From: a bacterium
GTDB lineage: Bacteria; Bacteroidota; Ignavibacteria; Kapaibacteriales; UBA2268
Assembly (NCBI GenBank): GCA_024711295.1
Contig: JANJTB010000028.1
Span: 124,001 to 188,000 of the forward strand
DNA: 64,000 nucleotides
Direction of reading: 5' to 3'
Shown piece after piece: positions 1-64,000 of the stretch; within the stretch, counting starts at the first letter, position 1, and each line of letters opens with the position of its first letter. Below the pieces are notes generated by a model. That model was not told the DNA's origin. It did no database searches and was given only the letters and a program-made list of their open reading frames with translations. A program made the position numbers and the translations under genes.

Positions 1-2598
1 GTTAGAGTACATATTTTCAGGCAAGGTTATATTTATATAATCACTTGCGGGGTTGGGACTTAGCAAAATTAATTTGAAGTCATTTTGTATAACGATACTG
101 CTTGGAAGCCCTAATCCCTTAACTACGCTAACCTGATTTCTGGGCTTCGAATCAGAATCTATAATAATTCTGCCTTCATAATCTTTTTCATCTTTAGGTG
201 AAAACCTGATCTTGAGTTTATACTCTTCATTAGGTTTTAGGATTATTGGATTATCTTTTGACAAACCATCCGGAATTTCAACTTCAAAAACATTCCCCGA
301 GCCCGAAATGCCTATATCATCACCTAAAAGCCTAATATTATTTATGTTAAGATCGAGAGCGGTAGCATCTAATTTCGTATTTGGATTGCTGATTGTGACA
401 AATTTATATGCGTCTGAGCTAACCTGTACATCTTTGAACTCAAGCGAATCAGATACAATAAAATTAGTGCCAACCACAGCATTGAGCTCGATAAAGTAGG
501 TTTGAGAATATGTAAACAAAGGATTTCTGCTTATCAAGACAAAACCAAGGGAATCTTTGTAGATACCGAGGTTCTTATTATTGAATATAACTTCAGAGTT
601 TAATAAAGCATTATCTTTTAAAATTTGATATAGATTTTTCCCTCGCAAAAAGGGAATACTAAATCCCTGAGACGTTCTGATATCTCCGTCCTTGATTTCG
701 ATGCTGTCGGAATCTAGAATTGTATATAACTCATATTTAAGTGGAAGAGAAAGCTGTCCGGATTTGAACAGGTCAAACCTGGCAGTATCATTCACAATAT
801 CAGTATTAATATTATAAGTACCAAAATCAATTTTGTTTTTTGTTATGACCGGGAACATCGCTGCACATTCAATAACAGTGTCCTTTCTATTACCGGCAAC
901 ATCTACAAAAACCAAATATGCTCTTGCATCTAAGCTTCTATCTCTGCGAACCAGTCTCCAACTTACAGAATTAGATGCTCCAATATCAAAATAATCAAGG
1001 TGAAATGAAAAGTTATAACTTTGGGATGCATCTAAATATGCTTTTCTAAGTCCACTCTTATATTCAAATATTATAGTCGGTTGGTCTTGCACAGTACCTG
1101 TTATCTCAGTAAAGCAATCGCCATTGACCTTCACAATTGGTGCTAAGGTATCAGGGTATGTAAAATCAATATTGGATATATTGACAGGGAATCCAAATGA
1201 TTCATTTTCATTAAAACCATACAGATATACACCAATATTTTTTGGTGATTTTATAATGTATGAGCCTTCCTTTTCGAATAAAATATTTCGTGACCACAAA
1301 TAATCCGACGTATCACTTCCATACCTTTTGTACTTCAATGGTGCATCTGATTTGTAGGTATTTAATTTGTTCCAGGTTTTGAAATAATCAGAATTATCAG
1401 CAATAACAATATCATCAGGTAGATCACCTTTATCATTTGAAAAATATATTATATTAACATAGTTAACTCCGGCATTTTCAACTATAAATTTAGCATCTTT
1501 CGAAAATTGATTAAGACTCATTAGCTGCATCATGAATGACCTTTGCGAGTCACCATCAACAGTAATTCTTGAATCAGAAACAACGACATTAATCGGGTCA
1601 ACTGCATGGACCTCGAAAACTTTGCTGATATTAACATCCAGGTTTGGATTAATCTGAAAATAACCTCTATTTTCAGTTCCTCCGGGTATTTCAATATTAC
1701 CGATTTTTACTCCATCAATAAACAGGTTATTATTTTCTTCGTTGCTGTAAATTGTAAGTTGAGGCTTTTGAGATGATTTATAAAAATGGGGCACCGGAAA
1801 ATTGTTGTTGTAGGATGTTAGAGGCAATTCCTGCATTATTGTATAATTGCTCTTGGAAGAAGATTCAGATAATGCCGAGTTGCTTCCGGAAAAAACTGCC
1901 ACCGCTTTATTAGCAAATACAGCAGACCCAGTTAATACTGAATTTTTACCATAAGCCGGTATCAACCAAACATCGCCCTCATTAACTGTTCGCCTAATTG
2001 TTTGATTCATGCTTATTAAATGTCCGTCTTCAACCAATACTTTTGTATTTGAATTACCGCCTACCCTGAATGTAACTCTTGTATTATCGAATGCTCCTAT
2101 AACAATAGCATAATTTACGGGCACTTCAGAGTCATAATCTGCAATATTAGGACTTGTAATTAAATATTTCTGACCTAACTGACTAATTTCCATAAGTTTC
2201 AGGCCATCACTCTGATGACCAAAATTTGTCTTGATGATACACTGGTTATCAACTGTAGTCGGTATTTGTATCTTGAGCGCATCTGAAAGAAATATTCTTT
2301 CTGCAAATGGATTTTCTAAATTTACATTAACGACTGCTTCATCAGCACTTAAATTTAACTTGTCAAATGATTTTCCAAATTTTGAGCTTATATTTCTGAT
2401 AGTTTTACTTCCTCGTTCAATTGTAATTAATTCTTCTGAGTCGGTTGAGAAATATATTGATAAAACAGAGTCAGCACTAAACGATTTTCCGGGGAATAGT
2501 GACATAAGGTAAATATCGTTATTACCTGGATTTGAATACATTAATCCCGTATATGATAAAAGTATAATCGTTACAATAATTCTAAAAATTTTTCTCAT
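1..2598 (-). CDS. IgGFc-binding-domain secreted protein with T9SS tail (partial, 3' end off the window)
   Basis: My own reading gives 866 codons without a stop from an ATG at 2598 down to the window edge, so the C-terminus is missing. An AAGGGG ribosome-binding site lies about 6 bases before the ATG. The N-terminus is a signal peptide (MRKIFRIIVTII). Residues of roughly 90-280 resemble the bacterial IgGFc-binding N-terminal domain, with the pattern of a preserved value followed by GSAVFANKAVAVFSG. The middle looks like Ig-like beta repeats, including an ASH-type block just before the end. The last visible residues contain SPNPASDYINITLP, the opening of a type A T9SS sorting domain. It is therefore probably exported by T9SS and attached to or released from the cell surface. 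Its ligand cannot be told from sequence. Confidence 0.8.
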   Translation of the reverse strand, partial: MRKIFRIIVTIILLSYTGLMYSNPGNNDIYLMSLFPGKSFSADSVLSIYFSTDSEELITIERGSKTIRNISSKFGKSFDKLNLSADEAVVNVNLENPFAERIFLSDALKIQIPTTVDNQCIIKTNFGHQSDGLKLMEISQLGQKYLITSPNIADYDSEVPVNYAIVIGAFDNTRVTFRVGGNSNTKVLVEDGHLISMNQTIRRTVNEGDVWLIPAYGKNSVLTGSAVFANKAVAVFSGSNSALSESSSKSNYTIMQELPLTSYNNNFPVPHFYKSSQKPQLTIYSNEENNNLFIDGVKIGNIEIPGGTENRGYFQINPNLDVNISKVFEVHAVDPINVVVSDSRITVDGDSQRSFMMQLMSLNQFSKDAKFIVENAGVNYVNIIYFSNDKGDLPDDIVIADNSDYFKTWNKLNTYKSDAPLKYKRYGSDTSDYLWSRNILFEKEGSYIIKSPKNIGVYLYGFNENESFGFPVNISNIDFTYPDTLAPIVKVNGDCFTEITGTVQDQPTIIFEYKSGLRKAYLDASQSYNFSFHLDYFDIGASNSVSWRLVRRDRSLDARAYLVFVDVAGNRKDTVIECAAMFPVITKNKIDFGTYNINTDIVNDTARFDLFKSGQLSLPLKYELYTILDSDSIEIKDGDIRTSQGFSIPFLRGKNLYQILKDNALLNSEVIFNNKNLGIYKDSLGFVLISRNPLFTYSQTYFIELNAVVGTNFIVSDSLEFKDVQVSSDAYKFVTISNPNTKLDATALDLNINNIRLLGDDIGISGSGNVFEVEIPDGLSKDNPIILKPNEEYKLKIRFSPKDEKDYEGRIIIDSDSKPRNQVSVVKGLGLPSSIVIQNDFKLILLSPNPASDYINITLPENMYSN

Positions 2599-2730
2599 CA
2601 CTTACCCCTTTTTCCCTTGAAGTTTACTTACTTTCTAAGGTTATAATTTTCATAAAATCAACAACATAATAATAAATATTATTCATCAGAATCCTAAACT
2701 TTGCCACATTTGACTTTTCTATTGCATTGC

Positions 2731-4962
2731 TCACATCTTCACAAACTTCTCTACTTTATCGCCAATCCTCACATAATACACACCTGCAGGTAGATGTGAT
2801 ATATCAATTCGCAAATTCCCATCTTGAGGGGTGGCAGCGTAGCTGACGGGGTGGATGACTTCAACACCAAGCATATCAAATATCTGCACATTTTCAACTA
2901 CATTGCCAACTCCATGCTTCAGCGAGGGGTTAGAGAACATATTTATAGGCAATGTAATATTTATGTAATCACTTGCCGGGTTGGGAGAGATATGTAATTG
3001 TAACTTAATTGAATTATTCTCAGCAGTAGTTGGGCTATTTATTCTCCAAACCTGCAATGAAGCATCAAAAAAAGATATAATCATATAAATATTATCATCA
3101 GTAACAGATACATTTTTGATGCTTGAATTACCATCATAATGATATGACCACAACTGATTTCCGAATATATTGTTGAAAATCCTTACACTAGAGGTACCGA
3201 CATTAAGTAAAAATTTATTTTCTTCAAAAATTATTGATTTTCTTATCAGACTCGAGGGTTTATCATTTGATGGAGCTTTGTACGAGCGTATGAAGGAGTA
3301 ATCTGAAGCTGAATATAATCTTGATTTATAATCAGATGCTGACACAACCAACAAGAGACCGTCATTTGAGAATTTTACATCCTGCAAACCGCCTGAATTT
3401 GCATATTTGGTGCTATCTGCGGTGATAATTGCCTTGCGAACATAACTCTTGTCTATATCATCGTACTCCATAATGATAAGATTATAATATGTAGTAAATG
3501 CGATTTTCTTAAGGTCAGGCGAAAAATCCATGGCTGATATATAAGATGAAGTTGTGTCTAAAATTGAAACTGTATCGGTATTTATGTCAATCATTAATAG
3601 TTTTTTTCCTGTACCACCGGCTAAAATAAAATTACCGTCAGGTGAAAAAGAGCAATTTGTTGCAGAATCAATTGAGAAAGATTTTAATAATTTTAAATCA
3701 TTAATATTTCTAATATCCCATAATTTGAATTTGGAGGAGATGCTTTTAGTTAGCATGGTTTGTGAATCAGCTGAGAATAGTATTTTAGTAATTTCTTCGG
3801 AATCCATAAATTGCCAAACCTTAGCCCCAGTCTTTAAGTCATAAATCATTACAAGGCCTGAATTGAAGTCAGACACAAAAATATACTTCCCATCAGGAGT
3901 AGAATTTGATGCGTAATAGTTAGAAAGATTATTCAATGGAGTTTGATTAATTCTAAATAGAGTATCTCTTATTTCGGGGTCGAAAATGAAAAAATTACCC
4001 TGCATATCAGCAATACAGATATGTGAGTCATCTTTATATTTTTTAAGTAAATTGCCATTGAAATTACCTTGAAATACTTCCATTTTATCAAGTTGTAGGT
4101 GATTTAATTGTAAATATTTGTAGCTATTGAATCCGGTATAAATATTTTCATCATTATTTGTAAATATTGAATATGTAATATCATTGATACCATCAATTTC
4201 CCTGACAAGCTCACCTTTTTCGAAATTAAACACCTGCAATTTACTCAACTCATTTGTAGCTCTGTAGTTAATCACTGCTATAGGATGATTTTCCCCGAAA
4301 CTCACATTAGAAGGCAAATCGGAAACCGTGAATTTGGGGTAAACAGTATCATCTAACAATGACATAACAACTGCAGATTTATCTTCTTCATAATAAAACA
4401 ATGCAAATCTGAAATCATCAGCAAGTTTTATGTTTCTTGCCGGTGAGTCTAAAGGACTAAAGATATCCTTGATTTTTTTCCCGGAAGTGAAATCGAAAAT
4501 CTGTATTTTACTTACTGAATACTCGATTACAGCATAATAATTTGTTCCGGCAATTTTGGTGATTTGAAAAATCCCCGGGAAAAATGGATTTTCTGTTTCT
4601 GCGAAGTCGGCTCTTAGTGCTGACTTATTTTCTGTGTCAAACACGTATGTACCATTCGAAACCAGACTTGCGCAAACAAGAATTTTTTCGTCATTAGATA
4701 TTACCATTCCACAGAATTCAACTTTAGACTCTATACTATCGAGAAGTTTTTGATTGTGTATATCCCAAATATAAATATTCAGTGATTCATTTGCTCCTTT
4801 CCTTATCTTATACTGAATATACAACTTATCGCCGTTATCTGATAAAGTGTAGCAACATACTCTATTTTCTTCACCATCAATTTTCAATTGAAGTTTTGGC
4901 TCTATTGATAGTAAGAGCAAAGCATTCATAAAGAAGAATATCATAATGATTATTTGTTTCAT
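2731..4962 (-). CDS. Secreted beta-propeller (WD40-like) protein with T9SS sorting domain
   Basis: About 743 residues. I place the start at the ATG at 4962, not the in-frame GTG three codons upstream, because GAGGTG sits 7 bases before that ATG. A signal peptide (MKQIIIMIFFFMNALLLL) is followed by many WD40/YVTN-like blades, with recurring FSPDG and LWDIRN patterns. The C-terminus from about residue 665 (LHISPNPASDYINITLP to the final KFVKM) is a complete type A T9SS sorting domain. It is likely exported across the outer membrane and surface-displayed as a scaffold or binding protein; no catalytic motif is visible. It lies directly upstream of the gene ending at position 1 in transcription order and shares a near-identical tail with it at the DNA level. 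Confidence 0.85.
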   Translation of the reverse strand: MKQIIIMIFFFMNALLLLSIEPKLQLKIDGEENRVCCYTLSDNGDKLYIQYKIRKGANESLNIYIWDIHNQKLLDSIESKVEFCGMVISNDEKILVCASLVSNGTYVFDTENKSALRADFAETENPFFPGIFQITKIAGTNYYAVIEYSVSKIQIFDFTSGKKIKDIFSPLDSPARNIKLADDFRFALFYYEEDKSAVVMSLLDDTVYPKFTVSDLPSNVSFGENHPIAVINYRATNELSKLQVFNFEKGELVREIDGINDITYSIFTNNDENIYTGFNSYKYLQLNHLQLDKMEVFQGNFNGNLLKKYKDDSHICIADMQGNFFIFDPEIRDTLFRINQTPLNNLSNYYASNSTPDGKYIFVSDFNSGLVMIYDLKTGAKVWQFMDSEEITKILFSADSQTMLTKSISSKFKLWDIRNINDLKLLKSFSIDSATNCSFSPDGNFILAGGTGKKLLMIDINTDTVSILDTTSSYISAMDFSPDLKKIAFTTYYNLIIMEYDDIDKSYVRKAIITADSTKYANSGGLQDVKFSNDGLLLVVSASDYKSRLYSASDYSFIRSYKAPSNDKPSSLIRKSIIFEENKFLLNVGTSSVRIFNNIFGNQLWSYHYDGNSSIKNVSVTDDNIYMIISFFDASLQVWRINSPTTAENNSIKLQLHISPNPASDYINITLPINMFSNPSLKHGVGNVVENVQIFDMLGVEVIHPVSYAATPQDGNLRIDISHLPAGVYYVRIGDKVEKFVKM

Positions 4963-5122
4963 AATAAGCACCTCAAAACTTTTTCAAAATTTACAGGATA
5001 TACTTATATATGACAAATGAAAATTGATTTTGTCACAAAATTTTAGAAATATTTAAACAAAAAACAATAATTTGTTGCAATTACGACAATCAAATTTGTA
5101 TTATTGATTTTGTAAAATACAG

Positions 5123-5482
5123 TTGACAAACAGACTTAAAGCCATATTACTTTTTTTGCTTGTAATCCTTACTCTTCGTGGAAATAAGGATTACTATGAA
5201 TATTTTACTTATCAAAGAATATCATTTCAGCAATCCTCAAATTATGAGTTAAACAGTCAAATTAATTTAGCTTTATTCAGCATTCAACGCGACTGTAACA
5301 TCAGAAATTCAGAGAGGAAAGTATCTGAAATTAAAAGTACTGTTGACTTTGCTTTCAATAAGTTAGATTTAAAAGACTTAAATCCTGCACAGATTGATTT
5401 TTCTTTTGATTTTGATCAAACATCATTTACATTCAATTCTTATATCAGGCAAATCATTTACCCATTTCATTCTTTTTCATAA
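5123..5482 (+). CDS. Hypothetical small protein with N-terminal membrane/signal segment
   Basis: A 119-residue reading frame that starts with TTG. It has a basic N-terminus and a hydrophobic stretch (AILLFLLVILTL), then a polar region rich in N, S and F and an aromatic end (YPFHSFS). This looks like a small exported or membrane-anchored protein. No family is recognised and there is no clear Shine-Dalgarno sequence, which is common in AT-rich Bacteroidota. It is divergent from the beta-propeller gene, with a 160-base AT-rich spacer. The reading frame could still be spurious. Confidence 0.4.
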   Translation: MTNRLKAILLFLLVILTLRGNKDYYEYFTYQRISFQQSSNYELNSQINLALFSIQRDCNIRNSERKVSEIKSTVDFAFNKLDLKDLNPAQIDFSFDFDQTSFTFNSYIRQIIYPFHSFS

Positions 5483-5592
5483 TAATTGATTATCGTAAAT
5501 ACTAAGCTCTCTCTTCAAAGATTATTTGAAGTGTATTTAATTATTTATCAATGTATTAATCAATTATTTTTTTTAAGAAAAGGAATAAAAAA

Positions 5593-5688
5593 ATGAATTA
5601 TGTAGGAATATTAATCAGTGTTGTTATTTTGGTTGTAGTAATGTATGGTGTATCATATTTAAGCAATAGACCAAAAAAACAAAAGTAA
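5593..5688 (+). CDS. 31-residue single-span membrane microprotein
   Basis: A short ORF encodes a 31-residue peptide: six or so N-terminal residues, one hydrophobic helix (ISVVILVVVMYGVSYL), then a basic tail (NRPKKQK). AAGGA lies about 8 bases before the ATG. A strong intrinsic terminator follows 25 bases after the stop, so this is a self-contained transcript end. The layout (N-out, one helix, KK-rich C-tail) is typical of small accessory membrane subunits, but no partner gene is identifiable here. Confidence 0.55.
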   Translation: MNYVGILISVVILVVVMYGVSYLSNRPKKQK

Positions 5689-5712
5689 CTGTAAATAATC
5701 TTTTTATAAAGA

Positions 5713-5745
5713 AAGCCTGTAGAACAAACTACGGGCTTTTTTTTT
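5713..5745 (+). terminator. Intrinsic terminator after the microprotein gene
   Basis: A 10-bp stem, AAGCCTGTAG paired with CTACGGGCTT with one G-U pair, has a 6-base loop and is followed by a run of nine T. It separates the small ORFs from the biotin carboxylase gene. Confidence 0.85.
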
Positions 5746-5849
5746 GAAATAGTTGAATAATCAAAAATAAAATAATCAACGATAATTATTCAAATATAAT
5801 TAAATTATCTTCGACGTTATTTTTTTTGTACCGGAATTGGAATTATTTG

Positions 5850-7349
5850 ATGTTCAAAAGAATCCTTGTAGCCAATAGGGGCGAAATAGCAGTACGAGTG
5901 ATGCGTACTTCCCGCGAAATGGGTATCGAAACGGTAGCCGTTTATCATGAAATTGACAAAGAATCACTATTTGTAAACTATGCTGACTTTGCATATCGTT
6001 TGCATGGTGAAACTCCAAAATCGGCTTATCTGGATATGGACCAAATTATCGAGATAGCAAAGAAAAGTGGAGCGGAGGCTATTCATCCTGGTTATGGATT
6101 TCTTTCGGAAAGAGCTGAATTTGCCCGTAAAGTAACAGAAGCAGGAATTAAATTTATTGGACCAAGAGCTGAATCAATTGAAATGATGGGCAGCAAAACT
6201 AAAGCAAGAGAAATTATGATTGCTGCAGGTGTACCTGTAGTCCCAGGTACAAAAGAAAAAATTACAGACATCGAAAGAGCCAAAGAAATTGCAATTGAGC
6301 TGGGATTTCCTGTATTATTAAAAGCTGCTGCAGGTGGTGGTGGTAAAGGCATGCGAAAGGTATTCGAGTCTAATGATTTGCAACCATCTTTCGAAGCTGC
6401 ACAAAGAGAAGCACTAAAAGCTTTCGGTGACGATGCAGTTTATCTAGAAAAATTTATAGAAAGTCCTAAACATATTGAGATTCAAGTACTTTCTGACGAG
6501 CATGGAAACTATGTCTATCTAGCTGAAAGAGATTGCTCCATTCAGAGACGTCATCAAAAAGTTGTTGAAGAAGCACCATCATCAGTTTTGACAGAAGAAA
6601 TCAGACAGGCAATGGGTAATGTTGCTGTCAATGCAGCTAAAGCTTGTAATTATCATAACGCTGGAACCATTGAATTTCTACTGGATAAAAATCTTAATTT
6701 TTACTTTTTGGAAATGAATACGCGTTTGCAGGTTGAGCACCCGGTTACTGAATTAATTACCGGTATAAACCTCGTTAAGGAGCAGCTAAAAATTGCATGG
6801 GGCGAAAAACTTTCATTTTCGCAGGATGATGTAAAGATAAGCGGTCATGCAGTTGAATGTAGAATTTATGCTGAAGACCCATTTAATAATTTTATGCCTG
6901 ATACCGGGTTAATAAGTTACCACAGGCAGCCTGCTGGTTACGGAGTAAGAGTTGACAGTGGTGTAGAATCCGGCTCTGAAGTGACCATACATTTCGACCC
7001 AATGCTTTCGAAGTTGATTACTCACGGAAGTGACAGACTAGAAGCAATAAGCAGAATGGAAATGGCACTTCGTAATTACAGGATAAAAGGTGTAAAGACA
7101 GTTATACCATTTTTACTCGCTGTAATGCAACATCCTGAGTTCAGATATGGATGGTTTGATACCGGGTTTATTGAGCATTCTTTTGATTTCGAAACCCTGG
7201 AAAAGATGAAAGATGAACACGAAGAGATTGTTGCAGCTATTGCTGCGTATGGAATCAGACTGACTCAGAACAACCAAAAACCTGCAAAAATGCAACCAAA
7301 AGTAAGTAAGTGGAAAGAGTCTAATTTATTGACAAGAAGATTAATTTAG
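5850..7349 (+). CDS. Biotin carboxylase subunit of an acyl-CoA carboxylase
   Basis: 499 residues from the ATG at 5850; an in-frame TTG 24 bases upstream would add eight non-homologous residues. This is the ATP-dependent carboxylation subunit that loads bicarbonate onto biotin. Domains in order are the biotin carboxylase N-domain (about 1-110, starting MFKRILVANRGEIAVRV), the ATP-grasp (about 115-320, with the glycine-rich [10 protein letters not shown] loop, RRHQK and [16 protein letters not shown]) and the C-domain (about 335-440). The tail beyond 450 is longer than in AccC. A second complete accC lies at 37603-38946, so this copy is probably the propionyl- or other acyl-CoA carboxylase alpha subunit. 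It is followed 23 bases later by a matching biotin carrier gene. Confidence 0.9.
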   Translation: MFKRILVANRGEIAVRVMRTSREMGIETVAVYHEIDKESLFVNYADFAYRLHGETPKSAYLDMDQIIEIAKKSGAEAIHPGYGFLSERAEFARKVTEAGIKFIGPRAESIEMMGSKTKAREIMIAAGVPVVPGTKEKITDIERAKEIAIELGFPVLLKAAAGGGGKGMRKVFESNDLQPSFEAAQREALKAFGDDAVYLEKFIESPKHIEIQVLSDEHGNYVYLAERDCSIQRRHQKVVEEAPSSVLTEEIRQAMGNVAVNAAKACNYHNAGTIEFLLDKNLNFYFLEMNTRLQVEHPVTELITGINLVKEQLKIAWGEKLSFSQDDVKISGHAVECRIYAEDPFNNFMPDTGLISYHRQPAGYGVRVDSGVESGSEVTIHFDPMLSKLITHGSDRLEAISRMEMALRNYRIKGVKTVIPFLLAVMQHPEFRYGWFDTGFIEHSFDFETLEKMKDEHEEIVAAIAAYGIRLTQNNQKPAKMQPKVSKWKESNLLTRRLI

Positions 7350-7372
7350 TTAAGCTGATATAGGAAGTAATT

Positions 7373-7891
7373 ATGGAAGATTTAATATTAAATATCGGGA
7401 AGAATGAATACAAAATTCATTATGATAAAAGTAATCACAGCACAATTTTTGTAGAAAACAAACCTTTTGAAATTGAATTACTAAAAAAATTCAGCAGTGA
7501 GATTTTCTCATTTGCCGTAAATCAAAAAATTTATCAGGTAGCATTAGATTTTGACGATGACGCCAAGCTCGAGATATCACTTGATGGATTGAACTTCAAA
7601 ATTGAAGCTACTGATGAAATGAAAAAAGTAGTCAGTAAATATATTGCAAACTCAGGAGGAGCCGGAAAATCAAATGCAGGAATAGTGAAGGCACCTATGC
7701 CGGGATTAGTTGTTAAAATATTGGTAAAAGAGGGTATGCAGGTTATTGAGGACGACAAATTAATAGTAATCGAAGCAATGAAAATGGAGAATACACTTAA
7801 ATCACCTGTGAATGGTACAATTAAGGCTATCAAAGTCAGCGAAAGTCAAGCTGTGGACAAAGGTTCTGTTTTAATTGAGATAGAATCTTAG
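7373..7891 (+). CDS. Biotin carboxyl carrier protein of an acyl-CoA carboxylase
   Basis: 172 residues. The C-terminal 75 residues form a biotinyl domain with VIEAMKMENTL; the biotinylated lysine would be Lys137. A Pro/Gly-Met hinge (KAPMPGLVVKI) precedes it. The EAMKMEN form is that of the acyl-CoA/pyruvate carboxylase carrier type, unlike the EAMKLMN of the AccB encoded at 38950-39441. The N-terminal 95 residues have no recognisable domain and probably dock the partner subunits. It forms a two-gene operon with the upstream biotin carboxylase. Its stop overlaps the stop of the convergent rluE gene within TTAG. Confidence 0.88.
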   Translation: MEDLILNIGKNEYKIHYDKSNHSTIFVENKPFEIELLKKFSSEIFSFAVNQKIYQVALDFDDDAKLEISLDGLNFKIEATDEMKKVVSKYIANSGGAGKSNAGIVKAPMPGLVVKILVKEGMQVIEDDKLIVIEAMKMENTLKSPVNGTIKAIKVSESQAVDKGSVLIEIES

Positions 7892-8484
7892 CTTAATTTA
7901 AGCTTACTGTATATCTCTTTCTTTGTGATAACTCTAAATTCAGAAGGTGCTAATCCTTCGAGTGTCAAATCTTCAATTTGTATTCTGATTAATCTTAATG
8001 TCGGGAATCCCACTTTAGCAGTCATTTTTCTTACCTGTCTGTTTTTACCTTCAGTTAATGAAATCTTTATCCATGATGTAGGTATATTTTTTCTGAATCT
8101 GATTGGTGGATTTCTGTCAGCAATATTCTTGGGTTCCTGCATCTTATTTACTATAGCCTGCTTAGTCATATATGTCTTTCCTTCAACGCTTATCCCGACA
8201 CCTTTTCTTAATAGTTCCATAGCAGAATCATTAATGTCGCCATCCAGCTGTACAAGATAAGTACGCTTATGAGTATTATTATGTGATGTCAGCTTATGCT
8301 TTAAATAATTATCATTTGTGAGAATCAGCAATCCTTCACTATCAAAATCAAGTCTCCCTACAGGATATACATCTCTGTTAGGAATCTCTAAATCTGACAA
8401 AGTACTTTTATTTTCTTCTCTGGTAAATTGAGTGAGCATCTGATATGGCTTATTTAATACATAATATTGATATTTATCTTTCAT
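7888..8484 (-). CDS. rluE: RsuA/RluE-family 23S rRNA pseudouridine synthase
   Basis: 198 residues. The catalytic block VGRLDFDSEGLLILTND carries the nucleophilic Asp of the RsuA family. There is no N-terminal S4 domain, so the protein begins directly with the catalytic fold (YVLNKPYQMLTQF), as in RluE, which modifies U2457 of 23S rRNA in E. coli. The conserved NRQVRKM basic motif is also present. It starts one base after the pbpC stop, so the two are probably cotranscribed and perhaps translationally coupled. The precise target base is inferred from the short architecture. Confidence 0.85.
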   Translation of the reverse strand: MKDKYQYYVLNKPYQMLTQFTREENKSTLSDLEIPNRDVYPVGRLDFDSEGLLILTNDNYLKHKLTSHNNTHKRTYLVQLDGDINDSAMELLRKGVGISVEGKTYMTKQAIVNKMQEPKNIADRNPPIRFRKNIPTSWIKISLTEGKNRQVRKMTAKVGFPTLRLIRIQIEDLTLEGLAPSEFRVITKKEIYSKLKLS

Positions 8485-8485
8485 T

Positions 8486-10807
8486 TTAGTATATTTTTAC
8501 CTTAATATTAATTTCCTGTTTACTATTATCTGACGAAACACATGTAATTTTGTAATTTCCGGCAAGCTTTGGTTTCCAGTCAAATCCTTCACCATCTTTG
8601 GATATCCCAATAAATGAATCATTGACAAACCAATAGATTTTTTTACTCATACCTGAACTTGATTTAGCATTCAAAATAATTGAATTATCTGAATTATTCT
8701 CAAGGAAGTACTCATTTCTATCCTTTGGATGAATGATAACTATCTGCTCCTTATTTTGATAAGTTACACATTTAGGATTATGAGGCGGTATTTCTCTGAA
8801 GTTCATTCTTTGACTTATGTAAAACAACCGGAGTTCAATTTCAGGAACTTCGTAAACCAGCTGTTTGAAAGCCGCATCCGGCATACAATCTACGCAATAA
8901 CTGATTGTTTCATCATTTGATACATATACCTTTTTTAAGTGCTCTGTTTGTTTACTAAAACTAACACCAGGGATATAATAATCATCAACCACTGATACTG
9001 ATAATTCTGAAGGTAACAAACCGGTAGTACCATCAACTTTTCGAATATGAAGGTTGTCAGGCTTTGGAATTGAACTTCTTTTATCTTCAAGATTCAGATT
9101 GTTAAAAAGTTCGAATAATAATGGGACCGCTAAATTAGAACCCGAAATCGTAGAGTTAGGTTTACCGGTAAAATTTCCAACCCATACACCTATTGTGTAA
9201 TTTCTGTTGTAACCTATTGCCCAAGCATCCCGCTTGCCCTGGGAAGTTCCGGTTTTCCATGATATCAAGGGGGCATTTTTTGCTGATACATAATTTTGAG
9301 GGTAATCAGGCCTCTGAATTTTTGATAATATTTCAGTAATTATATAGGCAGACTCAGGTGAAAGTATTGCTTGCGCTGACGAAATTGAGTTGTTCAAAAA
9401 TTTAGGTTTACTCAAAATCCCCTCTCGTGCAAAAATCGAAAACAGAATTGTAAGTTCTTCTAATGATACTCCACAACCTCCAAGTATCATCGAAAGTCCA
9501 AGCTTCCTCTTTTGGTTTATAAGATTTACAAATCCTGCATTTATAAGTTTTTCGGAGAAGTTATTAACTCCAAATCTTTCCAACAAGTTTACTGCAGGTA
9601 CATTTAATGATTGAGCCAATGCGAACTCTGCAGTCACTCTACCGTTAAACTTTCCATCAATATTACCCGGAGTATAATCATTATTGAGAATAGGGACATC
9701 AAGCAGCGATAACATGGGTGTCAGCTCTCCCTTATCAATCATTAGTGCATAGAGGAATGGCTTAAGAGTACTGCCGGGTGATCTTACTGCTCTGACTCCA
9801 TCTACCTGACCTGCTAGTCTGCTGGTAAAATCGTTTGAACCAACATATGCAGATACCTCATTCGTTAAGTTATTGATAATGAAAGCAGCAGAATTATTTA
9901 CTCCGTACAACTTCCAGTAAGCAGAGAAATTCTTTAGGATCTGCTCAGCATTTGTTTGAATAGTGTAATTTATGTTTGTGTTAATTTCAGTATTGCCTTT
10001 ATTTTCATTAATCAGCCTAATACACAGTTGTGGCGCTACTCTAGGCACATTATTACGCTCAGGTTTTACAAACTCATTCAAAGCATCTTTTATTTGCTGT
10101 AATTCAAATTCTTCTGAAACTTTTAAATACTTTAAAAAATGGTTTTTTCGAGTATTTATTAACTCATTTGAATTCTGAATACTCAAAAACTTTGGATTAT
10201 TTGGAATAACAGCCAATGCCGCTGATTCAGCCAGGCTTAGCATATCAGGATTTTTTCCGAAATATAGAGTGGATGCAGCACCAACCCCTTCAATATTTCC
10301 ACCGAACGGAATTTTATTCAAATAAATATTCAATATTTCATCTTTGCTATGGTGAACCTCAAGTTGAATCGAGCGGAAAAGTTCAATAATTTTATTTATC
10401 AGATTTCTTTCTTTAGGTTCAAGCATACGAGCTGTTTGCATCGTAATAGTCGAAGCTCCATATTTATTTCTTCCTGACACGATATTTAGATAAGCTGCTC
10501 TGATAATTGAAATAGGATTAAATCCAAAATGATAATAATAATATTTGTCCTCCTTAAACAATATTGATTGCTTAAATGTATTGGAAATGTTATCATTGGT
10601 GTAATAGAATCTCCACTTATCATCTGAGCTAAGAAAAGTTGATAGAATCTTTCCTTCAGAAGAGCGCACTACTCTGGAGTATTTAATATCGGGGTTTAGA
10701 GGAAAAGCAGTATCTAAAATTATGAAAGATATAAAAAGGAATAGCAATGACAAAAGAACCCGCTTGAGTTTTTTTGATTTAAACAATCCGGTAATAAATA
10801 TATTCAT
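8486..10807 (-). CDS. pbpC: Penicillin-binding protein 1C (bifunctional peptidoglycan synthase)
   Basis: 773 residues. Order: cytoplasmic basic tail, one membrane anchor (about 17-32), glycosyltransferase family 51 domain (about 60-230, with catalytic Glu86 in the KEDKYYYYHFG region and TITMQTARM), then the transpeptidase domain with SXXK at Ser346 (SPGSTLKPF), SLN (AQSLNVP) and KTG (SWKTGTSQG). The last 90 or so residues match the PBP1C C-terminal beta domain. It polymerises and cross-links peptidoglycan in the periplasm. It has no alpha-2-macroglobulin neighbour, unlike many pbpC loci. It lies 57 bases after hprK in the same direction. Confidence 0.92.
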   Translation of the reverse strand: MNIFITGLFKSKKLKRVLLSLLFLFISFIILDTAFPLNPDIKYSRVVRSSEGKILSTFLSSDDKWRFYYTNDNISNTFKQSILFKEDKYYYYHFGFNPISIIRAAYLNIVSGRNKYGASTITMQTARMLEPKERNLINKIIELFRSIQLEVHHSKDEILNIYLNKIPFGGNIEGVGAASTLYFGKNPDMLSLAESAALAVIPNNPKFLSIQNSNELINTRKNHFLKYLKVSEEFELQQIKDALNEFVKPERNNVPRVAPQLCIRLINENKGNTEINTNINYTIQTNAEQILKNFSAYWKLYGVNNSAAFIINNLTNEVSAYVGSNDFTSRLAGQVDGVRAVRSPGSTLKPFLYALMIDKGELTPMLSLLDVPILNNDYTPGNIDGKFNGRVTAEFALAQSLNVPAVNLLERFGVNNFSEKLINAGFVNLINQKRKLGLSMILGGCGVSLEELTILFSIFAREGILSKPKFLNNSISSAQAILSPESAYIITEILSKIQRPDYPQNYVSAKNAPLISWKTGTSQGKRDAWAIGYNRNYTIGVWVGNFTGKPNSTISGSNLAVPLLFELFNNLNLEDKRSSIPKPDNLHIRKVDGTTGLLPSELSVSVVDDYYIPGVSFSKQTEHLKKVYVSNDETISYCVDCMPDAAFKQLVYEVPEIELRLFYISQRMNFREIPPHNPKCVTYQNKEQIVIIHPKDRNEYFLENNSDNSIILNAKSSSGMSKKIYWFVNDSFIGISKDGEGFDWKPKLAGNYKITCVSSDNSKQEINIKVKIY

Positions 10808-10864
10808 GATTAGAACTGCAATGGTTAAATAGTGGTATAAGAATAACTTTTTACAAGAGAATAG

Positions 10865-11884
10865 TTATTCGTTATCACCCTGGAAATAAGAGATAATTCT
10901 CTTTTCTTCAAAAATTTTCTTTACACCCGATTTTTGTCGAATTCTTTCATTCAATTTTTCTGAAAAAACCTGTGAAGCATCATACCCGTAAGTTCTTAAT
11001 AAATAGTTGATGGCAATTACTTCGGCAATAACTGTAATATTCTTACCGGGGAAAATCGGCAATTTTACCTTCGATATTTCAACGCCAAGTATTTCGAGGG
11101 GTAATTCATCAAGTCCTGTTCTTGTATAAGTAGCTTTATCATCCCAGTCTTCGAGCTCGACAACAATCTCCAACCGCTTCTGGAATCTGATTGAGCGAAT
11201 ACCAAACATCTGCCTGATGTCAATAATCCCAAGCCCTCTGATTTCCATAAAATGCTGAACCAGACTTGTACCCGTACCCATAAGTATTGTTTCACGCTTT
11301 TTGGTAAGCATTACTACATCGTCGGCAACTAATCTGTGACCTCTTTCGATAAGGTCAAGCGCTATTTCGCTTTTACCTATCCCAGATCTACCTACAAATA
11401 AGATTCCAACACCATATACATCTACAAATGAGCCGTGCATAACGATTTGGGGGGAGAACTGATCATCAAGAAATTCAGACAACAGGTAAAATGCTTTTGA
11501 TGTATCATATTCAGTTTGTAAAACAGGAATTTCTGCATTAATACAAATATCAATCAGCTCTTGGTCGAGCATATTATTGTTTGTTAAAATTATGCATGGT
11601 AGTCTGAATTGTGTAATCTTTTCAAGAGCTTTGATTCTATCAGGCAAAGTTAAAGTTCGAAGATAATTTGTTTCAGTATTTCCAAAAATCTGAACCCTGT
11701 GCCAGCTAAACAAACCTACATATCCTGCCAGAGCTAATTGTGGACGATGTAAATTTTTGTCTGTAATAGAATTATCCAACCCTACCTCATCAGTAAGGCA
11801 CTTGAATTTCAGTGGAGCTTGCAACATAACAGATACAGGAATTTTCTCCTGCATAATTGGTTTCAGATTGCTTTGTATTCCCAT
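10865..11884 (-). CDS. hprK: HPr kinase/phosphorylase
   Basis: 339 residues. It phosphorylates and dephosphorylates a regulatory serine on HPr-like proteins. The N-terminal domain (about 1-140) is followed by the kinase core, with HGSFVDVYG (His150), Walker A GRSGIGKS at 165-172, VADD, and the signature MEIRGLGIIDIRQMFG. All of these are intact, so the enzyme should be active. Six bases separate it from the accD stop, indicating an operon with accD. No HPr or other PTS gene is visible in the window, so its substrate in this organism is unknown. Confidence 0.93.
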   Translation of the reverse strand: MGIQSNLKPIMQEKIPVSVMLQAPLKFKCLTDEVGLDNSITDKNLHRPQLALAGYVGLFSWHRVQIFGNTETNYLRTLTLPDRIKALEKITQFRLPCIILTNNNMLDQELIDICINAEIPVLQTEYDTSKAFYLLSEFLDDQFSPQIVMHGSFVDVYGVGILFVGRSGIGKSEIALDLIERGHRLVADDVVMLTKKRETILMGTGTSLVQHFMEIRGLGIIDIRQMFGIRSIRFQKRLEIVVELEDWDDKATYTRTGLDELPLEILGVEISKVKLPIFPGKNITVIAEVIAINYLLRTYGYDASQVFSEKLNERIRQKSGVKKIFEEKRIISYFQGDNE

Positions 11885-11890
11885 AAAAAA

Positions 11891-12730
11891 TTAGTTATAA
11901 AACCATTCGATAATATTTGACAGTTGTTGTTTCATTTCTTTTCTGTTAACTATCAGGTCAATGAAACCATGTTCCAACAAAAACTCAGCCCTTTGAAATC
12001 CTGCCGGCAATTTTTTTCGGATAGTCTGCTCGATAACCCTAGGACCTGCAAATCCTATTAAGGCACCGGGCTCTGCAATATTGACATCTCCCAGCATTGC
12101 ATAAGATGCTGTTACTCCACCTGTAGTAGGATCAGTCAGTATAGAAATATATGGCACAGATGATTCTGATAATTCTGCGAGGATAGCAGATGATTTAGCC
12201 ATCTGCATAAGTGAAAGAACTGACTCCTGCATTCTTGCTCCACCACTAGCAGAAATCAAAATAAAAGGTACCTTTTTATCTAATGAGTATTTTGCAGCTC
12301 TGTAAATTTTCTCTCCTACAACAGAACCCATACTACCGCCAATAAAATTAAAATTCATACAGGCGAATGATACTTCTCTGCCATTGATCTTACCTACTCC
12401 GGTAGTAATTGCATCATTGACACCGGATTTTTTGTGGCCCTCTACAATTCTGGACGGGTAATCTTTTGTATCAACAAAGTTCAATGGGTCTGTTGATCTT
12501 ATTTTGTCTTGAGTTTCCCTGAATGAACCCTCATCTATCAATATCCGAATATATTCCTTGGAGCCGATTCTAAAATGATAGCTACACTTTTTACAAGTAA
12601 ATAGACCATCTTCCAAATCGGTTTTATACATGACTTCGCTACAGGACGGGCACTTGGTCCACAATCCGTCTGGCATTGATTTTTGAGTATCCTCTACAAT
12701 ATTAGCTTTTGAACGTAAAAACCAAGACAT
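11891..12730 (-). CDS. accD: Acetyl-CoA carboxylase carboxyltransferase subunit beta
   Basis: 279 residues. The N-terminal zinc ribbon has Cys27, Cys30, Cys46 and Cys49 (CPSC and CKKC). The crotonase-like carboxyltransferase core follows, with SASGGARMQE and DPTTGGVTASYA. It transfers the carboxyl group from biotin to acetyl-CoA together with AccA (encoded at 20229-21182), using the carrier AccB and AccC (37603-39441). A TTTCCTC on the plus strand just upstream of the start gives a GAGGAAA ribosome-binding site. It is 53 bases downstream of the PH-domain gene. Confidence 0.95.
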   Translation of the reverse strand: MSWFLRSKANIVEDTQKSMPDGLWTKCPSCSEVMYKTDLEDGLFTCKKCSYHFRIGSKEYIRILIDEGSFRETQDKIRSTDPLNFVDTKDYPSRIVEGHKKSGVNDAITTGVGKINGREVSFACMNFNFIGGSMGSVVGEKIYRAAKYSLDKKVPFILISASGGARMQESVLSLMQMAKSSAILAELSESSVPYISILTDPTTGGVTASYAMLGDVNIAEPGALIGFAGPRVIEQTIRKKLPAGFQRAEFLLEHGFIDLIVNRKEMKQQLSNIIEWFYN

Positions 12731-12783
12731 ATTTTCCTCAATGAAATTAATTTACTTTTTAGAATATCTTAACAATTATAAAA

Positions 12784-14304
12784 CTAAATTGTTGTTACTT
12801 TATTGGATTTTTTGAATGCTATATTAATATCCTGCAAAACCATTTCGGCAGTTTCTAAATCAATATCAGGTATAGTGGCATCATTCAATCCACCCGATGC
12901 AGCAGTGTCTATGTGAATAGTTGCAAGGTTCAGACGTCGCTGAAAAATGGTAGATACAATATGAAGAGTTTGAATTTTTTCCGCAGGGATTACATTCACT
13001 TTTTGGTTCCATACACCTTGTCGAACAAATATCAGATTATCGCTTATTTCATAACCACGATGCCTCCACCTGAGAATGGCGAAATAGTATAACAATGGTA
13101 AGATTGCAAGAGTAATCAAGCCATAAACTTCAAATATCCAAAGTGAAGAAACAAATACCGGAATCGACAAAATGAAATACAGTACAAATGCCCTACGTAT
13201 TGACTTCTCGGAAATACTTTTGAAAGTTTCAGGCAAATTTACCGGATAAATTTGTTGGGCTATTTGATTAAGAACCGACCTTTTGGCAAGCGGTACTGCA
13301 GCTGGTGATGACTTCATTGTTATATCGTAACCTGCTGTATGCAATATCATAGTAAAGAAATCGAACTTTTTCTTGACAGGATTGGTACTTATTGTTATTT
13401 GCTGAAGTTTCTTAAGTGGGATGGTTATTGAATATCTGGACAGCATCCCGTAAGATGCAAATAGTTTGTTGCCATCCTTAACTATCTTAAAACCATAAAA
13501 TTGTACGAAAGTCCATATTATGTCTATTAGCCAAGATATGATTACAGAGAAAAGCACAAACACTAAAATCAATGGAATCAAATAGATAATCGGAAGCTCA
13601 AAGAATGAAGTAAAAGTATCGTCAAGATAACTGAATACTTTTTCCTGTAAAAATTGAAACTGGCTAAGATATGACATTGCCCATGCGCCATAAACCAAAA
13701 ATAGTGGTCTTAGCCGAATCATACCATAAACAAAAACATCTCGGTTAGTCATTTTCAATAAAGTATTGCCATGTTCAGTTGAATTAAATGATTCTGATGA
13801 TTTCGAAGGTACTTTGAATTCGGCTTCAGAGAATTCTGTATTTGACAGGTTATGCTGGTAAGTACGAATAATTCTGTTAATCTCATCAGCATCTTTAAGC
13901 TTCACAAATTCCAAAACACCTTCAGCTGATGTATCACCGGCTGTTTCAATTTGTAGCCGTGCTATTCCCAATATTCTTTGTATTAAATCCTGTTTAACAT
14001 TTAAATTCTGAACTCTCTCGATTGGAATTGTTCTTTGTTTTTTTGCAAGTATGCCCGATTTGATAATTATCTCTTTGTCTGATATCATGAATGTAAAATA
14101 ATACCATCTTAAAATGGCAGCAGGTATAATAACCATTCCTACCAGCAAAAAAATTCCGATATAAATAAGTTCTTCTGTTTGCCTTTGGTAAATACCTAAA
14201 TAAAAAGTAATTAACAGATATGGAAGATTTCTTATCAATCCGTATAGTAAGGTCAGGGGATGCAGTCTTCGAAAGTGATTGTAATCCTCGTAAAGAATCG
14301 TCAT
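12784..14304 (-). CDS. YdbT-like membrane protein with bacterial PH domains
   Basis: 506 residues with several hydrophobic helices, roughly at 25-65, 195-260 and 365-405. Three bPH2 segments are visible (around residues 70-140, 265-335 and 405-490), each with the pattern of R/K-rich IP-x-ekIQ, seen as IPIERVQNLNVKQ, IPLKKLQQITIS and IPAEKIQTLHIV. This is the YdbT arrangement. The function of the family is not settled; a role in the cell envelope or in resistance to stress is proposed. The start overlaps the stop of the ydbS-like gene by four bases, so the pair is translationally coupled. Confidence 0.8.
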   Translation of the reverse strand: MTILYEDYNHFRRLHPLTLLYGLIRNLPYLLITFYLGIYQRQTEELIYIGIFLLVGMVIIPAAILRWYYFTFMISDKEIIIKSGILAKKQRTIPIERVQNLNVKQDLIQRILGIARLQIETAGDTSAEGVLEFVKLKDADEINRIIRTYQHNLSNTEFSEAEFKVPSKSSESFNSTEHGNTLLKMTNRDVFVYGMIRLRPLFLVYGAWAMSYLSQFQFLQEKVFSYLDDTFTSFFELPIIYLIPLILVFVLFSVIISWLIDIIWTFVQFYGFKIVKDGNKLFASYGMLSRYSITIPLKKLQQITISTNPVKKKFDFFTMILHTAGYDITMKSSPAAVPLAKRSVLNQIAQQIYPVNLPETFKSISEKSIRRAFVLYFILSIPVFVSSLWIFEVYGLITLAILPLLYYFAILRWRHRGYEISDNLIFVRQGVWNQKVNVIPAEKIQTLHIVSTIFQRRLNLATIHIDTAASGGLNDATIPDIDLETAEMVLQDINIAFKKSNKVTTI

Positions 14305-14819
14305 AGAGCATCCTCAGTGGTGACATTCTTTAGTTTGTCTCTAAGGTCTTCGGCATAATCAATAGGTAATCCGGGTATTACAACATCAGCACCACGTGTA
14401 CCGGCTGTATAAATAACGAGCTTGCCTAAATGAGCCAATCTTTCCAAAATACTTTGTTGAACATCCAAATGTTGTATTCTTCTATATGGGGCAGTAGTTT
14501 TGACGCGAGTAAGAATTCCCCGCTCCAAATAAATTTCATCTTCTCTAACCTCAAATTTCCAGAATTTGTATTTTAAAAAAGGTAATATTAATGCTAACAA
14601 AACACCCGTTGCAAATACAATAATTGTAAAAATGCCTTTGCTGAATATCCAATTGCTTAAATTTCCGGGTATTATAAAAAATTCCAAAAAAGCTACTACC
14701 ACCGTATAAAATATGAATTGCAAGAATATTCCAACTCCCCAAATTCCTTTTATTGAAGGGTCTAAACTATACATATAATTTTTGTTAAAGTAAGAAAAAT
14801 GAATTAAACGAATAGTCAT
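14301..14819 (-). CDS. YdbS-like PH-domain membrane protein
   Basis: 172 residues. Two membrane helices (about 27-50 and 57-80) are followed by a single bPH2 domain with the conserved APYRRIQHLDVQQSILERL motif and a GTRGADVVIPGL stretch. It is the small partner of the YdbT-like protein and the first gene of the minus-strand run that ends with rluE. The two probably form a membrane complex, which is inferred from gene pairing in many bacteria. Confidence 0.8.
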   Translation of the reverse strand: MTIRLIHFSYFNKNYMYSLDPSIKGIWGVGIFLQFIFYTVVVAFLEFFIIPGNLSNWIFSKGIFTIIVFATGVLLALILPFLKYKFWKFEVREDEIYLERGILTRVKTTAPYRRIQHLDVQQSILERLAHLGKLVIYTAGTRGADVVIPGLPIDYAEDLRDKLKNVTTEDAL

Positions 14820-14918
14820 AACTAAAATTACTTTTTCTTTCAGTAATTTTAATTTGATATTAAGTGCTAATTCAATTTATTTTTAAATAAGATAATACAA
14901 ACATCAATTTTTTTTTGT

Positions 14919-14926
14919 TACATTTG
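14919..14926 (+). promoter_or_regulatory. Possible -7 promoter element for the photolyase gene
   Basis: TACATTTG fits the Bacteroidetes -7 consensus TAnnTTTG and lies 40 bases before the photolyase ATG. No TTTG -33 box at the expected spacing is evident, so this is a tentative call. Confidence 0.3.
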
Positions 14927-14965
14927 AGAAATAACATTTTGTAAATTTCTAAAAAGAAATTCATC

Positions 14966-16429
14966 ATGGAAATATCAATAATATTCCCCAATCAAATATT
15001 GGAATACAATCCTGCCGCTAAAGGCGACAGAAAGATAATTCTGTACGAAGCCCCCATATTTTTTAAAGAACTGAACTTTCACAAGCAGAAGCTGATGCTT
15101 CAGAGAGCTTCGATGAGGTTTTATGAAGATTATCTCAAGAAGTACGGTTGTGATGTAGAATATGTTGAGTTTCATCAGTTTGATAAAATGAAGGATTTCT
15201 TTGCTGACTTGCACAAAAGAGGTGTTAAGAAAATTCATCATGTCGAAACAACCGATTTCCTTTTGGAAACACGAATTTACAGATATTGCAGAGAAAACAA
15301 AATTGAGCAGACAGTATATCCTACATCAAATTTTATTCTAAAAGAAAAAGAGTTGGAAGAACTATTTCCTAAAAATAAATATATGATGAATGACTTTTAC
15401 ATCAAGTTACGTAAAAAATATAATATTTTGATGGAAGACGGGTCAAAACCTGTAGGTGGTAAATGGAGCTATGATGCCGAAAATCGTAAAAAAATTCCTT
15501 CAGATACCCAACTGCCTCATATTAACTTTCCTGTTTGGAATCTTTATGTTGTTGAAGCCGAAAACTACATAAAAAAATATTTCCCTGATAATTATGGAAC
15601 AACAAAAGACTTTTGCTATCCTGTTACATTCAAAGAAGCAATTGATTTCCTTGATGACTTTTTAATACACAGACTAAAATACTTCGGAGCATATCAAGAC
15701 GCAATTTTATCCGAAGAGACATTTTTGTTCCATTCAATAATCTCTCCTGCAATGAACGCAGGCCTTTTATCACCGGAGTATGTAATAAACCGCACCCTGG
15801 ATTTCCATCAGGATTATGATTACCCACTTAATTCATTGGAAGGTTTTATCAGACAAATACTCGGTTGGCGCGAGTATATAAGAGCCGGTTATATATTGGA
15901 AGGTTCGAAAATAAGAACAAAGAATTTCTGGAAATTTGAGCGTCAAATGCCAATATCTTTCTGGAGTGGAACTACAGGTATTAAACCCGTAGATGATTCA
16001 ATCAAAAAAGTAATTAAGTATGGTTGGTGTCACCATATCGAGCGATTAATGATATTAGGTAATTTCATGATGTTATGCGAAATTGCCCCCGATGATGTGT
16101 ATAATTGGTTTATGGAGCTATTTGTTGACTCATACGATTGGGTGATGGTACCAAATGTGTATGGTATGAGTCAGAATGCCGATGGTGGAATGATAGCTAC
16201 AAAGCCATATATATCAGGCTCGAATTATATACTCAAAATGAGCAACTACAAAAAAGATGACTGGTGTGATATTTGGGATGCTCTCTACTGGAGATTTGTA
16301 CTGGTTCACAGAGATCAATTAGCCAAAAATCCAAGAATGAAACTGATAGTTCATCAGGCAGACAACATGGACAAAGCAAAAGCAGATGAATATATAGACA
16401 AAGCCGGTAAGTACTTGTCAAACCTTTAA
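14966..16429 (+). CDS. Photolyase-related protein of the FeS-BCP (PhrB/CryPro) group, apparently without cluster cysteines
   Basis: 487 residues, the usual length for prokaryotic (6-4) photolyase-like flavoproteins. The N-terminal half is the antenna Rossmann domain (MEISIIFPNQIL). The C-terminal half is the FAD-binding helical domain with LGWREYIRAGY, the HHIERLM motif (His356, His357) near the lesion pocket, and YGMSQNADGG. Members with a 4Fe-4S cluster have a Cys in TGMxC and three more in a YCxxC...CPFN stretch. Here the first is Pro341 (TGIKPV), and the later region reads MSNYKKDDWCDIW with only Cys434. DNA repair or light sensing is likely; direct (6-4) repair is inferred. It is followed 7 bases later by a histidine kinase gene. 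Confidence 0.85.
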   Translation: MEISIIFPNQILEYNPAAKGDRKIILYEAPIFFKELNFHKQKLMLQRASMRFYEDYLKKYGCDVEYVEFHQFDKMKDFFADLHKRGVKKIHHVETTDFLLETRIYRYCRENKIEQTVYPTSNFILKEKELEELFPKNKYMMNDFYIKLRKKYNILMEDGSKPVGGKWSYDAENRKKIPSDTQLPHINFPVWNLYVVEAENYIKKYFPDNYGTTKDFCYPVTFKEAIDFLDDFLIHRLKYFGAYQDAILSEETFLFHSIISPAMNAGLLSPEYVINRTLDFHQDYDYPLNSLEGFIRQILGWREYIRAGYILEGSKIRTKNFWKFERQMPISFWSGTTGIKPVDDSIKKVIKYGWCHHIERLMILGNFMMLCEIAPDDVYNWFMELFVDSYDWVMVPNVYGMSQNADGGMIATKPYISGSNYILKMSNYKKDDWCDIWDALYWRFVLVHRDQLAKNPRMKLIVHQADNMDKAKADEYIDKAGKYLSNL

Positions 16430-16436
16430 GTAAACC

Positions 16437-17459
16437 ATGAATAGTGACAGTTTAATAGCTTCAGTATTGCTTGTATCAGTAGCTGCACAGCTTGCAACTG
16501 CCATTGTCGCATTTACATTATTCAAAGTAACCAATCACCGATACTTTTGGGTAATAATTTCATTTGCATTAGCGTTGATGTCAATCCGAAGAATTATTCC
16601 CTTATTTAATATAATGTCGGGTGAAGAGCATTTTACGAGTTTTAGTAATGAAGTCATAGGTTTATTTATTTCAATACTTATGTTGGTAGGTGTGATTGGA
16701 ATTCGTAAGATATTTATTGACAAAGTCAAGCAACAAATTGAACTTATAAAAGCTAAAGAGTTGATCGAAGAAAGTGATAACACCAAGAATAAGCTTTTCT
16801 CAGTTATTTCTCATGACTTAAGAAGTCCTTACAATGCTCTGCTCGGATTTTCCAACCTTCTTTTAGACGATGTAAAACAAAGCAAGTATGACCAGGTAAG
16901 CTTGTATGCAGAGAATATAAATAATGCAGCCCGAAATTCATTTAACCTGTTAAATAACTTATTAAATTATTCAAGATTTAAACTGGGCAGATTGGAATAC
17001 TATCCACAGGCAAAACTGCTTAAAGATATAGTAGATAGTGTGATTATATCTGAGAATTTATCTATTCACAACAAAAATCAGAGAATTATTATTGGCATTC
17101 CCGATAATTTCGAAGTTTTTGCAGATGAATTCATGCTCGAAACAATCATTAGAAATATTATATCAAATGCGATCAAATTTACACCTAATGATGGAGAAAT
17201 CGAAGTTGGCTGCGAAAAGACCGATGATTATTCGATTATTATTATAAATGACCATGGAGTAGGAATGGACAAATCAGAAATTGACAATATTTTTGATTCA
17301 AATAATTACCATACTAAATCAGGCACAAATAAAGAAAAAGGCTCCGGATTGGGGCTTAAGATTGTAAAAGAATTTGTAGATATTCACAATGGCAGTCTCT
17401 TGATTGATAGTAAATTAGGCGAAGGCACCAAGTTCGGTGTTTTATTACCAAATGCTTAG
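16437..17459 (+). CDS. Membrane sensor histidine kinase
   Basis: 340 residues. Three membrane helices in the first 90 residues (about 5-27, 33-55 and 70-90) form a small sensor module without a large periplasmic loop. A short coiled linker leads to the HisKA box FSVISHDLRSPY with phospho-accepting His126. The HATPase domain has the N box NIISNAIKFTP, a GVGMDKSE G1 box and KEKGSGLGLKIVKEF. No response regulator is adjacent. The gene starts 7 bases after the photolyase stop, so the two may be one transcript, which suggests but does not show a light- or damage-related input. Confidence 0.85.
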   Translation: MNSDSLIASVLLVSVAAQLATAIVAFTLFKVTNHRYFWVIISFALALMSIRRIIPLFNIMSGEEHFTSFSNEVIGLFISILMLVGVIGIRKIFIDKVKQQIELIKAKELIEESDNTKNKLFSVISHDLRSPYNALLGFSNLLLDDVKQSKYDQVSLYAENINNAARNSFNLLNNLLNYSRFKLGRLEYYPQAKLLKDIVDSVIISENLSIHNKNQRIIIGIPDNFEVFADEFMLETIIRNIISNAIKFTPNDGEIEVGCEKTDDYSIIIINDHGVGMDKSEIDNIFDSNNYHTKSGTNKEKGSGLGLKIVKEFVDIHNGSLLIDSKLGEGTKFGVLLPNA

Positions 17460-17469
17460 AATATTCAAA

Positions 17470-18282
17470 TCATTTATAAATATATTGCTCAATTATACCT
17501 TGAATATTCTCAGGAACTTTTCTCAAAAAATCATAACCGCTCGAAAACTCAATATTATCAACGGATGTAGCAAACTCCTCCCATTTTTTATTTCTTATTC
17601 CTTCAATATTAGGCATCATTACGCTATAAATGATTGTATTGTAATTCACACATTCGAGCCCTTCTCCCTTTTCTAAAACAACAACAATCTTATAACAGCT
17701 ATCAGGCACTTTTATTCCACTTGAAAGAAACCTTTCGGATTTATATACTGCGCCTGCGTAAATATATAGTTCCTTATTACTTTTCTCAGCCAATTCTTCG
17801 ACGAATCTCTCGAAATCCAGCCACACACCTCGGTTAAGATCAGCAGTCTGAGGAATTATATTTGACATAAAAAATGTTGACTTATTATTCTCTTGAGTAT
17901 TGGTTCTATCATGAGACCTTACAAGATGACCTCTGTCAAAATTTGTATTTGTATAGTCGTCGTGTGCTACTTTTTTGATTGAATCAGGCAAATATGAATC
18001 TGTGATAAATTTGCCGCTGTAACGACCGGATTTTCCAATCCAATTTGAATTTAAGTTCCATGCAGCCCAGTTTGTTGTTTTAATAGTGTGATTATAACTT
18101 ACTGTAAACTGGCTTCTGTGAATAATCAAATCATCTGATGAATCTTTATCCACAGGTATGCCTAATGCGATATTTATTTTATATGAATCAGTACTATCAA
18201 GGATAATTACATTGGAGAATGCGGATTCTCTTGCAATTAAAACGGCAAGAAAAACATAAATAAATATCTTCAGATAAATCAT
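17470..18282 (-). CDS. Secreted DNA/RNA non-specific (NUC family) endonuclease
   Basis: 270 residues. A signal peptide covers about the first 22. The beta-beta-alpha-metal nuclease signature DRGH lies at 116-119 with general base His119; metal ligand Asn150 and Glu158 fall in NRGVWLDFE, all intact. It should cleave DNA and RNA outside the cytoplasm, useful for nutrient scavenging or biofilm DNA. There is no obvious T9SS tail, so it is probably periplasmic. The start overlaps the upstream isochorismatase-like gene by four bases. It converges on the sensor kinase gene 10 bases away. Confidence 0.88.
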   Translation of the reverse strand: MIYLKIFIYVFLAVLIARESAFSNVIILDSTDSYKINIALGIPVDKDSSDDLIIHRSQFTVSYNHTIKTTNWAAWNLNSNWIGKSGRYSGKFITDSYLPDSIKKVAHDDYTNTNFDRGHLVRSHDRTNTQENNKSTFFMSNIIPQTADLNRGVWLDFERFVEELAEKSNKELYIYAGAVYKSERFLSSGIKVPDSCYKIVVVLEKGEGLECVNYNTIIYSVMMPNIEGIRNKKWEEFATSVDNIEFSSGYDFLRKVPENIQGIIEQYIYK

Positions 18283-18821
18283 TTTACTAATTTGGAAATC
18301 TGTTTAAACTTATCAGTACCTGATACTCTCGTCAGCTCAAAAAGTAAAGATTCAACAGTAGTGATTATTGCACCTTCTTCATTAGCTCTTTTGACAGCAA
18401 TTCTTTTATCATTCAAATTGCGCGATGATACACAGTCCTCGACCAGAATTGGCGTATATCCGGCTGCGATCGCATCAATTACAGTCTGCAGAACGCATAC
18501 ATGAGATTCAATTCCAAATACAATCAAATTGCTTTTTGCTAATCCCATAAAAGCAGCCTGAAAATCTACATTATCTATACAGCTGAATTCAGCTTTTTCG
18601 ATATAACTGAAGTCTTCAAAAAGCTCTTTAAGGCTTTCAATTGTGTCTCCAATGCCTTTTGAATATTGTTGAGTAATCAGTATTGGAATATCTAAAATTT
18701 GTAAGCCTCTAACCAGTTTAATTATATTCTTTTCAAGATTCTGATTATCTGAAATATATGGAAATAGCTTTGATTGGACATCAATCATCACAGCAGCAGT
18801 TTTATCAGCTAAAATTCTCAT
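18279..18821 (-). CDS. Isochorismatase-family cysteine hydrolase
   Basis: 180 residues, one complete cysteine-hydrolase domain. The expected catalytic triad is present: Asp14 (AAVMIDVQ), Lys76 (IEKAEFSC) and Cys109 (GIESHVCVLQT). The GIESHVCV form is that of the YcaC/nicotinamidase-like hydrolase subfamily of unknown substrate rather than of true isochorismatase. It sits between comF and the nuclease gene in a minus-strand run and shares a four-base overlap with the latter. Confidence 0.85.
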   Translation of the reverse strand: MRILADKTAAVMIDVQSKLFPYISDNQNLEKNIIKLVRGLQILDIPILITQQYSKGIGDTIESLKELFEDFSYIEKAEFSCIDNVDFQAAFMGLAKSNLIVFGIESHVCVLQTVIDAIAAGYTPILVEDCVSSRNLNDKRIAVKRANEEGAIITTVESLLFELTRVSGTDKFKQISKLVK

Positions 18822-18866
18822 TTTATTCTATCCTTTGATTTTATGTTAACTTTTTTTATTTATAAA

Positions 18867-19592
18867 TTAATGAGCAAGTGCTAAAGTAGCAATACCAACT
18901 TTTTTTGCTCCTGACTCTATAAGCTTAGCGGCAGCTGAATTAAGAGTCGAACCTGTCGTAAGTACATCATCAATCAGCAAAATACTCTTATTTGTAATAT
19001 TCTGATTTTTCTTAACTTCGAATACATCGGTCATATTCTTTTTTCTATCGCTTTTATTTAGTTTTGTTTGTGTAACTGTATATTTTTTTCTAATCAAAAT
19101 ATCGTCAGAAAAAATAAGTCCACTTTTTCTACAAAGTCCTTTTGCAATCAGGTCTGACTGATTGAAACCCCTTTCTCGCTTTTTGGCAAAATGTATTGGA
19201 ATAGGTACAATATAGTCATAGTAAATCATTTTGTCATATATTAATCTGTTTGCAAGCATCTCACCGAGTTCTAAACCTAAAGATTTAAACTTATTATACT
19301 TTATAGCATGAATTATTTCAATATAACCCTCATTTTTTTCAATATTCATAAGTGCTGTTGCCTCTGACACATAACATACTTCATTCTCAAAATTCCTATG
19401 AAACCTGTTGAGAATAATCTCTTTTTCATCGGCAAAAGGTATATTATCGTAGCATTTGTTACAAATGAAACTGCTGATTGAATTACTAACTTTAAAAAGT
19501 GAGTTACAGACCAAACAATGAGGTGGTGCTACAAAATCGAATAAATTTCGCAGCAAAGCCTTATAAATAGAATGTCTGTTTTTGTCAAACAT
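18867..19592 (-). CDS. ComF-family phosphoribosyltransferase-like protein
   Basis: 241 residues. The N-terminus carries a double zinc-binding Cys motif (CLVC at 26-29, CNKC at 44-47). The C-terminal half is a type I phosphoribosyltransferase fold with the PRPP-binding loop LLIDDVLTTGSTL and an upstream KKRERGFNQSDLIAKGL block typical of ComF. In competent bacteria ComF works in the cytosol during DNA uptake. No other competence gene is nearby. The start is 17 bases downstream of the DoxX gene. Confidence 0.88.
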   Translation of the reverse strand: MFDKNRHSIYKALLRNLFDFVAPPHCLVCNSLFKVSNSISSFICNKCYDNIPFADEKEIILNRFHRNFENEVCYVSEATALMNIEKNEGYIEIIHAIKYNKFKSLGLELGEMLANRLIYDKMIYYDYIVPIPIHFAKKRERGFNQSDLIAKGLCRKSGLIFSDDILIRKKYTVTQTKLNKSDRKKNMTDVFEVKKNQNITNKSILLIDDVLTTGSTLNSAAAKLIESGAKKVGIATLALAH

Positions 19593-19609
19593 TTAGAATC
19601 ATAATTATT

Positions 19610-20047
19610 TTAATTATCAAATGAAAATCTTGTGCTTGGGAAAATAAACAAAACAATGGATGCTAAAAACAAAAGCAAATTCTCTATCAGTTTAGGCAAA
19701 CCCACTTTTTGAGGATTTGTAGTAGAGCAACCACAATTAATATCAAGTCCCATAGCCATAGCCCAAATCACAGCCAGAATAAACATAAACATTAAAGATG
19801 AAGATACTAGAGAACTCGCCTTTACTCTTACTCCCAAAGAAATCAATACGCCAACTATTACCTCTACCCATGGCAGGATCAATGCAAATAGATTTAAAAA
19901 AACCTCGGGCAATAATGAATAATTTGCAATTTCGCCTACAAATTTTTCCGGATTTGAAATTTTACCAACACCATACGAGATAAAAATATACCCTACAACT
20001 AATCTTAAAATCAGCAAAACATATTGATTTTCAATAATCTTTTTCAT
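19610..20047 (-). CDS. DoxX/MauE-family membrane protein
   Basis: 145 residues with four membrane helices (about 8-28, 47-70, 75-97 and 117-137). It has the DoxX signature VGYIFISYGVGKI and a cysteine pair in the periplasmic-facing loop (DINCGCSTTNP), as in redox-associated MauE/DoxX proteins. Such proteins accompany thiol or quinone redox steps; the partner here is unknown. It is the first gene of the minus-strand run DoxX-comF-hydrolase-nuclease. Confidence 0.8.
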   Translation of the reverse strand: MKKIIENQYVLLILRLVVGYIFISYGVGKISNPEKFVGEIANYSLLPEVFLNLFALILPWVEVIVGVLISLGVRVKASSLVSSSLMFMFILAVIWAMAMGLDINCGCSTTNPQKVGLPKLIENLLLFLASIVLFIFPSTRFSFDN

Positions 20048-20228
20048 AGCACATAATACAGTTTTCTGAATAATGAATTATAAACTAAAAAAAATCAATA
20101 TTATTTTATCAAATGAATGTAATTTGCTAAAAAATGATTTTTTTTTATTTATCTAAAAATAAGTTAAAATAATTACGTTAATAAATTGATTACTGAGAAA
20201 TATATTTAATAAAAATACAGAAAAACCA

Positions 20229-21182
20229 ATGGCAAATAAACTAACTTTTGACTTCGAAAAACCAATAATTGACTTAGAGCAAAAAATTGAAGAAATGCGT
20301 GTTCTTGGTCAACAAATTGATATTTCCAAAGAAATTAAAGATTTAGAAGGAAAAATTGAAGAACTAAAAGTTGAGATTTACAAAAATCTTACACGTTGGC
20401 AAAGAGTACAAATAGCCCGTCATCCCGATAGACCTAACACATTAGACTATATCAATAACTGCTTTACAGATTTTGTAGAATTGCACGGAGACAGAAAGTT
20501 TAAAGATGATCCTGCCATTGTAGGTGGATTTGCGAATTTTGAGGGTAAGTCTGTTATGGTTGTCGGGCATCAGAAAGGCAAAGACACTAAATCGAACCTG
20601 TACAGAAATTTTGGTATGCCCAACCCCGAAGGATATCGCAAAGCTGCCAGATTATTTGAGTTAGCCGAAAAGTTTAATAAACCAATTATCACATTGCTTG
20701 ATACACCTGGAGCATTCCCCGGGCTCGAAGCAGAAGAAAGAGGACAAGCTGAAGCCATAGCCGCAAATCTTCTGCTGATGAATAAGCTAAAAGTTCCGAT
20801 AATTGTTATTGTCATTGGTGAAGGCGCTTCGGGTGGTGCAATTGGTATTGGAGTAGGCGACAGAATTTTAATGCTCGAAAACTCCTGGTATTCAGTTATT
20901 TCACCTGAATCATGCTCTTCAATACTTTGGAGAAGTTGGGATTTTAAAGAACAGGCAGCTGAGCAATTACAGTTGACAGCACAAGATTTGCTGAAATTGA
21001 AGGTAATTGATGAAATTATCGAAGAGCCCTTAGGCGGAGCTCATCAAAATCCTAAGCAGATGTATGATGTTTTCAGTAAAGTATTGGCTAAAGAACTGCA
21101 AACTGTATCCAAAATAAATAAGGAAAAGCTTACAAAGCTTAGACGCGAAAAATTTTATGCAATGGGAATATGGCAGGAATAA
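20229..21182 (+). CDS. accA: Acetyl-CoA carboxylase carboxyltransferase subunit alpha
   Basis: 317 residues, full length. The N-terminal coiled helix ([15 protein letters not shown]) is followed by the crotonase core with [32 protein letters not shown] and [15 protein letters not shown]. It pairs with AccD to carboxylate acetyl-CoA for fatty acid synthesis in the cytosol. It is not linked to accD or accBC; the four subunits lie at three loci in this window. A YqaA-like membrane gene follows after 16 bases. Confidence 0.95.
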
Positions 21183-21198
21183 AAACTAATCAGCAATT

Positions 21199-21801
21199 AT
21201 GTTAAAATTCTTTAGCTCTCAGAAGAAAAGAATTATTGCATCATTGCTAAAATTTGCCAATAATCCTTATGCTAAGACAACAATTTTTATTCATTCAATT
21301 GCTGATTCTTCGATATTGCCGATATCGGTTGATATTACATTTGTTCCAATTTCAATTGCATTGCCAAAAAAGTCATTTGTTTTTGCACTATGGGCAACTA
21401 TAGGTTCTTTGATTGGTGGAATAATTTCTTATTTTATTGGGATGGAGCTAATGTCTGTCTTAGGGCAGGAATTGATAAATATCATCAGCGGACCTGAAGT
21501 CTGGGATGAGATGCTTACATCGTTCAGAGGTGATTTAGCTCTTTGGACTCTCGTGGTTGCAGCCATCACTCCACTACCCTATTCATTGGCATGTATGGCA
21601 AGCGGTGTGGTTGAGCTCGATTTTACTACTTTTGTGATAATCTCAGTAGCAGGCAGAACCTTTAGATTTTTTCTCATAGCGGCTTTGGTTTACTTGTTCG
21701 GGCCTGCAGTGCAGGTATTTCTTGATAAATATACACGCCAGCTGGCAATATTTTTTATAACTGCTTTTATAATAACAATTTCAGCTCTTATTTTTCTTTA
21801 G
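21199..21801 (+). CDS. YqaA/DedA-like (VTT domain) membrane protein
   Basis: 200 residues with four to five hydrophobic helices. The short re-entrant pattern includes FALWATIGSLIGGIISYFIG and a later SVAGRTFRFFLIAALVYLFG with the arginine typical of SNARE-associated/DedA relatives. Proteins of this fold act in lipid or undecaprenyl-phosphate transport in the inner membrane; YqaA itself is uncharacterised. It lies between accA and uvrA in a tight plus-strand run. Confidence 0.75.
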   Translation: MLKFFSSQKKRIIASLLKFANNPYAKTTIFIHSIADSSILPISVDITFVPISIALPKKSFVFALWATIGSLIGGIISYFIGMELMSVLGQELINIISGPEVWDEMLTSFRGDLALWTLVVAAITPLPYSLACMASGVVELDFTTFVIISVAGRTFRFFLIAALVYLFGPAVQVFLDKYTRQLAIFFITAFIITISALIFL

Positions 21802-21817
21802 GCCTTACTAAAAAATA

Positions 21818-24739
21818 ATGAATAACTTAGCATATACATTTTTTGATAATTCATCAAACGAAGAGCTCTCCGAGATAAAGATATCCGGTGCAAGAGAGCA
21901 CAATCTTAAAAATATTTCGCTGGATATTCCCCGAGATAAATTCGTTGTAATTACCGGATTATCCGGTTCAGGAAAGTCTTCTTTAGCTTTCGACACTTTA
22001 TATGCCGAAGGACAGAGAAGATATGTGGAATGTCTCTCCCCTTATGCAAAACAATTTTTAGGAATAATGAAAAAACCAGATGTTGATGTTATTGAAGGAT
22101 TATCCCCTGCAATTTCGATTGAACAGAAATCTGTCAGTCATAATCCAAGGTCAACAGTAGGAACTACCACAGAGGTTTATGATTATCTGAGGTTATTATT
22201 CTCAAAGATTGGAACACAGTATTGTACAGAATGTAATATTCCTGTGATAAAGAAGAATTTAGATGAAATAATCAATGAAATAAAAAGCACATTTTCTGGT
22301 AAGGAAATACTGGTTTTGGCACCTATAGTAAAGGGTAGGAAAGGACAATACAAAGAGTTAATCAACAATTTGATGGGTCAGGGATTTACCAGAATCCGAT
22401 TAGACGGAAAAATTGTCAAATTATCCGAGAATCTAACTATTGAAAGGTATAGCATACATGATATAGAGCTGGTAGTTGATAAGATATTCGTTTCGGAGAA
22501 TTCCGAGAAAAGACTCAGAGACTCTGTTTCCCTGTCAATAGCAAAATCAGATGGTGTTGTAATGATTCTCGAAGATGATACCAACGATTCGAAATACTCA
22601 CTTTTCTCTGTAAACAACTCTTGTCCGGGTTGCGGTAAATCTTATGATGCTCCTGCTCCTAACTCATTTTCCTTCAACAGTCCTTACGGTGCCTGTCAAA
22701 AATGCCAGGGAATAGGTGAAATTGAGGATTTTGGGATTGAAAACTTACTTAAAAATCCAGAACTCAGTATTATTGACGGAGCTGTTCCTGCAATGCTTGA
22801 CCCATTAATTGCAAAAGAATTTACATACTTCGTAGAGCTATGCAACGAATTGGAATTAGCTGTTGATATACCGGTAAATAAACTGAGCCCTAACCAGTTC
22901 GAGGAATTATTTGACGGTAAAAAGGAATTTGACTTAGCAAAAATTAAAAAGTCCAACATATATATTAAAGCAAATCAATTCGACTATTTCAGAGGAGTTC
23001 GTGGATTTTTCAGATTCTTGCTAAAAGCAGTTGGAGAGAATAACAAAATTAACTTCGCTTCTGAATTCAACAGTTTGATTACATGCCCTGACTGCAAGGG
23101 CCAAAGATTACGCAAAGAATCGCTATTCATTAAAATTCAGGACTACAACATCACAGATTTGTGCAATCTGAATATTATTCACCTGGTGTCGGAATGTAGT
23201 GCAATTGAACAAAATTTTACTGATCGTCAAAAGGCAATAGCATTTACAATTATTCAAGAAATTACAACTCGATCACAATTTCTGATTAATGTCGGGCTTA
23301 GTTATTTATCTTTAAATAGAAGTGTCCGAACTCTATCAGGAGGGGAGTCGCAGAGAATCAGACTTGCATCACAGATTGGCTCACAGCTCGTCGGAGTTAT
23401 GTATGTACTCGACGAACCAAGCATAGGTCTTCATCAGCACGACAACATTAAACTTATTGACTCACTAAAGCATCTGCGTGATTTGGGTAATACCGTAATT
23501 GTAGTTGAGCACGACAAACAAATGATTGAAATGTCTGACTACCTTATTGACATAGGTCCGGGTGCCGGAATCCATGGGGGCGAAATTATACTCACAGGCA
23601 ATCCTGTTGATATAATTAACCGTAAAGATATGTATCTTGGTTACAGAAATTCCGTAACCGCACAATATTTGACAGGTGAAAAATCAATTAACATCCCAAA
23701 TACAAGAAGGACAGGCAATGGAAATTTCATTGAATTGAATGGAGCAAAAGGCAATAATCTAAAAAAAGTTGACCTAAAACTGCCCCTTGGTTTGTTTGTC
23801 TGCATTACGGGTATGAGCGGCTCTGGCAAGAGCAGTCTTATCAATGATACTCTTTATCCTATTCTGTCGCGTCATTTCAACCGGAAGTCCACACTTGTAC
23901 CACTGCCTTACAATTCAGTCAGTGGGCTCGAACATATTGATAAAATAATTGAGATTGACCAACAGCCAATAGGCAGGACCCCCCGCTCAAATCCTGCTAC
24001 ATATACAGGGATTTTTACTCTTATCAGAGACTTTTTTGCTATGCTGCCTGAGTCTAAAATTCGTGGCTACAAGTCCGGTAGATTCTCATTTAATGTGGAG
24101 GGCGGAAGATGTGCAGAATGTCAGGGTGCAGGAATCAAAAAAATTGAGATGAATTTTCTTCCTGATGTTTATGTTACTTGCGACGAGTGTAACGGAAAGC
24201 GATATAACACAGAAACACTGATGGTAAAATACAGAGACCATTCAATTGCTGATGTGCTTGATATGACCGTTGAGGAAGCAAATGAATTCTTCAAAGATAT
24301 TCCCAAACTAAAGAAAAAAATTTCCACATTATTCGAAGTAGGATTGGGATACATCACTCTCGGGCAGCAGGCACCCACTTTATCAGGCGGCGAAGCACAA
24401 AGGGTAAAACTCGCTACAGAATTATCTAAAGTTAGTACAGGAAAAACTCTTTACTTGCTGGACGAACCCACTACCGGTCTGCACTTCGAAGATGTGAACG
24501 TACTGCTAAAATTGCTTGACAAACTGGTTGACAAAGGCAATACTGTGGTAGTAATTGAGCATAATTTAGATGTTATTAAATGTGCAGACTATATAATTGA
24601 CTTAGGTCCCGAAGGCGGAGCCGAAGGTGGCAAAATTGTTGCTCAAGGGACACCTGAAAAAATTGTTAAATCCAGATTGAGTACTACAGGTAAATACCTT
24701 AAGCAAGAACTGGCTGTTAGGAATATGTCAAAAAGTTAG
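21818..24739 (+). CDS. uvrA: UvrABC excision repair protein A
   Basis: 973 residues, full length. Two ABC ATPase modules are visible: Walker [15 protein letters not shown] near residue 47 and [14 protein letters not shown] near 665, with signatures [12 protein letters not shown] and [12 protein letters not shown]. Zinc-finger cysteines appear as [11 protein letters not shown] in the first half and [14 protein letters not shown] with CDECNGKRY in the second. It scans DNA for helix-distorting damage and loads UvrB. It starts 16 bases after the YqaA-like gene. No uvrB or uvrC is in the window. Confidence 0.96.
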
Positions 24740-24919
24740 TTATTGACGGAATGTTTATTTTTGTGTAAAATAAATGCAAAAGAACTTAATTAAATATTAA
24801 TATTTTGATTTGAAACTCTTTTTAATTTGGCAATAACAACTGGTAAAATACACATTGCGTTTTTTTTTATCGTTGAAATAATTAAAAATAATATGTTAAT
24901 TTAATATTGGAAATGAACA

Positions 24920-25372
24920 ATGAAAAAGTTGACTTTCCTTCTTACTGCTATCTTAATTTTAGCACCTGCATCATTCCTTCATTCACTATCATTAAATGAT
25001 TCTGCCGCTACAAATCTAGTAAAAGAATTTCAGGGAAAAACTGAAAATTGGAGGATTGCTTATAACAGCAAAAATGCCCAAAATCTTATTCAATTCTATA
25101 CCGAAGATGCTGTTTATGTTTCATCACATGTAGCCGGACTTGAAGCAAAAGGCAGAGATAAATTAATATCCAACTTCCAGAATGGGATGAAAATAGGTGG
25201 ATTTATAGATTCCATCGAAATACTTAAAATAGACATTTCCGGTGATATAGCTACTTTGCTCTGCAAATATAAAGCCACGAATAATGGCGTAACTGTGATT
25301 GGCAGAAACTTATTAGTAATAAAAAATATTAATGGAAATTGGCTCATTTCAATTCACATGACAGTTGTATAA
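24920..25372 (+). CDS. Secreted NTF2-like (SnoaL/DUF4440) protein
   Basis: 150 residues. A signal peptide (MKKLTFLLTAILILAPASF) is followed by one NTF2-like cone domain, with NWRIAYNSKNAQNLIQFY and FYTEDAVYVSSHVAG, then a beta-rich C-terminal half ending NWLISIHMTVV. Members bind small hydrophobic ligands or act as isomerases or hydrolases; no catalytic residues can be assigned. It is preceded by 180 bases of AT-rich DNA and followed by the structured region at 25.5 kb. Confidence 0.72.
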   Translation: MKKLTFLLTAILILAPASFLHSLSLNDSAATNLVKEFQGKTENWRIAYNSKNAQNLIQFYTEDAVYVSSHVAGLEAKGRDKLISNFQNGMKIGGFIDSIEILKIDISGDIATLLCKYKATNNGVTVIGRNLLVIKNINGNWLISIHMTVV

Positions 25373-25542
25373 TTTTTTAGTGAGCAAAGCAATTCATTCT
25401 GCCATATTGAAATTTACTTCGTTAATTTAGCCAATTTAAGCAATATACATGTATATTTTATTGATTTTTTTTTGCTAATTTTGTAAAGTCATTTATTGAG
25501 ATATTGTAAATAAGTAAGATAAATTTTAGATAATGAAAGGGT

Positions 25543-25767
25543 ATGAATAATCGTGACTTAATTATTATTCATAGACAGAATTATACAATGAGGCATACAA
25601 ACCCATCCATAGAGCGTCAGGAATGGCCCTTCAAGACAGACATCCACAAATGGTATGTTCGTCGTCTTGGGTCAGGACCGTATTATCATGCATTCCCGGT
25701 GTACAAGGGTGTATGGAAAACCATGCACCCGGTTTGGCTCCCCGTTTTTATTATTTGCTGTAATTAA
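25543..25767 (+). CDS. Doubtful small ORF in the structured region
   Basis: 74 codons from an ATG with AAAGGG 1-6 bases upstream, which is too close for a normal ribosome-binding site. The peptide is rich in Trp, Tyr, His and Pro in its second half and has no signal peptide or membrane segment; the last ten residues are hydrophobic. The reading frame overlaps both inverted repeats, so coding and RNA structure compete as explanations. Confidence 0.25.
   Translation: MNNRDLIIIHRQNYTMRHTNPSIERQEWPFKTDIHKWYVRRLGSGPYYHAFPVYKGVWKTMHPVWLPVFIICCN
25707..25730 (+). repeat. GC-rich hairpin GGGTGTATGG-AAAA-CCATGCACCC
   Basis: A 10-bp stem with one G-U pair and an AAAA tetraloop stands out in AT-rich DNA. 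The downstream sequence GGCTCCCCGTTTTT ends in a short T run, so this may be part of a terminator for a short RNA that begins near 25490. Confidence 0.5.
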
Positions 25768-25894
25768 AGGAGATGAATTCTTGTTTTGCCTTATGACAAT
25801 TGACTATGACTTATTGATTTAAGAAATGACCTGATGCATTCCTGTCTAAATGACAGGCTGTAATTTTTAATTTATCTTATACGGAGGTTTCATT

Positions 25895-27232
25895 ATGGAA
25901 CGCAAAATGTTTTTAATTGTGGCGGCTTTGGTGCTGCTTTTTGTTCAATCTGCTTTTGCTCAAAGTGAGGAGCTAAGCGACACTGTATGGACTAAGTTTA
26001 CTTATCCAAATGCAGTAAATGCTGTAAAATTCACTCCCGACGGCAAATATCTTGCTTCAGGTGGGGATGACGGAGTACCAAGATTATGGGATGCTGAAAC
26101 GGGAGCACTAATAAGGGAATTTCAGGGGAATGACTGTAAAATATGGTCACTTGATATTAATAATTCAGGTGAATTAATTGCTGTGGTTAATGATTCATCA
26201 ATTATTACTATTTGGAATGTTAATTCCGGTGAAATTTTAAAAGTAATTGACTATTATGGAAATAGCAATAAACTGAGGGGGCTTGATTTAAAGTTTTCTA
26301 ATAATGGGATATATTTAGCTGCAATACTTGCAAAATACGGACTAAATTCTATTGAAAGAGATATCATTCTATGGAATACACATAATTGGGAAATAAAATC
26401 TCAATTAATGGACGTTGCTGTACCAATTTCATTAATGTTTTCACCAGATGACTCAAAGATTGCTGTTTCTGATATTGTTTTAGGAGATGAAAAAATAGTT
26501 GTTGCGATTTTGAATGTTCCAAGTTTATCCCATATTGCTTACTCTGGTGAATCTAAAAATGCCATTATAGATTTAGCTTTCTCCCCAAACAACGAATACC
26601 TCGCCGGTGCACTCGAGTCTTCTCCCAACAAAATCTGGAATACTTCCGACTGGAAATTGTTACGTAATCTCGGAATTGGCACTGATGCAAGAGCCGTTGC
26701 ATTTTCTCCCGATAGCAAATATGTTGTCACCGGGTATATAGTTGGAGGAATTGATTTAGCAAGATTATTTATTTTTGATAAAGAATCGGGAATAGTACAA
26801 TATTCGTATTTGTTGGATTATTTTAAAGATTCGTTATTTAAAAAAAATGGATTGTTAGCTTATTCTATTGATATAAATAAAACAGCCGAAAAAATCGCAG
26901 TCGGTACCGGAGCGGGAATATGTATGCTCAACGCCAAATGGAATCCGACATCAGTACAGGACAATCCGGTGCAAATATTTGAGCCGATTGTATTTCCAAA
27001 CCCGACAAACAGCACAGCAAATATAAGATTTGACCTGCTTAATTCAGCGTCAATTAATATTCAGATTTATGATATTAATTCCCGTTTAATAGCTCATATT
27101 TTTGATGGTTATCTTGATGCCGGAAACCACAATTTTGAGTGGAACACAGCACAAACACCATCCGGCTCCTATTTTGCACGAATTACAACAAACGGCATAG
27201 TTTCTTCAATTCAAATAATCGTAAATAAGTGA
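25895..27232 (+). CDS. Secreted WD40-like protein with T9SS sorting domain
   Basis: 445 residues. A GGAGG site 8 bases before the ATG is the clearest ribosome-binding site in this stretch. The signal peptide ends at about residue 22 (VQSAFAQ). Several WD40 blades follow, with NAVKFTPDGKYLASGGDDG, IWNVNSG and AFSPDSKYVVTG. The C-terminal 85 residues (IVFPNPTNSTANIRFDLL onward) are a type A T9SS sorting domain. It is probably exported and surface-bound, with a binding rather than catalytic role. It resembles the 2731-4962 protein in architecture but is shorter. The next gene begins 8 bases after its stop. Confidence 0.87.
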   Translation: MERKMFLIVAALVLLFVQSAFAQSEELSDTVWTKFTYPNAVNAVKFTPDGKYLASGGDDGVPRLWDAETGALIREFQGNDCKIWSLDINNSGELIAVVNDSSIITIWNVNSGEILKVIDYYGNSNKLRGLDLKFSNNGIYLAAILAKYGLNSIERDIILWNTHNWEIKSQLMDVAVPISLMFSPDDSKIAVSDIVLGDEKIVVAILNVPSLSHIAYSGESKNAIIDLAFSPNNEYLAGALESSPNKIWNTSDWKLLRNLGIGTDARAVAFSPDSKYVVTGYIVGGIDLARLFIFDKESGIVQYSYLLDYFKDSLFKKNGLLAYSIDINKTAEKIAVGTGAGICMLNAKWNPTSVQDNPVQIFEPIVFPNPTNSTANIRFDLLNSASINIQIYDINSRLIAHIFDGYLDAGNHNFEWNTAQTPSGSYFARITTNGIVSSIQIIVNK

Positions 27233-27240
27233 GGTGGAAA

Positions 27241-28647
27241 ATGAAAACGCTATTAATATCAGTAATTCTTATTGTTTCGTTTGTCGCTTGTTTATTTTCG
27301 CAGAATGTAGAGCCGGAAGCAATGTATTTTTCGATACCACGCTCAAGTGGAACCAATATTCAGCAATTTGATATAAACGACCCGGAATACATAATGAATA
27401 AATTCACACTGACATGGCAGTGGAATAATTCACCAAAACTGACAAGAGCATTGAAAATGAATTGCTCTCAGGGACATGAGCCAAGTTGGGGTGCTGATTC
27501 TTTAAGACCGAATGATACAGGACGTGAAGTTGAGTATATTTGGCAACCAGTAGAGTTTTCTGGAACTCCACATCCGCTATATTATTCAAAATCCTTCACT
27601 TACAAGCCGACGTTTACAGTTGACCCTGATAACTTTTCTCCGAATGCAAACGATGCAGAGAAGAACATCTGGGGATTCAAAAACCGCAATATCACAAATC
27701 CGCTTATTATTAATAACCGTCTCCGGCTTTCACGTCTTACTCAGTGCACTAATCCGGTACTTACAAATCCCTGGAGAAGTGATAATTTTTATACAAAAGT
27801 AGGTCAGACTCAAGAAGCCATTGACACTAATATCAACGGCAAATACTGGCGAGTATCTATTAATCTGCGAAGAGCAAGCTTCAGTTCAATGAATGATACA
27901 TCAGACAATGCACCTGTATTGTCAATTGTAATACCGTATTATATGACTTCAGGCAGTACTATTTCAAACGGTAAAATACAGTTTAATACTGTACCAAATC
28001 CGGGAAACCGTTCTGAAATGCAATATCAATATTCAGTTGGCAGCAATAATTATGTGGTTAGTCGCGGCTTTGAACTCGGTACCGTTTCAACACCTACTGA
28101 CAGTCTTATAATAACCAGAAATATGCTGCCTAATTCAACAGATTCAATCGGACCAGATATTACAATTTCATTCAGCTTTATAGCATCAGACCCAGCAATA
28201 AACAATCCTCTGTTTAAATCTAATGCAGACGATAAAACAATTAATCGAATAGATTCTATAGGACTTGATGTTCATTACCATAAAACCTGCGATATACATC
28301 TGAACTATATCCGCATTGGTAACCCAATGAGCCACAAGCTATGGAAAGGCGAACTTGACCCTTTGTTCCATAGCAAAATCCAGACAGGAATAAATATAAT
28401 AAAGGACAAGGGTTATAAGCTTGTCAGATTTTATGGCCGTGATGAAATTGATGAACATTACGAATTATGGGATGCGATGAGATATTTCAATAAATTGGTA
28501 GGTGGTCTGGCATTGGGGTGGTCAATAAAACAAACAATGAAATGTATTTTTAAAAATAGTGTCTGCATAAAAAAAGTCTTTACAAATCTACGACTTATAA
28601 AGACTTTTGTGATCCCAAGGGGATTCGAACCCCTACTGCCAGCGTGA
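27241..28647 (+). pseudogene. Secreted protein gene, apparently truncated and running into tRNA-Glu
   Basis: The ATG at 27241 has GAGGTGGAAA just upstream; the in-frame GTG at 27229 is part of that site. The product starts with a signal peptide (MKTLLISVILIVSFVACLFSQ) and about 395 residues of beta-rich, unfamiliar sequence up to DEHYELWDAMRYFN. From about 28500 the frame changes character: it becomes Lys/Cys-rich and continues through the terminator and antisense to tRNA-Glu, stopping at 28647. I take this as a gene whose 3' part, where a T9SS tail would be expected, has been lost. It is probably cotranscribed with the WD40 T9SS gene. It may still yield a secreted product without sorting. 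Confidence 0.6.
28569..28608 (-). terminator. Intrinsic terminator of tRNA-Glu
   Basis: An 11-bp stem, AAAAGTCTTTA with TAAAGACTTTT on either side of a 15-base loop, begins two bases after the tRNA 3' end. On the minus strand it is followed by a run of seven T. Confidence 0.85.
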
Positions 28648-28681
28648 AAGGCTGGTGACCTAACCGTTAGTCTATGGGACC
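28610..28681 (-). tRNA. tRNA-Glu (anticodon TTC)
   Basis: 72 bases on the minus strand. The acceptor stem pairs GGTCCCA with TGGGATC. The anticodon stem-loop is CCAGC-CTTTCAC-GCTGG with TTC in the loop. The T-arm reads AGGGG-TTCGAAT-CCCCT. The discriminator is A and the CCA end is not encoded. The tRNA's 3' end faces the truncated secreted-protein gene. Confidence 0.95.
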
Positions 28682-28748
28682 TTCGCGTTAAAAAAGAATA
28701 CAAAAATAATACTTTTTTTAATTCTGTGCAAGAAAAAAATAGAAAAAC

Positions 28749-29762
28749 CTAAAATTGTTTCAAAACTCTCATATCATTATCATATAAATATCTAATGTCA
28801 TCAATACCGGTTTTGAGCATGGTTATTCTTTCAATACCAAATCCAAAGGCATAACCGCTGTATTCTTCTGGGTCAATTCCGCAAGCTATCAGAACGTTTG
28901 GATGTACCATACCACAACCAGCTATCTCGAGCCATCCTGTATATTTACATACTCTGCAGCCCTTACCCTGGCAAAGGTAACAAGTGATGTCAACTTCTGC
29001 ACTTGGCTCAGTAAATGGGAAATAGGATGGTCTAAATCTGAACTTAAGGTTTTCTCCATACATTTTTTTTGCAAATGCAATCATAGTCGCTTTAAGCTCT
29101 GCAAAGCTGACATTTTTATCTATATAAATCCCGTCAATCTGATGGAACTCAGCAAGTGCACGGGCACTGATTGCCTCATTTCTATAAACACGTCCGGGCA
29201 TAATTGATCTGATAGGAGGTTTTTGTGATTGCATAATTCTGACTTGTACCGGTGTAGTATGGGTTCTTAGCAATAATTCATCATCGGAATCAACAAAAAA
29301 AGTGTCCTGCATATCACGTGCCGGGTGGTCAGGTGCAAAATTCAATGCATCAAAATTATGGAAACCATCTTCGATATCCGGTCCCTCTGCTACAGTGAAT
29401 CCCATTCCTTCAAAGATTTTTACAAATTCTTCAATTGTTTTCAGCACAGGATGGTAAGTACCTTTGTAATCTGTTCTACCGGGCAATGTCAAGTCAATAT
29501 CAGATGAAGAATCTTTTTTTAACTCAAGTTCTTCTTTAATTCTTTTATATTCAGATTCTGCAAATTTACTTAATAAATTGAGCTCTTTACCTATAAGTGG
29601 TTTCTCTGAATTTGGAAGTTCTTTCAACCTGTCAAAAAGATTCTGAATGGCACCTTTTTTTACCAAAAATTGCAATCTGAAGTTTTCCAAAGATATCATA
29701 TCTTTGACTTCGGCAAGTAAATTTTCAACTTCTTCTTTAACTGATTTTATTTCATCTAACAT
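28749..29762 (-). CDS. pheS: Phenylalanyl-tRNA synthetase alpha subunit
   Basis: 337 residues from the ATG at 29762; an in-frame TTG at 29786 would add eight residues unlike the family start. The N-terminal coiled coil (about 1-85) is followed by the class II catalytic core, with GFTVAEGPDIEDGFHNFDALN, HPARDMQDTFF, LLRTHTTPVQVR, and the cysteine-rich CYLCQGKGCRVCKYTGWLE loop common in bacterial PheS. It charges tRNA-Phe as a heterotetramer with PheT, which is not in the window. It is transcribed divergently from rpmG. Confidence 0.95.
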   Translation of the reverse strand: MLDEIKSVKEEVENLLAEVKDMISLENFRLQFLVKKGAIQNLFDRLKELPNSEKPLIGKELNLLSKFAESEYKRIKEELELKKDSSSDIDLTLPGRTDYKGTYHPVLKTIEEFVKIFEGMGFTVAEGPDIEDGFHNFDALNFAPDHPARDMQDTFFVDSDDELLLRTHTTPVQVRIMQSQKPPIRSIMPGRVYRNEAISARALAEFHQIDGIYIDKNVSFAELKATMIAFAKKMYGENLKFRFRPSYFPFTEPSAEVDITCYLCQGKGCRVCKYTGWLEIAGCGMVHPNVLIACGIDPEEYSGYAFGFGIERITMLKTGIDDIRYLYDNDMRVLKQF

Positions 29763-29853
29763 TTTTTTACTTTGGATTTTGAGCAAATTTAAATATAATG
29801 ATTTTATCTATTATATGGTACGAAAAAAATATAATTATTCATGTTAGTATTAT

Positions 29854-29884
29854 TTTGTTATCTAAACAAAAAGTGTTATTTTTG
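29854..29884 (+). promoter_or_regulatory. Bacteroidetes-type promoter of rpmG
   Basis: TTTG at 29854-29857, a 19-base spacer, then TATTTTTG at 29877-29884. This matches the -33/-7 consensus TTTG-N19-TAnnTTTG exactly and lies 43 bases before the rpmG ATG. Confidence 0.75.
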
Positions 29885-29927
29885 TAATCTTGTAATATTA
29901 GTAATCGAATTTTTAGGATTATTTAAA

Positions 29928-30107
29928 ATGGCTAAGAAAGAACAAAGAATTATAATTACTGTAGAGTGTACTGAAGCAAAAGCTGAAGGTAAGCCACCAT
30001 CAAGATATTCTACAACAAAAAATAAACAAAACACACCAAGCCGTCTTGAAATCAAAAAATACAATCCTTTTTTGAGACGTCATACTTTGCATAAAGAAAT
30101 TAAATAA
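29928..30107 (+). CDS. rpmG: 50S ribosomal protein L33
   Basis: 59 residues from the ATG at 29928. The family pattern is clear in [21 protein letters not shown] and RRHTLHKE. The zinc-binding cysteine pairs seen in many L33 proteins are not intact: CTEAK and KYNP replace CxxC motifs, so this is the zinc-independent form. An insertion AEGKPPS near residue 20 is usual in Bacteroidota. It has its own promoter and a hairpin terminator, so it is monocistronic. Confidence 0.95.
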
Positions 30108-30135
30108 TTTAATTTTTATACAAATTTTTTATTAC

Positions 30136-30169
30136 GGGGATATTAAACTTTTGATATCCCCTAATTTTG
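30136..30169. terminator. Hairpin between convergent rpmG and the C25-like gene
   Basis: A perfect 8-bp stem GGGGATAT/ATATCCCC with a 10-base loop is followed on the plus strand by TAATTTTGTTTT. The stop of the convergent gene overlaps its right arm, and on the other strand a T-rich stretch also follows, so it may serve both genes. Confidence 0.75.
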
Positions 30170-32209
30170 TTTTATCAATATAACTTTTTTAATTATTGTT
30201 CTATCATCAAAATTTATTCTTAGAAAGTAGATTCCGGAAGGTAAACTATCATCAATCCCGTCAATTATCTTAATGCTTGCTATGTTATATTCAATTTGAA
30301 TTTCATTTGCAGAATATTTTCTGATTAATCTACCGCTAAAATCATATAATTGCATATCATCAAACAATCCGATGTGTTGAAAATCAAAAGCAATATTGAT
30401 GATGTCAAATGCCGGATTAGGAAAAACTCGGATGTATTCATTATCATTCAATTTAGGGCTAAAAACAGGATTAGATATTTTACCTGTAGATAAGTTGTAG
30501 TAAGAGCCTGATGCAGTAGTTTGCCTTATTTGACGTCTGACCATGTAGTAATTGACACCAGGCATTGGAAGTGAATCTTTGAAATTCATACTATCTGTGA
30601 AATTATCGCTTAGCAACGAGTATTTACCATGCTTCGAGTTTGATCGGTAAATGTTGTATACATCGTTTACATTTTTAGATGAATCATTCCACTCCACTTC
30701 AATAATGCCATTGTTATTAACAGCAATTACAGTGTCAACTGATGATGGATAATGAGAACGTAAAGAAGGGTCTCCCAAAAGTGAAATATGGTTGAACCGT
30801 CTGGCAAAAGGGCTATTAGCTAAATAAATGTCTGCTCTGGAATTTTGAGATAACAAAGCAGAATATCCAATATTATATCCTAATCCTAAATGGTGCAAAA
30901 ACCAATATGGCCTGCCTGCCCACATTGTTGCCAATCCAAGTGGTTCTGACGCCAGTGATGCCCTGAGCACATTATCTTCAGAGTCCCAATCACCGTTGTA
31001 CGAGCCAAATAGCAATGTAAATGCAACTCCGTACTTAACTGAATCTAAATCATCTGTATAGAGTGATTGAGACACAGAGTTATAACTCCCTGCACCACAG
31101 GCATAAGCGAATAAGTAATTCTTATTCCTTGAAGCATATCTTAAATGTTCAGTCGATATATTGTTGAATGACAATAATGAGCTAAAATTCATCCAACCGT
31201 TAGCAGCAAATCCTTCTTTATAATCTAATCCAAAGTAATCATTGATTATTGCACTATCTTTAATCTCAATTTTATGATTTCTGAATTTATCATTTTTGCT
31301 TAAATAGTTTTTAAGTAAATCAATTTCTGATTTCTTTATACTATTCAACTTAAAAAAATCAACCCTTCCTGTTTGCAACTTAGCATCAGCAGGAATAATA
31401 AGCTGATCAAATTTTCCATCACTGGGAAGGTTATTAATTCTTGGATTGTTTGACTTAATGTTATTGATCGTATCAGTCCATTTTCCTTCAAATATTGAAT
31501 AAAATATATCTGTGGGCCAAGCTCCATCATGGTCAGGAGAATGACCGTCCACAGCAAAACTTCCTGAGTAGGGAACAGGCACCCTGCCAATTAGTAATAA
31601 TGATTTTAGTTCTTTGTCAGATTTATATACATCATCAATTTTGTTTTTGAGAGTTATTACTTTTTCTGAGTCAAATACTTCAGCTCTTGGAGATAAGATC
31701 AATTTTGGAACCCATCCATCGCCAATTAGATTGTCTTTAAGTATTTCAATTTCATTTGTCAGACTATCATAAACATTCTCATCTACAACAATCAGTATGC
31801 TGCCTCGGTAATGAACCGGTTTTATATTCATACCTGCAAGAATATATCCGTATGCCCAATAATTCCAAGCATCTCTCTCAATCATATATTCCGTTTCTTT
31901 GCCATCAATATAATCGAGTTCAATATGATTGATTTTTCCTGAAATTTCGTATTTATAATTACCAAAAGCAGTATCTTTGATACTTTTTGAATAGATTCTG
32001 TACTTATAGGTATTTGTATCTGTTTCCCACGATAGTATCAACTTCTTTTCGGTTGTATCATAACGAGTATTGATTAGGACTCCGTAGTCTTTAACAGAAT
32101 TTGGTTTATTCTGTGAATATATATTGACAGTGAATAGTATCGCAATGATTATATATGTGATTTTCAAATGATAAACTTTTTTATGGTATTTGATAAAAAA
32201 TATTTTCAA
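30161..32209 (-). CDS. T9SS-secreted protein with a C25 (gingipain)-like domain
   Basis: 682 residues, with TTG the only plausible start codon (32209, or an in-frame TTG at 32167 that begins just before the signal helix). A signal peptide ends near residue 32. A fibronectin-like stretch (about 40-110) is followed by a C25-like core at about 135-490, with SLLLIGRVPVPYSG, LQTGRVDFF, FAYACGAGSYN (Cys371) and ISLLGDPSLR. A second Fn3-like stretch and a type A T9SS sorting domain (FPNPAFDIINIAF to KKVILIKQN) complete it. Gingipain-type peptidases carry a GHG histidine before the cysteine; that motif is not visible here, so peptidase activity is uncertain. Confidence 0.72.
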   Translation of the reverse strand: MKIFFIKYHKKVYHLKITYIIIAILFTVNIYSQNKPNSVKDYGVLINTRYDTTEKKLILSWETDTNTYKYRIYSKSIKDTAFGNYKYEISGKINHIELDYIDGKETEYMIERDAWNYWAYGYILAGMNIKPVHYRGSILIVVDENVYDSLTNEIEILKDNLIGDGWVPKLILSPRAEVFDSEKVITLKNKIDDVYKSDKELKSLLLIGRVPVPYSGSFAVDGHSPDHDGAWPTDIFYSIFEGKWTDTINNIKSNNPRINNLPSDGKFDQLIIPADAKLQTGRVDFFKLNSIKKSEIDLLKNYLSKNDKFRNHKIEIKDSAIINDYFGLDYKEGFAANGWMNFSSLLSFNNISTEHLRYASRNKNYLFAYACGAGSYNSVSQSLYTDDLDSVKYGVAFTLLFGSYNGDWDSEDNVLRASLASEPLGLATMWAGRPYWFLHHLGLGYNIGYSALLSQNSRADIYLANSPFARRFNHISLLGDPSLRSHYPSSVDTVIAVNNNGIIEVEWNDSSKNVNDVYNIYRSNSKHGKYSLLSDNFTDSMNFKDSLPMPGVNYYMVRRQIRQTTASGSYYNLSTGKISNPVFSPKLNDNEYIRVFPNPAFDIINIAFDFQHIGLFDDMQLYDFSGRLIRKYSANEIQIEYNIASIKIIDGIDDSLPSGIYFLRINFDDRTIIKKVILIKQN

Positions 32210-32328
32210 CGCTGCACAAAGTTAATTATTTTCTAAATTGTTAATAATAATTCTTTATTAATTTTAGGAATTTGACTAAATTCGTAATCTATTTTTTTGT
32301 TTAATCTAATATTTATTTTTAGAACACT

Positions 32329-33117
32329 ATGGAACTAACATACACAAACTACTTAAAGGTAGAAGAACTCATTAATCTACAGGAATTGAAGTCCAGTCCT
32401 CAAGAGCATGATGAGATGCTTTTTATAATTATTCATCAGGCTTATGAGCTTTGGTTTAAACAAATTCTTCACGAAGCCCAAGAGCTTGTAAATAGATTAC
32501 GAAGTAATAAAATTACAGATGCACAGAAAACTTTGAAAAGAATGATTACAATTATGAAAGTACTTGTTCATCAGGTTGATATTCTTGAAACAATGACACC
32601 TTTGGAGTTTCTTAAATTCAGAAACTACCTTGATTCTGCTTCAGGATTTCAATCAACTCAGTTTAGGGAGCTTGAGTTTCTGTTAGGTATGAAAAACTCA
32701 ACTGCACTTCAGCGTACTGATGCTGATTCTTTACAAAGAGCGAAGTTAGAAGAAAGGTTCGCATCACCAACTTTGTGGGATGAGTTTGTTAAATATCTTA
32801 ATTCAAATTCATTTGATATCCCTGATGAATATCTAAATAGAGATTTTACTAAAAAAATTGAACCTAATGATAAGTTACAAGAGATATTGATTGATATTTA
32901 TAAAAATTCACCGATAATTGCGCAGTTTTGTGAGCTTTTACTTGATTTTGATGAAGGCCTACAGGAATGGCGTTACAGACACGTGCAAATGGTTCAAAGA
33001 ACTATCGGGAATAAAAGTGGTACAGGAGGTTCTTCGGGCGCTGATTATCTTAAATCCACATTATTCAGGCAAGCATTTCCTGATTTATGGATTATTAGGG
33101 CGGAGTTCTCGATATGA
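32329..33117 (+). CDS. kynA: Tryptophan 2,3-dioxygenase
   Basis: 262 residues. It opens L-tryptophan to N-formylkynurenine using haem and O2. Family motifs are intact: FIIIHQAYELWFKQ with His36, RNYLDSASGFQSTQFRELE, WRYRHVQMVQRTIG with haem ligand His218, and GTGGSSGADYLK. It is the first gene of a tight plus-strand operon and overlaps the kynureninase gene by four bases (ATGA). The upstream 110 bases are AT-rich with no clear promoter match. Confidence 0.95.
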   Translation: MELTYTNYLKVEELINLQELKSSPQEHDEMLFIIIHQAYELWFKQILHEAQELVNRLRSNKITDAQKTLKRMITIMKVLVHQVDILETMTPLEFLKFRNYLDSASGFQSTQFRELEFLLGMKNSTALQRTDADSLQRAKLEERFASPTLWDEFVKYLNSNSFDIPDEYLNRDFTKKIEPNDKLQEILIDIYKNSPIIAQFCELLLDFDEGLQEWRYRHVQMVQRTIGNKSGTGGSSGADYLKSTLFRQAFPDLWIIRAEFSI

Positions 33118-34301
33118 GTTATGGAATAAATTCTGAAGAGCTTGCAGAATACTATTCTGACTTTAAAGTCAGCGAACGCATCTTGTTGACTGGTCATTCA
33201 CATCAAGCGTGGCCGAATATTGCAAAAAAAGGGATAATTCGATCATGGCAAGATGCAGCTGAACTAGCAGATCTGAAGTGGGGCAGAGCATTCGAAAAAG
33301 CTGACAGGGTGAGGGCAGGATTTAAAATGTTGATGAATGACGATGATGGTTTAATAGCTCTTGCATCAAACACGCACGAGCTTATCATAAAATTTTTATC
33401 GGCTCTGGATTTAAAAAATAGATCAAAAATTATTACTACAGATATGGAATTCCATACTGTCAGAAGGCAATTGGACCGACTTGGTGAAGAAAATATTGAA
33501 ATCGTAAGAATTTCATCTTCTCCTATTGAAGATATTGCTGATAGGATAATAAAAGAAATAGATGACAAAACTTCCTGTGTGATATTATCGAAATGTTTTT
33601 ACAAGAATGGAAGAATTGTCAAAAATTTGGGTACTATTGAAAAAGAATGTCTTAGAATGGGGGCATTGCTTTTGGTTGATTTGTATCATGTAATGAATGT
33701 GTTGGAATTTGATATAAAAATTGAAGGATTGACAAATTCATTTTTAGTGGGTGGGGGATATAAGTACTGCCAATTAGGAGAAGGGAACTGCTTTTTAAGA
33801 ATACCTCATGATATCCGGCTCAGGCCTATTATTACAGGATGGTTTAGCGAGTTTAACAAGTTGGCAGAAACCAAAAAAGCAGGTGAAGTGCCTTATGGCG
33901 AAGGACATTTCAGGTTTGCAGGTTCCACTTATGATCCTGTATCAAATTACAGAGCTGCAGAAGTGTTTGATTTCTTTGCGGAAAATGAACTGACCGTTGG
34001 TAAATTAAGAGAAAAGAACCTCTCTCAAATTAAATTACTCGCAAAGCTTTTTGATGCCTATGATTTTAATCCTAACATTATTAGAAAAGAAAATAATGAC
34101 GACCTAAGCCTGAGTGGTGGCTTTTTTGTATTGATAACTGAATATTCCTCACAAATAAATCTTGAATTATTCAAAAGAAATATCTTTTCTGATTTCAGAG
34201 AAAACCATCTGAGATTTGGTCCTGCTCCCTACGTAACAGATGAACAGCTAACTTTTGCTATGAGTGAATTAAATGAAATTATAAAGATTATTGGAAAATA
34301 A
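33114..34301 (+). CDS. Kynureninase-like PLP enzyme
   Basis: 395 residues, a class V aminotransferase fold. Conserved features include LTGHSHQAWPN near the start, ASNTHELIIKFLSALD, CFYKNGRIVKNLG, VDLYHVMNVLEF with the PLP-binding Asp, and VGGGYKYCQLGEGN, whose Lys is the likely Schiff-base residue. Kynureninase releases anthranilate and alanine from kynurenine. Assignment rests on fold plus the direct link to tryptophan dioxygenase. A CGGAG site precedes the ATG that overlaps the kynA stop. No kynurenine formamidase is present in the operon. Confidence 0.8.
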   Translation: MSYGINSEELAEYYSDFKVSERILLTGHSHQAWPNIAKKGIIRSWQDAAELADLKWGRAFEKADRVRAGFKMLMNDDDGLIALASNTHELIIKFLSALDLKNRSKIITTDMEFHTVRRQLDRLGEENIEIVRISSSPIEDIADRIIKEIDDKTSCVILSKCFYKNGRIVKNLGTIEKECLRMGALLLVDLYHVMNVLEFDIKIEGLTNSFLVGGGYKYCQLGEGNCFLRIPHDIRLRPIITGWFSEFNKLAETKKAGEVPYGEGHFRFAGSTYDPVSNYRAAEVFDFFAENELTVGKLREKNLSQIKLLAKLFDAYDFNPNIIRKENNDDLSLSGGFFVLITEYSSQINLELFKRNIFSDFRENHLRFGPAPYVTDEQLTFAMSELNEIIKIIGK

Positions 34302-34305
34302 AAAA

Positions 34306-34785
34306 ATGTCTCAGTTAATTAAAACTTTCTCCCAAAAACTTAATGCTTTCAAGTATTTATCATATTTAATCTTTTTTGTTGTACTGGTTTATGCTATTAA
34401 CGGGATTGATTTCAACGATAAAAATTCATTGTCCGAAATTTTTTCAATAAGTTTACTCGGATTGTTTGCCTCTGGTTTTCTGTTCTATTTTGGAAACAAA
34501 GAAAGATTATTATCAATCTATCAGGAAAAAGTAGAATATAAGAAGTCGATAATTGATTTCGAAGCAAATATGAAAGACATTGTTCTTATTAAAACGTTTA
34601 GAGAAATAAACTCTAAAACAGACAGTTTAATCATTATGACAAACGATGAGAATATTCTATCAATATCTACAGCTTTTTTTGATATGGACAAACTTTTGGA
34701 AGCTATGAAATTACTTGTTGAAATTAACCAAAAAAGAGATGATTTTCGAGTTGAAGACGATAGAAATTGGCTTACAGAAAACTAA
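34306..34785 (+). CDS. Hypothetical membrane protein in the tryptophan operon
   Basis: 159 residues from the ATG at 34306, four bases after the kynureninase stop; the earlier in-frame TTG would overlap that gene. Two membrane helices (about 13-32 and 43-62) are followed by a cytosolic beta-rich domain of about 90 residues (KDIVLIKTFREINSKTD). The layout of two helices then a PH-like fold suggests a membrane-bound PH-type protein, but I do not recognise a family. Its role in the operon is unknown. Confidence 0.65.
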   Translation: MSQLIKTFSQKLNAFKYLSYLIFFVVLVYAINGIDFNDKNSLSEIFSISLLGLFASGFLFYFGNKERLLSIYQEKVEYKKSIIDFEANMKDIVLIKTFREINSKTDSLIIMTNDENILSISTAFFDMDKLLEAMKLLVEINQKRDDFRVEDDRNWLTEN

Positions 34786-34830
34786 TTTTAAAATAGCTTG
34801 TTTATTAAGATTAATAGATTTGGAGATGAT

Positions 34831-36270
34831 ATGTTGGAGTTCCCTTTGCAAATAAAAAATGCACTATCTACTAAAAAATATAAGGAAATTAAAAGTCCTT
34901 TTGACGGCCGAATTGTAGGGTTAGTTGAGATACCCGATAATGCTGTTATTGAGAAGGCAATGCAAAATTCTGACTATTCATTTCACTCAATTATGAAGAT
35001 TATGCCAGCCTGGAGACGAGCTGAAATACTGTATAAAGTATCTGAGTTTATTAGACGTGACAAAGAAATGTTAGCGCAGCTGATTGCGATGGAAGGTGGG
35101 AAGCCTGTTAAGGATGCCAGAGTTGAAGTTGCAAGAGCCGCAAATACAGTTAAAATGTCAGGTGATCAAGCACTTAGTCTGAATGGAGAGCAAATTACAA
35201 TGGATAGAGCTCAAGGTAGTGAATCGCACATTGCTTTTACCATAAAACAGGGCATGGGGGTAGTATTAGCTATTTCAGCATTTAATCACCCGATTAATTT
35301 AATTTGCCATCAAGTTGCAACATCATTTGCTGCAGGTAATAGCGTTGTTGTTAAGCCGGCTTCACAGACACCTCTCTCGTGTCTGATGATTTGCTCATAT
35401 TTTATAGAAGGCGGACTTGAACCAGGTGTTATCAATCCATTACCAATTTCAGGTGCTGATACCGAAAAACTAATTAGTGACAGAAGAGTCAGATTTGTAT
35501 CTTTTATAGGTTCTGCTGAAGTAGGCTGGAAAATTCCCAAATTAGTCTCTCCCGGAGCAGGATATAGTTTAGAACATGGTGGGACTGCTGTAGCTGTTGT
35601 TGATAGTGTTTGTGATACGGAGTTTGCTGCTACATCTATTGTTAAAGGCGGGTTTTATCATGCAGGTCAAGTTTGCGTTTCGACGCAAAATGTATTTGTT
35701 CACAAAACAATTTATGATGAGCTTAAAGAGTTGATTTTAACAAAAACCCGGAAGTTAATTACCGGCGACCCTAATGATGATTCTACAGATGTTGGGCCAA
35801 TAATTAATGATTGGGAAAAAAGTAGAATTTTGTCTCAAATTAATTCAGCAGTTTTGGGTGGAGCACAGTTGTTATGTGGTGGTAATGAAATTCATAAAAC
35901 ATGTATATCACCTGCTGTAATTACCAAAACCGACTATGAAATGGATGTTATGAGAGAAGAGGTGTTTGGGCCCGTTATTAATTTAAATCCTTATACTGAT
36001 CTAAATTATATTATCGAACAATGTAATAAAACACCGTTTTCATTCCAAAATGCTATTTATACAAAAGATATTGACAAAGCCATGTCATTCGCACACCAAA
36101 TTGACTCAAAAGCGGTGATTATAAATGATTCAACTGCATTTAGAGTAGATTGGATGCCTTTCGGTGGCTCTAAGGAGTCCGGATTCAGAGTTGGTGGTGT
36201 TAAATATTCAATTAATGATGTGACAGAAGAAAAATTAGTAGTAATTAAGATGCATAAATATGATAACTGA
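34831..36270 (+). CDS. NAD(P)-dependent aldehyde dehydrogenase
   Basis: 479 residues from the ATG at 34831, which has GGAGAT 4-9 bases upstream; an in-frame TTG at 34798 is less likely. Catalytic residues are present: Asn152 (SAFNHP), Glu248 (SLEHGG) and Cys282 (AGQVCVS). The cofactor loop FIGSAEVG is also intact. The usual LELGG is LEHGG, and the GGFYHAGQVC form resembles lactaldehyde/succinate-semialdehyde type enzymes. The substrate is unknown. Context suggests an aldehyde from aromatic or tryptophan breakdown, but no ring-cleavage gene is nearby. Confidence 0.88.
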   Translation: MLEFPLQIKNALSTKKYKEIKSPFDGRIVGLVEIPDNAVIEKAMQNSDYSFHSIMKIMPAWRRAEILYKVSEFIRRDKEMLAQLIAMEGGKPVKDARVEVARAANTVKMSGDQALSLNGEQITMDRAQGSESHIAFTIKQGMGVVLAISAFNHPINLICHQVATSFAAGNSVVVKPASQTPLSCLMICSYFIEGGLEPGVINPLPISGADTEKLISDRRVRFVSFIGSAEVGWKIPKLVSPGAGYSLEHGGTAVAVVDSVCDTEFAATSIVKGGFYHAGQVCVSTQNVFVHKTIYDELKELILTKTRKLITGDPNDDSTDVGPIINDWEKSRILSQINSAVLGGAQLLCGGNEIHKTCISPAVITKTDYEMDVMREEVFGPVINLNPYTDLNYIIEQCNKTPFSFQNAIYTKDIDKAMSFAHQIDSKAVIINDSTAFRVDWMPFGGSKESGFRVGGVKYSINDVTEEKLVVIKMHKYDN

Positions 36271-36694
36271 TATATTCTTTAACATAGCTAATAATTTAAG
36301 GATTCAAGCATACAAACTCTTTGGAGGTAAGCTTACAAAATTTTGCCTGAATATTGCGGAACAGTATTATAAATTGACTGGAAATGGAGTGGTTCATGAA
36401 GATGCAATTTCCCAAATTATTAAATTAAATTATGATAGTAATGATAAAATTGAGAATTGCAGATATTTCATTTACAGTAAGAAAACTACAATTGACTCAA
36501 TTTTTAAGAGTAAATATGGTAAATCCGGAAGGTTTATGTCACACTTATTTAAGCTAATCCAAAGAGTATATTTAGATTCTATTCCTGATCATGATAAAAG
36601 AAGTTTTGACGAAGAAGTTAACACATCAACAATAAGCTTGAACAAGGTGTTTAATAAGGTTGTCTTATTTATGTATGCGAAGTATAATGGTTGA
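36260..36694 (+). CDS. Hypothetical protein
   Basis: 144 residues, overlapping the aldehyde dehydrogenase by 11 bases and the next gene by 8. It is helical and rich in Lys, Asn and Tyr, without a signal peptide or membrane helix. A GKSGRFMSHLFKLIQR segment is the most distinctive part. I recognise no family. Overlap on both sides and the same direction make it a likely true gene of the operon. Confidence 0.6.
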   Translation: MITDIFFNIANNLRIQAYKLFGGKLTKFCLNIAEQYYKLTGNGVVHEDAISQIIKLNYDSNDKIENCRYFIYSKKTTIDSIFKSKYGKSGRFMSHLFKLIQRVYLDSIPDHDKRSFDEEVNTSTISLNKVFNKVVLFMYAKYNG

Positions 36695-37043
36695 AACACT
36701 TAGGAATTATTGTCTATCACTTCCTTTTGTTACTGAAGATATGAAGTGGGGAGATAACCTTTGCTTTTCGGTATCTGGTAAATTATTTTTAATTGTCAGT
36801 TTGGATGAAATACCAATCTCTGCATCGTTCAAGGTAAGTGAAACGGATTTTTTTGATCTAACCAATTTGGATAATTTTGTTCAGGCACCTTATTTTGCAA
36901 AAAATCAATGGGTTAAAGTATTAAATATTGATGAAATGGGTGTTTCTGAATTTAAAGCATTTATAATTCAATCATATAAGTTGATAGTCAAGAAACTACC
37001 CAAAAAAATTCAATTACTTATTGCTGAAAATTTAGGTAAATAG
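36687..37043 (+). CDS. MmcQ/YjbR-family protein
   Basis: 118 residues from the ATG at 36687 (MVETLRNYCLSLPFV), chosen because the family begins here; an in-frame start 27 bases upstream would lengthen the overlap. The pattern SLPFVTEDMKWGDNLCFSVSGKLF is typical of MmcQ/YjbR, a small CyaY-like fold found in DNA-binding-type proteins of unknown function. It is the last gene of the tryptophan operon and is followed by a terminator hairpin. Confidence 0.8.
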   Translation: MVETLRNYCLSLPFVTEDMKWGDNLCFSVSGKLFLIVSLDEIPISASFKVSETDFFDLTNLDNFVQAPYFAKNQWVKVLNIDEMGVSEFKAFIIQSYKLIVKKLPKKIQLLIAENLGK

Positions 37044-37099
37044 GGTGGAAGGTTAAGAGATTTTGAAGGAGTTAATAATAACACTATCCTAAAAAATGA

Positions 37100-37133
37100 A
37101 AAACTGCCTGATCTATAAAGACTAGGCAGTTTT
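37100..37133. terminator. Bidirectional hairpin between the yjbR-like gene and gcvH
   Basis: A 10-bp stem, AAAACTGCCT with AGGCAGTTTT, encloses a 14-base loop. It lies between convergent genes and has A/T runs on both sides. Confidence 0.75.
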
Positions 37134-37155
37134 GTAAAAATATTCAAATAGCTTA

Positions 37156-37536
37156 TTAATGGCCTAATTTTGATTTATAAGTAGCTGCATCCATTAATGA
37201 ATCTAATTCTGAAGGATTAGCAAGCTCAATTTTTACAATCCAGCCATCTCCATAAGGATCTTTATTTACGGTTTCAGGTGCGTCGTTCAGCCCGCTATTA
37301 ACTTCAATAATTTTACCTGATACAGGTGATAAAAGATCAGCTACAGTTTTTACTGCTTCGATTGTACCAAAAGTGTCACCTTGAGCAAGTGAAGCTTCGT
37401 GGTCAGGAATATCTATATAAACAATATCTCCTAATTCTCCTTGAGCATGGTCACTAACACCAATTATGCCAATGTTACCTTCTACTCTAATCCACTCGTG
37501 ATCTTCTGTGTACTTTAGATTTTCGGGAAAATTCAT
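37156..37536 (-). CDS. gcvH: Glycine cleavage system H protein
   Basis: 126 residues, full length. The lipoyl domain carries the acceptor Lys63 in EAVKTVADLLSPVSG. N-terminal HEWIRVEGNIGIIGVSDHAQ and the later PYGDGWIVKI are conserved. It shuttles the aminomethyl group between the P, T and L proteins in the cytosol. The other gcv genes are not in the window. It lies 66 bases downstream of accC in the same direction. Confidence 0.95.
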   Translation of the reverse strand: MNFPENLKYTEDHEWIRVEGNIGIIGVSDHAQGELGDIVYIDIPDHEASLAQGDTFGTIEAVKTVADLLSPVSGKIIEVNSGLNDAPETVNKDPYGDGWIVKIELANPSELDSLMDAATYKSKLGH

Positions 37537-37602
37537 TTTTAATCTCCAATATAAAAAAGTATTTCAAAAATTACATTTATTCATACTGTAAAATTAACAA
37601 AA

Positions 37603-38946
37603 TTAAATGGATTTCCAATCATTTCTTTCCAAATATTTTGTATCAATATTACCTGCAATAAAATCTGGATTTGTCATCATTTTTTTGTGGAAAGGAATAG
37701 TTGTTTTTACTCCCTCGATGATGAATTCATCAAGCGCTCTGTACATTTTGGCAATAGCTTCAGAACGTGTAGCTCCTCTTGTTATCAGCTTGGCAATTAA
37801 TGAATCATAATTAGATGGAATTACATAACCTTGATATGCATGTGAGTCAGTCCTGACACCATGTCCTCCGGGTGCATGGAAAACTTCGATCTTTCCTGGA
37901 GAAGGTCTGAAATTATTTTCAGGGTCTTCTGCATTTATTCTACATTCAATTGAATGAAATTTTGGGGCAGATTCCTTTAGTGTCAACTTCTCGCCAGCAG
38001 CAACCATAATTTGTTCTTTTATCAGATCGATACCTAATGATTCTTCTGTTACCGGATGCTCTACCTGGATTCTTGTATTCATTTCCATAAAGTAAAAATT
38101 CAACTCATTATCAACGAGATATTCAATCGTTCCAGGACCGTAATAACCAACTGCTTTTGCGCCTTTAACTGAAACTTCACCCATTTTTCTTCTTAATTCT
38201 TCATTGATTATAGGCGACGGAGCTTCTTCGATTAATTTTTGATGTCTTCTCTGTGTACTGCACTCTCTCTCGTTTAAATGTATCACATTCCCGTGTTTAT
38301 CTCCAAACACCTGGATTTCAATGTGCCTTGAAGCCATTACGAGTTTCTCGATATACAGGTCAGGATTACTGAAGAAAGCATCTGCTTCTGATTGAGCCAT
38401 TCCAAACGCATTCTTCAGCTCTGATTCTGATTGAACCATTCTCATTCCCTTGCCTCCACCTCCGGCAACTGCTTTCAACATAACGGGATATCCGATTTCA
38501 TTGCATATTTTAACAGCATCTGCAAGGTCTTTTACAACACCCAGACTACCCGGCACAACAGGTACTCCAGCAGAACGCATAGTGTCTTTTGCAACAGATT
38601 TATTTCCCATTCTTCTTATTGCATCAGCTGATGGTCCAATAAATGTAATCCCGTGGTCATCACATATATCAACGAATTTATCATTTTCTGCCATAAATCC
38701 ATAACCCGGATGAATAGCATCTGCATTTGTAATCATTGCAGCTGATATTATAGAAGGAATTTTCAGGTAACTTTCTCTGCTGGGGGCAGGTCCGATGCAA
38801 ACAGCTTCATCTGCAAATTTAACGTGCAATGACTCTCTGTCTGCCTCAGAATAAACAGCTACAGTGGATATACCTAATTCTTTGCATGCTCTAATTACAC
38901 GAAGTGCAATTTCGCTTCTATTGGCTATTAATACTTTTTTAATCAT
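37603..38946 (-). CDS. accC: Acetyl-CoA carboxylase biotin carboxylase subunit
   Basis: 447 residues, the exact AccC length. Motifs: [15 protein letters not shown] (Ser where most have Gly), [49 protein letters not shown]. It carboxylates biotin on AccB. The start lies 3 bases after the accB stop, the standard accBC operon. A second, longer biotin carboxylase is at 5850-7349. Confidence 0.96.
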
Positions 38947-38949
38947 AAT

Positions 38950-39441
38950 TTAGTCAATACTTACTTCAAAAAGTGGCTGATTAAATTCTACCGGCTTAGC
39001 ATTTTCGACCAATATCTTAACAATTGTTCCGCTAACATCACTTTCAATTTCATTCATTAACTTCATCGCCTCAATTATACAAAGTGTATCACCCTGCTTA
39101 ATTTTTGTACCTACTTCTACAAACGGTCCTGCATCAGGAGATGGTGACCTGTAAAAAGTACCAACAATTGGTGAATTAATGATATGATTCTTTGATCCAC
39201 TGCTTACTACAGCCTTTGGAGCTAAATCTGATGTTGCAGAATTATCATGCAGAATTGTTTGCACTGATGTTTGAGGTGCAAGATTTTGGTAGGGAATAGT
39301 GAATTGTGGAGCAGCAACTTGCTGTACTGTAGCACCTTCTAAAGACAAAGCAATGTAAACACCATCTTCTTCAATTTCTAAATGTGTAGCTTTGCTATCG
39401 TCAAAAATTTTAACTAATCTGCGTAAGTAGTTTAAATCCAT
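38950..39441 (-). CDS. accB: Acetyl-CoA carboxylase biotin carboxyl carrier protein
   Basis: 163 residues. The C-terminal biotinyl domain has [12 protein letters not shown] with biotinylated Lys127 and the thumb segment [13 protein letters not shown]. The N-terminal helix ([20 protein letters not shown]) interacts with AccC. A Gln/Pro/Thr/Ser-rich linker sits between them. It carries CO2 between AccC and the AccA/AccD transferase. It lies 70 bases after efp. Confidence 0.96.
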
Positions 39442-39511
39442 ATATGCACCAATTATGAAAAATAAATATTAGTTTAGACGGAGTGTAGATTTTAATATTT
39501 AGTAATTAATT

Positions 39512-40075
39512 CTATTCTTTTACTCTTTCGATATAATTAGATGTTTTGGTATCAAGCCTAACCATATCACCTTCGTTTATGAACAGAGGGACATTAATTA
39601 CAGCGCCTGTTTCAAGTGTTGCGGGTTTTAATACGTTAGTGGCTGTATCGCCTTTCAAACCAGGTTCTGTAGATACAACACGCAAATTGACATGCTGTGG
39701 TACATCAACCGATAATACTGTATCATTATTGAAAGCAATAATAACATTTTCATTATCTTTAAGAAACTTAATCTCATCTCCCAAAGTATTTGCCGGAACA
39801 TATATCTGGTCATAGTCTTCGAGATTCATAAAAACTAAATTTTCTCCATCACGATACAGAAATTGAAAATTTCTTCTGTTTACTGACACCATGTCAACAT
39901 TTTCACCGGAGCGGAATCTATTTTCAATTATTTTACCGGTTCTGACATTCTTGAGCTTTGTTTGATAATAAGCACCACCTCTCCCTGTTTGAACATGCTG
40001 AAAATCAACAATCGAAAAAATATCATTGTTATATTTTATCATTGCGTTTAATTTGAAGTCAGAAGTTGTTGCCAT
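39512..40075 (-). CDS. efp: Elongation factor P
   Basis: 187 residues, three beta-barrel domains. EF-P enters the ribosomal E site and relieves stalling at polyproline. The tip of domain I reads VQTGRGGAYYQTK, so Arg32 stands where many species have a Lys that is lysylated or hydroxylated. Arginine here is typical of the EarP-rhamnosylated type. It is the first gene of the minus run efp-accB-accC-gcvH, with tRNA-Cys just upstream. Confidence 0.95.
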   Translation of the reverse strand: MATTSDFKLNAMIKYNNDIFSIVDFQHVQTGRGGAYYQTKLKNVRTGKIIENRFRSGENVDMVSVNRRNFQFLYRDGENLVFMNLEDYDQIYVPANTLGDEIKFLKDNENVIIAFNNDTVLSVDVPQHVNLRVVSTEPGLKGDTATNVLKPATLETGAVINVPLFINEGDMVRLDTKTSNYIERVKE

Positions 40076-40113
40076 AGATGATAATAAGTGGGATAATCTT
40101 CAATAATTATTTG

Positions 40114-40184
40114 AGGTGACGAGAGGAGTCGAACCTCCGTAGGCGGTTTTGCAGACCGCAGCCTAGCCACTCGGCCACGTCACC
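40114..40184 (-). tRNA. tRNA-Cys (anticodon GCA)
   Basis: 71 bases on the minus strand. The acceptor GGTGACG pairs perfectly with CGTCACC, the anticodon loop is CTGCAAA within GCGGT/ACCGC, and the T-arm is GGAGG-TTCGACT-CCTCT. The discriminator is U, as expected for tRNA-Cys. The CCA end is not encoded. Confidence 0.96.
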
Positions 40185-40238
40185 ATAGTTTACAAAAGTA
40201 ATACTTTTTTTTGTAATTGACAAATTATTTCAATATTT

Positions 40239-40790
40239 TTATTGACATTCTATATTACCTGGCATTGAATACCATTCAGTAACCAGATATTTTCCATCTA
40301 TTGATAATCTAAAAGATACTGTATAATGATTGCAATATACATTTTTAAATTTCTTACCCGGTATTATCATCCTGAATGCATGCCCTATTGGCTCTTCATC
40401 CGATGATTGAATTCCGATTCGGATTTTTTTCTTTTTACCGGTTTGTTTGTCTAAATCAACAAAAAAATCTACAAATTCATTTATAAACTCAAGATCTTCT
40501 TTCGAACCTACAGATTCTGCATACAAAGATTTATCATCAGGGTTAGTAATGTTTTTTACATGATTCGGCTTTGCTAACTGTTGAATTAATTCACTACCCT
40601 TACGAGACTTAGCAAGTTTTATCAGCTCATTAAGCCTTTTCAAACCCATTTTTGTTAATTCTTTGTTTACTATTTCCATAGAATTTTCTACAGTTTTATT
40701 ACTGCCTACTGTATATGTTTGCTGCCCCAACATACTAACTGAAGTTGAGAGAATCATTAATGACATTATTAGCAAAAAGTATTTAATCAT
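40239..40790 (-). CDS. Hypothetical secreted protein
   Basis: 183 residues from the ATG at 40790 (MIKYFLLIMSLMILSTS), chosen because the signal peptide starts there; an in-frame TTG lies nine codons upstream. The mature part is basic and helical to about residue 120, then beta-rich with conserved-looking cysteines in KNVYCNHYTVSFRLS and PGNIECQ at the very end. No family is recognised. It stands alone between tRNA-Cys and the divergent TPR lipoprotein gene. Confidence 0.6.
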   Translation of the reverse strand: MIKYFLLIMSLMILSTSVSMLGQQTYTVGSNKTVENSMEIVNKELTKMGLKRLNELIKLAKSRKGSELIQQLAKPNHVKNITNPDDKSLYAESVGSKEDLEFINEFVDFFVDLDKQTGKKKKIRIGIQSSDEEPIGHAFRMIIPGKKFKNVYCNHYTVSFRLSIDGKYLVTEWYSMPGNIECQ

Positions 40791-41074
40791 AATTTTTTTT
40801 GTATATTGTAAAATCAAAGCAACGATATTTATAATAAATCATTTTACATTTTGTAATTATGAATTATCATTGCTCCAACAAATTTGTAAAAATAATATAG
40901 CATCAAGACATGTAATCTAATATGATAAAATGTATTTTTCACCATTTATATGTTAAATTTGAAATTCATTTTTATAAAATTTATATAAATATCAATTCAT
41001 ATAAATTAGATGCTACTAAATTCGTTATAGTATATTTTTATTGATTGCGTATTAAAAATTTACCTTATAATAAT

Positions 41075-41884
41075 ATGATAATAAGATTAATGATTTTGAT
41101 AGTAAGCATTAGTTTAGCTTGGGCTTGTTCCGAGCAAACTGACCCATACATAAAAACAGCTGAAACTAAGATTAAAGTCGAAAAGTATGGCGAAGCCGCA
41201 CAAGAAATCGAGAAAGCTATTTCTATTGACCCAAAGTCAGATGAATTATGGACTATGTTGGGAAAAGTCAGGTTTTTGAATTTCGAATTACCTTTAGCTT
41301 TACAAATCCTTGATACTGCTATAATGTTCAATCCTAATAATGAAATAGCATATTATTACAGAGGTTATTCCAAATATTTTTCGAATCTTGTACCGGATGC
41401 ACTAAATGATTTAAATAAAGTTGTAGGTATTAATCCTGAAAATGATTCAGCCTGGGTTTTAAGAGGAAATATTTTGAATGACCTGGATAGTATTCAAAAT
41501 GCTGAAAAGTCATTCAGAAAGGCCCTAGAGATTAACCCGGGTAATGTTGAAGCTTTTTTCGGACTTGGAGCTATTTATGTCGGCATTGAAGATTATTCAA
41601 AGGCTATAGAGTTTTATAATCAAGCTGTAAAAATCAAACCAAAATCTTCAGAAGCTTATATTAATCTTGGTCTTTGTTATTCCGAACTAAGCGAGCATAC
41701 TAAATCACTCAATTTATACACAAAAGCTTTGGAATTAGACCCAACTGCTGCAATAGCTTACTTTAACAGGGCATTTGCAAAAAGAGAATTAGGAGATAAT
41801 GCCGGTGCTTGTACCGATTGGGCAAAAGCAGGTGAATTAGGTATGCATAACGCTTATGAAATGATAAATGAATTTTGTAAATAA
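41075..41884 (+). CDS. TPR-repeat lipoprotein
   Basis: 269 residues from the ATG at 41075. The lipobox SLAWAC gives lipidated Cys18, so the start upstream at a TTG is unlikely. Six or so TPR units follow, with repeating A-x-x-x-x-x-KALEINPGN and KAIEFYNQAVKIKPKS patterns. It is probably anchored to a membrane in the periplasm as a protein-binding scaffold. It is the first of four plus-strand genes ending at 45300. The 280 bases before it are AT-rich without an obvious element. Confidence 0.8.
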   Translation: MIIRLMILIVSISLAWACSEQTDPYIKTAETKIKVEKYGEAAQEIEKAISIDPKSDELWTMLGKVRFLNFELPLALQILDTAIMFNPNNEIAYYYRGYSKYFSNLVPDALNDLNKVVGINPENDSAWVLRGNILNDLDSIQNAEKSFRKALEINPGNVEAFFGLGAIYVGIEDYSKAIEFYNQAVKIKPKSSEAYINLGLCYSELSEHTKSLNLYTKALELDPTAAIAYFNRAFAKRELGDNAGACTDWAKAGELGMHNAYEMINEFCK

Positions 41885-41913
41885 TTATTTTTTAAACTCA
41901 TCTTTAGATAAAA

Positions 41914-42951
41914 ATGAAAGTTGCTGTTATTTTTGGTGGTATTTCTACAGAAAGGAATGTGGCAATAGCCGGGGGCAGATCAGTAATCGAAGCACTTACC
42001 GGATTGGGATATGAAGTTATGCCTTGCGACCCTTCTTATGGAAAAGATTTTTTTGTTAAGTCTCAGGATTTAATTTCAGATATATCAAAATTCAATGATT
42101 TAGACGAATTGAGCGGATTCTCAACCCGTAGTTATATTGATGCTATCAATTCCGATGATTTTGATAATGTTGATGTTGCATTTCTGGTTTTACACGGCAA
42201 ATATGGAGAAGACGGTCTTATACAATCATTGCTCGAACTTCGCGGTATTCCATATACTGGCAGTGGTGTTAAATCCAGTAGTATGGCTTCTGATAAATCA
42301 ACCTCAAAGACAATATTCTCATCCTCCGGAATATTGACTCCTCCCTGGACTTTGCTAAGCAAATCAGAACTGTCAAATGATGAATTGACTAAAGAAATTA
42401 GAAAGCAATTCGGAAAGCAAATTGTAATTAAGCCAAATGACCAGGGTTCAACTATCGGGCTTAGTATCATTTTGGATGGAAATTTGGATGATATAAAGTC
42501 CGGCCTAGAATTAGCATCAAAATATACCAATCATATTATGGTTGAACAGTATGTACCTGGTAGAGAGCTTACGGTTGGAATATTCGATGGTGATGCTTTG
42601 CCTGTTATTGAAATTGTAACCGAAGACGGTTATTATGATTATGCTCATAAATATACTAAAGGTAAGACTAATTATATTTGCCCTGCAGAAATACCTGACG
42701 ATATTGCACAATTTACACAGGATATGGCTTTGTTGGCATATAATGCTTTAGGTTGCTCAGGTTTTGGCAGAGTAGATTTTCGACTTGATGATGAAGGGCA
42801 ACCGTTTTGTCTCGAAGTAAATACAATTCCTGGGTTTACATCGCAGTCACTTGTTCCAATGGCTGCAAAAACTGTTGGAATTGAATTTCCTGAACTTTGC
42901 CAAAAGTTAATCGAAATTGCTATAAAAGACTTTAATAACAGAAAAAAATAA
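41914..42951 (+). CDS. ddl: D-alanine-D-alanine ligase
   Basis: 345 residues. N-terminal VAVIFGGISTERNVAIAGG and LHGKYGEDGLIQSLLEL precede an ATP-grasp domain with IVIKPNDQGSTIGLSI, VEQYVPGRELTVGIFDG and the C-terminal metal site FCLEVNTIPGFTSQSLVP. It joins two D-Ala for peptidoglycan precursors. The gene is 29 bases after the TPR gene and 15 before the PfkB kinase gene. Confidence 0.94.
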   Translation: MKVAVIFGGISTERNVAIAGGRSVIEALTGLGYEVMPCDPSYGKDFFVKSQDLISDISKFNDLDELSGFSTRSYIDAINSDDFDNVDVAFLVLHGKYGEDGLIQSLLELRGIPYTGSGVKSSSMASDKSTSKTIFSSSGILTPPWTLLSKSELSNDELTKEIRKQFGKQIVIKPNDQGSTIGLSIILDGNLDDIKSGLELASKYTNHIMVEQYVPGRELTVGIFDGDALPVIEIVTEDGYYDYAHKYTKGKTNYICPAEIPDDIAQFTQDMALLAYNALGCSGFGRVDFRLDDEGQPFCLEVNTIPGFTSQSLVPMAAKTVGIEFPELCQKLIEIAIKDFNNRKK

Positions 42952-42966
42952 GGGATAAATAAACTA

Positions 42967-43962
42967 ATGAACAAAGATATTGAATTGTGTGGTTTAGGGA
43001 ACGGCTTAGTTGATTTACAGTTTTTAGCTACAGATGATGAGTTGATTAATTGGGATATCCAAAAAGGAGCTATGATTCTGATTGATATTGATAAAAGAAA
43101 CGAGCTTCTTAATACTTTCAGAAACAAAGATATTCATAAGGTCAGTGGTGGTTCTGCAGCAAATACCTTGATTTGTTTCGCACAATTGGGTGGTAAAGGC
43201 GCTTACAAAACAGTGCTTGGAAATGATGAACTTGGATATTTTTATGCTCAGGAATTCAAAGAATTGGGCATTGTCCTGAATGCAGAGCATACTGAATCAG
43301 CTCCTACAGGTATTTGCGTAATTTTTATCACCCCTGACTCTGAACGAACACTATATACTTGTTTGGCAGCAACCGCAGGCTTTGGTAAGAAAAATATCAA
43401 TGAAGATGTTATTTCCCGTTCAGAATGGATTTATATAGAAGGTTATAAGTTTTCCGAGCCTTCAAGTACCGAAGCAATTCATTTAGCTGTAGAATTGGCA
43501 AAAAAACATAACACAAAAATTTCTGTCACCTTTTCAGACACTTTTGTTACAGAATTATTCAAAGACGGACTTGCGAAAGTAGTCGAAAACTCAGATTTAA
43601 TTTTCTGTAACGAAACTGAAGCAATATCTTATACAGGTAAGAAATCAGCACGTGAGGCATTTGAGTCACTTTGTGATAATGCCAAAAATGTAGTGATGAC
43701 TCTTGGTAATAAGGGTTCAATGATTTGTTGGGATAACATTATTTACTCTATACCACCTTACGAAGTATCAGCAATTGATACTACTGGTGCTGGGGACTCT
43801 TTTGCAGGTGCATTCCTGTATGGTATAATCAAAACCGGTGATCCGTTACTTTCAGGCAAACTTGCTTCATATATATCATCACAGATTGTATCTCAGATGG
43901 GACCAAGACCCAAATTTGATATGATTGATGCCCGTAATAAAATTATAAATAAATTAAATTGA
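42967..43962 (+). CDS. PfkB-family kinase, adenosine-kinase-like
   Basis: 331 residues. The ribokinase-fold motifs are GLGNGLVDLQF at the start, the sugar-binding VSGGSAANTLICFAQLGG and the catalytic anion-hole block DTTGAGDSFAGAFLYG, whose Asp is the base. The sequence is most like bacterial PfkB proteins annotated as adenosine kinase. The true phosphoacceptor is not provable from sequence. It is cotranscribed with ddl. Confidence 0.82.
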   Translation: MNKDIELCGLGNGLVDLQFLATDDELINWDIQKGAMILIDIDKRNELLNTFRNKDIHKVSGGSAANTLICFAQLGGKGAYKTVLGNDELGYFYAQEFKELGIVLNAEHTESAPTGICVIFITPDSERTLYTCLAATAGFGKKNINEDVISRSEWIYIEGYKFSEPSSTEAIHLAVELAKKHNTKISVTFSDTFVTELFKDGLAKVVENSDLIFCNETEAISYTGKKSAREAFESLCDNAKNVVMTLGNKGSMICWDNIIYSIPPYEVSAIDTTGAGDSFAGAFLYGIIKTGDPLLSGKLASYISSQIVSQMGPRPKFDMIDARNKIINKLN

Positions 43963-43968
43963 TTTAAA

Positions 43969-45300
43969 ATGCTGAAAAATTTATTACTTTGTATAATATT
44001 TATTTTGTTAAGTATTAATCTAAACGCTCAGTCAGGTGTTAAATTTCCTGAATTGGTAAAAAGATTAGATCCATATTTTGATTCATCCCTTATAGAAGAT
44101 GTTCGTTTACAGCTTCCACAAGGTTCAGATTTTAATATTTGGGGTTATGATGTAGGTGACTATTCCGGTGATGGCTATAATGACCTGGCATTAACTCTCA
44201 GACTGTCAGGTGATAGAAGTAGGAAAATGTATCTTTACCTATTTGTTGATATTGATGGTTTCCTCACAAAAGTAGGCCAATTCACTTACGAATTCTTAGA
44301 GCTTCCACTTGAGATCGGCGTAGTTATTCGTGATGATAAAGCAATCGTAACAAAGAAGAATAAGCAGTACGATTGGACTATGGATGCTTTTACTTTTGAT
44401 AATGGTGCACTTACAAAAAGCGAAGTTTTTGCTACGCGTAGAATTGGCGATTTGACCTACGAAAAAGTAAGGAATTTCGTTGATTTACATGGTTCTGACA
44501 AATACATAAAAACTAAGAATGGTCAGGAAGTTTTTTATAGAAAATATCTTATGTTGCCTTCATATCATAGAGGTAGAAAGGTTTATAAGGGGTATAACGC
44601 AGAGGTCTATTCTGATTATATAGATTATGTGCATGAAGGTGCATATTACTGGAAAGGAGATAAGGATTGCTCTTTTAGAGCATCTTCTGCTTATGATGAC
44701 AACTATCTTTATTTTTCGGTAGAGGTTACTGACGATGCGGTTGTACCACAGTATTGTGATACATGCATTACAGATATGATTGAAGTTTGGCTTGATATCA
44801 ATATTAGTGATGGTGAAAACCGGTTTACTGAACCTGCGAAAGATAATAAGGTTAAGTTTGTAGATAATTCCGAAACAGGCATTTACAAATTTTCTGTCAA
44901 TCCCGGAAATTATTTGGAAAAAGAACCAACTATTAAAGTTGCATCTAGTGATGAGGTAACTGATGAACAGAAAAATGAGTACAAGAACTTGAAAGCGATT
45001 TCAAACCTGACAGAAGAAGGATATATTATAAAATTCAGAATTCCTTTTTCTCTTCTTGGATTTAATCCTAATCCATTAAATAAAGATTTTATTGAGTTAG
45101 GATGCAGCTTTGTGGTTATTGATTACGACAACGAATTTCGTCCTGAAGAAAAAACGTGCATTTCAACATCAGCTTTTTTACCGTTTGATCCTAGTACGTA
45201 TGGGTCGCTTATATTAGTGCCCAATAATTACTGGTACGGTGATTCACAAAACATTTATAGTGATGATATTATTAAAGGGCTAATGGAATATGGATTTTAG
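43969..45300 (+). CDS. Secreted protein with CBM9/DOMON-like domain
   Basis: 443 residues. A signal peptide ends near residue 21 (LNAQ). The N-terminal 160 residues form an FG-GAP-like stretch with DYSGDGYNDLALTL. The C-terminal part (about 215-440) resembles a CBM9-type sugar-binding fold: DDNYLYFSVEVTDDAV, MIEVWLDIN and a final beta segment. Two cysteines (YCDTC) may form a disulphide. It is likely periplasmic or surface-located; there is no T9SS tail. The TAG stop overlaps the TAA of the convergent DUF5686 gene. Confidence 0.7.
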   Translation: MLKNLLLCIIFILLSINLNAQSGVKFPELVKRLDPYFDSSLIEDVRLQLPQGSDFNIWGYDVGDYSGDGYNDLALTLRLSGDRSRKMYLYLFVDIDGFLTKVGQFTYEFLELPLEIGVVIRDDKAIVTKKNKQYDWTMDAFTFDNGALTKSEVFATRRIGDLTYEKVRNFVDLHGSDKYIKTKNGQEVFYRKYLMLPSYHRGRKVYKGYNAEVYSDYIDYVHEGAYYWKGDKDCSFRASSAYDDNYLYFSVEVTDDAVVPQYCDTCITDMIEVWLDINISDGENRFTEPAKDNKVKFVDNSETGIYKFSVNPGNYLEKEPTIKVASSDEVTDEQKNEYKNLKAISNLTEEGYIIKFRIPFSLLGFNPNPLNKDFIELGCSFVVIDYDNEFRPEEKTCISTSAFLPFDPSTYGSLILVPNNYWYGDSQNIYSDDIIKGLMEYGF

Positions 45301-47750
45301 AATGTTGCTGCACCAACTGTAACGAAAAATTTCGGCACGTCAGTTTGTGAGAACCTTGCGGCAACATCTAATCTCAAAAACACTAGAATTTGATTTATAC
45401 CAAATCCAGCTTCATAGTAAAATTTATCTGCTGTTGTTGATGTCTGTTTATTCTTCATCAATAATTCATCTAAAGGTGAAAAAATGACATTATCACTAAA
45501 CTCTGTATAAGCAACATTTCCAAAAATTGTAAATTCGAGCCCAAACGATGCGACATTTGGAATTCTCAATACACCAGGTATAATTTCGCCAAAATTATGC
45601 TCAAACGCAAGTGAAAAATACCTATCACCATAGAATTCCTTTACTCCAAGACCTCTAAAGGAGTTCAACCCTGCAATTCCTGAAACTGCTGATTCAAGAC
45701 TGAAAAACCTTTGGGGAGGAAGATTACCTTCAGAAAAGCCGGCACTAAAACGCATGTCTAGTCTCCACAAAGGTAAAGTTTTGGTTCTTAAATTAAATGA
45801 TGTCAAAAATCTTTTATAATCAAAATCAGATGATACCAGCTTTGGATCAGAAATTTGCCCCTCCAGCCTGATTCCAAAATCAGATAGTCTTCGTTCGGGT
45901 GATATGTTGTAGTTTAGTTCAAACCCTAATGCATTTTCTGTTCCTTCAATAATGCCCGGGTTATCTCTAAACAGCCTAGATGGTGATAATATTGAGAATT
46001 CTGTGTTTATTTCTGCCTGTCGCTGTCTTTCGTGTTGAAAGTATAATTTTATGGTTTTTGGTCTTTCGAAAACATTTCTTCTGATAAACCTAAGTTGTCC
46101 TATACCTGCTTCAAATCCAATTTTATAGCCCTGGGAGTAATAGTAGTCCCCATAATCATTGTTAAACAACAAAGATGTTAAAGTTATACCTTCATTTCTG
46201 AAACCGTATGGATTGTCCATTCTTTTTAGATTATAAAAACTTTCTAGCGTAATTGCTGCCATACGTTCTTCTTCAAAGAACTGTTTCAAAAGCAACGAAC
46301 CGTATGGTCTTTTGTCGGCAAATCCATATCCAATTTTCCCAAGAGCTTCATTGTAATCAGATAAATCACCTCTTACTCCTATTCCTAAATATGCACCATG
46401 AACTCTGTTGTATGCAAATATATCCTGCCAACCTGTAAATGGTGGACGTGCTAGTTTTGCAAGCTGCCTGTTAATCGGTGCAAAATAAGTTCCGAAAAAT
46501 CCTTCAGTCATTGCAGAGTCTGGATTCTCCCTTGCTCTGGCAATGGCATCATAGGCATATATTTCGTCATTGGTCAGTGGAACAACCTGATTCATTTTCC
46601 AATATAATGTATCAAATTCATCAGCTGTTTTTGATGCCTCCACTCTTTTACGATTAAAATACTTCGATGGGATATCCATGTTGTATTCAAAATCATAAGC
46701 GAATGTTTCGATTTTAATGTCAACTCTGGGGGATATTAACCATAGAAATCCTGCATCTACACTTGAGTAAATGTACATATAAGAGGGGGTAACGTACTTA
46801 TTTCCGACCAGATCAAAACTTTGTTTATAAAATAGCACAGCATCAAAAGGAAGCTTTACAGCAACGTTTGGGGTCAAATCTACATATTTTGGTACAAGTT
46901 TAAAAGTATCGAGCAAAACGTATCCTGTAAATTGCTTACGATTATCTGACTTGGGGGTAGCTATAATTTTTGCTATGGAGGAATCATGATTATGATATTT
47001 TTCGTCTAAAGTAAAATTGTAGTAGTCCAATGCATTCTTATGAAATGGTGTGGCAACATCATCACCAATTAGTCTAACATAATCCTCGAATGCATTTATA
47101 CTTGTACCAAACGTTACAAAATTAGCTTGTGGAGGAACATTAACGCTTTGCCTTCTTTGAATAATCTGATTGTAATATTTATCAGGACTTTCAAAATACC
47201 CTTTTGAGTATGACTCAAATATTGATAGTATTGTAGTATCTGTGTTATTATCTTTCCTACCTGCAAAAGCTGTGTCTGCTGATGCAACAAATTTTGTGTA
47301 AAGAGAGTATGTATAAGATTTAATCGAGTCAGTGAACCTAAGCTTTCTTTCTATGGTTTTTCGCATCAGTCTTTCGGCAGTGGTCTCAGCAATTACTATT
47401 ACATCTCCGGTTAGAGATGGATTGATATTAAGAATTACTTTATAATTGTCAATATTTTTGTCCAGCTTAATATCAATAATTTCAGTTTTCATTCCAACCA
47501 TTGAAAATAAAATTGTATGCTGACCCTTGGGTAACTTTAATGAAAATTTACCTTCTTTATCAGATAATTTGCCAATATCTAGATTTGCAACTCTAACTGT
47601 TACACTTCTAAGTGCATTACCTGACTCAGAGTCAATAATGTGACCTGAAAATACAAATATTGAATCCTTCTTCATTAATAATTCTGAAGAAAGGATAGTT
47701 TTGGGTATAAATAAGGAAAAAGCAAAAATTAATAAAATTCTAACGAACAT
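45297..47750 (-). CDS. DUF5686 outer-membrane protein with carboxypeptidase-regulatory-like domain
   Basis: 817 residues. Signal peptide, then a CarboxypepD-regulatory-like beta-sandwich (about 32-115: FSGHIIDSESGNALRSVTV and FSMVGMKTEIIDIKL), a DUF5686 middle part (ERLMRKTIERKLRFTDSIKSY), and a C-terminal half of alternating amphipathic strands consistent with an outer-membrane beta-barrel (final strand RFSQTDVPKFFVTVGAATF). The family is common in Bacteroidota surfaces, but its substrate is unknown. It is monocistronic. Confidence 0.85.
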   Translation of the reverse strand: MFVRILLIFAFSLFIPKTILSSELLMKKDSIFVFSGHIIDSESGNALRSVTVRVANLDIGKLSDKEGKFSLKLPKGQHTILFSMVGMKTEIIDIKLDKNIDNYKVILNINPSLTGDVIVIAETTAERLMRKTIERKLRFTDSIKSYTYSLYTKFVASADTAFAGRKDNNTDTTILSIFESYSKGYFESPDKYYNQIIQRRQSVNVPPQANFVTFGTSINAFEDYVRLIGDDVATPFHKNALDYYNFTLDEKYHNHDSSIAKIIATPKSDNRKQFTGYVLLDTFKLVPKYVDLTPNVAVKLPFDAVLFYKQSFDLVGNKYVTPSYMYIYSSVDAGFLWLISPRVDIKIETFAYDFEYNMDIPSKYFNRKRVEASKTADEFDTLYWKMNQVVPLTNDEIYAYDAIARARENPDSAMTEGFFGTYFAPINRQLAKLARPPFTGWQDIFAYNRVHGAYLGIGVRGDLSDYNEALGKIGYGFADKRPYGSLLLKQFFEEERMAAITLESFYNLKRMDNPYGFRNEGITLTSLLFNNDYGDYYYSQGYKIGFEAGIGQLRFIRRNVFERPKTIKLYFQHERQRQAEINTEFSILSPSRLFRDNPGIIEGTENALGFELNYNISPERRLSDFGIRLEGQISDPKLVSSDFDYKRFLTSFNLRTKTLPLWRLDMRFSAGFSEGNLPPQRFFSLESAVSGIAGLNSFRGLGVKEFYGDRYFSLAFEHNFGEIIPGVLRIPNVASFGLEFTIFGNVAYTEFSDNVIFSPLDELLMKNKQTSTTADKFYYEAGFGINQILVFLRLDVAARFSQTDVPKFFVTVGAATF

Positions 47751-47842
47751 CAGGTTAGGAATAAGATAAAAATAAAAAAACTATAGACGTTCCAAACAAT
47801 TCATAATTTAATTACAATTAATTATAATGATTAATTAACAAA

Positions 47843-48286
47843 TTATTCTCCAATATCTTCATTCCAAATCTCAGGTTTCTCTCTGATGAAATCAGCCATC
47901 ATTTTTATACAATCTTCATCATTCAGCACAACAACTTCAACTCCGTTATCCTTCAATAGTTTTTCAGAGCCCATAAAATTAGTATTTTCACCGATTACAA
48001 TCCTGGGGATCTTATATAGCAGTATAGCACCTGTACACATTGGGCAAGGGGATAGAGTAGTATACAAAGTACATTCATTATATACAGAAGCCTTAAGTCT
48101 GCCGGCATTCTCAAGTGCATCCATTTCGCCATGTAGTATGGAACTTCCGCATTGAATTCTTTTGTTATGGCCTTTGCCAATAACCTGATTACCATGTACA
48201 ATTACAGAACCTATCGGTATTCCGCCCTCATTCAAGCCATTCATAGCTTCTTCAATTGCTACTTTCAAAAAATCAATGTGCGACAT
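47843..48286 (-). CDS. Yeast-type cytosine deaminase
   Basis: 147 residues from the ATG at 48286; a second ATG two codons upstream is equally possible. The CDA-fold zinc site is complete: His52 and Glu54 in LHGEMDALEN, Cys81 and Cys84 in SPCPMCTGAIL. The PRIVIGENTNF segment and the C-terminal PEIWNEDIGE closely follow fungal Fcy1-type cytosine deaminase rather than TadA or bacterial amidohydrolase-type CodA. It would convert cytosine to uracil in the cytosol. The start lies inside the 3' end of the histidine kinase gene, so the two are translationally coupled. Confidence 0.82.
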   Translation of the reverse strand: MSHIDFLKVAIEEAMNGLNEGGIPIGSVIVHGNQVIGKGHNKRIQCGSSILHGEMDALENAGRLKASVYNECTLYTTLSPCPMCTGAILLYKIPRIVIGENTNFMGSEKLLKDNGVEVVVLNDEDCIKMMADFIREKPEIWNEDIGE

Positions 48287-50123
48287 CTTCATTATGCTCA
48301 ATCTTTGGTAAACGAATTTTAAATTTACTACCCTCACCTGGTTTGCTTTCTGCCCAGATATTGCCACCATGTCTTTCAACGAATTCTTTGCAGAGTATTA
48401 ATCCAAGACCTGTACCTTTTTCTTTTGATGTACCAAGTGTCGTTACATTTACGTCAATTCTGAATAATTTGTCAATAATATCACTTGTCATGCCTATTCC
48501 GTTATCATTAACAAATATATTAATTGATTCAGGTTCGGCAAAGGACTCAATGGTTATAATACCTTTCTCAGGTGTGAATTTGATTGCATTTGATATTAAA
48601 TTTCTTATTACAGTTGTCATCAAATTTGGATCTGCAATTAAGAAAGTATCCGGACTTACATCATTGTTAATATGAATTGATTTTGTATCAGCATTTATTC
48701 TGTGGAGACTTATGGTGTTTTCCACTATATCACGCAGGTTGAACCTTACTGGATTAAAATCAAGAGTGCCACGTTGCGTCCTTGACCATTCCAACAGATT
48801 TTCCAATAGAGAATGAATATTTTCTGAAGAGTGTTTAAGCATTTCAAGAAATTCCTTCCTGTCATCTTCCGAAAAATCATCGTAAGATTCGTGTAATAAT
48901 CTTGTTATTTCCTTGAATGAACCAAGTGGATTACGAAGGTCATGAGCAATAATCGAAAAGAACTTGTCCTTGGTTGCATTCAGGTCATGTATGTCGTGAT
49001 AAGCATGTTCCAATTCAATTTTCGCTTTTTCAATTTCCTCTTTTTGTTTTGATAAGATTAAGTTTTCAGCTTTTTTCCTTCTTATCTGAAACCATAGCAT
49101 CACACCCATTAACATAACCAAAACTACTATAGCAATTAGCAAATAGTTGATTTTTTTATTAAATTCAGAGATTGTTTGAAGATCATTCAGGCTTAGTTCC
49201 ATTTCTAAAGCTGTAAGTCCTTGTTTCAGTTTTTCCTTCGATGCATTATTCTCTAAATCACTGAGCTTTTCGAGATAGACAATGACTGAATCTTTTAAAC
49301 CAACTTTCTTGTATATTGAAATAGCTTTCTGATAGGCATTGTTCAACTCATAATTAGCTTCGTTGGATTCTAAAATTTTAATTGACTTTTCTATATATGA
49401 AATAGCATCATCATAGTTTTTTTGGAGCATTTTCAGCTCTGCAAGACTAGTGTAATTTTCGGCAATCTCACTTACTATCCCTGTACTATCTAAATAAGAA
49501 ATGGACTTATTATAATAGTAATACGCTGAGTCAAACATTAATTTTGTGGTGAAAAGATCTGCCAAATTATTTAAATTATTAGCTATTATGGAAGAATCTT
49601 TCGGACCGCACAGGTTGAGACTTTGGTGATAATAATAAAATGATGAATCAATATTATCCAAGTCCCTGTGCATATCACCAATTCTATTCAAAATTGTTGC
49701 CCTTACTATACTGTCGTTAGAAGAAGAATATTGATAAGACATTTTAAAGTATTCGACAGACTTTTTGTAATCCTTGAGATGACGGTAAACAGCACCAATC
49801 ATAGAATAAGATTTAGATAGCATTACAGAATTATTAGACTTCTTAAAATAATCTTCTGATTCAAAGTATTTTTCTAATGCTTTGTCATTAAATCCCTTTT
49901 TTGAATAATACCTGCCAATATAATAACTTTTAAGACCCATTAAAGTGGGGTCAATTTTATCATTATTTTTATTTAAGCTGAGTGAGAAAATTAAAAGTGA
50001 ATCAATATTGTTTTTTTCGTAATATTCAAAATTCTCTTTAAGTGTACTATAATTATGATCTTCTTTGGGTTTGCAACCTAGAATACTTATAAAAATTAGT
50101 AAAGCTGCTAAAAGTTGATGCAT
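48273..50123 (-). CDS. TPR-containing lipoprotein sensor histidine kinase
   Basis: 616 residues from the ATG at 50123, which begins a clean lipoprotein signal (MHQLLAALLIFISILGC, lipid Cys17). The longer open frame reaches back to 50357 but would overlap tmRNA. About seven TPR units fill residues 40-330, probably in the periplasm, followed by a membrane helix (YLLIAIVVLVMLMGVMLWF), a coiled linker, HisKA with FFSIIAHDLRNPLG, and HATPase with NLISNAIKFTP and KGTGLGLILCKEF. No response regulator is adjacent. It overlaps the cytosine deaminase gene at its end. Confidence 0.87.
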   Translation of the reverse strand: MHQLLAALLIFISILGCKPKEDHNYSTLKENFEYYEKNNIDSLLIFSLSLNKNNDKIDPTLMGLKSYYIGRYYSKKGFNDKALEKYFESEDYFKKSNNSVMLSKSYSMIGAVYRHLKDYKKSVEYFKMSYQYSSSNDSIVRATILNRIGDMHRDLDNIDSSFYYYHQSLNLCGPKDSSIIANNLNNLADLFTTKLMFDSAYYYYNKSISYLDSTGIVSEIAENYTSLAELKMLQKNYDDAISYIEKSIKILESNEANYELNNAYQKAISIYKKVGLKDSVIVYLEKLSDLENNASKEKLKQGLTALEMELSLNDLQTISEFNKKINYLLIAIVVLVMLMGVMLWFQIRRKKAENLILSKQKEEIEKAKIELEHAYHDIHDLNATKDKFFSIIAHDLRNPLGSFKEITRLLHESYDDFSEDDRKEFLEMLKHSSENIHSLLENLLEWSRTQRGTLDFNPVRFNLRDIVENTISLHRINADTKSIHINNDVSPDTFLIADPNLMTTVIRNLISNAIKFTPEKGIITIESFAEPESINIFVNDNGIGMTSDIIDKLFRIDVNVTTLGTSKEKGTGLGLILCKEFVERHGGNIWAESKPGEGSKFKIRLPKIEHNEDVAH

Positions 50124-50288
50124 ACATTTTCTATAACAAGTTCTAAAAATTATAATTTGAGTTTGAAATAAATAAGTAGTTAAAAGTAAGAAAAAACGGA
50201 CAAATATATGCTTTTTTATTTTATTATGGTTATAATACTTAAAGTGTAATAAATTAAACTCTATATTCTTACGTCCACAGTTCAGTAA

Positions 50289-50649
50289 GGGGATGTAACG
50301 GATTCGACGGGGTGTCGGATTGTTGATGTCGCATGTCGTGCTCAATCGGTGGTGCACGTAAATACAACCGGTATTGCAATAAATGCAGAAAATAACTACG
50401 CTTTAGCTGCCTAATTAAATTTACGCAGCTCATCTCACTAAAAATGTGCCTGTTCATTTTTCCTGAGGTGTCGCAAACTAACAGGATAGTTCATTAGTGT
50501 GTGCTTAGCTAATGAGTGAAACCAAAAAGCAATCGGAATTGGAAACCTGTTTGTCGGTTATCCCAATTTTCAAAAAATATAGATAAACTACACATGTAGT
50601 GACTCAATGTGAAGCTCTTCGGACGCGGGTTCAACTCCCGCCATCTCCA
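50289..50649 (+). ncRNA. ssrA: Transfer-messenger RNA (tmRNA)
   Basis: About 361 bases on the plus strand. The 5' end GGGGATG pairs with the 3' end CATCTCC, with one G-U pair, and the discriminator is A; CCA is not encoded. The TTCGACGGGG block after the acceptor and the T-arm-like GCGGGTTCAACTCCCGC at 50625-50641 are diagnostic. It rescues ribosomes stalled on broken mRNAs together with SmpB. It is divergent from the TPR kinase and followed by a terminator. Confidence 0.95.
50385..50414 (+). other. tmRNA proteolysis-tag reading frame
   Basis: The resume codon GCA starts a nine-residue tag, A-ENNYALAA, followed by TAA at 50412. The NYALAA end matches the ClpXP/SspB-type degron of other bacteria. 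The tag is shorter than the E. coli one (AANDENYALAA). Confidence 0.9.
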
Positions 50650-50662
50650 CAAACCAATCTTT

Positions 50663-50689
50663 AAAACCCTGACTGTGTCGGGGTTTTTT
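50663..50689 (+). terminator. Intrinsic terminator of tmRNA
   Basis: The stem AAAACCCTGAC/GTCGGGGTTTT with a 3-base loop is followed by TT and A. It begins 14 bases after the tmRNA 3' end. Confidence 0.85.
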
Positions 50690-50945
50690 AGTTTATATTT
50701 TACTACTTCATTGATTAAAATAAGGATATTTGTCTTAAATATTTGGTTTTTTGAATATTCTATTTGCTTAGTATAAATATTATAGCTATTTTTAATAATC
50801 AGATATTGAATATTTTGCAAGTATTTTCAATATCAACTTACTGATTGCGTTATTTTTTTGCTTCTTCAGTATAAAAGCCCAAAAAGGCGAACTGACAAGC
50901 GAAGGAAGTAATGTAATTATTTTATAATTATTTAGGAGAAGAGAA
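50690..50945. other. AT-rich spacer holding a remnant signal peptide
   Basis: No intact gene is seen. In frame at 50838-50927 lies LLIALFFCFFSIKAQ, a convincing Bacteroidota signal peptide with a cleavage-like AQ, then 14 residues and a stop. There is no upstream start codon in frame. I read it as the 5' scar of a lost secreted-protein gene. Confidence 0.45.
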
Positions 50946-51491
50946 ATGAAAATATTAATTGTGATTATTCTTGCAACTTTGATTTATCCATTTCAATTAT
51001 TCTCACAATATTTTTTAGGAGAAATCACAAAAAAATCCTTTTTAATTATAGCTTTAAATGAAAATCAATTTGATTTTGTATCATTAGAAAAGGGAACATT
51101 AGTAATACTTAACGATCAAAAACCTGTCAATGGATATTTCACTTGTTATGATATAGAATCTGAGAAATTAGGTATAATAGATAGTAAGAATGTTAAAGTT
51201 CATAAAGAAATAATAAAGCAAGAAAATTCTCAAATTCAATCTCAAAGTTATTCACAGTATTATGAGCCTCGAATTCATATTTTTAATAATACTAGTATCA
51301 AATTGAAGCTACAAATTGGAGGAAATAAATATGAATTTAAACCAAAAGAAAGAAAAACAATTATACTACAACCAAAAGATTATCATTATATTGCTTCTGG
51401 AACAAATGTAGAGTCGTGTTTCGGAACAGAATCGTTTAAATCTAATTATGAATATCAATGGGAATTTTATATAATGACAAAATATCGGTAA
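50946..51491 (+). CDS. Hypothetical secreted protein
   Basis: 181 residues. AGGAGA lies 8 bases before the ATG. A signal peptide (MKILIVIILATLIYPFQLFSQ) is followed by a beta-rich mature protein with IHIFNNTSIKLKLQIGGNKYEF near the middle, a fold-like stretch reminiscent of small immunoglobulin-like domains, and no known motif. The DNA is more AT-rich than its neighbours. It sits alone in the decayed patch after ssrA and is followed by a plus-strand terminator. Confidence 0.62.
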   Translation: MKILIVIILATLIYPFQLFSQYFLGEITKKSFLIIALNENQFDFVSLEKGTLVILNDQKPVNGYFTCYDIESEKLGIIDSKNVKVHKEIIKQENSQIQSQSYSQYYEPRIHIFNNTSIKLKLQIGGNKYEFKPKERKTIILQPKDYHYIASGTNVESCFGTESFKSNYEYQWEFYIMTKYR

Positions 51492-51588
51492 TTGTTATTA
51501 AAAGAGATAATTATTGTATTTTTATCGACTTTGTAAAAAATAGCTTACAAATAGCAGATGTAATTGTCATTCTTTAATTGTTAATTCC

Positions 51589-51611
51589 AGCCCTTCCCCC
51601 AAAGGGCTTTT
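51589..51611 (+). terminator. Hairpin terminator downstream of the 50946 gene
   Basis: AGCCCTT pairs with AAGGGCT across a 6-base loop and is followed by TTTTC and, after a few bases, six T. The T run is on the plus strand only. Confidence 0.65.
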
Positions 51612-51818
51612 CTACTTTTTTGAAAAGCCAAAAGGCACTAACTTTTGTTTGGCAACTAATTGTTCTGTTTCTTGGCGTGCTCTTAGGAAAAATTCGGCAA
51701 GTTTTCGGGCTTCTTTGTCAAACTTAGCCCCGTCCATTTCTTTAAGATGTTGTAATTACTTTAGCATCGAAAAGAGTATTTTTTGGACCATTCCTCTACG
51801 GAGTTGTTGAAATATCAA
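51612..51818 (-). pseudogene. Decayed gene fragment with an internal stop
   Basis: On the minus strand an open stretch encodes QQLRRGMVQKILFSMLK, then TAA, then in the same frame about 47 residues with LKEMDGAKFDKEARKLAE and a basic end (PFGFSKK). The codon use and charged helical pattern look like real protein, and the single in-frame stop and missing upstream part point to a remnant. The 41-residue piece from the ATG at 51737 could in principle still be translated. I do not recognise the family. Confidence 0.4.
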
Positions 51819-51977
51819 TCAAATATTTTGTTTTTGAAGTGTTAAAAATCCAGTCTTACTTACAGGGAAATATTATAACCGGCTTTATCTCGAATATTTT
51901 TATTTTCACTCATATATACAATATTTTCATAGATTAATTATCTTTATTTCAATTTAGACTATAATTTACTTACTGAT

Positions 51978-54032
51978 ATGAAAACGGGAAAATATTTAAT
52001 TGTTTTGTTATTATCTTTATTATTACACTCTTGCAATGAAGAAAATCCTGATTTAGTAAATCCACCCGACAAAACAGCTTCAATCAGATTTAGATTTTTA
52101 AATTTAGGTTATGATAATAATCCAAAGGTTCTCGAGGTAACTGAAGGTGCGCGAACTCCCTCAATATATAAGGGGGGCGTCTCGGAATCATTTAATCCTC
52201 TTGCTGATACTGGTTTCGTCAGAATTTACAAAAATGACAATACTGAATTTGAACAAACTCAAATGGTCAGGTTTATCAGAAATACAAATTATACTTTTTT
52301 GGGATTGAGTTCTTCAAAATGTGATGACAGAACACAATGTAGAATTGATACCATCATTCCATTGCGGACAACATCTGCTATACCTGAGAATAATTTCGAG
52401 TCGCTTTTAAAATTTATAAATGCATTCCCTGATTCTACTGTAAGAATTACCTTAAGAATGGGGTGCCCGAATGGTGAACCACTGTTTCCTACCTATGGCT
52501 ACAAGCAGTATTCTTTTACACCTATAACTGTACGATCAGGTGCTTTGAATTTCTCAGTTTTTTTGACAAGTAATGGTGCACAAGGTCCCATAAATACTTA
52601 TTTGGATTTGTATTCTGTTGATTTATCACCAAAAGGTCAATATACCATAATAGCTCACGAAGACGAATCGGGCAATCTGAAAATCAGTATTTTAGATGAA
52701 AATGATTTGAGTCCTAATGCCATCAAACCAGCGCAAATTGTACCTTTACGCACTACCGAAATCAGAACTGTAAATTTATCTACACTTGACTTATCTGTGC
52801 ATCTCAAACAATCAGGAATTGTTGATGATAATGTACCTTCGCTTACCATTGATGATTTTAGAAGTGTCGAAGTCTGCAAGTCTTCATCGTCTGATACTTT
52901 GGAAATAGTTTATAACAACTCATCAAAGTCAAATATAGTGACTTCTCTCGATGTTTTGAGTAAATACACCCTAATCGTTTACGATTCTGCTGATGTTAAG
53001 GCAGGTGGAGCCATTTTAATTCCACCACCCAAGCTGAACGTTGATATCGAAGGAAAAGCTCTTGTTAGGGTTGTAAATACACTTGAATCTGCAACAGGTA
53101 TTAATGTTTCAATAGGCGCCAGATTGGAATCAGACAGGGTTAACTTTGTAAATGGTTTTAGTTCGGGTATTTCATTGGCATCTAGATTAAGATTTACTGA
53201 GGTGTCTCAATATACGGCATTAAATCCCGGTCCGGGTCCAATAAGTGTATTTACTGCATCTGATCCGGCAAGATTATTGTTTGCTACTAACACATATTTT
53301 GAAGCAAATAAGCAATACTTGATAATTGTGACTAAAGATGATTTTGGAAATATTAAGTTAACGATAGTTGACGAAGATGACCAATCCAAGAAAGTTGATT
53401 ATCTTATTAAAGGAATATTTTTTCAATTAGTTAATGCAACAACAGATAACAGTAACATTAATGTTAACATCAATTCAATATCAACAGGCAAAAAGATTCT
53501 TGAAAATGCTACTGTTCAGGTATCAAATTCTATAGCTACTGTTATAGATGAAGATTTTCAAATTGTCAACATTAACGGAAAAGAATATACTACAAATGCT
53601 ACTGATGATGAACGAGTAATATGTGTGGCTTCAGGTACTCAACAGGATTTTAACTTAATTACCAGCAAATTCAAACCACTAAGTATTGATCAAAACAATA
53701 TTTTTAGGGTAAGATTTGTAAATGCAACACTTGATATGCAATATGTTAAGTTAAGAAAAAACCTTCAGGATTCGGTATTCTTCGAAAGTGTTGAAAAAAA
53801 TACTTTTTCATCTTATAATGTTGAAACAAGAGAACAAAAGCCAACTTTTTTCTTTTTTGAGGACGAAAGCAAGGGATATATATCGCGTTTTAGCGATGTT
53901 TTGATGTCCTTGGGAAAAAGTTATAGTATCATTCTTTATGGAAATTCGGGTAGAGAGTGTTTTAAATATTACGATTCACAAGCTAAAGTAGAACCTAACT
54001 GCTACTCATTTATTATTCAACAGGAGTTTTGA
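51978..54032 (+). CDS. DUF4397-domain lipoprotein
   Basis: 684 residues. A lipoprotein signal ends at Cys19 (LLLHSCNEEN). The rest contains several repeated beta-sandwich units with VRVVNTLESATGINVSIGA, FFQLVNATTDNSNINVNIN and FRVRFVNATLDMQYVKLR, the DUF4397 pattern. It is probably displayed at the outer membrane. It overlaps the subtilase start in TGATG, so the two are translationally coupled. DUF4397 proteins have no agreed function; binding or adhesion is inferred. Confidence 0.8.
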   Translation: MKTGKYLIVLLLSLLLHSCNEENPDLVNPPDKTASIRFRFLNLGYDNNPKVLEVTEGARTPSIYKGGVSESFNPLADTGFVRIYKNDNTEFEQTQMVRFIRNTNYTFLGLSSSKCDDRTQCRIDTIIPLRTTSAIPENNFESLLKFINAFPDSTVRITLRMGCPNGEPLFPTYGYKQYSFTPITVRSGALNFSVFLTSNGAQGPINTYLDLYSVDLSPKGQYTIIAHEDESGNLKISILDENDLSPNAIKPAQIVPLRTTEIRTVNLSTLDLSVHLKQSGIVDDNVPSLTIDDFRSVEVCKSSSSDTLEIVYNNSSKSNIVTSLDVLSKYTLIVYDSADVKAGGAILIPPPKLNVDIEGKALVRVVNTLESATGINVSIGARLESDRVNFVNGFSSGISLASRLRFTEVSQYTALNPGPGPISVFTASDPARLLFATNTYFEANKQYLIIVTKDDFGNIKLTIVDEDDQSKKVDYLIKGIFFQLVNATTDNSNINVNINSISTGKKILENATVQVSNSIATVIDEDFQIVNINGKEYTTNATDDERVICVASGTQQDFNLITSKFKPLSIDQNNIFRVRFVNATLDMQYVKLRKNLQDSVFFESVEKNTFSSYNVETREQKPTFFFFEDESKGYISRFSDVLMSLGKSYSIILYGNSGRECFKYYDSQAKVEPNCYSFIIQQEF

Positions 54033-57000
54033 TGTATAAATATGTAATCATCTTTTTAATTTTTATATATTACGAATCAATACCGCAGTCATATAATATT
54101 TTTTATGGCGGCAAAAAAGTTTCAACAAACTATTATCAGCCCGTAAAGATTTTTGAGATATTAAAACCTGCAAAAGGAGATTACATTGAGAATCAGTTTT
54201 ATGTTAAGACAAAATTTAATATGTCTGAATCTGAGCTCGAAAAAGAGTTATATCAGTCGTTGTATGCCAATGGAATAAGAAATATTGAATTTAGCAATGT
54301 GGAATCACCTTTTAAAAAATATTTCCCGTCTGAATTACTAAGCAACTCAAAATATAATTTAGATTACATTTTCAGAGTTACGTACATGGGCGATACAGAA
54401 GTCTTCGAGATTTGTAAACTCTTATCATCTAATCTGAACTACGAATATATAGTACCTGCAATTAATTATAAATTGCTTGATTCAAAACCTAATGATTCCA
54501 GAATCAATAGCCAATGGTATATGGATAGCATCAAAATTTTTCAATCATGGGATAAGACTAAAGGTACTAAATCAATAATAATTGGAATTGTTGACTCCGG
54601 AACTGATCTAAATCATGAAGATTTGAAATCACAAGTTTGGACTAACCCTAATGAAATACCTAGTGATGGAATTGACAATGATGGTAATGGATTTATTGAT
54701 GATGTCAATGGTTGGGATTTTGTAGGTAATATAAATCTTACAGATGCAATTTTGGGGAATTTCAAACCTGACAATAATCCTGTACCCATTCTAATAAGTA
54801 ATGACCACGGAACCCATGTAGCAGGTACAGCAGCAGCAACTACGAATAATAACTTAGGCATAGCATCAACAGGGTATGATGTTAGGTTTATATCTACAAA
54901 AAATGCCTTAGATGATCTAAATAAGTCCAGGTTGGTTTATCGTCCTTTCGAAGCAATGATGTATCTTGCATCAATGGGTGCAAAAGTAATAAATTGCTCT
55001 TGGGCTAGCAGCTATTACGACCCCTTAGCTTGGGATGTTGTGAATGAACTTCTTGACAACAATGTTTCAATAGTTGCTTCAGCAGGAAATGAAGATTTTT
55101 GGACTGATTTTTATCAATATTATCCTGCTACTATACCAGGTGTTATAAGCGTCGGTTCTGTAAACAATCAAGGAACTAGATCTTATTTTTCAAATTACGG
55201 TGTTAGAGTGAACTGCTTTGCTCCTGGTGAAGCTATTTTATCAACAGTAAACGACAACAGATATTCATCAAAAAATGGTACATCTATGTCCTCGCCGGTT
55301 GTTAGTGGATTTATAACAAATTTAGTTAATAGATTCCCAAATTACGACAACAAACAAATCTTTCATCAAATAAGAAGTACACTTACCAAATTTGATAATC
55401 AAACACCTTTACTAAGTGGTAAGCTAAATTGTCTGAGTGCCATAAATTATAATTATGCCGGAACCGGACTTAATATCCCGGGAATTGAAATAAGTTCCAT
55501 CGAGATTGACGGGAATTCATCTATTAATAATTTTGGTAATACCAGAATAAAATTGAACATTATAAACTATCTTTCGAATGCCCAAAACGTAATTATTACA
55601 TTATCACCCCAAGATGACTATTTTACTTTTTCAGAATCAAAAATTAACTTAACTGTTCTCAATTCAGAGCAAAATGTAGCTAAAGAAATTGATTTTATTT
55701 TACGGGATAATTGCCCATGGTTCGAGGGTGAAGCAACAGTTTTTGTAAAAATTGAGTCTGGAAATTATATCAATTATCAACTTATAGATATACCGATAAT
55801 ATTAAAGTCTAATAATAAACACATTCTCGCCTCAAATTTCCCTGAAAGTGATAATTTTAGATGGTATGAATCTGCTGTTGGTGGAGATTTTCATCACGCA
55901 GTTGTTGGATACGACTTGAATTCCAAAAGAGGTATAATACATCAATTCTCAACATTTACAGGAGTATTATCACCCACAAAAGACACAGTTACCTGTATAG
56001 ATTTCTTCGATGATTTAAACTATATTGTAGGTTCAAACGGTGTAGATGGCAAAACTGAAATTTTCAGCTATTTCGGAACAATAAGTAAAGACATCAGCCA
56101 ATATTTGTCATCAATTAAAGACCTCTCATTTAAGGACAAAGATAATGGTTATATAATTGGAATTGATGCAAACAGTTCTTTACCTGCAGTATTGTACACA
56201 AATAATGGTGGAAACTCATTTATTAAAACGAATATTCCAGGAATTACCAATTTAGATAAATTTTCAACTAATATTAGTAAAAGAGAAAATTTAAATCTTT
56301 GGGGAACTGTAAACGGAAGAATAATTTATACACCTGACGGCGGGAAGAGTGCCAATTTGATTAACACAAAATTGGGCAATTATATTATGATGGTTGAAGC
56401 AATCAGTATAGATACATTTTTTGTATTTTCTTATAACTCCAACAGCGGCTTTAAACTTCACAAAACTCTTAATAAAGGGATTACTTTTATTGATATTACT
56501 CCAAATGAAATTGACTTGACCAAAGCAGTGAAAATTTTTATTCCGGATGGATCTAACCATTTATATATAGTTATGAAGGATACAAGAATTTATAAAACTG
56601 TTGATATGGGAAACAATTGGTTGATGGAATTAAATAAACAATATAAATTAGACGGCTTTTCGCATGCAACACTTTTTTCTAAAAGTGGTAGAGCAAGGTT
56701 ATGGATGAGTGGTTTTGATATTAGATACTTAGACTTCGAATATTTACCTCAGAATGTAGTATATGATTTGAAAATAGCCGGAAAACAAAATTTAGATTTT
56801 GATACATTGAAGATTTTTGATAGTTATGAAGAAACAATTTTTTTAAAAAACAATGGAAACTACAAGGCTACAATCGAAAGTCAGGAATTTTCGAGTGGTG
56901 AAGTATTTAGTTTGTCCTTACCTTTTAAAACTATAATATCTCCTGGTGAGTTAGCAAGTGCAGATCTAAAGTTTGCTCCTGAAAAAGTAGGATTATTTTA

Positions 57001-57343
57001 TGATACATTAACTATAAAAACCACTGAAGGTAATCAGATTATCAAATTCGTAATGCAGGGTGTTGGCGACGATCCATCAAATATGGTTGAAGGTCCTTTG
57101 AAATATGATTTTAACATATCCAAGCTTGGAGAAGTATATTTAATTAAATCAGATGATTTTTTTCAAAAAGTCACAACTTTAACTGTTTCTGATTTACAAG
57201 GGAATAAACTGACTAATTATCGAATATCTCCCGGCGAAAAATATGTAGAATTGGATTTCAGCAAATATCCTCAGTCAGTATATGTAGTGAACTTAACAAA
57301 TGAATTATTTAGCAAGACATTTAAAATAATTGAAATTAAATAA
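54032..57343 (+). CDS. Secreted subtilisin-like (S8) serine peptidase
   Basis: 1103 residues from the ATG at 54032; AGGAG lies about 6 bases upstream. A signal peptide is followed by a short propeptide and the S8 catalytic domain at about 155-470, with Asp188 (GIVDSGTDLNHED), His259 (NDHGTHVAGT) and Ser418 (NGTSMSSPVV). A DNDGNGFIDD loop may bind calcium. Later parts are a BNR/sortilin-like propeller (about 600-930) and an ASH-like beta domain (about 935-1020). The final 75 residues resemble a T9SS tail in strand pattern but lack PNP. It is likely exported and active on proteins outside the cell. Confidence 0.88.
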   Translation: MYKYVIIFLIFIYYESIPQSYNIFYGGKKVSTNYYQPVKIFEILKPAKGDYIENQFYVKTKFNMSESELEKELYQSLYANGIRNIEFSNVESPFKKYFPSELLSNSKYNLDYIFRVTYMGDTEVFEICKLLSSNLNYEYIVPAINYKLLDSKPNDSRINSQWYMDSIKIFQSWDKTKGTKSIIIGIVDSGTDLNHEDLKSQVWTNPNEIPSDGIDNDGNGFIDDVNGWDFVGNINLTDAILGNFKPDNNPVPILISNDHGTHVAGTAAATTNNNLGIASTGYDVRFISTKNALDDLNKSRLVYRPFEAMMYLASMGAKVINCSWASSYYDPLAWDVVNELLDNNVSIVASAGNEDFWTDFYQYYPATIPGVISVGSVNNQGTRSYFSNYGVRVNCFAPGEAILSTVNDNRYSSKNGTSMSSPVVSGFITNLVNRFPNYDNKQIFHQIRSTLTKFDNQTPLLSGKLNCLSAINYNYAGTGLNIPGIEISSIEIDGNSSINNFGNTRIKLNIINYLSNAQNVIITLSPQDDYFTFSESKINLTVLNSEQNVAKEIDFILRDNCPWFEGEATVFVKIESGNYINYQLIDIPIILKSNNKHILASNFPESDNFRWYESAVGGDFHHAVVGYDLNSKRGIIHQFSTFTGVLSPTKDTVTCIDFFDDLNYIVGSNGVDGKTEIFSYFGTISKDISQYLSSIKDLSFKDKDNGYIIGIDANSSLPAVLYTNNGGNSFIKTNIPGITNLDKFSTNISKRENLNLWGTVNGRIIYTPDGGKSANLINTKLGNYIMMVEAISIDTFFVFSYNSNSGFKLHKTLNKGITFIDITPNEIDLTKAVKIFIPDGSNHLYIVMKDTRIYKTVDMGNNWLMELNKQYKLDGFSHATLFSKSGRARLWMSGFDIRYLDFEYLPQNVVYDLKIAGKQNLDFDTLKIFDSYEETIFLKNNGNYKATIESQEFSSGEVFSLSLPFKTIISPGELASADLKFAPEKVGLFYDTLTIKTTEGNQIIKFVMQGVGDDPSNMVEGPLKYDFNISKLGEVYLIKSDDFFQKVTTLTVSDLQGNKLTNYRISPGEKYVELDFSKYPQSVYVVNLTNELFSKTFKIIEIK

Positions 57344-57869
57344 AAAATATTTTGTTGTAGTCTTTTTTGTTTTTTGGGGATTAATAATAGGAATTGTTGG
57401 ACCCAATTTATCTTTTATTTATAATAAAAAGGTTATAAATAAAGAGATTAAAAGGCAAATAAGAGAAAATCTCATAGATGGAAACTTCGAAATATTGGAA
57501 ATACCAATTGTCAAATATAATGACAAATATTTCTTTAAATGGATACATTCAGCTGAATTCAGATATAATGATAAGATGTATGATATTGTTGACGGAAATA
57601 AAACGTTAAGGACTGATAGTTCAATTATCTTTTATGTTGTCAATGATACAAAAGAAGAGCAGTTACTTAAAGAATTTGTTCTCTCAGACAAAGCAAAGCC
57701 ATACTCCAATCTTATCAAAAAAATGAAGTTAATAAGTCTCGAAGTTTTTGAATCAGAATATCAAGAGAATATATTAACTGAATTTGCTTACAATTTTTTC
57801 CCATATTACAAATCTAAGGTATTATCCCTTAAATTTGATTTGTTAGACCCTCCACCCAAAACATATTAA
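57330..57869 (+). CDS. Small single-span protein next to a TonB receptor
   Basis: 179 residues with a TTG start, overlapping the subtilase by 14 bases. One N-terminal membrane helix (FVVVFFVFWGLIIGIVG) is followed by a soluble region with FKWIHSAEFRYNDKMYDIVDG and YVVNDTKEEQLLKEF. Similar small proteins often sit next to TonB-dependent receptors in Bacteroidota; I recall the pattern but not a named family. Role inferred: accessory to the receptor that follows after 89 bases. Confidence 0.6.
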   Translation: MKLNKKYFVVVFFVFWGLIIGIVGPNLSFIYNKKVINKEIKRQIRENLIDGNFEILEIPIVKYNDKYFFKWIHSAEFRYNDKMYDIVDGNKTLRTDSSIIFYVVNDTKEEQLLKEFVLSDKAKPYSNLIKKMKLISLEVFESEYQENILTEFAYNFFPYYKSKVLSLKFDLLDPPPKTY

Positions 57870-57958
57870 ATAAATAATCACTTTCAAATTTTTAATTAGC
57901 TCAGTTAAAAAACTCCTGAGTTGATTATATATTTATTTTATTATATAGGGACAAAGAA

Positions 57959-59968
57959 ATGACTAAGATTTATTTTGTAATAATTATTTTTAAAATTATC
58001 CTGTTACAGAATATTGCCTATTCAAGTCAGAAAAGTGACAGCTTAAAGGTTTATCAGTTAGGTGATATAAGTGTAACAGGTATGGGTTCAAAATCAAGTA
58101 TATCGCAAGTAAATATTAATACATTAAACTATTTCAATATCCAAAAATCTGATGTTTCTTCAGCAGCCGAGCTACAATTATATATCCCATCTGCAAGAAT
58201 AAGAACCAACTCAAGGGGAGAGTCTATGTTGTTTTTGAGAGGTTCCGGTGAACGTCAGCTTGGGTTGTTTTTTGATGGTGTACCACTTAATGTAGCATGG
58301 GATAATAGATTTGATTTAAGTATGTTACCAACTGATATAATTGGTAAAATGGATATCAATAAAAACTCAAATTCTATCATTTATGGCGCAAACGTTATGG
58401 GTGGAGCAATTAGTATAAGTACAATCGAAAAAGCAAACGATGGCTATGGTGCTAATATTAGGTTGCAGGGTGGATCAGCCGGTTTATATCAATATGCATT
58501 GACTCATGATGGTAGAGCTGGAAATTTTAATTATTTGATTAGTGCCGGGAAAACACAAAATGATGCTTTCACAATATCTGATAAAAGACCTGACTCTCTT
58601 TTGAATCAAAATAATAATTCCGGACTTAGAGACAACACTTTTAGAAGTTTTACAAATCTTTATTCGAGGATTGAGTATAATTTTGATGAGAGTGCAAAAC
58701 TTGGTTTATCTGTGCTTAATATTAATGGTGAAAAAGGAGTTGCACCTGAAACCCATATCGAGAATGCACGATTTTGGAGATACCCTGAATGGAATAGGAC
58801 AATTTTTGCAATTAATGCTTCAGCATTTTTGAATTCTACAGGCAATTTAAGATTAAGAACTACAGCTTGGTATGATGTTAATCACCAACAAATTAATTCC
58901 TATTCTGACAATAATTATGATTCTGTTTTTCAGAAGCAAAAGGATAATGACATTACATTGGGAGCCAGAATTGCTCTTGTATGGGATTTACACAGAAATC
59001 ATTTATTCCAGTTTACTTCAAACTCATATTATACAAGTCATGAAGAAATTATTGATAACAATTCACCATTAAATTATTCACAATCAGTATTTTCAAACGG
59101 ATTAAGTTATGAGTATAATATTAACAAGTTTGATCTAAGTACAGGGATTGTGTATGATTACATTGTTACTGGTAATTCAGGTGTGTTTGAAGACTATCAG
59201 AATTCAACTATGGGTGATTATGGGTACTATGCAAGTATTAAGTACGGATTTGACGATAAAACAGCAATTTTTGCTAATTATTCATTAAGAACAAGATTTC
59301 CTACATTGAGAGAATCTTACAGCGGTGCATTAGATAGATTTGTTGCAAATCCTAATTTGAAACCAGAAACGGGAAATTTGATTGAAATTGGTATTAACAG
59401 AAGCACATTTGAATATACGTCAGAGTTTTCATTGTTTGCAAATTTATATGATGGATTAATCGAGCAAATCAGATTAAGCAAAGAACAAGATGAGCTTAGA
59501 AGAAGAATGAGGATTAATTACTCCAGTGCTGATATTTTGGGAGCTGATTTATCTTTAAGATTCTACCCTCTGAACAATTTTGATGTTGATGTGAATTTTA
59601 CATATCTATATGCTTCCGGATATCAAGATTCAATCAAGCTTGACAAAATTGATAATCGTCCTGAGTTTTTGACAGGTGTTATTCTGAAATATAAGTATAA
59701 CTTTGGGTTAACGTTGCAAGGTGAGTTTGAATCTACAGGAAAGCAGTATGAAAGATCGCCTGATGATATTTCAAGGTTTGTTGAAATTGGTGCAACTTCA
59801 ATAATAAACTTCAGATTATCGTATCAGTTTAATACTAATCTAATTAGTGGTGAATCATTAGAACTTTTTGCAAGAGTAAACAATATTGCAGATACTTATA
59901 GGATATCTCAACTTGGATTACCTGAGCAGGGAAGGGTATTGCTGGCGGGATTTAAAGCTCACATTTAA
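57959..59968 (+). CDS. TonB-dependent outer-membrane receptor
   Basis: 669 residues. After a signal peptide comes a plug domain at about 30-150 (GDISVTGMGSK, LRGSGERQLGLFFDGVPLN, IIYGANVMGGAISIST), then a beta-barrel of alternating strands ending in the aromatic-type strand GRVLLAGFKAHI. There is no N-terminal carboxypeptidase-like or FecA-type signalling domain. The substrate is unknown. The gene follows the subtilase and the small membrane protein, so uptake of a peptide, metal or haem released by the protease is a reasonable inference. Confidence 0.9.
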   Translation: MTKIYFVIIIFKIILLQNIAYSSQKSDSLKVYQLGDISVTGMGSKSSISQVNINTLNYFNIQKSDVSSAAELQLYIPSARIRTNSRGESMLFLRGSGERQLGLFFDGVPLNVAWDNRFDLSMLPTDIIGKMDINKNSNSIIYGANVMGGAISISTIEKANDGYGANIRLQGGSAGLYQYALTHDGRAGNFNYLISAGKTQNDAFTISDKRPDSLLNQNNNSGLRDNTFRSFTNLYSRIEYNFDESAKLGLSVLNINGEKGVAPETHIENARFWRYPEWNRTIFAINASAFLNSTGNLRLRTTAWYDVNHQQINSYSDNNYDSVFQKQKDNDITLGARIALVWDLHRNHLFQFTSNSYYTSHEEIIDNNSPLNYSQSVFSNGLSYEYNINKFDLSTGIVYDYIVTGNSGVFEDYQNSTMGDYGYYASIKYGFDDKTAIFANYSLRTRFPTLRESYSGALDRFVANPNLKPETGNLIEIGINRSTFEYTSEFSLFANLYDGLIEQIRLSKEQDELRRRMRINYSSADILGADLSLRFYPLNNFDVDVNFTYLYASGYQDSIKLDKIDNRPEFLTGVILKYKYNFGLTLQGEFESTGKQYERSPDDISRFVEIGATSIINFRLSYQFNTNLISGESLELFARVNNIADTYRISQLGLPEQGRVLLAGFKAHI

Positions 59969-59987
59969 ATTGTTAAATTAAATGTTT

Positions 59988-60019
59988 AGGCGGTTAGGTC
60001 GTACTTAACTGCCTTTTTT
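59988..60019 (+). terminator. Intrinsic terminator after the TonB receptor
   Basis: The 9-bp stem AGGCGGTTA/TAACTGCCT, with one G-U pair, is followed by a run of six T. It closes the DUF4397-to-receptor operon. Confidence 0.85.
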
Positions 60020-60082
60020 AATTAAACTATTATTTATATAATCTTGTCTAATACTATATTATTAATTAGTGTTTGACATGAC

Positions 60083-61387
60083 ATGAAAATTTGCTTATTA
60101 ATTTTATCGGTTTTCATAATTCATTTATCATCGACAAATGCAAACGAATTATATATACCTGACACCAACATTTCAAATTGGGTAAGAATAAATCCTGATG
60201 AGCTAAATTGGAACTCTGAAATCATAGACTCATTGTTTGAATTTTTAGATTACAAAAATACAAAATCATTCATAGTTCTTAAAGATGGCAAAATTGTTAT
60301 TGAAAAGTACTTTGGGAATTTTAAACAGGACAGTATCTGGTATTGGGCATCAGCAGGTAAAGTAATCAATTCATCACTAATAGGTATTGCAGAAGGTGAA
60401 GGTAAACTTTCGATTATGGATGAATCATCGAAATATTTGGGAAGTAACTGGACTTCACTGACTACTGAACAAGAAAATAACATTAAAATAATTCACCAAC
60501 TTACTATGACAACGGGGTTAGATGATGATGTTGATGACCTGTTCTGCACTAAACCGGAATGTTTGAAATTCAAAGCACAGGCAGGAACAAGGTGGTCTTA
60601 TCATAATGCTCCTTATACTTTATTAGATAAAGTTCTTGAAAGTGCTAGCGGAAGAAGTTTCAACCAATATTTTGCAGAAAAAATTCGTAATAAGGTTGGG
60701 ATGAATGGTTTATGGATCAAGCAAGATTACAACAATGTATATTTTAGTAACTCTCTATCTGTTGCAAGGTTTGGAATACTTGTTCAAAATGATGGGAAAT
60801 GGAAAAACAATGAAATTATTATTCCGCAAGATTATCTCAAAGATATGGTAAACTCAAGTCAGGAATTGAACAAATCTTATGGTTATCTATGGTGGTTAAA
60901 TGGAAAAGATGGATTTATGTTGCCAGGTTCTCAATTTGTAATCGAAAAATTGTTATTTCCTGACGCACCAATTGATATGATAGCTGCTTTGGGCAAGAAT
61001 GGGCAAATATTAAATATCTCGAAGGAATTGGGATTAGTTGTGGTTCGATTGGGTGATAATCCCGGCTATGCTTTGGCTGATATTACACCGGTATTTAACA
61101 ACGATATTTGGAAATACTTAAATCGTATTATGGATGTAAACTCTATAATTCAAAACAACAATGATTATAATGTTTATCCAAATCCTATAAAAGATTTTGT
61201 AACGGTTAACGGGAAAGCAGGAGATTTGATTACTATTTCAGATCTTTTGGGACGTGTATTTGTAAGTTATATGTTTGACAATGATGGACTAATAAATTTA
61301 AATTTGTCAAGTTTTACCTCAGGTCAATATTTTATGAATCATAAATCTATATCCGGCAATAAAACTATAAAATTGATAAAAGAATAA
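60083..61387 (+). CDS. T9SS-secreted serine hydrolase of the beta-lactamase/esterase fold
   Basis: 434 residues. A signal peptide ends near residue 20. The penicillin-recognising fold has SXXK as SAGK (Ser90, Lys93) and YXN as Tyr173-His-Asn175; the third box is not obvious. This is the class C beta-lactamase-like esterase/peptidase family. The C-terminal 70 residues (VYPNPIKDFVTVNG to TIKLIKE) are a type A T9SS sorting domain, so the enzyme is probably displayed at the surface. The substrate (ester, D-amino peptide) cannot be told. It is monocistronic. Confidence 0.85.
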   Translation: MKICLLILSVFIIHLSSTNANELYIPDTNISNWVRINPDELNWNSEIIDSLFEFLDYKNTKSFIVLKDGKIVIEKYFGNFKQDSIWYWASAGKVINSSLIGIAEGEGKLSIMDESSKYLGSNWTSLTTEQENNIKIIHQLTMTTGLDDDVDDLFCTKPECLKFKAQAGTRWSYHNAPYTLLDKVLESASGRSFNQYFAEKIRNKVGMNGLWIKQDYNNVYFSNSLSVARFGILVQNDGKWKNNEIIIPQDYLKDMVNSSQELNKSYGYLWWLNGKDGFMLPGSQFVIEKLLFPDAPIDMIAALGKNGQILNISKELGLVVVRLGDNPGYALADITPVFNNDIWKYLNRIMDVNSIIQNNNDYNVYPNPIKDFVTVNGKAGDLITISDLLGRVFVSYMFDNDGLINLNLSSFTSGQYFMNHKSISGNKTIKLIKE

Positions 61388-61389
61388 AA

Positions 61390-61421
61390 AAACTGCTTAA
61401 GAAATAATTCAAAAGCAGTTT
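61390..61421 (-). terminator. Terminator of the peroxiredoxin gene
   Basis: The 9-bp stem AAACTGCTT/AAGCAGTTT has a 14-base loop. On the minus strand it is followed by a run of seven T; the plus strand lacks a T run. Confidence 0.75.
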
Positions 61422-61445
61422 AGATCTAAACTTAATAATTTTGTT

Positions 61446-61997
61446 TTAGTTCAGTGTATCTTCGCCTGAATTCCAGTTACATGGAGTAAGCTTACCTGAC
61501 TGCAATGCAGCCAATACTCTGATTATTTCTTGAGTATTTCTACCAACTGACTCAGGATGTACAACTGAATAAACTAATTCTCCTTCAGGGTTGATAATAT
61601 AAGTGCCACGTAAAGCATAACCGGTTTCTTCTTTTAAAACTTCGTAGTTACGTGCTGTAACTCTTGTAAAATCAGCAAGCATTGGGAAAGGTAAATTTCT
61701 TAAACCAGGATGTGAAGAACGCCATGCCAAATGTGAGAAATGGCTATCTGTAGAGCATGCAACAACTTCGCAATTCATTTCTTTAAAAGTTTTGTAGGCA
61801 CGTCCAAAATCTTCAATTTCAGTAGGACATACAAATGTAAAATCCAGAGGATAAAAGAATAGTACCAACCATTGACCACGATAATCATTCAAACTTATTT
61901 CTTTAAATGCTGAATCTGGATTAAGCGATAAAGCATCACCACCAATAACTGCTGTTCCTCTAAAATCCGGTGCAGGTTTTCCAACTAAAAGACTCAT
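61446..61997 (-). CDS. 2-Cys peroxiredoxin (AhpC/Tsa type)
   Basis: 183 residues. The peroxidatic Cys57 lies in FYPLDFTFVCPTEI and the resolving Cys173 in LTPCNWNSGE, so it is a typical 2-Cys enzyme. It reduces hydrogen peroxide and organic peroxides in the cytosol with a thioredoxin- or AhpF-type partner, not in the window. AGGAGA precedes the ATG. It is divergent from topA. Confidence 0.93.
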   Translation of the reverse strand: MSLLVGKPAPDFRGTAVIGGDALSLNPDSAFKEISLNDYRGQWLVLFFYPLDFTFVCPTEIEDFGRAYKTFKEMNCEVVACSTDSHFSHLAWRSSHPGLRNLPFPMLADFTRVTARNYEVLKEETGYALRGTYIINPEGELVYSVVHPESVGRNTQEIIRVLAALQSGKLTPCNWNSGEDTLN

Positions 61998-62152
61998 TAA
62001 AATTCTCCTGTTAAATATAAAAAAAACACAGAAATCATAAGCAAAAACGTGAATTAATGAATGATATTGTTAAAAGAAATTACTTATTTTGCAATGCAAA
62101 TTTGTTATAATCGTAAACTTATTTTCATATTAATCAAAAAGTAAAATCTTGT

Positions 62153-64000
62153 ATGAGTAGTTCGAAATCTATTAAATCATTAGTTATTGTAGAATCACCG
62201 GCGAAGGCCAAAACTATAGAGAAAATCCTGGGAAGTGATTACTTAGTTAAGTCAAGTATTGGCCATATAAGAGACCTTGCTAAAAATGAAATGTCAATTG
62301 ATATAAAGAATGGTTTTAAACCTAAATATGAAATATCTCCTGATAAAAAGAAAACGGTAAGTGAATTAAAGAAATTAGCAAAAGATAGTGAAACTGTTTG
62401 GCTTGCTACGGACGAGGATCGCGAGGGCGAAGCAATTGCATGGCATTTGTGTGAAGCATTAGGGCTTGATTATAAGGAAACAAAGAGAATTGTATTTCAT
62501 GAGATTACAAAAAATGCTATACTTGAATCTGTAAAAAATCCCAGAACTATTGATAAAAATCTAGTAGATGCCCAACAAGCCAGAAGGGTACTTGACAGAC
62601 TTGTAGGATACGAACTTTCTCCTGTACTATGGAAAAAAGTCAAAAAAGGCCTTTCCGCTGGCAGAGTTCAATCTGTCGCTGTTCGCTTAATTGTTGAAAG
62701 AGAAAGGGAAATTTTAAATTTTAACCACGAAGCATCATTTAAGATAATTGGTGAATTTTTGACTGAACAAGGTAAAAAATTTACAGCAGAGCTCAAAACC
62801 AGATTTTTAAATCTCGATGAAGCAATTAATTTTTTAAACAAAATTTCAGATTCAACTTTTACCGTTAGTGATTTAACAGTTAAACCATCCAAAAGAACTC
62901 CATCTCCACCTTTTACTACTTCTACATTGCAGCAGGAAGCAAGCAGAAAGCTTGGATTCTCTGTTAAACAAACCATGGTTGTGGCTCAAAAGCTTTATGA
63001 ATCAGGTAAAATTACTTATATGAGAACTGATTCGTTAAATTTATCTGAAGTAGCTATCAACGCAGCGAAAGAGTTTATTGGAAGTGAATATGGTGATAAG
63101 TATGTTAAGCCAAGAAGATTTAAGACTAAGAACGAGTCAGCTCAGGAAGCTCATGAAGCAATTCGCCCTACAAACATGTCAACAATTGACATAAAAGGTG
63201 AACGTGACCAACAGAGATTGTATGATTTAATTTGGAAAAGAACAATTGCCAGCCAAATGGCTGATGCTGAATTGGAAAAAACAACAGCTACCATTGAAAT
63301 TGATAACTCAAACGAAATTTTTATTGCGAATGGAGAAGTAATAAAGTTTGATGGATTTCTTAAGATTTATCATGAAGATATTGATGATGATAATTCAAAT
63401 GAAGATGAAAACAGCAAAATGCTTCCATTTTTGAGAAAAGGTGAAAATCCAATACGCGAAAAAATTACCGGTCGTCAAGTTTTCAAAAAACCTCCTGCAA
63501 GATATACTGAAGCAAGTTTAGTAAAAAAACTAGAAGAAATGAGTATCGGGCGACCTTCTACTTATGCTCCGACCATAAGTACAATTCAAGATAGAGGATA
63601 TGTTGTTAAAGAAGATAGAGATGGTAAAGAAAGACAATATTACAGTGTTGAACTCACAAGCGGAAAAGCAGAATATAATTTAGAGACTGAGACTTATGGT
63701 ACAGAAAAATCAAAGCTATTTCCTACTGATATGGGATTTGTAGTTAATGATTTTCTCGTTAAGTATTTTCCTAGTATAGTTGACTTTAACTTCACTGCAC
63801 AAGTCGAAGAGGAATTCGACAACATAGCTGACGGGAAGTTGAAATGGCAGGATATGATTAAGGCGTTTTATAATCCTTTTCATGACACTATCGAGCAATC
63901 TCAGCAAATTAAGCGTGAAGATGCCGTTCAGTCGAGAGAGTTAGGTCTTGATCCTAAAACAGGTAAAATGATATATGCCAAGATTGGTCCCTATGGTCCA
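62153..64000 (+). CDS. topA: DNA topoisomerase I (partial, 3' end off the window)
   Basis: 616 codons from the ATG at 62153, still open at the window edge. The TOPRIM domain (VIVESPAKAKTIEKIL with TDEDREGEAIAWHL) is followed by the type IA core, with the gate region QQARRVLDRLVGYELSP and the active tyrosine in GKITYMRTDSLN. The visible end (KTGKMIYAKIGPYGP) begins a C-terminal repeat domain, so only the tail is missing. It relaxes negative supercoils. It starts 156 bases from the divergent peroxiredoxin gene. Confidence 0.95.
   Translation, partial: MSSSKSIKSLVIVESPAKAKTIEKILGSDYLVKSSIGHIRDLAKNEMSIDIKNGFKPKYEISPDKKKTVSELKKLAKDSETVWLATDEDREGEAIAWHLCEALGLDYKETKRIVFHEITKNAILESVKNPRTIDKNLVDAQQARRVLDRLVGYELSPVLWKKVKKGLSAGRVQSVAVRLIVEREREILNFNHEASFKIIGEFLTEQGKKFTAELKTRFLNLDEAINFLNKISDSTFTVSDLTVKPSKRTPSPPFTTSTLQQEASRKLGFSVKQTMVVAQKLYESGKITYMRTDSLNLSEVAINAAKEFIGSEYGDKYVKPRRFKTKNESAQEAHEAIRPTNMSTIDIKGERDQQRLYDLIWKRTIASQMADAELEKTTATIEIDNSNEIFIANGEVIKFDGFLKIYHEDIDDDNSNEDENSKMLPFLRKGENPIREKITGRQVFKKPPARYTEASLVKKLEEMSIGRPSTYAPTISTIQDRGYVVKEDRDGKERQYYSVELTSGKAEYNLETETYGTEKSKLFPTDMGFVVNDFLVKYFPSIVDFNFTAQVEEEFDNIADGKLKWQDMIKAFYNPFHDTIEQSQQIKREDAVQSRELGLDPKTGKMIYAKIGPYGP

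Follow-up and report, generated by a model that had tools for sequence, protein, structure and literature searches.

Small exported proteins that end in prolines have been described in several bacteria as leaders that arrest ribosomes and govern the downstream gene. CruR, a DUF2946 protein of Bordetella, is encoded upstream of the TonB receptor gene bfrG, for which it serves as leader, and is reported to carry a C-terminal RAPP motif at a fixed CXXC-RAPP spacing (PMC9426467). CutF, likewise described as a leader, is exported and has a proline motif at its C-terminus, and a stable protein was reported not to be detectable; the related screen for CutF-like proteins (mBio 2023; Rhodobacter cutFOG) is reported to have yielded proteins of less than 150 aa in 29 similarity clusters, all with Cys/His sites (PMC9973294). 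Further, the RAPP/RGPP arrest peptides (ApcA, ApdA, ApdP) possess C-terminal prolines and, according to the EMBO J 2025 survey, some of them are encoded upstream of TonB receptors (PMC12992588).

Organisation of the locus

The locus compared here with these leaders lies in a 64,000-nt stretch (the window) from a member of the Kapaibacteriales (UBA2268; GCA_024711295.1, contig JANJTB010000028.1, positions 124,001-188,000). Its features, in window positions, are as follows:

51978-54032, + strand: lipoprotein with DUF4397 domains (open frame; Pfam)
54032-57343, + strand: subtilase (S8) (open frame, ATG at 54032; Pfam)
57330-57869, + strand: small single-span protein (open frame, TTG start)
57849-57857, + strand: PPP codons of the small protein (residues 174-176), 3 residues before the stop (sequence reading)
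57893-57927, + strand: predicted 12-pair hairpin in the gap that precedes the receptor start (arms 57893-57904 and 57916-57927; MFE fold)
57959-59968, + strand: TonB-dependent receptor (open frame; Pfam Plug and barrel)
59988-60014, + strand: terminator-like hairpin followed by five T (terminator scan)

A TTG is also present at 54029, ahead of the subtilase ATG. The arrangement given in the preliminary description, i.e., four co-directional frames with short overlaps and a terminator-like site, was confirmed in the sequence throughout: the lipoprotein stop TGA (54030-54032) and the subtilase start ATG (54032-54034) have one base in common (TGATG), and the small-protein frame overlaps that of the subtilase by 14 bases. 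Since the frames overlap, the four genes are likely to be carried on one transcript; the small gene overlaps the subtilase gene and is not the first in its transcript. The terminator scan returned 7 such sites in 11 kb as against 3.7 in shuffles, so the hairpin at 59988-60014 alone is modest evidence for a terminator. No promoter was singled out by the sigma-70 scan (74 sites vs 59.8 in shuffles), and the promoter consensus TTTG-N17-23-TANNTTTG occurred 7 times in the window vs 5.9, with none upstream of the four genes on their strand. The sole Rfam match over 48000-62500 was a tmRNA.

Two gene pairs joined in one lineage

Co-occurrence of the four genes was analysed in 60 related genomes, the window's own included. 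The lipoprotein family has one match each in 59 of these, and the gene right after it is a subtilase in 16 of the 55 evaluable genomes, across two families. The small protein and the receptor, as a pair, sit apart from the lipoprotein in all seven relatives having the small protein; likewise, of the 21 relatives that carry a close homologue of the receptor, the two same-genus genomes among them, none has it beside the lipoprotein or subtilase (20 were scanned for neighbourhood, and in G023 the receptor and the lipoprotein/subtilase lie on different contigs). The co-occurring unit of the preliminary description was found complete in one of the 60 genomes, that of the window itself. For the four as a unit, the lack of co-occurrence that the preliminary description had named as a refuting result was thus what the comparison gave, and a four-gene module is rejected as a conserved unit. 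The stretch is thus made up of two separate conserved gene pairs joined in the window's lineage, their junction being lineage-specific. Of the sequence “bind, cut, import” proposed earlier, the binding and cutting half survives in the neighbouring lipoprotein and subtilase, while the import half belongs to the separate pair of small protein and receptor.

In the first pair, the lipoprotein, of a family spread across the order, matches Pfam DUF4397 at 48.5 bits (cut-off 30.6) and has the lipobox LLLHSC followed by NEENPDLVNPP, the N-termini of most homologues being alike. Acidic residues after the lipobox Cys are a rule for surface exposure, and because of these residues the lipoprotein is probably surface-exposed. 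Its AF2 model is all-beta (pLDDT 89), and residues 256-467 match the trypsin-binding domain of PepT2 in structure comparison (Z 16.3); the PepT ectodomain is reported to bind trypsin (PMC4597091). The subtilase (Peptidase_S8, 137 bits) has the Asp, His and Ser motifs along with an Ig-like/ASH domain. It probably carries a T9SS-type C-terminal tail and is probably exported by the T9SS, judging from the Por_Secre_tail match, which stays below the cut-off in the window protein (14.7 bits vs 27) and exceeds it in 8 of the 10 lipoprotein-adjacent relatives tested, of 15. In a tree of 16 lipoprotein-adjacent and 20 other, hand-picked subtilases, seven changes in lipoprotein adjacency are needed, and the tree does not establish that the pairing arose just once.

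In the second pair, both the Plug (46.6 bits) and the TonB barrel (71.6 bits) domains of the receptor score above the Pfam cut-off. The best NCBIfam model is a haem-receptor one, far below its cut-off (77.7 vs 316.85 bits), and the nearest solved chain is PhuR (6.1e-6), suggesting a weak resemblance to haem receptors. No leader of the present kind was seen beside 14 of the 22 close receptor homologues. Upstream of these 14 receptors, PP-tailed frames are absent in 12, among which G023 and G015 have just 2 and 196 bases before the contig end; PP frames of 55-56 residues upstream of the receptor in G008 and G057 were judged to be chance.

The small-protein family

A profile search for the small protein matched 75 of 395 Bacteroidota genomes, about a fifth. 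A profile without the tail also matched 75, of which 73 are in common with the full profile; as the tail-less model finds nearly the same genomes, the PP tail does not stem from the profile used for searching. The family was sought in Bacteroidota, phage records being searched with the window protein alone. Four matches were left out, those in G194 and G266 (full-profile search), that in G046 and the second of G090 (tail-less search), single-sequence matches at E 0.07 to 0.26 were excluded from membership, and the G098 member (L241) is truncated by the contig edge. Neither Pfam nor NCBIfam gave anything above cut-off when the window protein and 14 members of the family were searched, and a literature search not extending to the supplementary lists of the CutF paper found no description of this family or stalling experiment on it.

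Members measure 166-226 aa in 77 of 78 cases and 132 aa in one. The AF2 model of the window protein (pLDDT 73.7, 14 rows) consists of a helix at 5-50 and strands between 53 and 105, and a hydrophobic N-terminal helix is predicted in this model as well as in the 14-row alignment; Foldseek with this weak model as query returned nothing from the PDB at E 0.001 or better. The core holds near-invariant acidic and aromatic residues (E76, Y84, D85, D106, E109). Position 103 is a Cys, the only recurrent one, in 65 of 78 members and a Val in the window protein. No conserved Cys/His metal site was found in the 78 members, there being no conserved Cys pair, and HxH-type motifs occurring in 14.

The C-terminal tail is the strictest feature of the family. 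Adjacent prolines (PP) are present in all 101 evaluable members (78 with a called frame, 3 missed by the frame caller and 20 more distant ones with a complete end), and the two prolines are the sole invariant columns of the 78-row alignment. PPP occurs in 62 of the 78 members with a called frame, and elsewhere in the protein in none of them; control frames from the same loci have PP in 5 of 226 and PPP in 0 of 226. The CutF-type C-terminal PP criterion selects 78 of 78 members, and 20 of 23 further ones. The tail is usually a plain (T/S)PPP(K/R/E), and Y/L, L and S are over-represented at -11, -10 and -9, as is K/R behind the prolines (the p-values ignore relatedness). Furthermore, its spacing is fixed: the distance from D106 to PP is 67-81 residues (sd 2.4), with the same range in 56 representatives below 40% identity, where identity is 8.7% in the linker vs 31% in the core. 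About +28 to +38 from D106, the linker has a helix-like hydrophobic spacing, so folding may account for part of the length constraint.

The nearest downstream frame is co-directional in 77 of 77 loci, with gaps of -7 to 471 (L231, where the contig ends before any frame, was left out). This next gene is a TonB receptor (Plug) in 67 and another gene in 10, a distribution more in keeping with a leader or regulator than with a component of protein uptake. The PP tail is equally kept where the next gene encodes a DUF6851, CMD-family, MFS or MetA-type protein. The upstream frame, in 78 loci, is on the same strand in 53 (often near), divergent in 22 and missing from the flank in 3. Family-wide, the intergenic RNA before the receptor showed no extra stability (mean z -1.20 vs -1.38 in co-directional controls, p 0.46), and pairing at the start of the next gene was the same as in controls (p 0.35). 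An RNA switch at this junction was considered and rejected: a first excess (p 4e-4) came from a looser control, and two tighter tests were null.

Proposed mechanism and alternative explanations

We are slightly inclined to regard the small protein as a nascent-chain sensor and cis leader of the receptor gene; its export, stalling, sensing and control of the receptor are what we infer from the comparisons above. The N-terminal helix would bring the ribosome to the membrane, and the core domain (with E76, Y84, D85, D106 and E109) would emerge across it at a time when ribosome and translocon still enclose the C-terminal linker. Depending on the ligand or folding of the core, the ribosome at the PPP by the stop codon would stall or not, which would set expression of the downstream receptor gene in cis. 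Against this reading, pauses at plain PPP are normally resolved by EF-P, so that the motif by itself may not suffice to hold the ribosome, and with a core that is folded and conserved the small protein may act after its synthesis. The RNA-structure tests lent no support, the gene is not the first in its transcript in the window, and 14 of the 22 close receptor homologues show no such leader, two of them having the contig end just upstream. The wider proposal, with chances that we consider even, is of phylum-wide nascent-chain sensors in Bacteroidota that combine a fixed-length linker with a plain PPP arrest motif and control, in cis, TonB receptors as well as other genes, in response to a non-copper signal received through the acidic/aromatic core.

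A possible, though rather doubtful, explanation is that the mature small protein resides in the periplasm, anchored to the inner membrane, as a partner of either the receptor or TonB, with the PPP tail as a docking motif. Such a partner would suit the folded, conserved domain with its near-invariant residues and the receptor as next gene in most loci; nevertheless, the tail is kept just as well before the genes of the four other types, a flexible docking tail would need no fixed linker length, and the majority of the close receptor homologues show no such adjoining gene. We consider it very improbable that the genes are chance neighbours and the small protein a hypothetical one with no regulatory role: the lineage-specific junction of the two pairs speaks for this, but across the phylum the small protein, with its invariant tail, is tied to a co-directional gene downstream that in most cases encodes a receptor. 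About as improbable, finally, is a single system in which the lipoprotein binds protein, the subtilase cuts it and the peptides are taken in by way of the small protein and receptor. The single direction, short overlaps and one terminator-like site speak for it, as does the part of the lipoprotein that resembles the PepT ectodomain, for which trypsin binding is reported (PMC4597091); however, the four genes are together in the window's genome only, 21 relatives have the receptor at a different place from the lipoprotein and no link of the receptor to peptides was found.

Significance and comparison with known leaders

To our knowledge, the way in which Bacteroidota choose among their many TonB receptors is largely open, and a putative leader with one strictly conserved feature, present in roughly one in five of the Bacteroidota genomes sampled, bears on this question. 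If arrest at PPP is true, leader control of TonB receptors is confined neither to copper nor to the RAPP-type motifs covered by surveys, and the ligand sensed would indicate the substrate of otherwise unassigned receptors.

The family resembles CruR, as described, in being a small and (here by inference) exported protein whose gene immediately precedes that of a TonB receptor, with prolines a few residues from the C-terminus at a fixed sensor-to-proline spacing. It differs in its occurrence in Bacteroidota instead of Bordetella and in its motifs: whereas CruR relies on RAPP together with a copper site of the CXXC type, RAPP/RGPP/RAGP occurs in 0 of 78 members and CxxC/CxxxC in 1 of 78. Pfam gave no DUF2946 match in the window protein or 14 members (most matches with E above 0.1 are removed by the HMMER filters). 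With the RAPP/RGPP arrest peptides, on their published description, the family shares C-terminal prolines, a small product that is exported or in the membrane (here by prediction) and, for some of them, a place upstream of TonB receptors, but a RAPP-like sequence is found in none of the 78. HYC_CC_PP (NF047658) comprises small proteins of the same order with PPP near the C-terminus (6 of 8 loci with a readable frame, 10 being inspected), encoded upstream of TonB-receptor, RND-efflux or thioredoxin-type genes as judged by eye; unlike the present family, it is Cys-rich (HYC, CC) and has a longer tail beyond PPP, and NF047658 had no match among the NCBIfam results of 14 family members or in the window's genome. 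The CutF-like proteins, as reported, are similar in the PP within the last 15 residues, the N-terminal export signal (here a putative one, the predicted hydrophobic helix) and the co-directional next gene, but are shorter than 150 aa and have Cys/His sites, in contrast to the 166-226 aa of nearly all members here. If the proposed arrest is true, the family would represent a third kind of exported leader besides CruR and CutF, lying outside the RAPP rule.

Gene organisation of the window

The preliminary description had placed four frames with short overlaps in this stretch, and re-reading them from the sequence bore out the frames, coordinates and overlaps:

51978-54032, + strand, lipoprotein
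54032-57343, + strand, subtilase
57330-57869, + strand, small protein of 179 residues
57959-59968, + strand, TonB receptor

Pfam models over cut-off were DUF4397, Peptidase_S8 and the TonB receptor plug and barrel; for the small protein, the search of Pfam and NCBIfam returned no model over cut-off. A terminator-like site lies 3' of the four frames, and just behind it a serine beta-lactamase-family protein (60083-61387) carries a clear T9SS tail (38.3 bits, Pfam). A tmRNA gene is located at 50289-50652 (189 bits, Rfam); because the start of a histidine-kinase frame (48273-50357) overlaps it, that start was probably called too far upstream.

Distribution of the two gene pairs

The four genes had also been proposed to form one module that binds, cuts and imports protein. 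By a search of 60 genomes (the window's own counted in) with each of the four proteins, this module is not a conserved unit, the receptor and the lipoprotein/subtilase being apart in relatives. The lipoprotein has a single match per genome in 59 of the 60 genomes (the DUF4397 domain occurs at two further places in the window's own genome), and subtilase homologues are present in all 60. The two adjoin in 16 genomes spanning two families, with gaps of -49 to 255 in 15 of these; since 4 of the 59 lipoproteins have a contig end close behind them, the appropriate proportion is 16/55. Close homologues of the receptor (E 2e-66 or better) were found in 22 genomes. For 20 of the 21 relatives, scanning of the stretches around the receptor gave no lipoprotein or subtilase match; in the last relative, G023, the receptor is on a different contig from the lipoprotein/subtilase. 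Likewise, the two same-genus genomes have one contig with the lipoprotein pair and another with the receptor pair. The small protein stands directly 5' of the close receptor homologue in 8 of the 22 genomes, and six more genomes have it in front of other TonB receptors. As the receptor pair and the lipoprotein pair are separate in relatives, the window is a lineage-specific junction of two gene pairs.

Distant paralogues of the receptor (26-30% identity; loci L164-L167 on G007 C1, G034 C81, G001 C5 and G010 C3) adjoin, by eye, ECF-type membrane proteins, MobA/MobB-like genes and molybdopterin oxidoreductases, and are candidate outer-membrane receptors for molybdate, tungstate or a cofactor.

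The lipoprotein-subtilase pair

The N-termini of the lipoprotein homologues are mostly alike, with a lipobox and, after it, the acidic stretch ENP-x-LVNPP. The structure model is confident (pLDDT 89), and residues 256-467 form a tandem-Ig, PepT-ectodomain-like part that matches the extracellular domain of PepT2 (Z 16.3, rmsd 3.3 over 187 residues). That domain binds trypsin, and the published proposal is that it keeps the protease where peptides are taken up (PMC4597091). It is a fair guess that the lipoprotein holds the subtilase, a shared fold in itself showing no function. Of 10 lipoprotein-adjacent subtilases tested from relatives, 8 have a T9SS tail that scores over the Pfam cut-off; the window subtilase's own tail falls below it. 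The lipoprotein-adjacent subtilases are scattered over a 36-row tree (7 changes). In many genomes the lipoprotein gene is divergent from a gene that resembles release factor 1 by eye.

An unnamed family with a proline tail

The small protein belongs to a leader-like family that has no name, spans the phylum and carries a proline tail. Of 395 genomes sampled throughout the phylum (Bacteroidota), 75 are matched by a model built from a 14-row alignment; as this model included the tail, the search of the same genomes was repeated with the model cut before the tail, again matching 75, of which 73 were in common. No Pfam or NCBIfam model reached cut-off for the family, and the window's small protein had no match among phage records. 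Seventy loci beyond the order-level set (four duplicates) and 20 more distant ones were read.

All 78 members with a called frame have PP in the last 15 residues and 62 have PPP, which is absent elsewhere in all 78. Among 226 other frames of the same loci, PP occurs in that place in 5 and PPP in none; 70 length-matched frames have neither. The two tail prolines are the sole invariant alignment columns, followed by E76 (75/78), D106 (73/78), Y84 (70/78) and D85 (69/78). Three members overlooked by the frame caller have PPP, and the distant members with a complete end have PP in 20/20. The tail is thus present in 101 of 101 evaluable members, within the last 15 residues in 98 and with 15-21 residues after PPP in the other three. 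Five copies in one 7-Mb genome (G296, loci L255-L258) all have PP tails, their next genes being, by eye, mostly unlike TonB receptors.

D106 lies 67-81 residues from the prolines (median 75, sd 2.4), with the same range (sd 2.5) in 56 representatives of <40% identity, in which linker identity is 8.7% vs 31% in the core. Counted from the prolines, these representatives are enriched in Y/L (-11), L (-10), S (-9), F (-7) and, directly after the prolines, K/R; the window has VLS at -11 to -9. The ribosome tunnel holds roughly 30-35 residues, and translocon passage takes about as many again, so the core would be just outside as the prolines are decoded; this spacing is to be read with caution, given a helix-like hydrophobic pattern at about +28 to +38 from D106. 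The last 35 residues lack such a pattern by eye.

Leader or docking tail

The nearest frame 3' of the small gene shares its strand in 77 of 77 cases (gaps -7 to 471), and the next gene contains a TonB Plug in 67 (Pfam), as would suit a tail that docks to the receptor. The ten others comprise two DUF6851, one CMD-family, one MFS and one MetA-type gene and five without a model, with comparable classes, by eye, at the distant loci. The proline tail is retained whatever follows, which speaks for a leader acting in cis on the next gene and against a receptor-docking tail.

That this leader-like family is a putative nascent-chain sensor is favoured by a slight margin. Counted against it are the absence of a leader beside 14 of the 22 close receptor homologues, its position and its RNA. 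The small gene is sometimes preceded in its transcript by another gene: a same-strand frame lies upstream in 53 of 78 cases (divergent in 22, none in the flank in 3). RNA structure at the junction with the next gene was not above co-directional controls, although a looser control had pointed to an excess. The structure model of the small protein is weak, and a search with it gave no structural match.

Comparison with known leaders and arrest peptides

HYC_CC_PP (NF047658), with matches in 20 of 60 genomes of the same order, is a parallel leader-like family that is Cys-rich and separate from the present one. The frame was readable at 8 of ten loci (L268-L277), six of which have PPP near the end and a longer tail; the neighbouring genes are, by eye, TonB-receptor-like, RND-efflux-like or thioredoxin-like.

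CruR is a leader that regulates the TonB receptor BfrG in response to copper and has a C-terminal RAPP at a fixed CXXC-RAPP distance (PMC9426467, PMC12914433). CutF, an exported copper sensor, has a C-terminal proline motif and regulates the gene that follows (PMC9973294). One survey, of RAPP/RGPP proteins, lists TonB receptors among downstream genes (PMC12992588), and one of Sec/YidC-linked arrest peptides reports LPPP and Bacteroidota motifs with a terminal proline (PMC10987492). Unlike CruR, the small-protein family lacks DUF2946; unlike CruR and the RAPP/RGPP proteins, it lacks RAPP; and in contrast to CutF, it lacks a conserved Cys/His site and mostly exceeds 150 residues. As defining features of each are missing, it is not filed under these groups, though its anatomy appears to be that of CruR/CutF/RAPP-type leaders.
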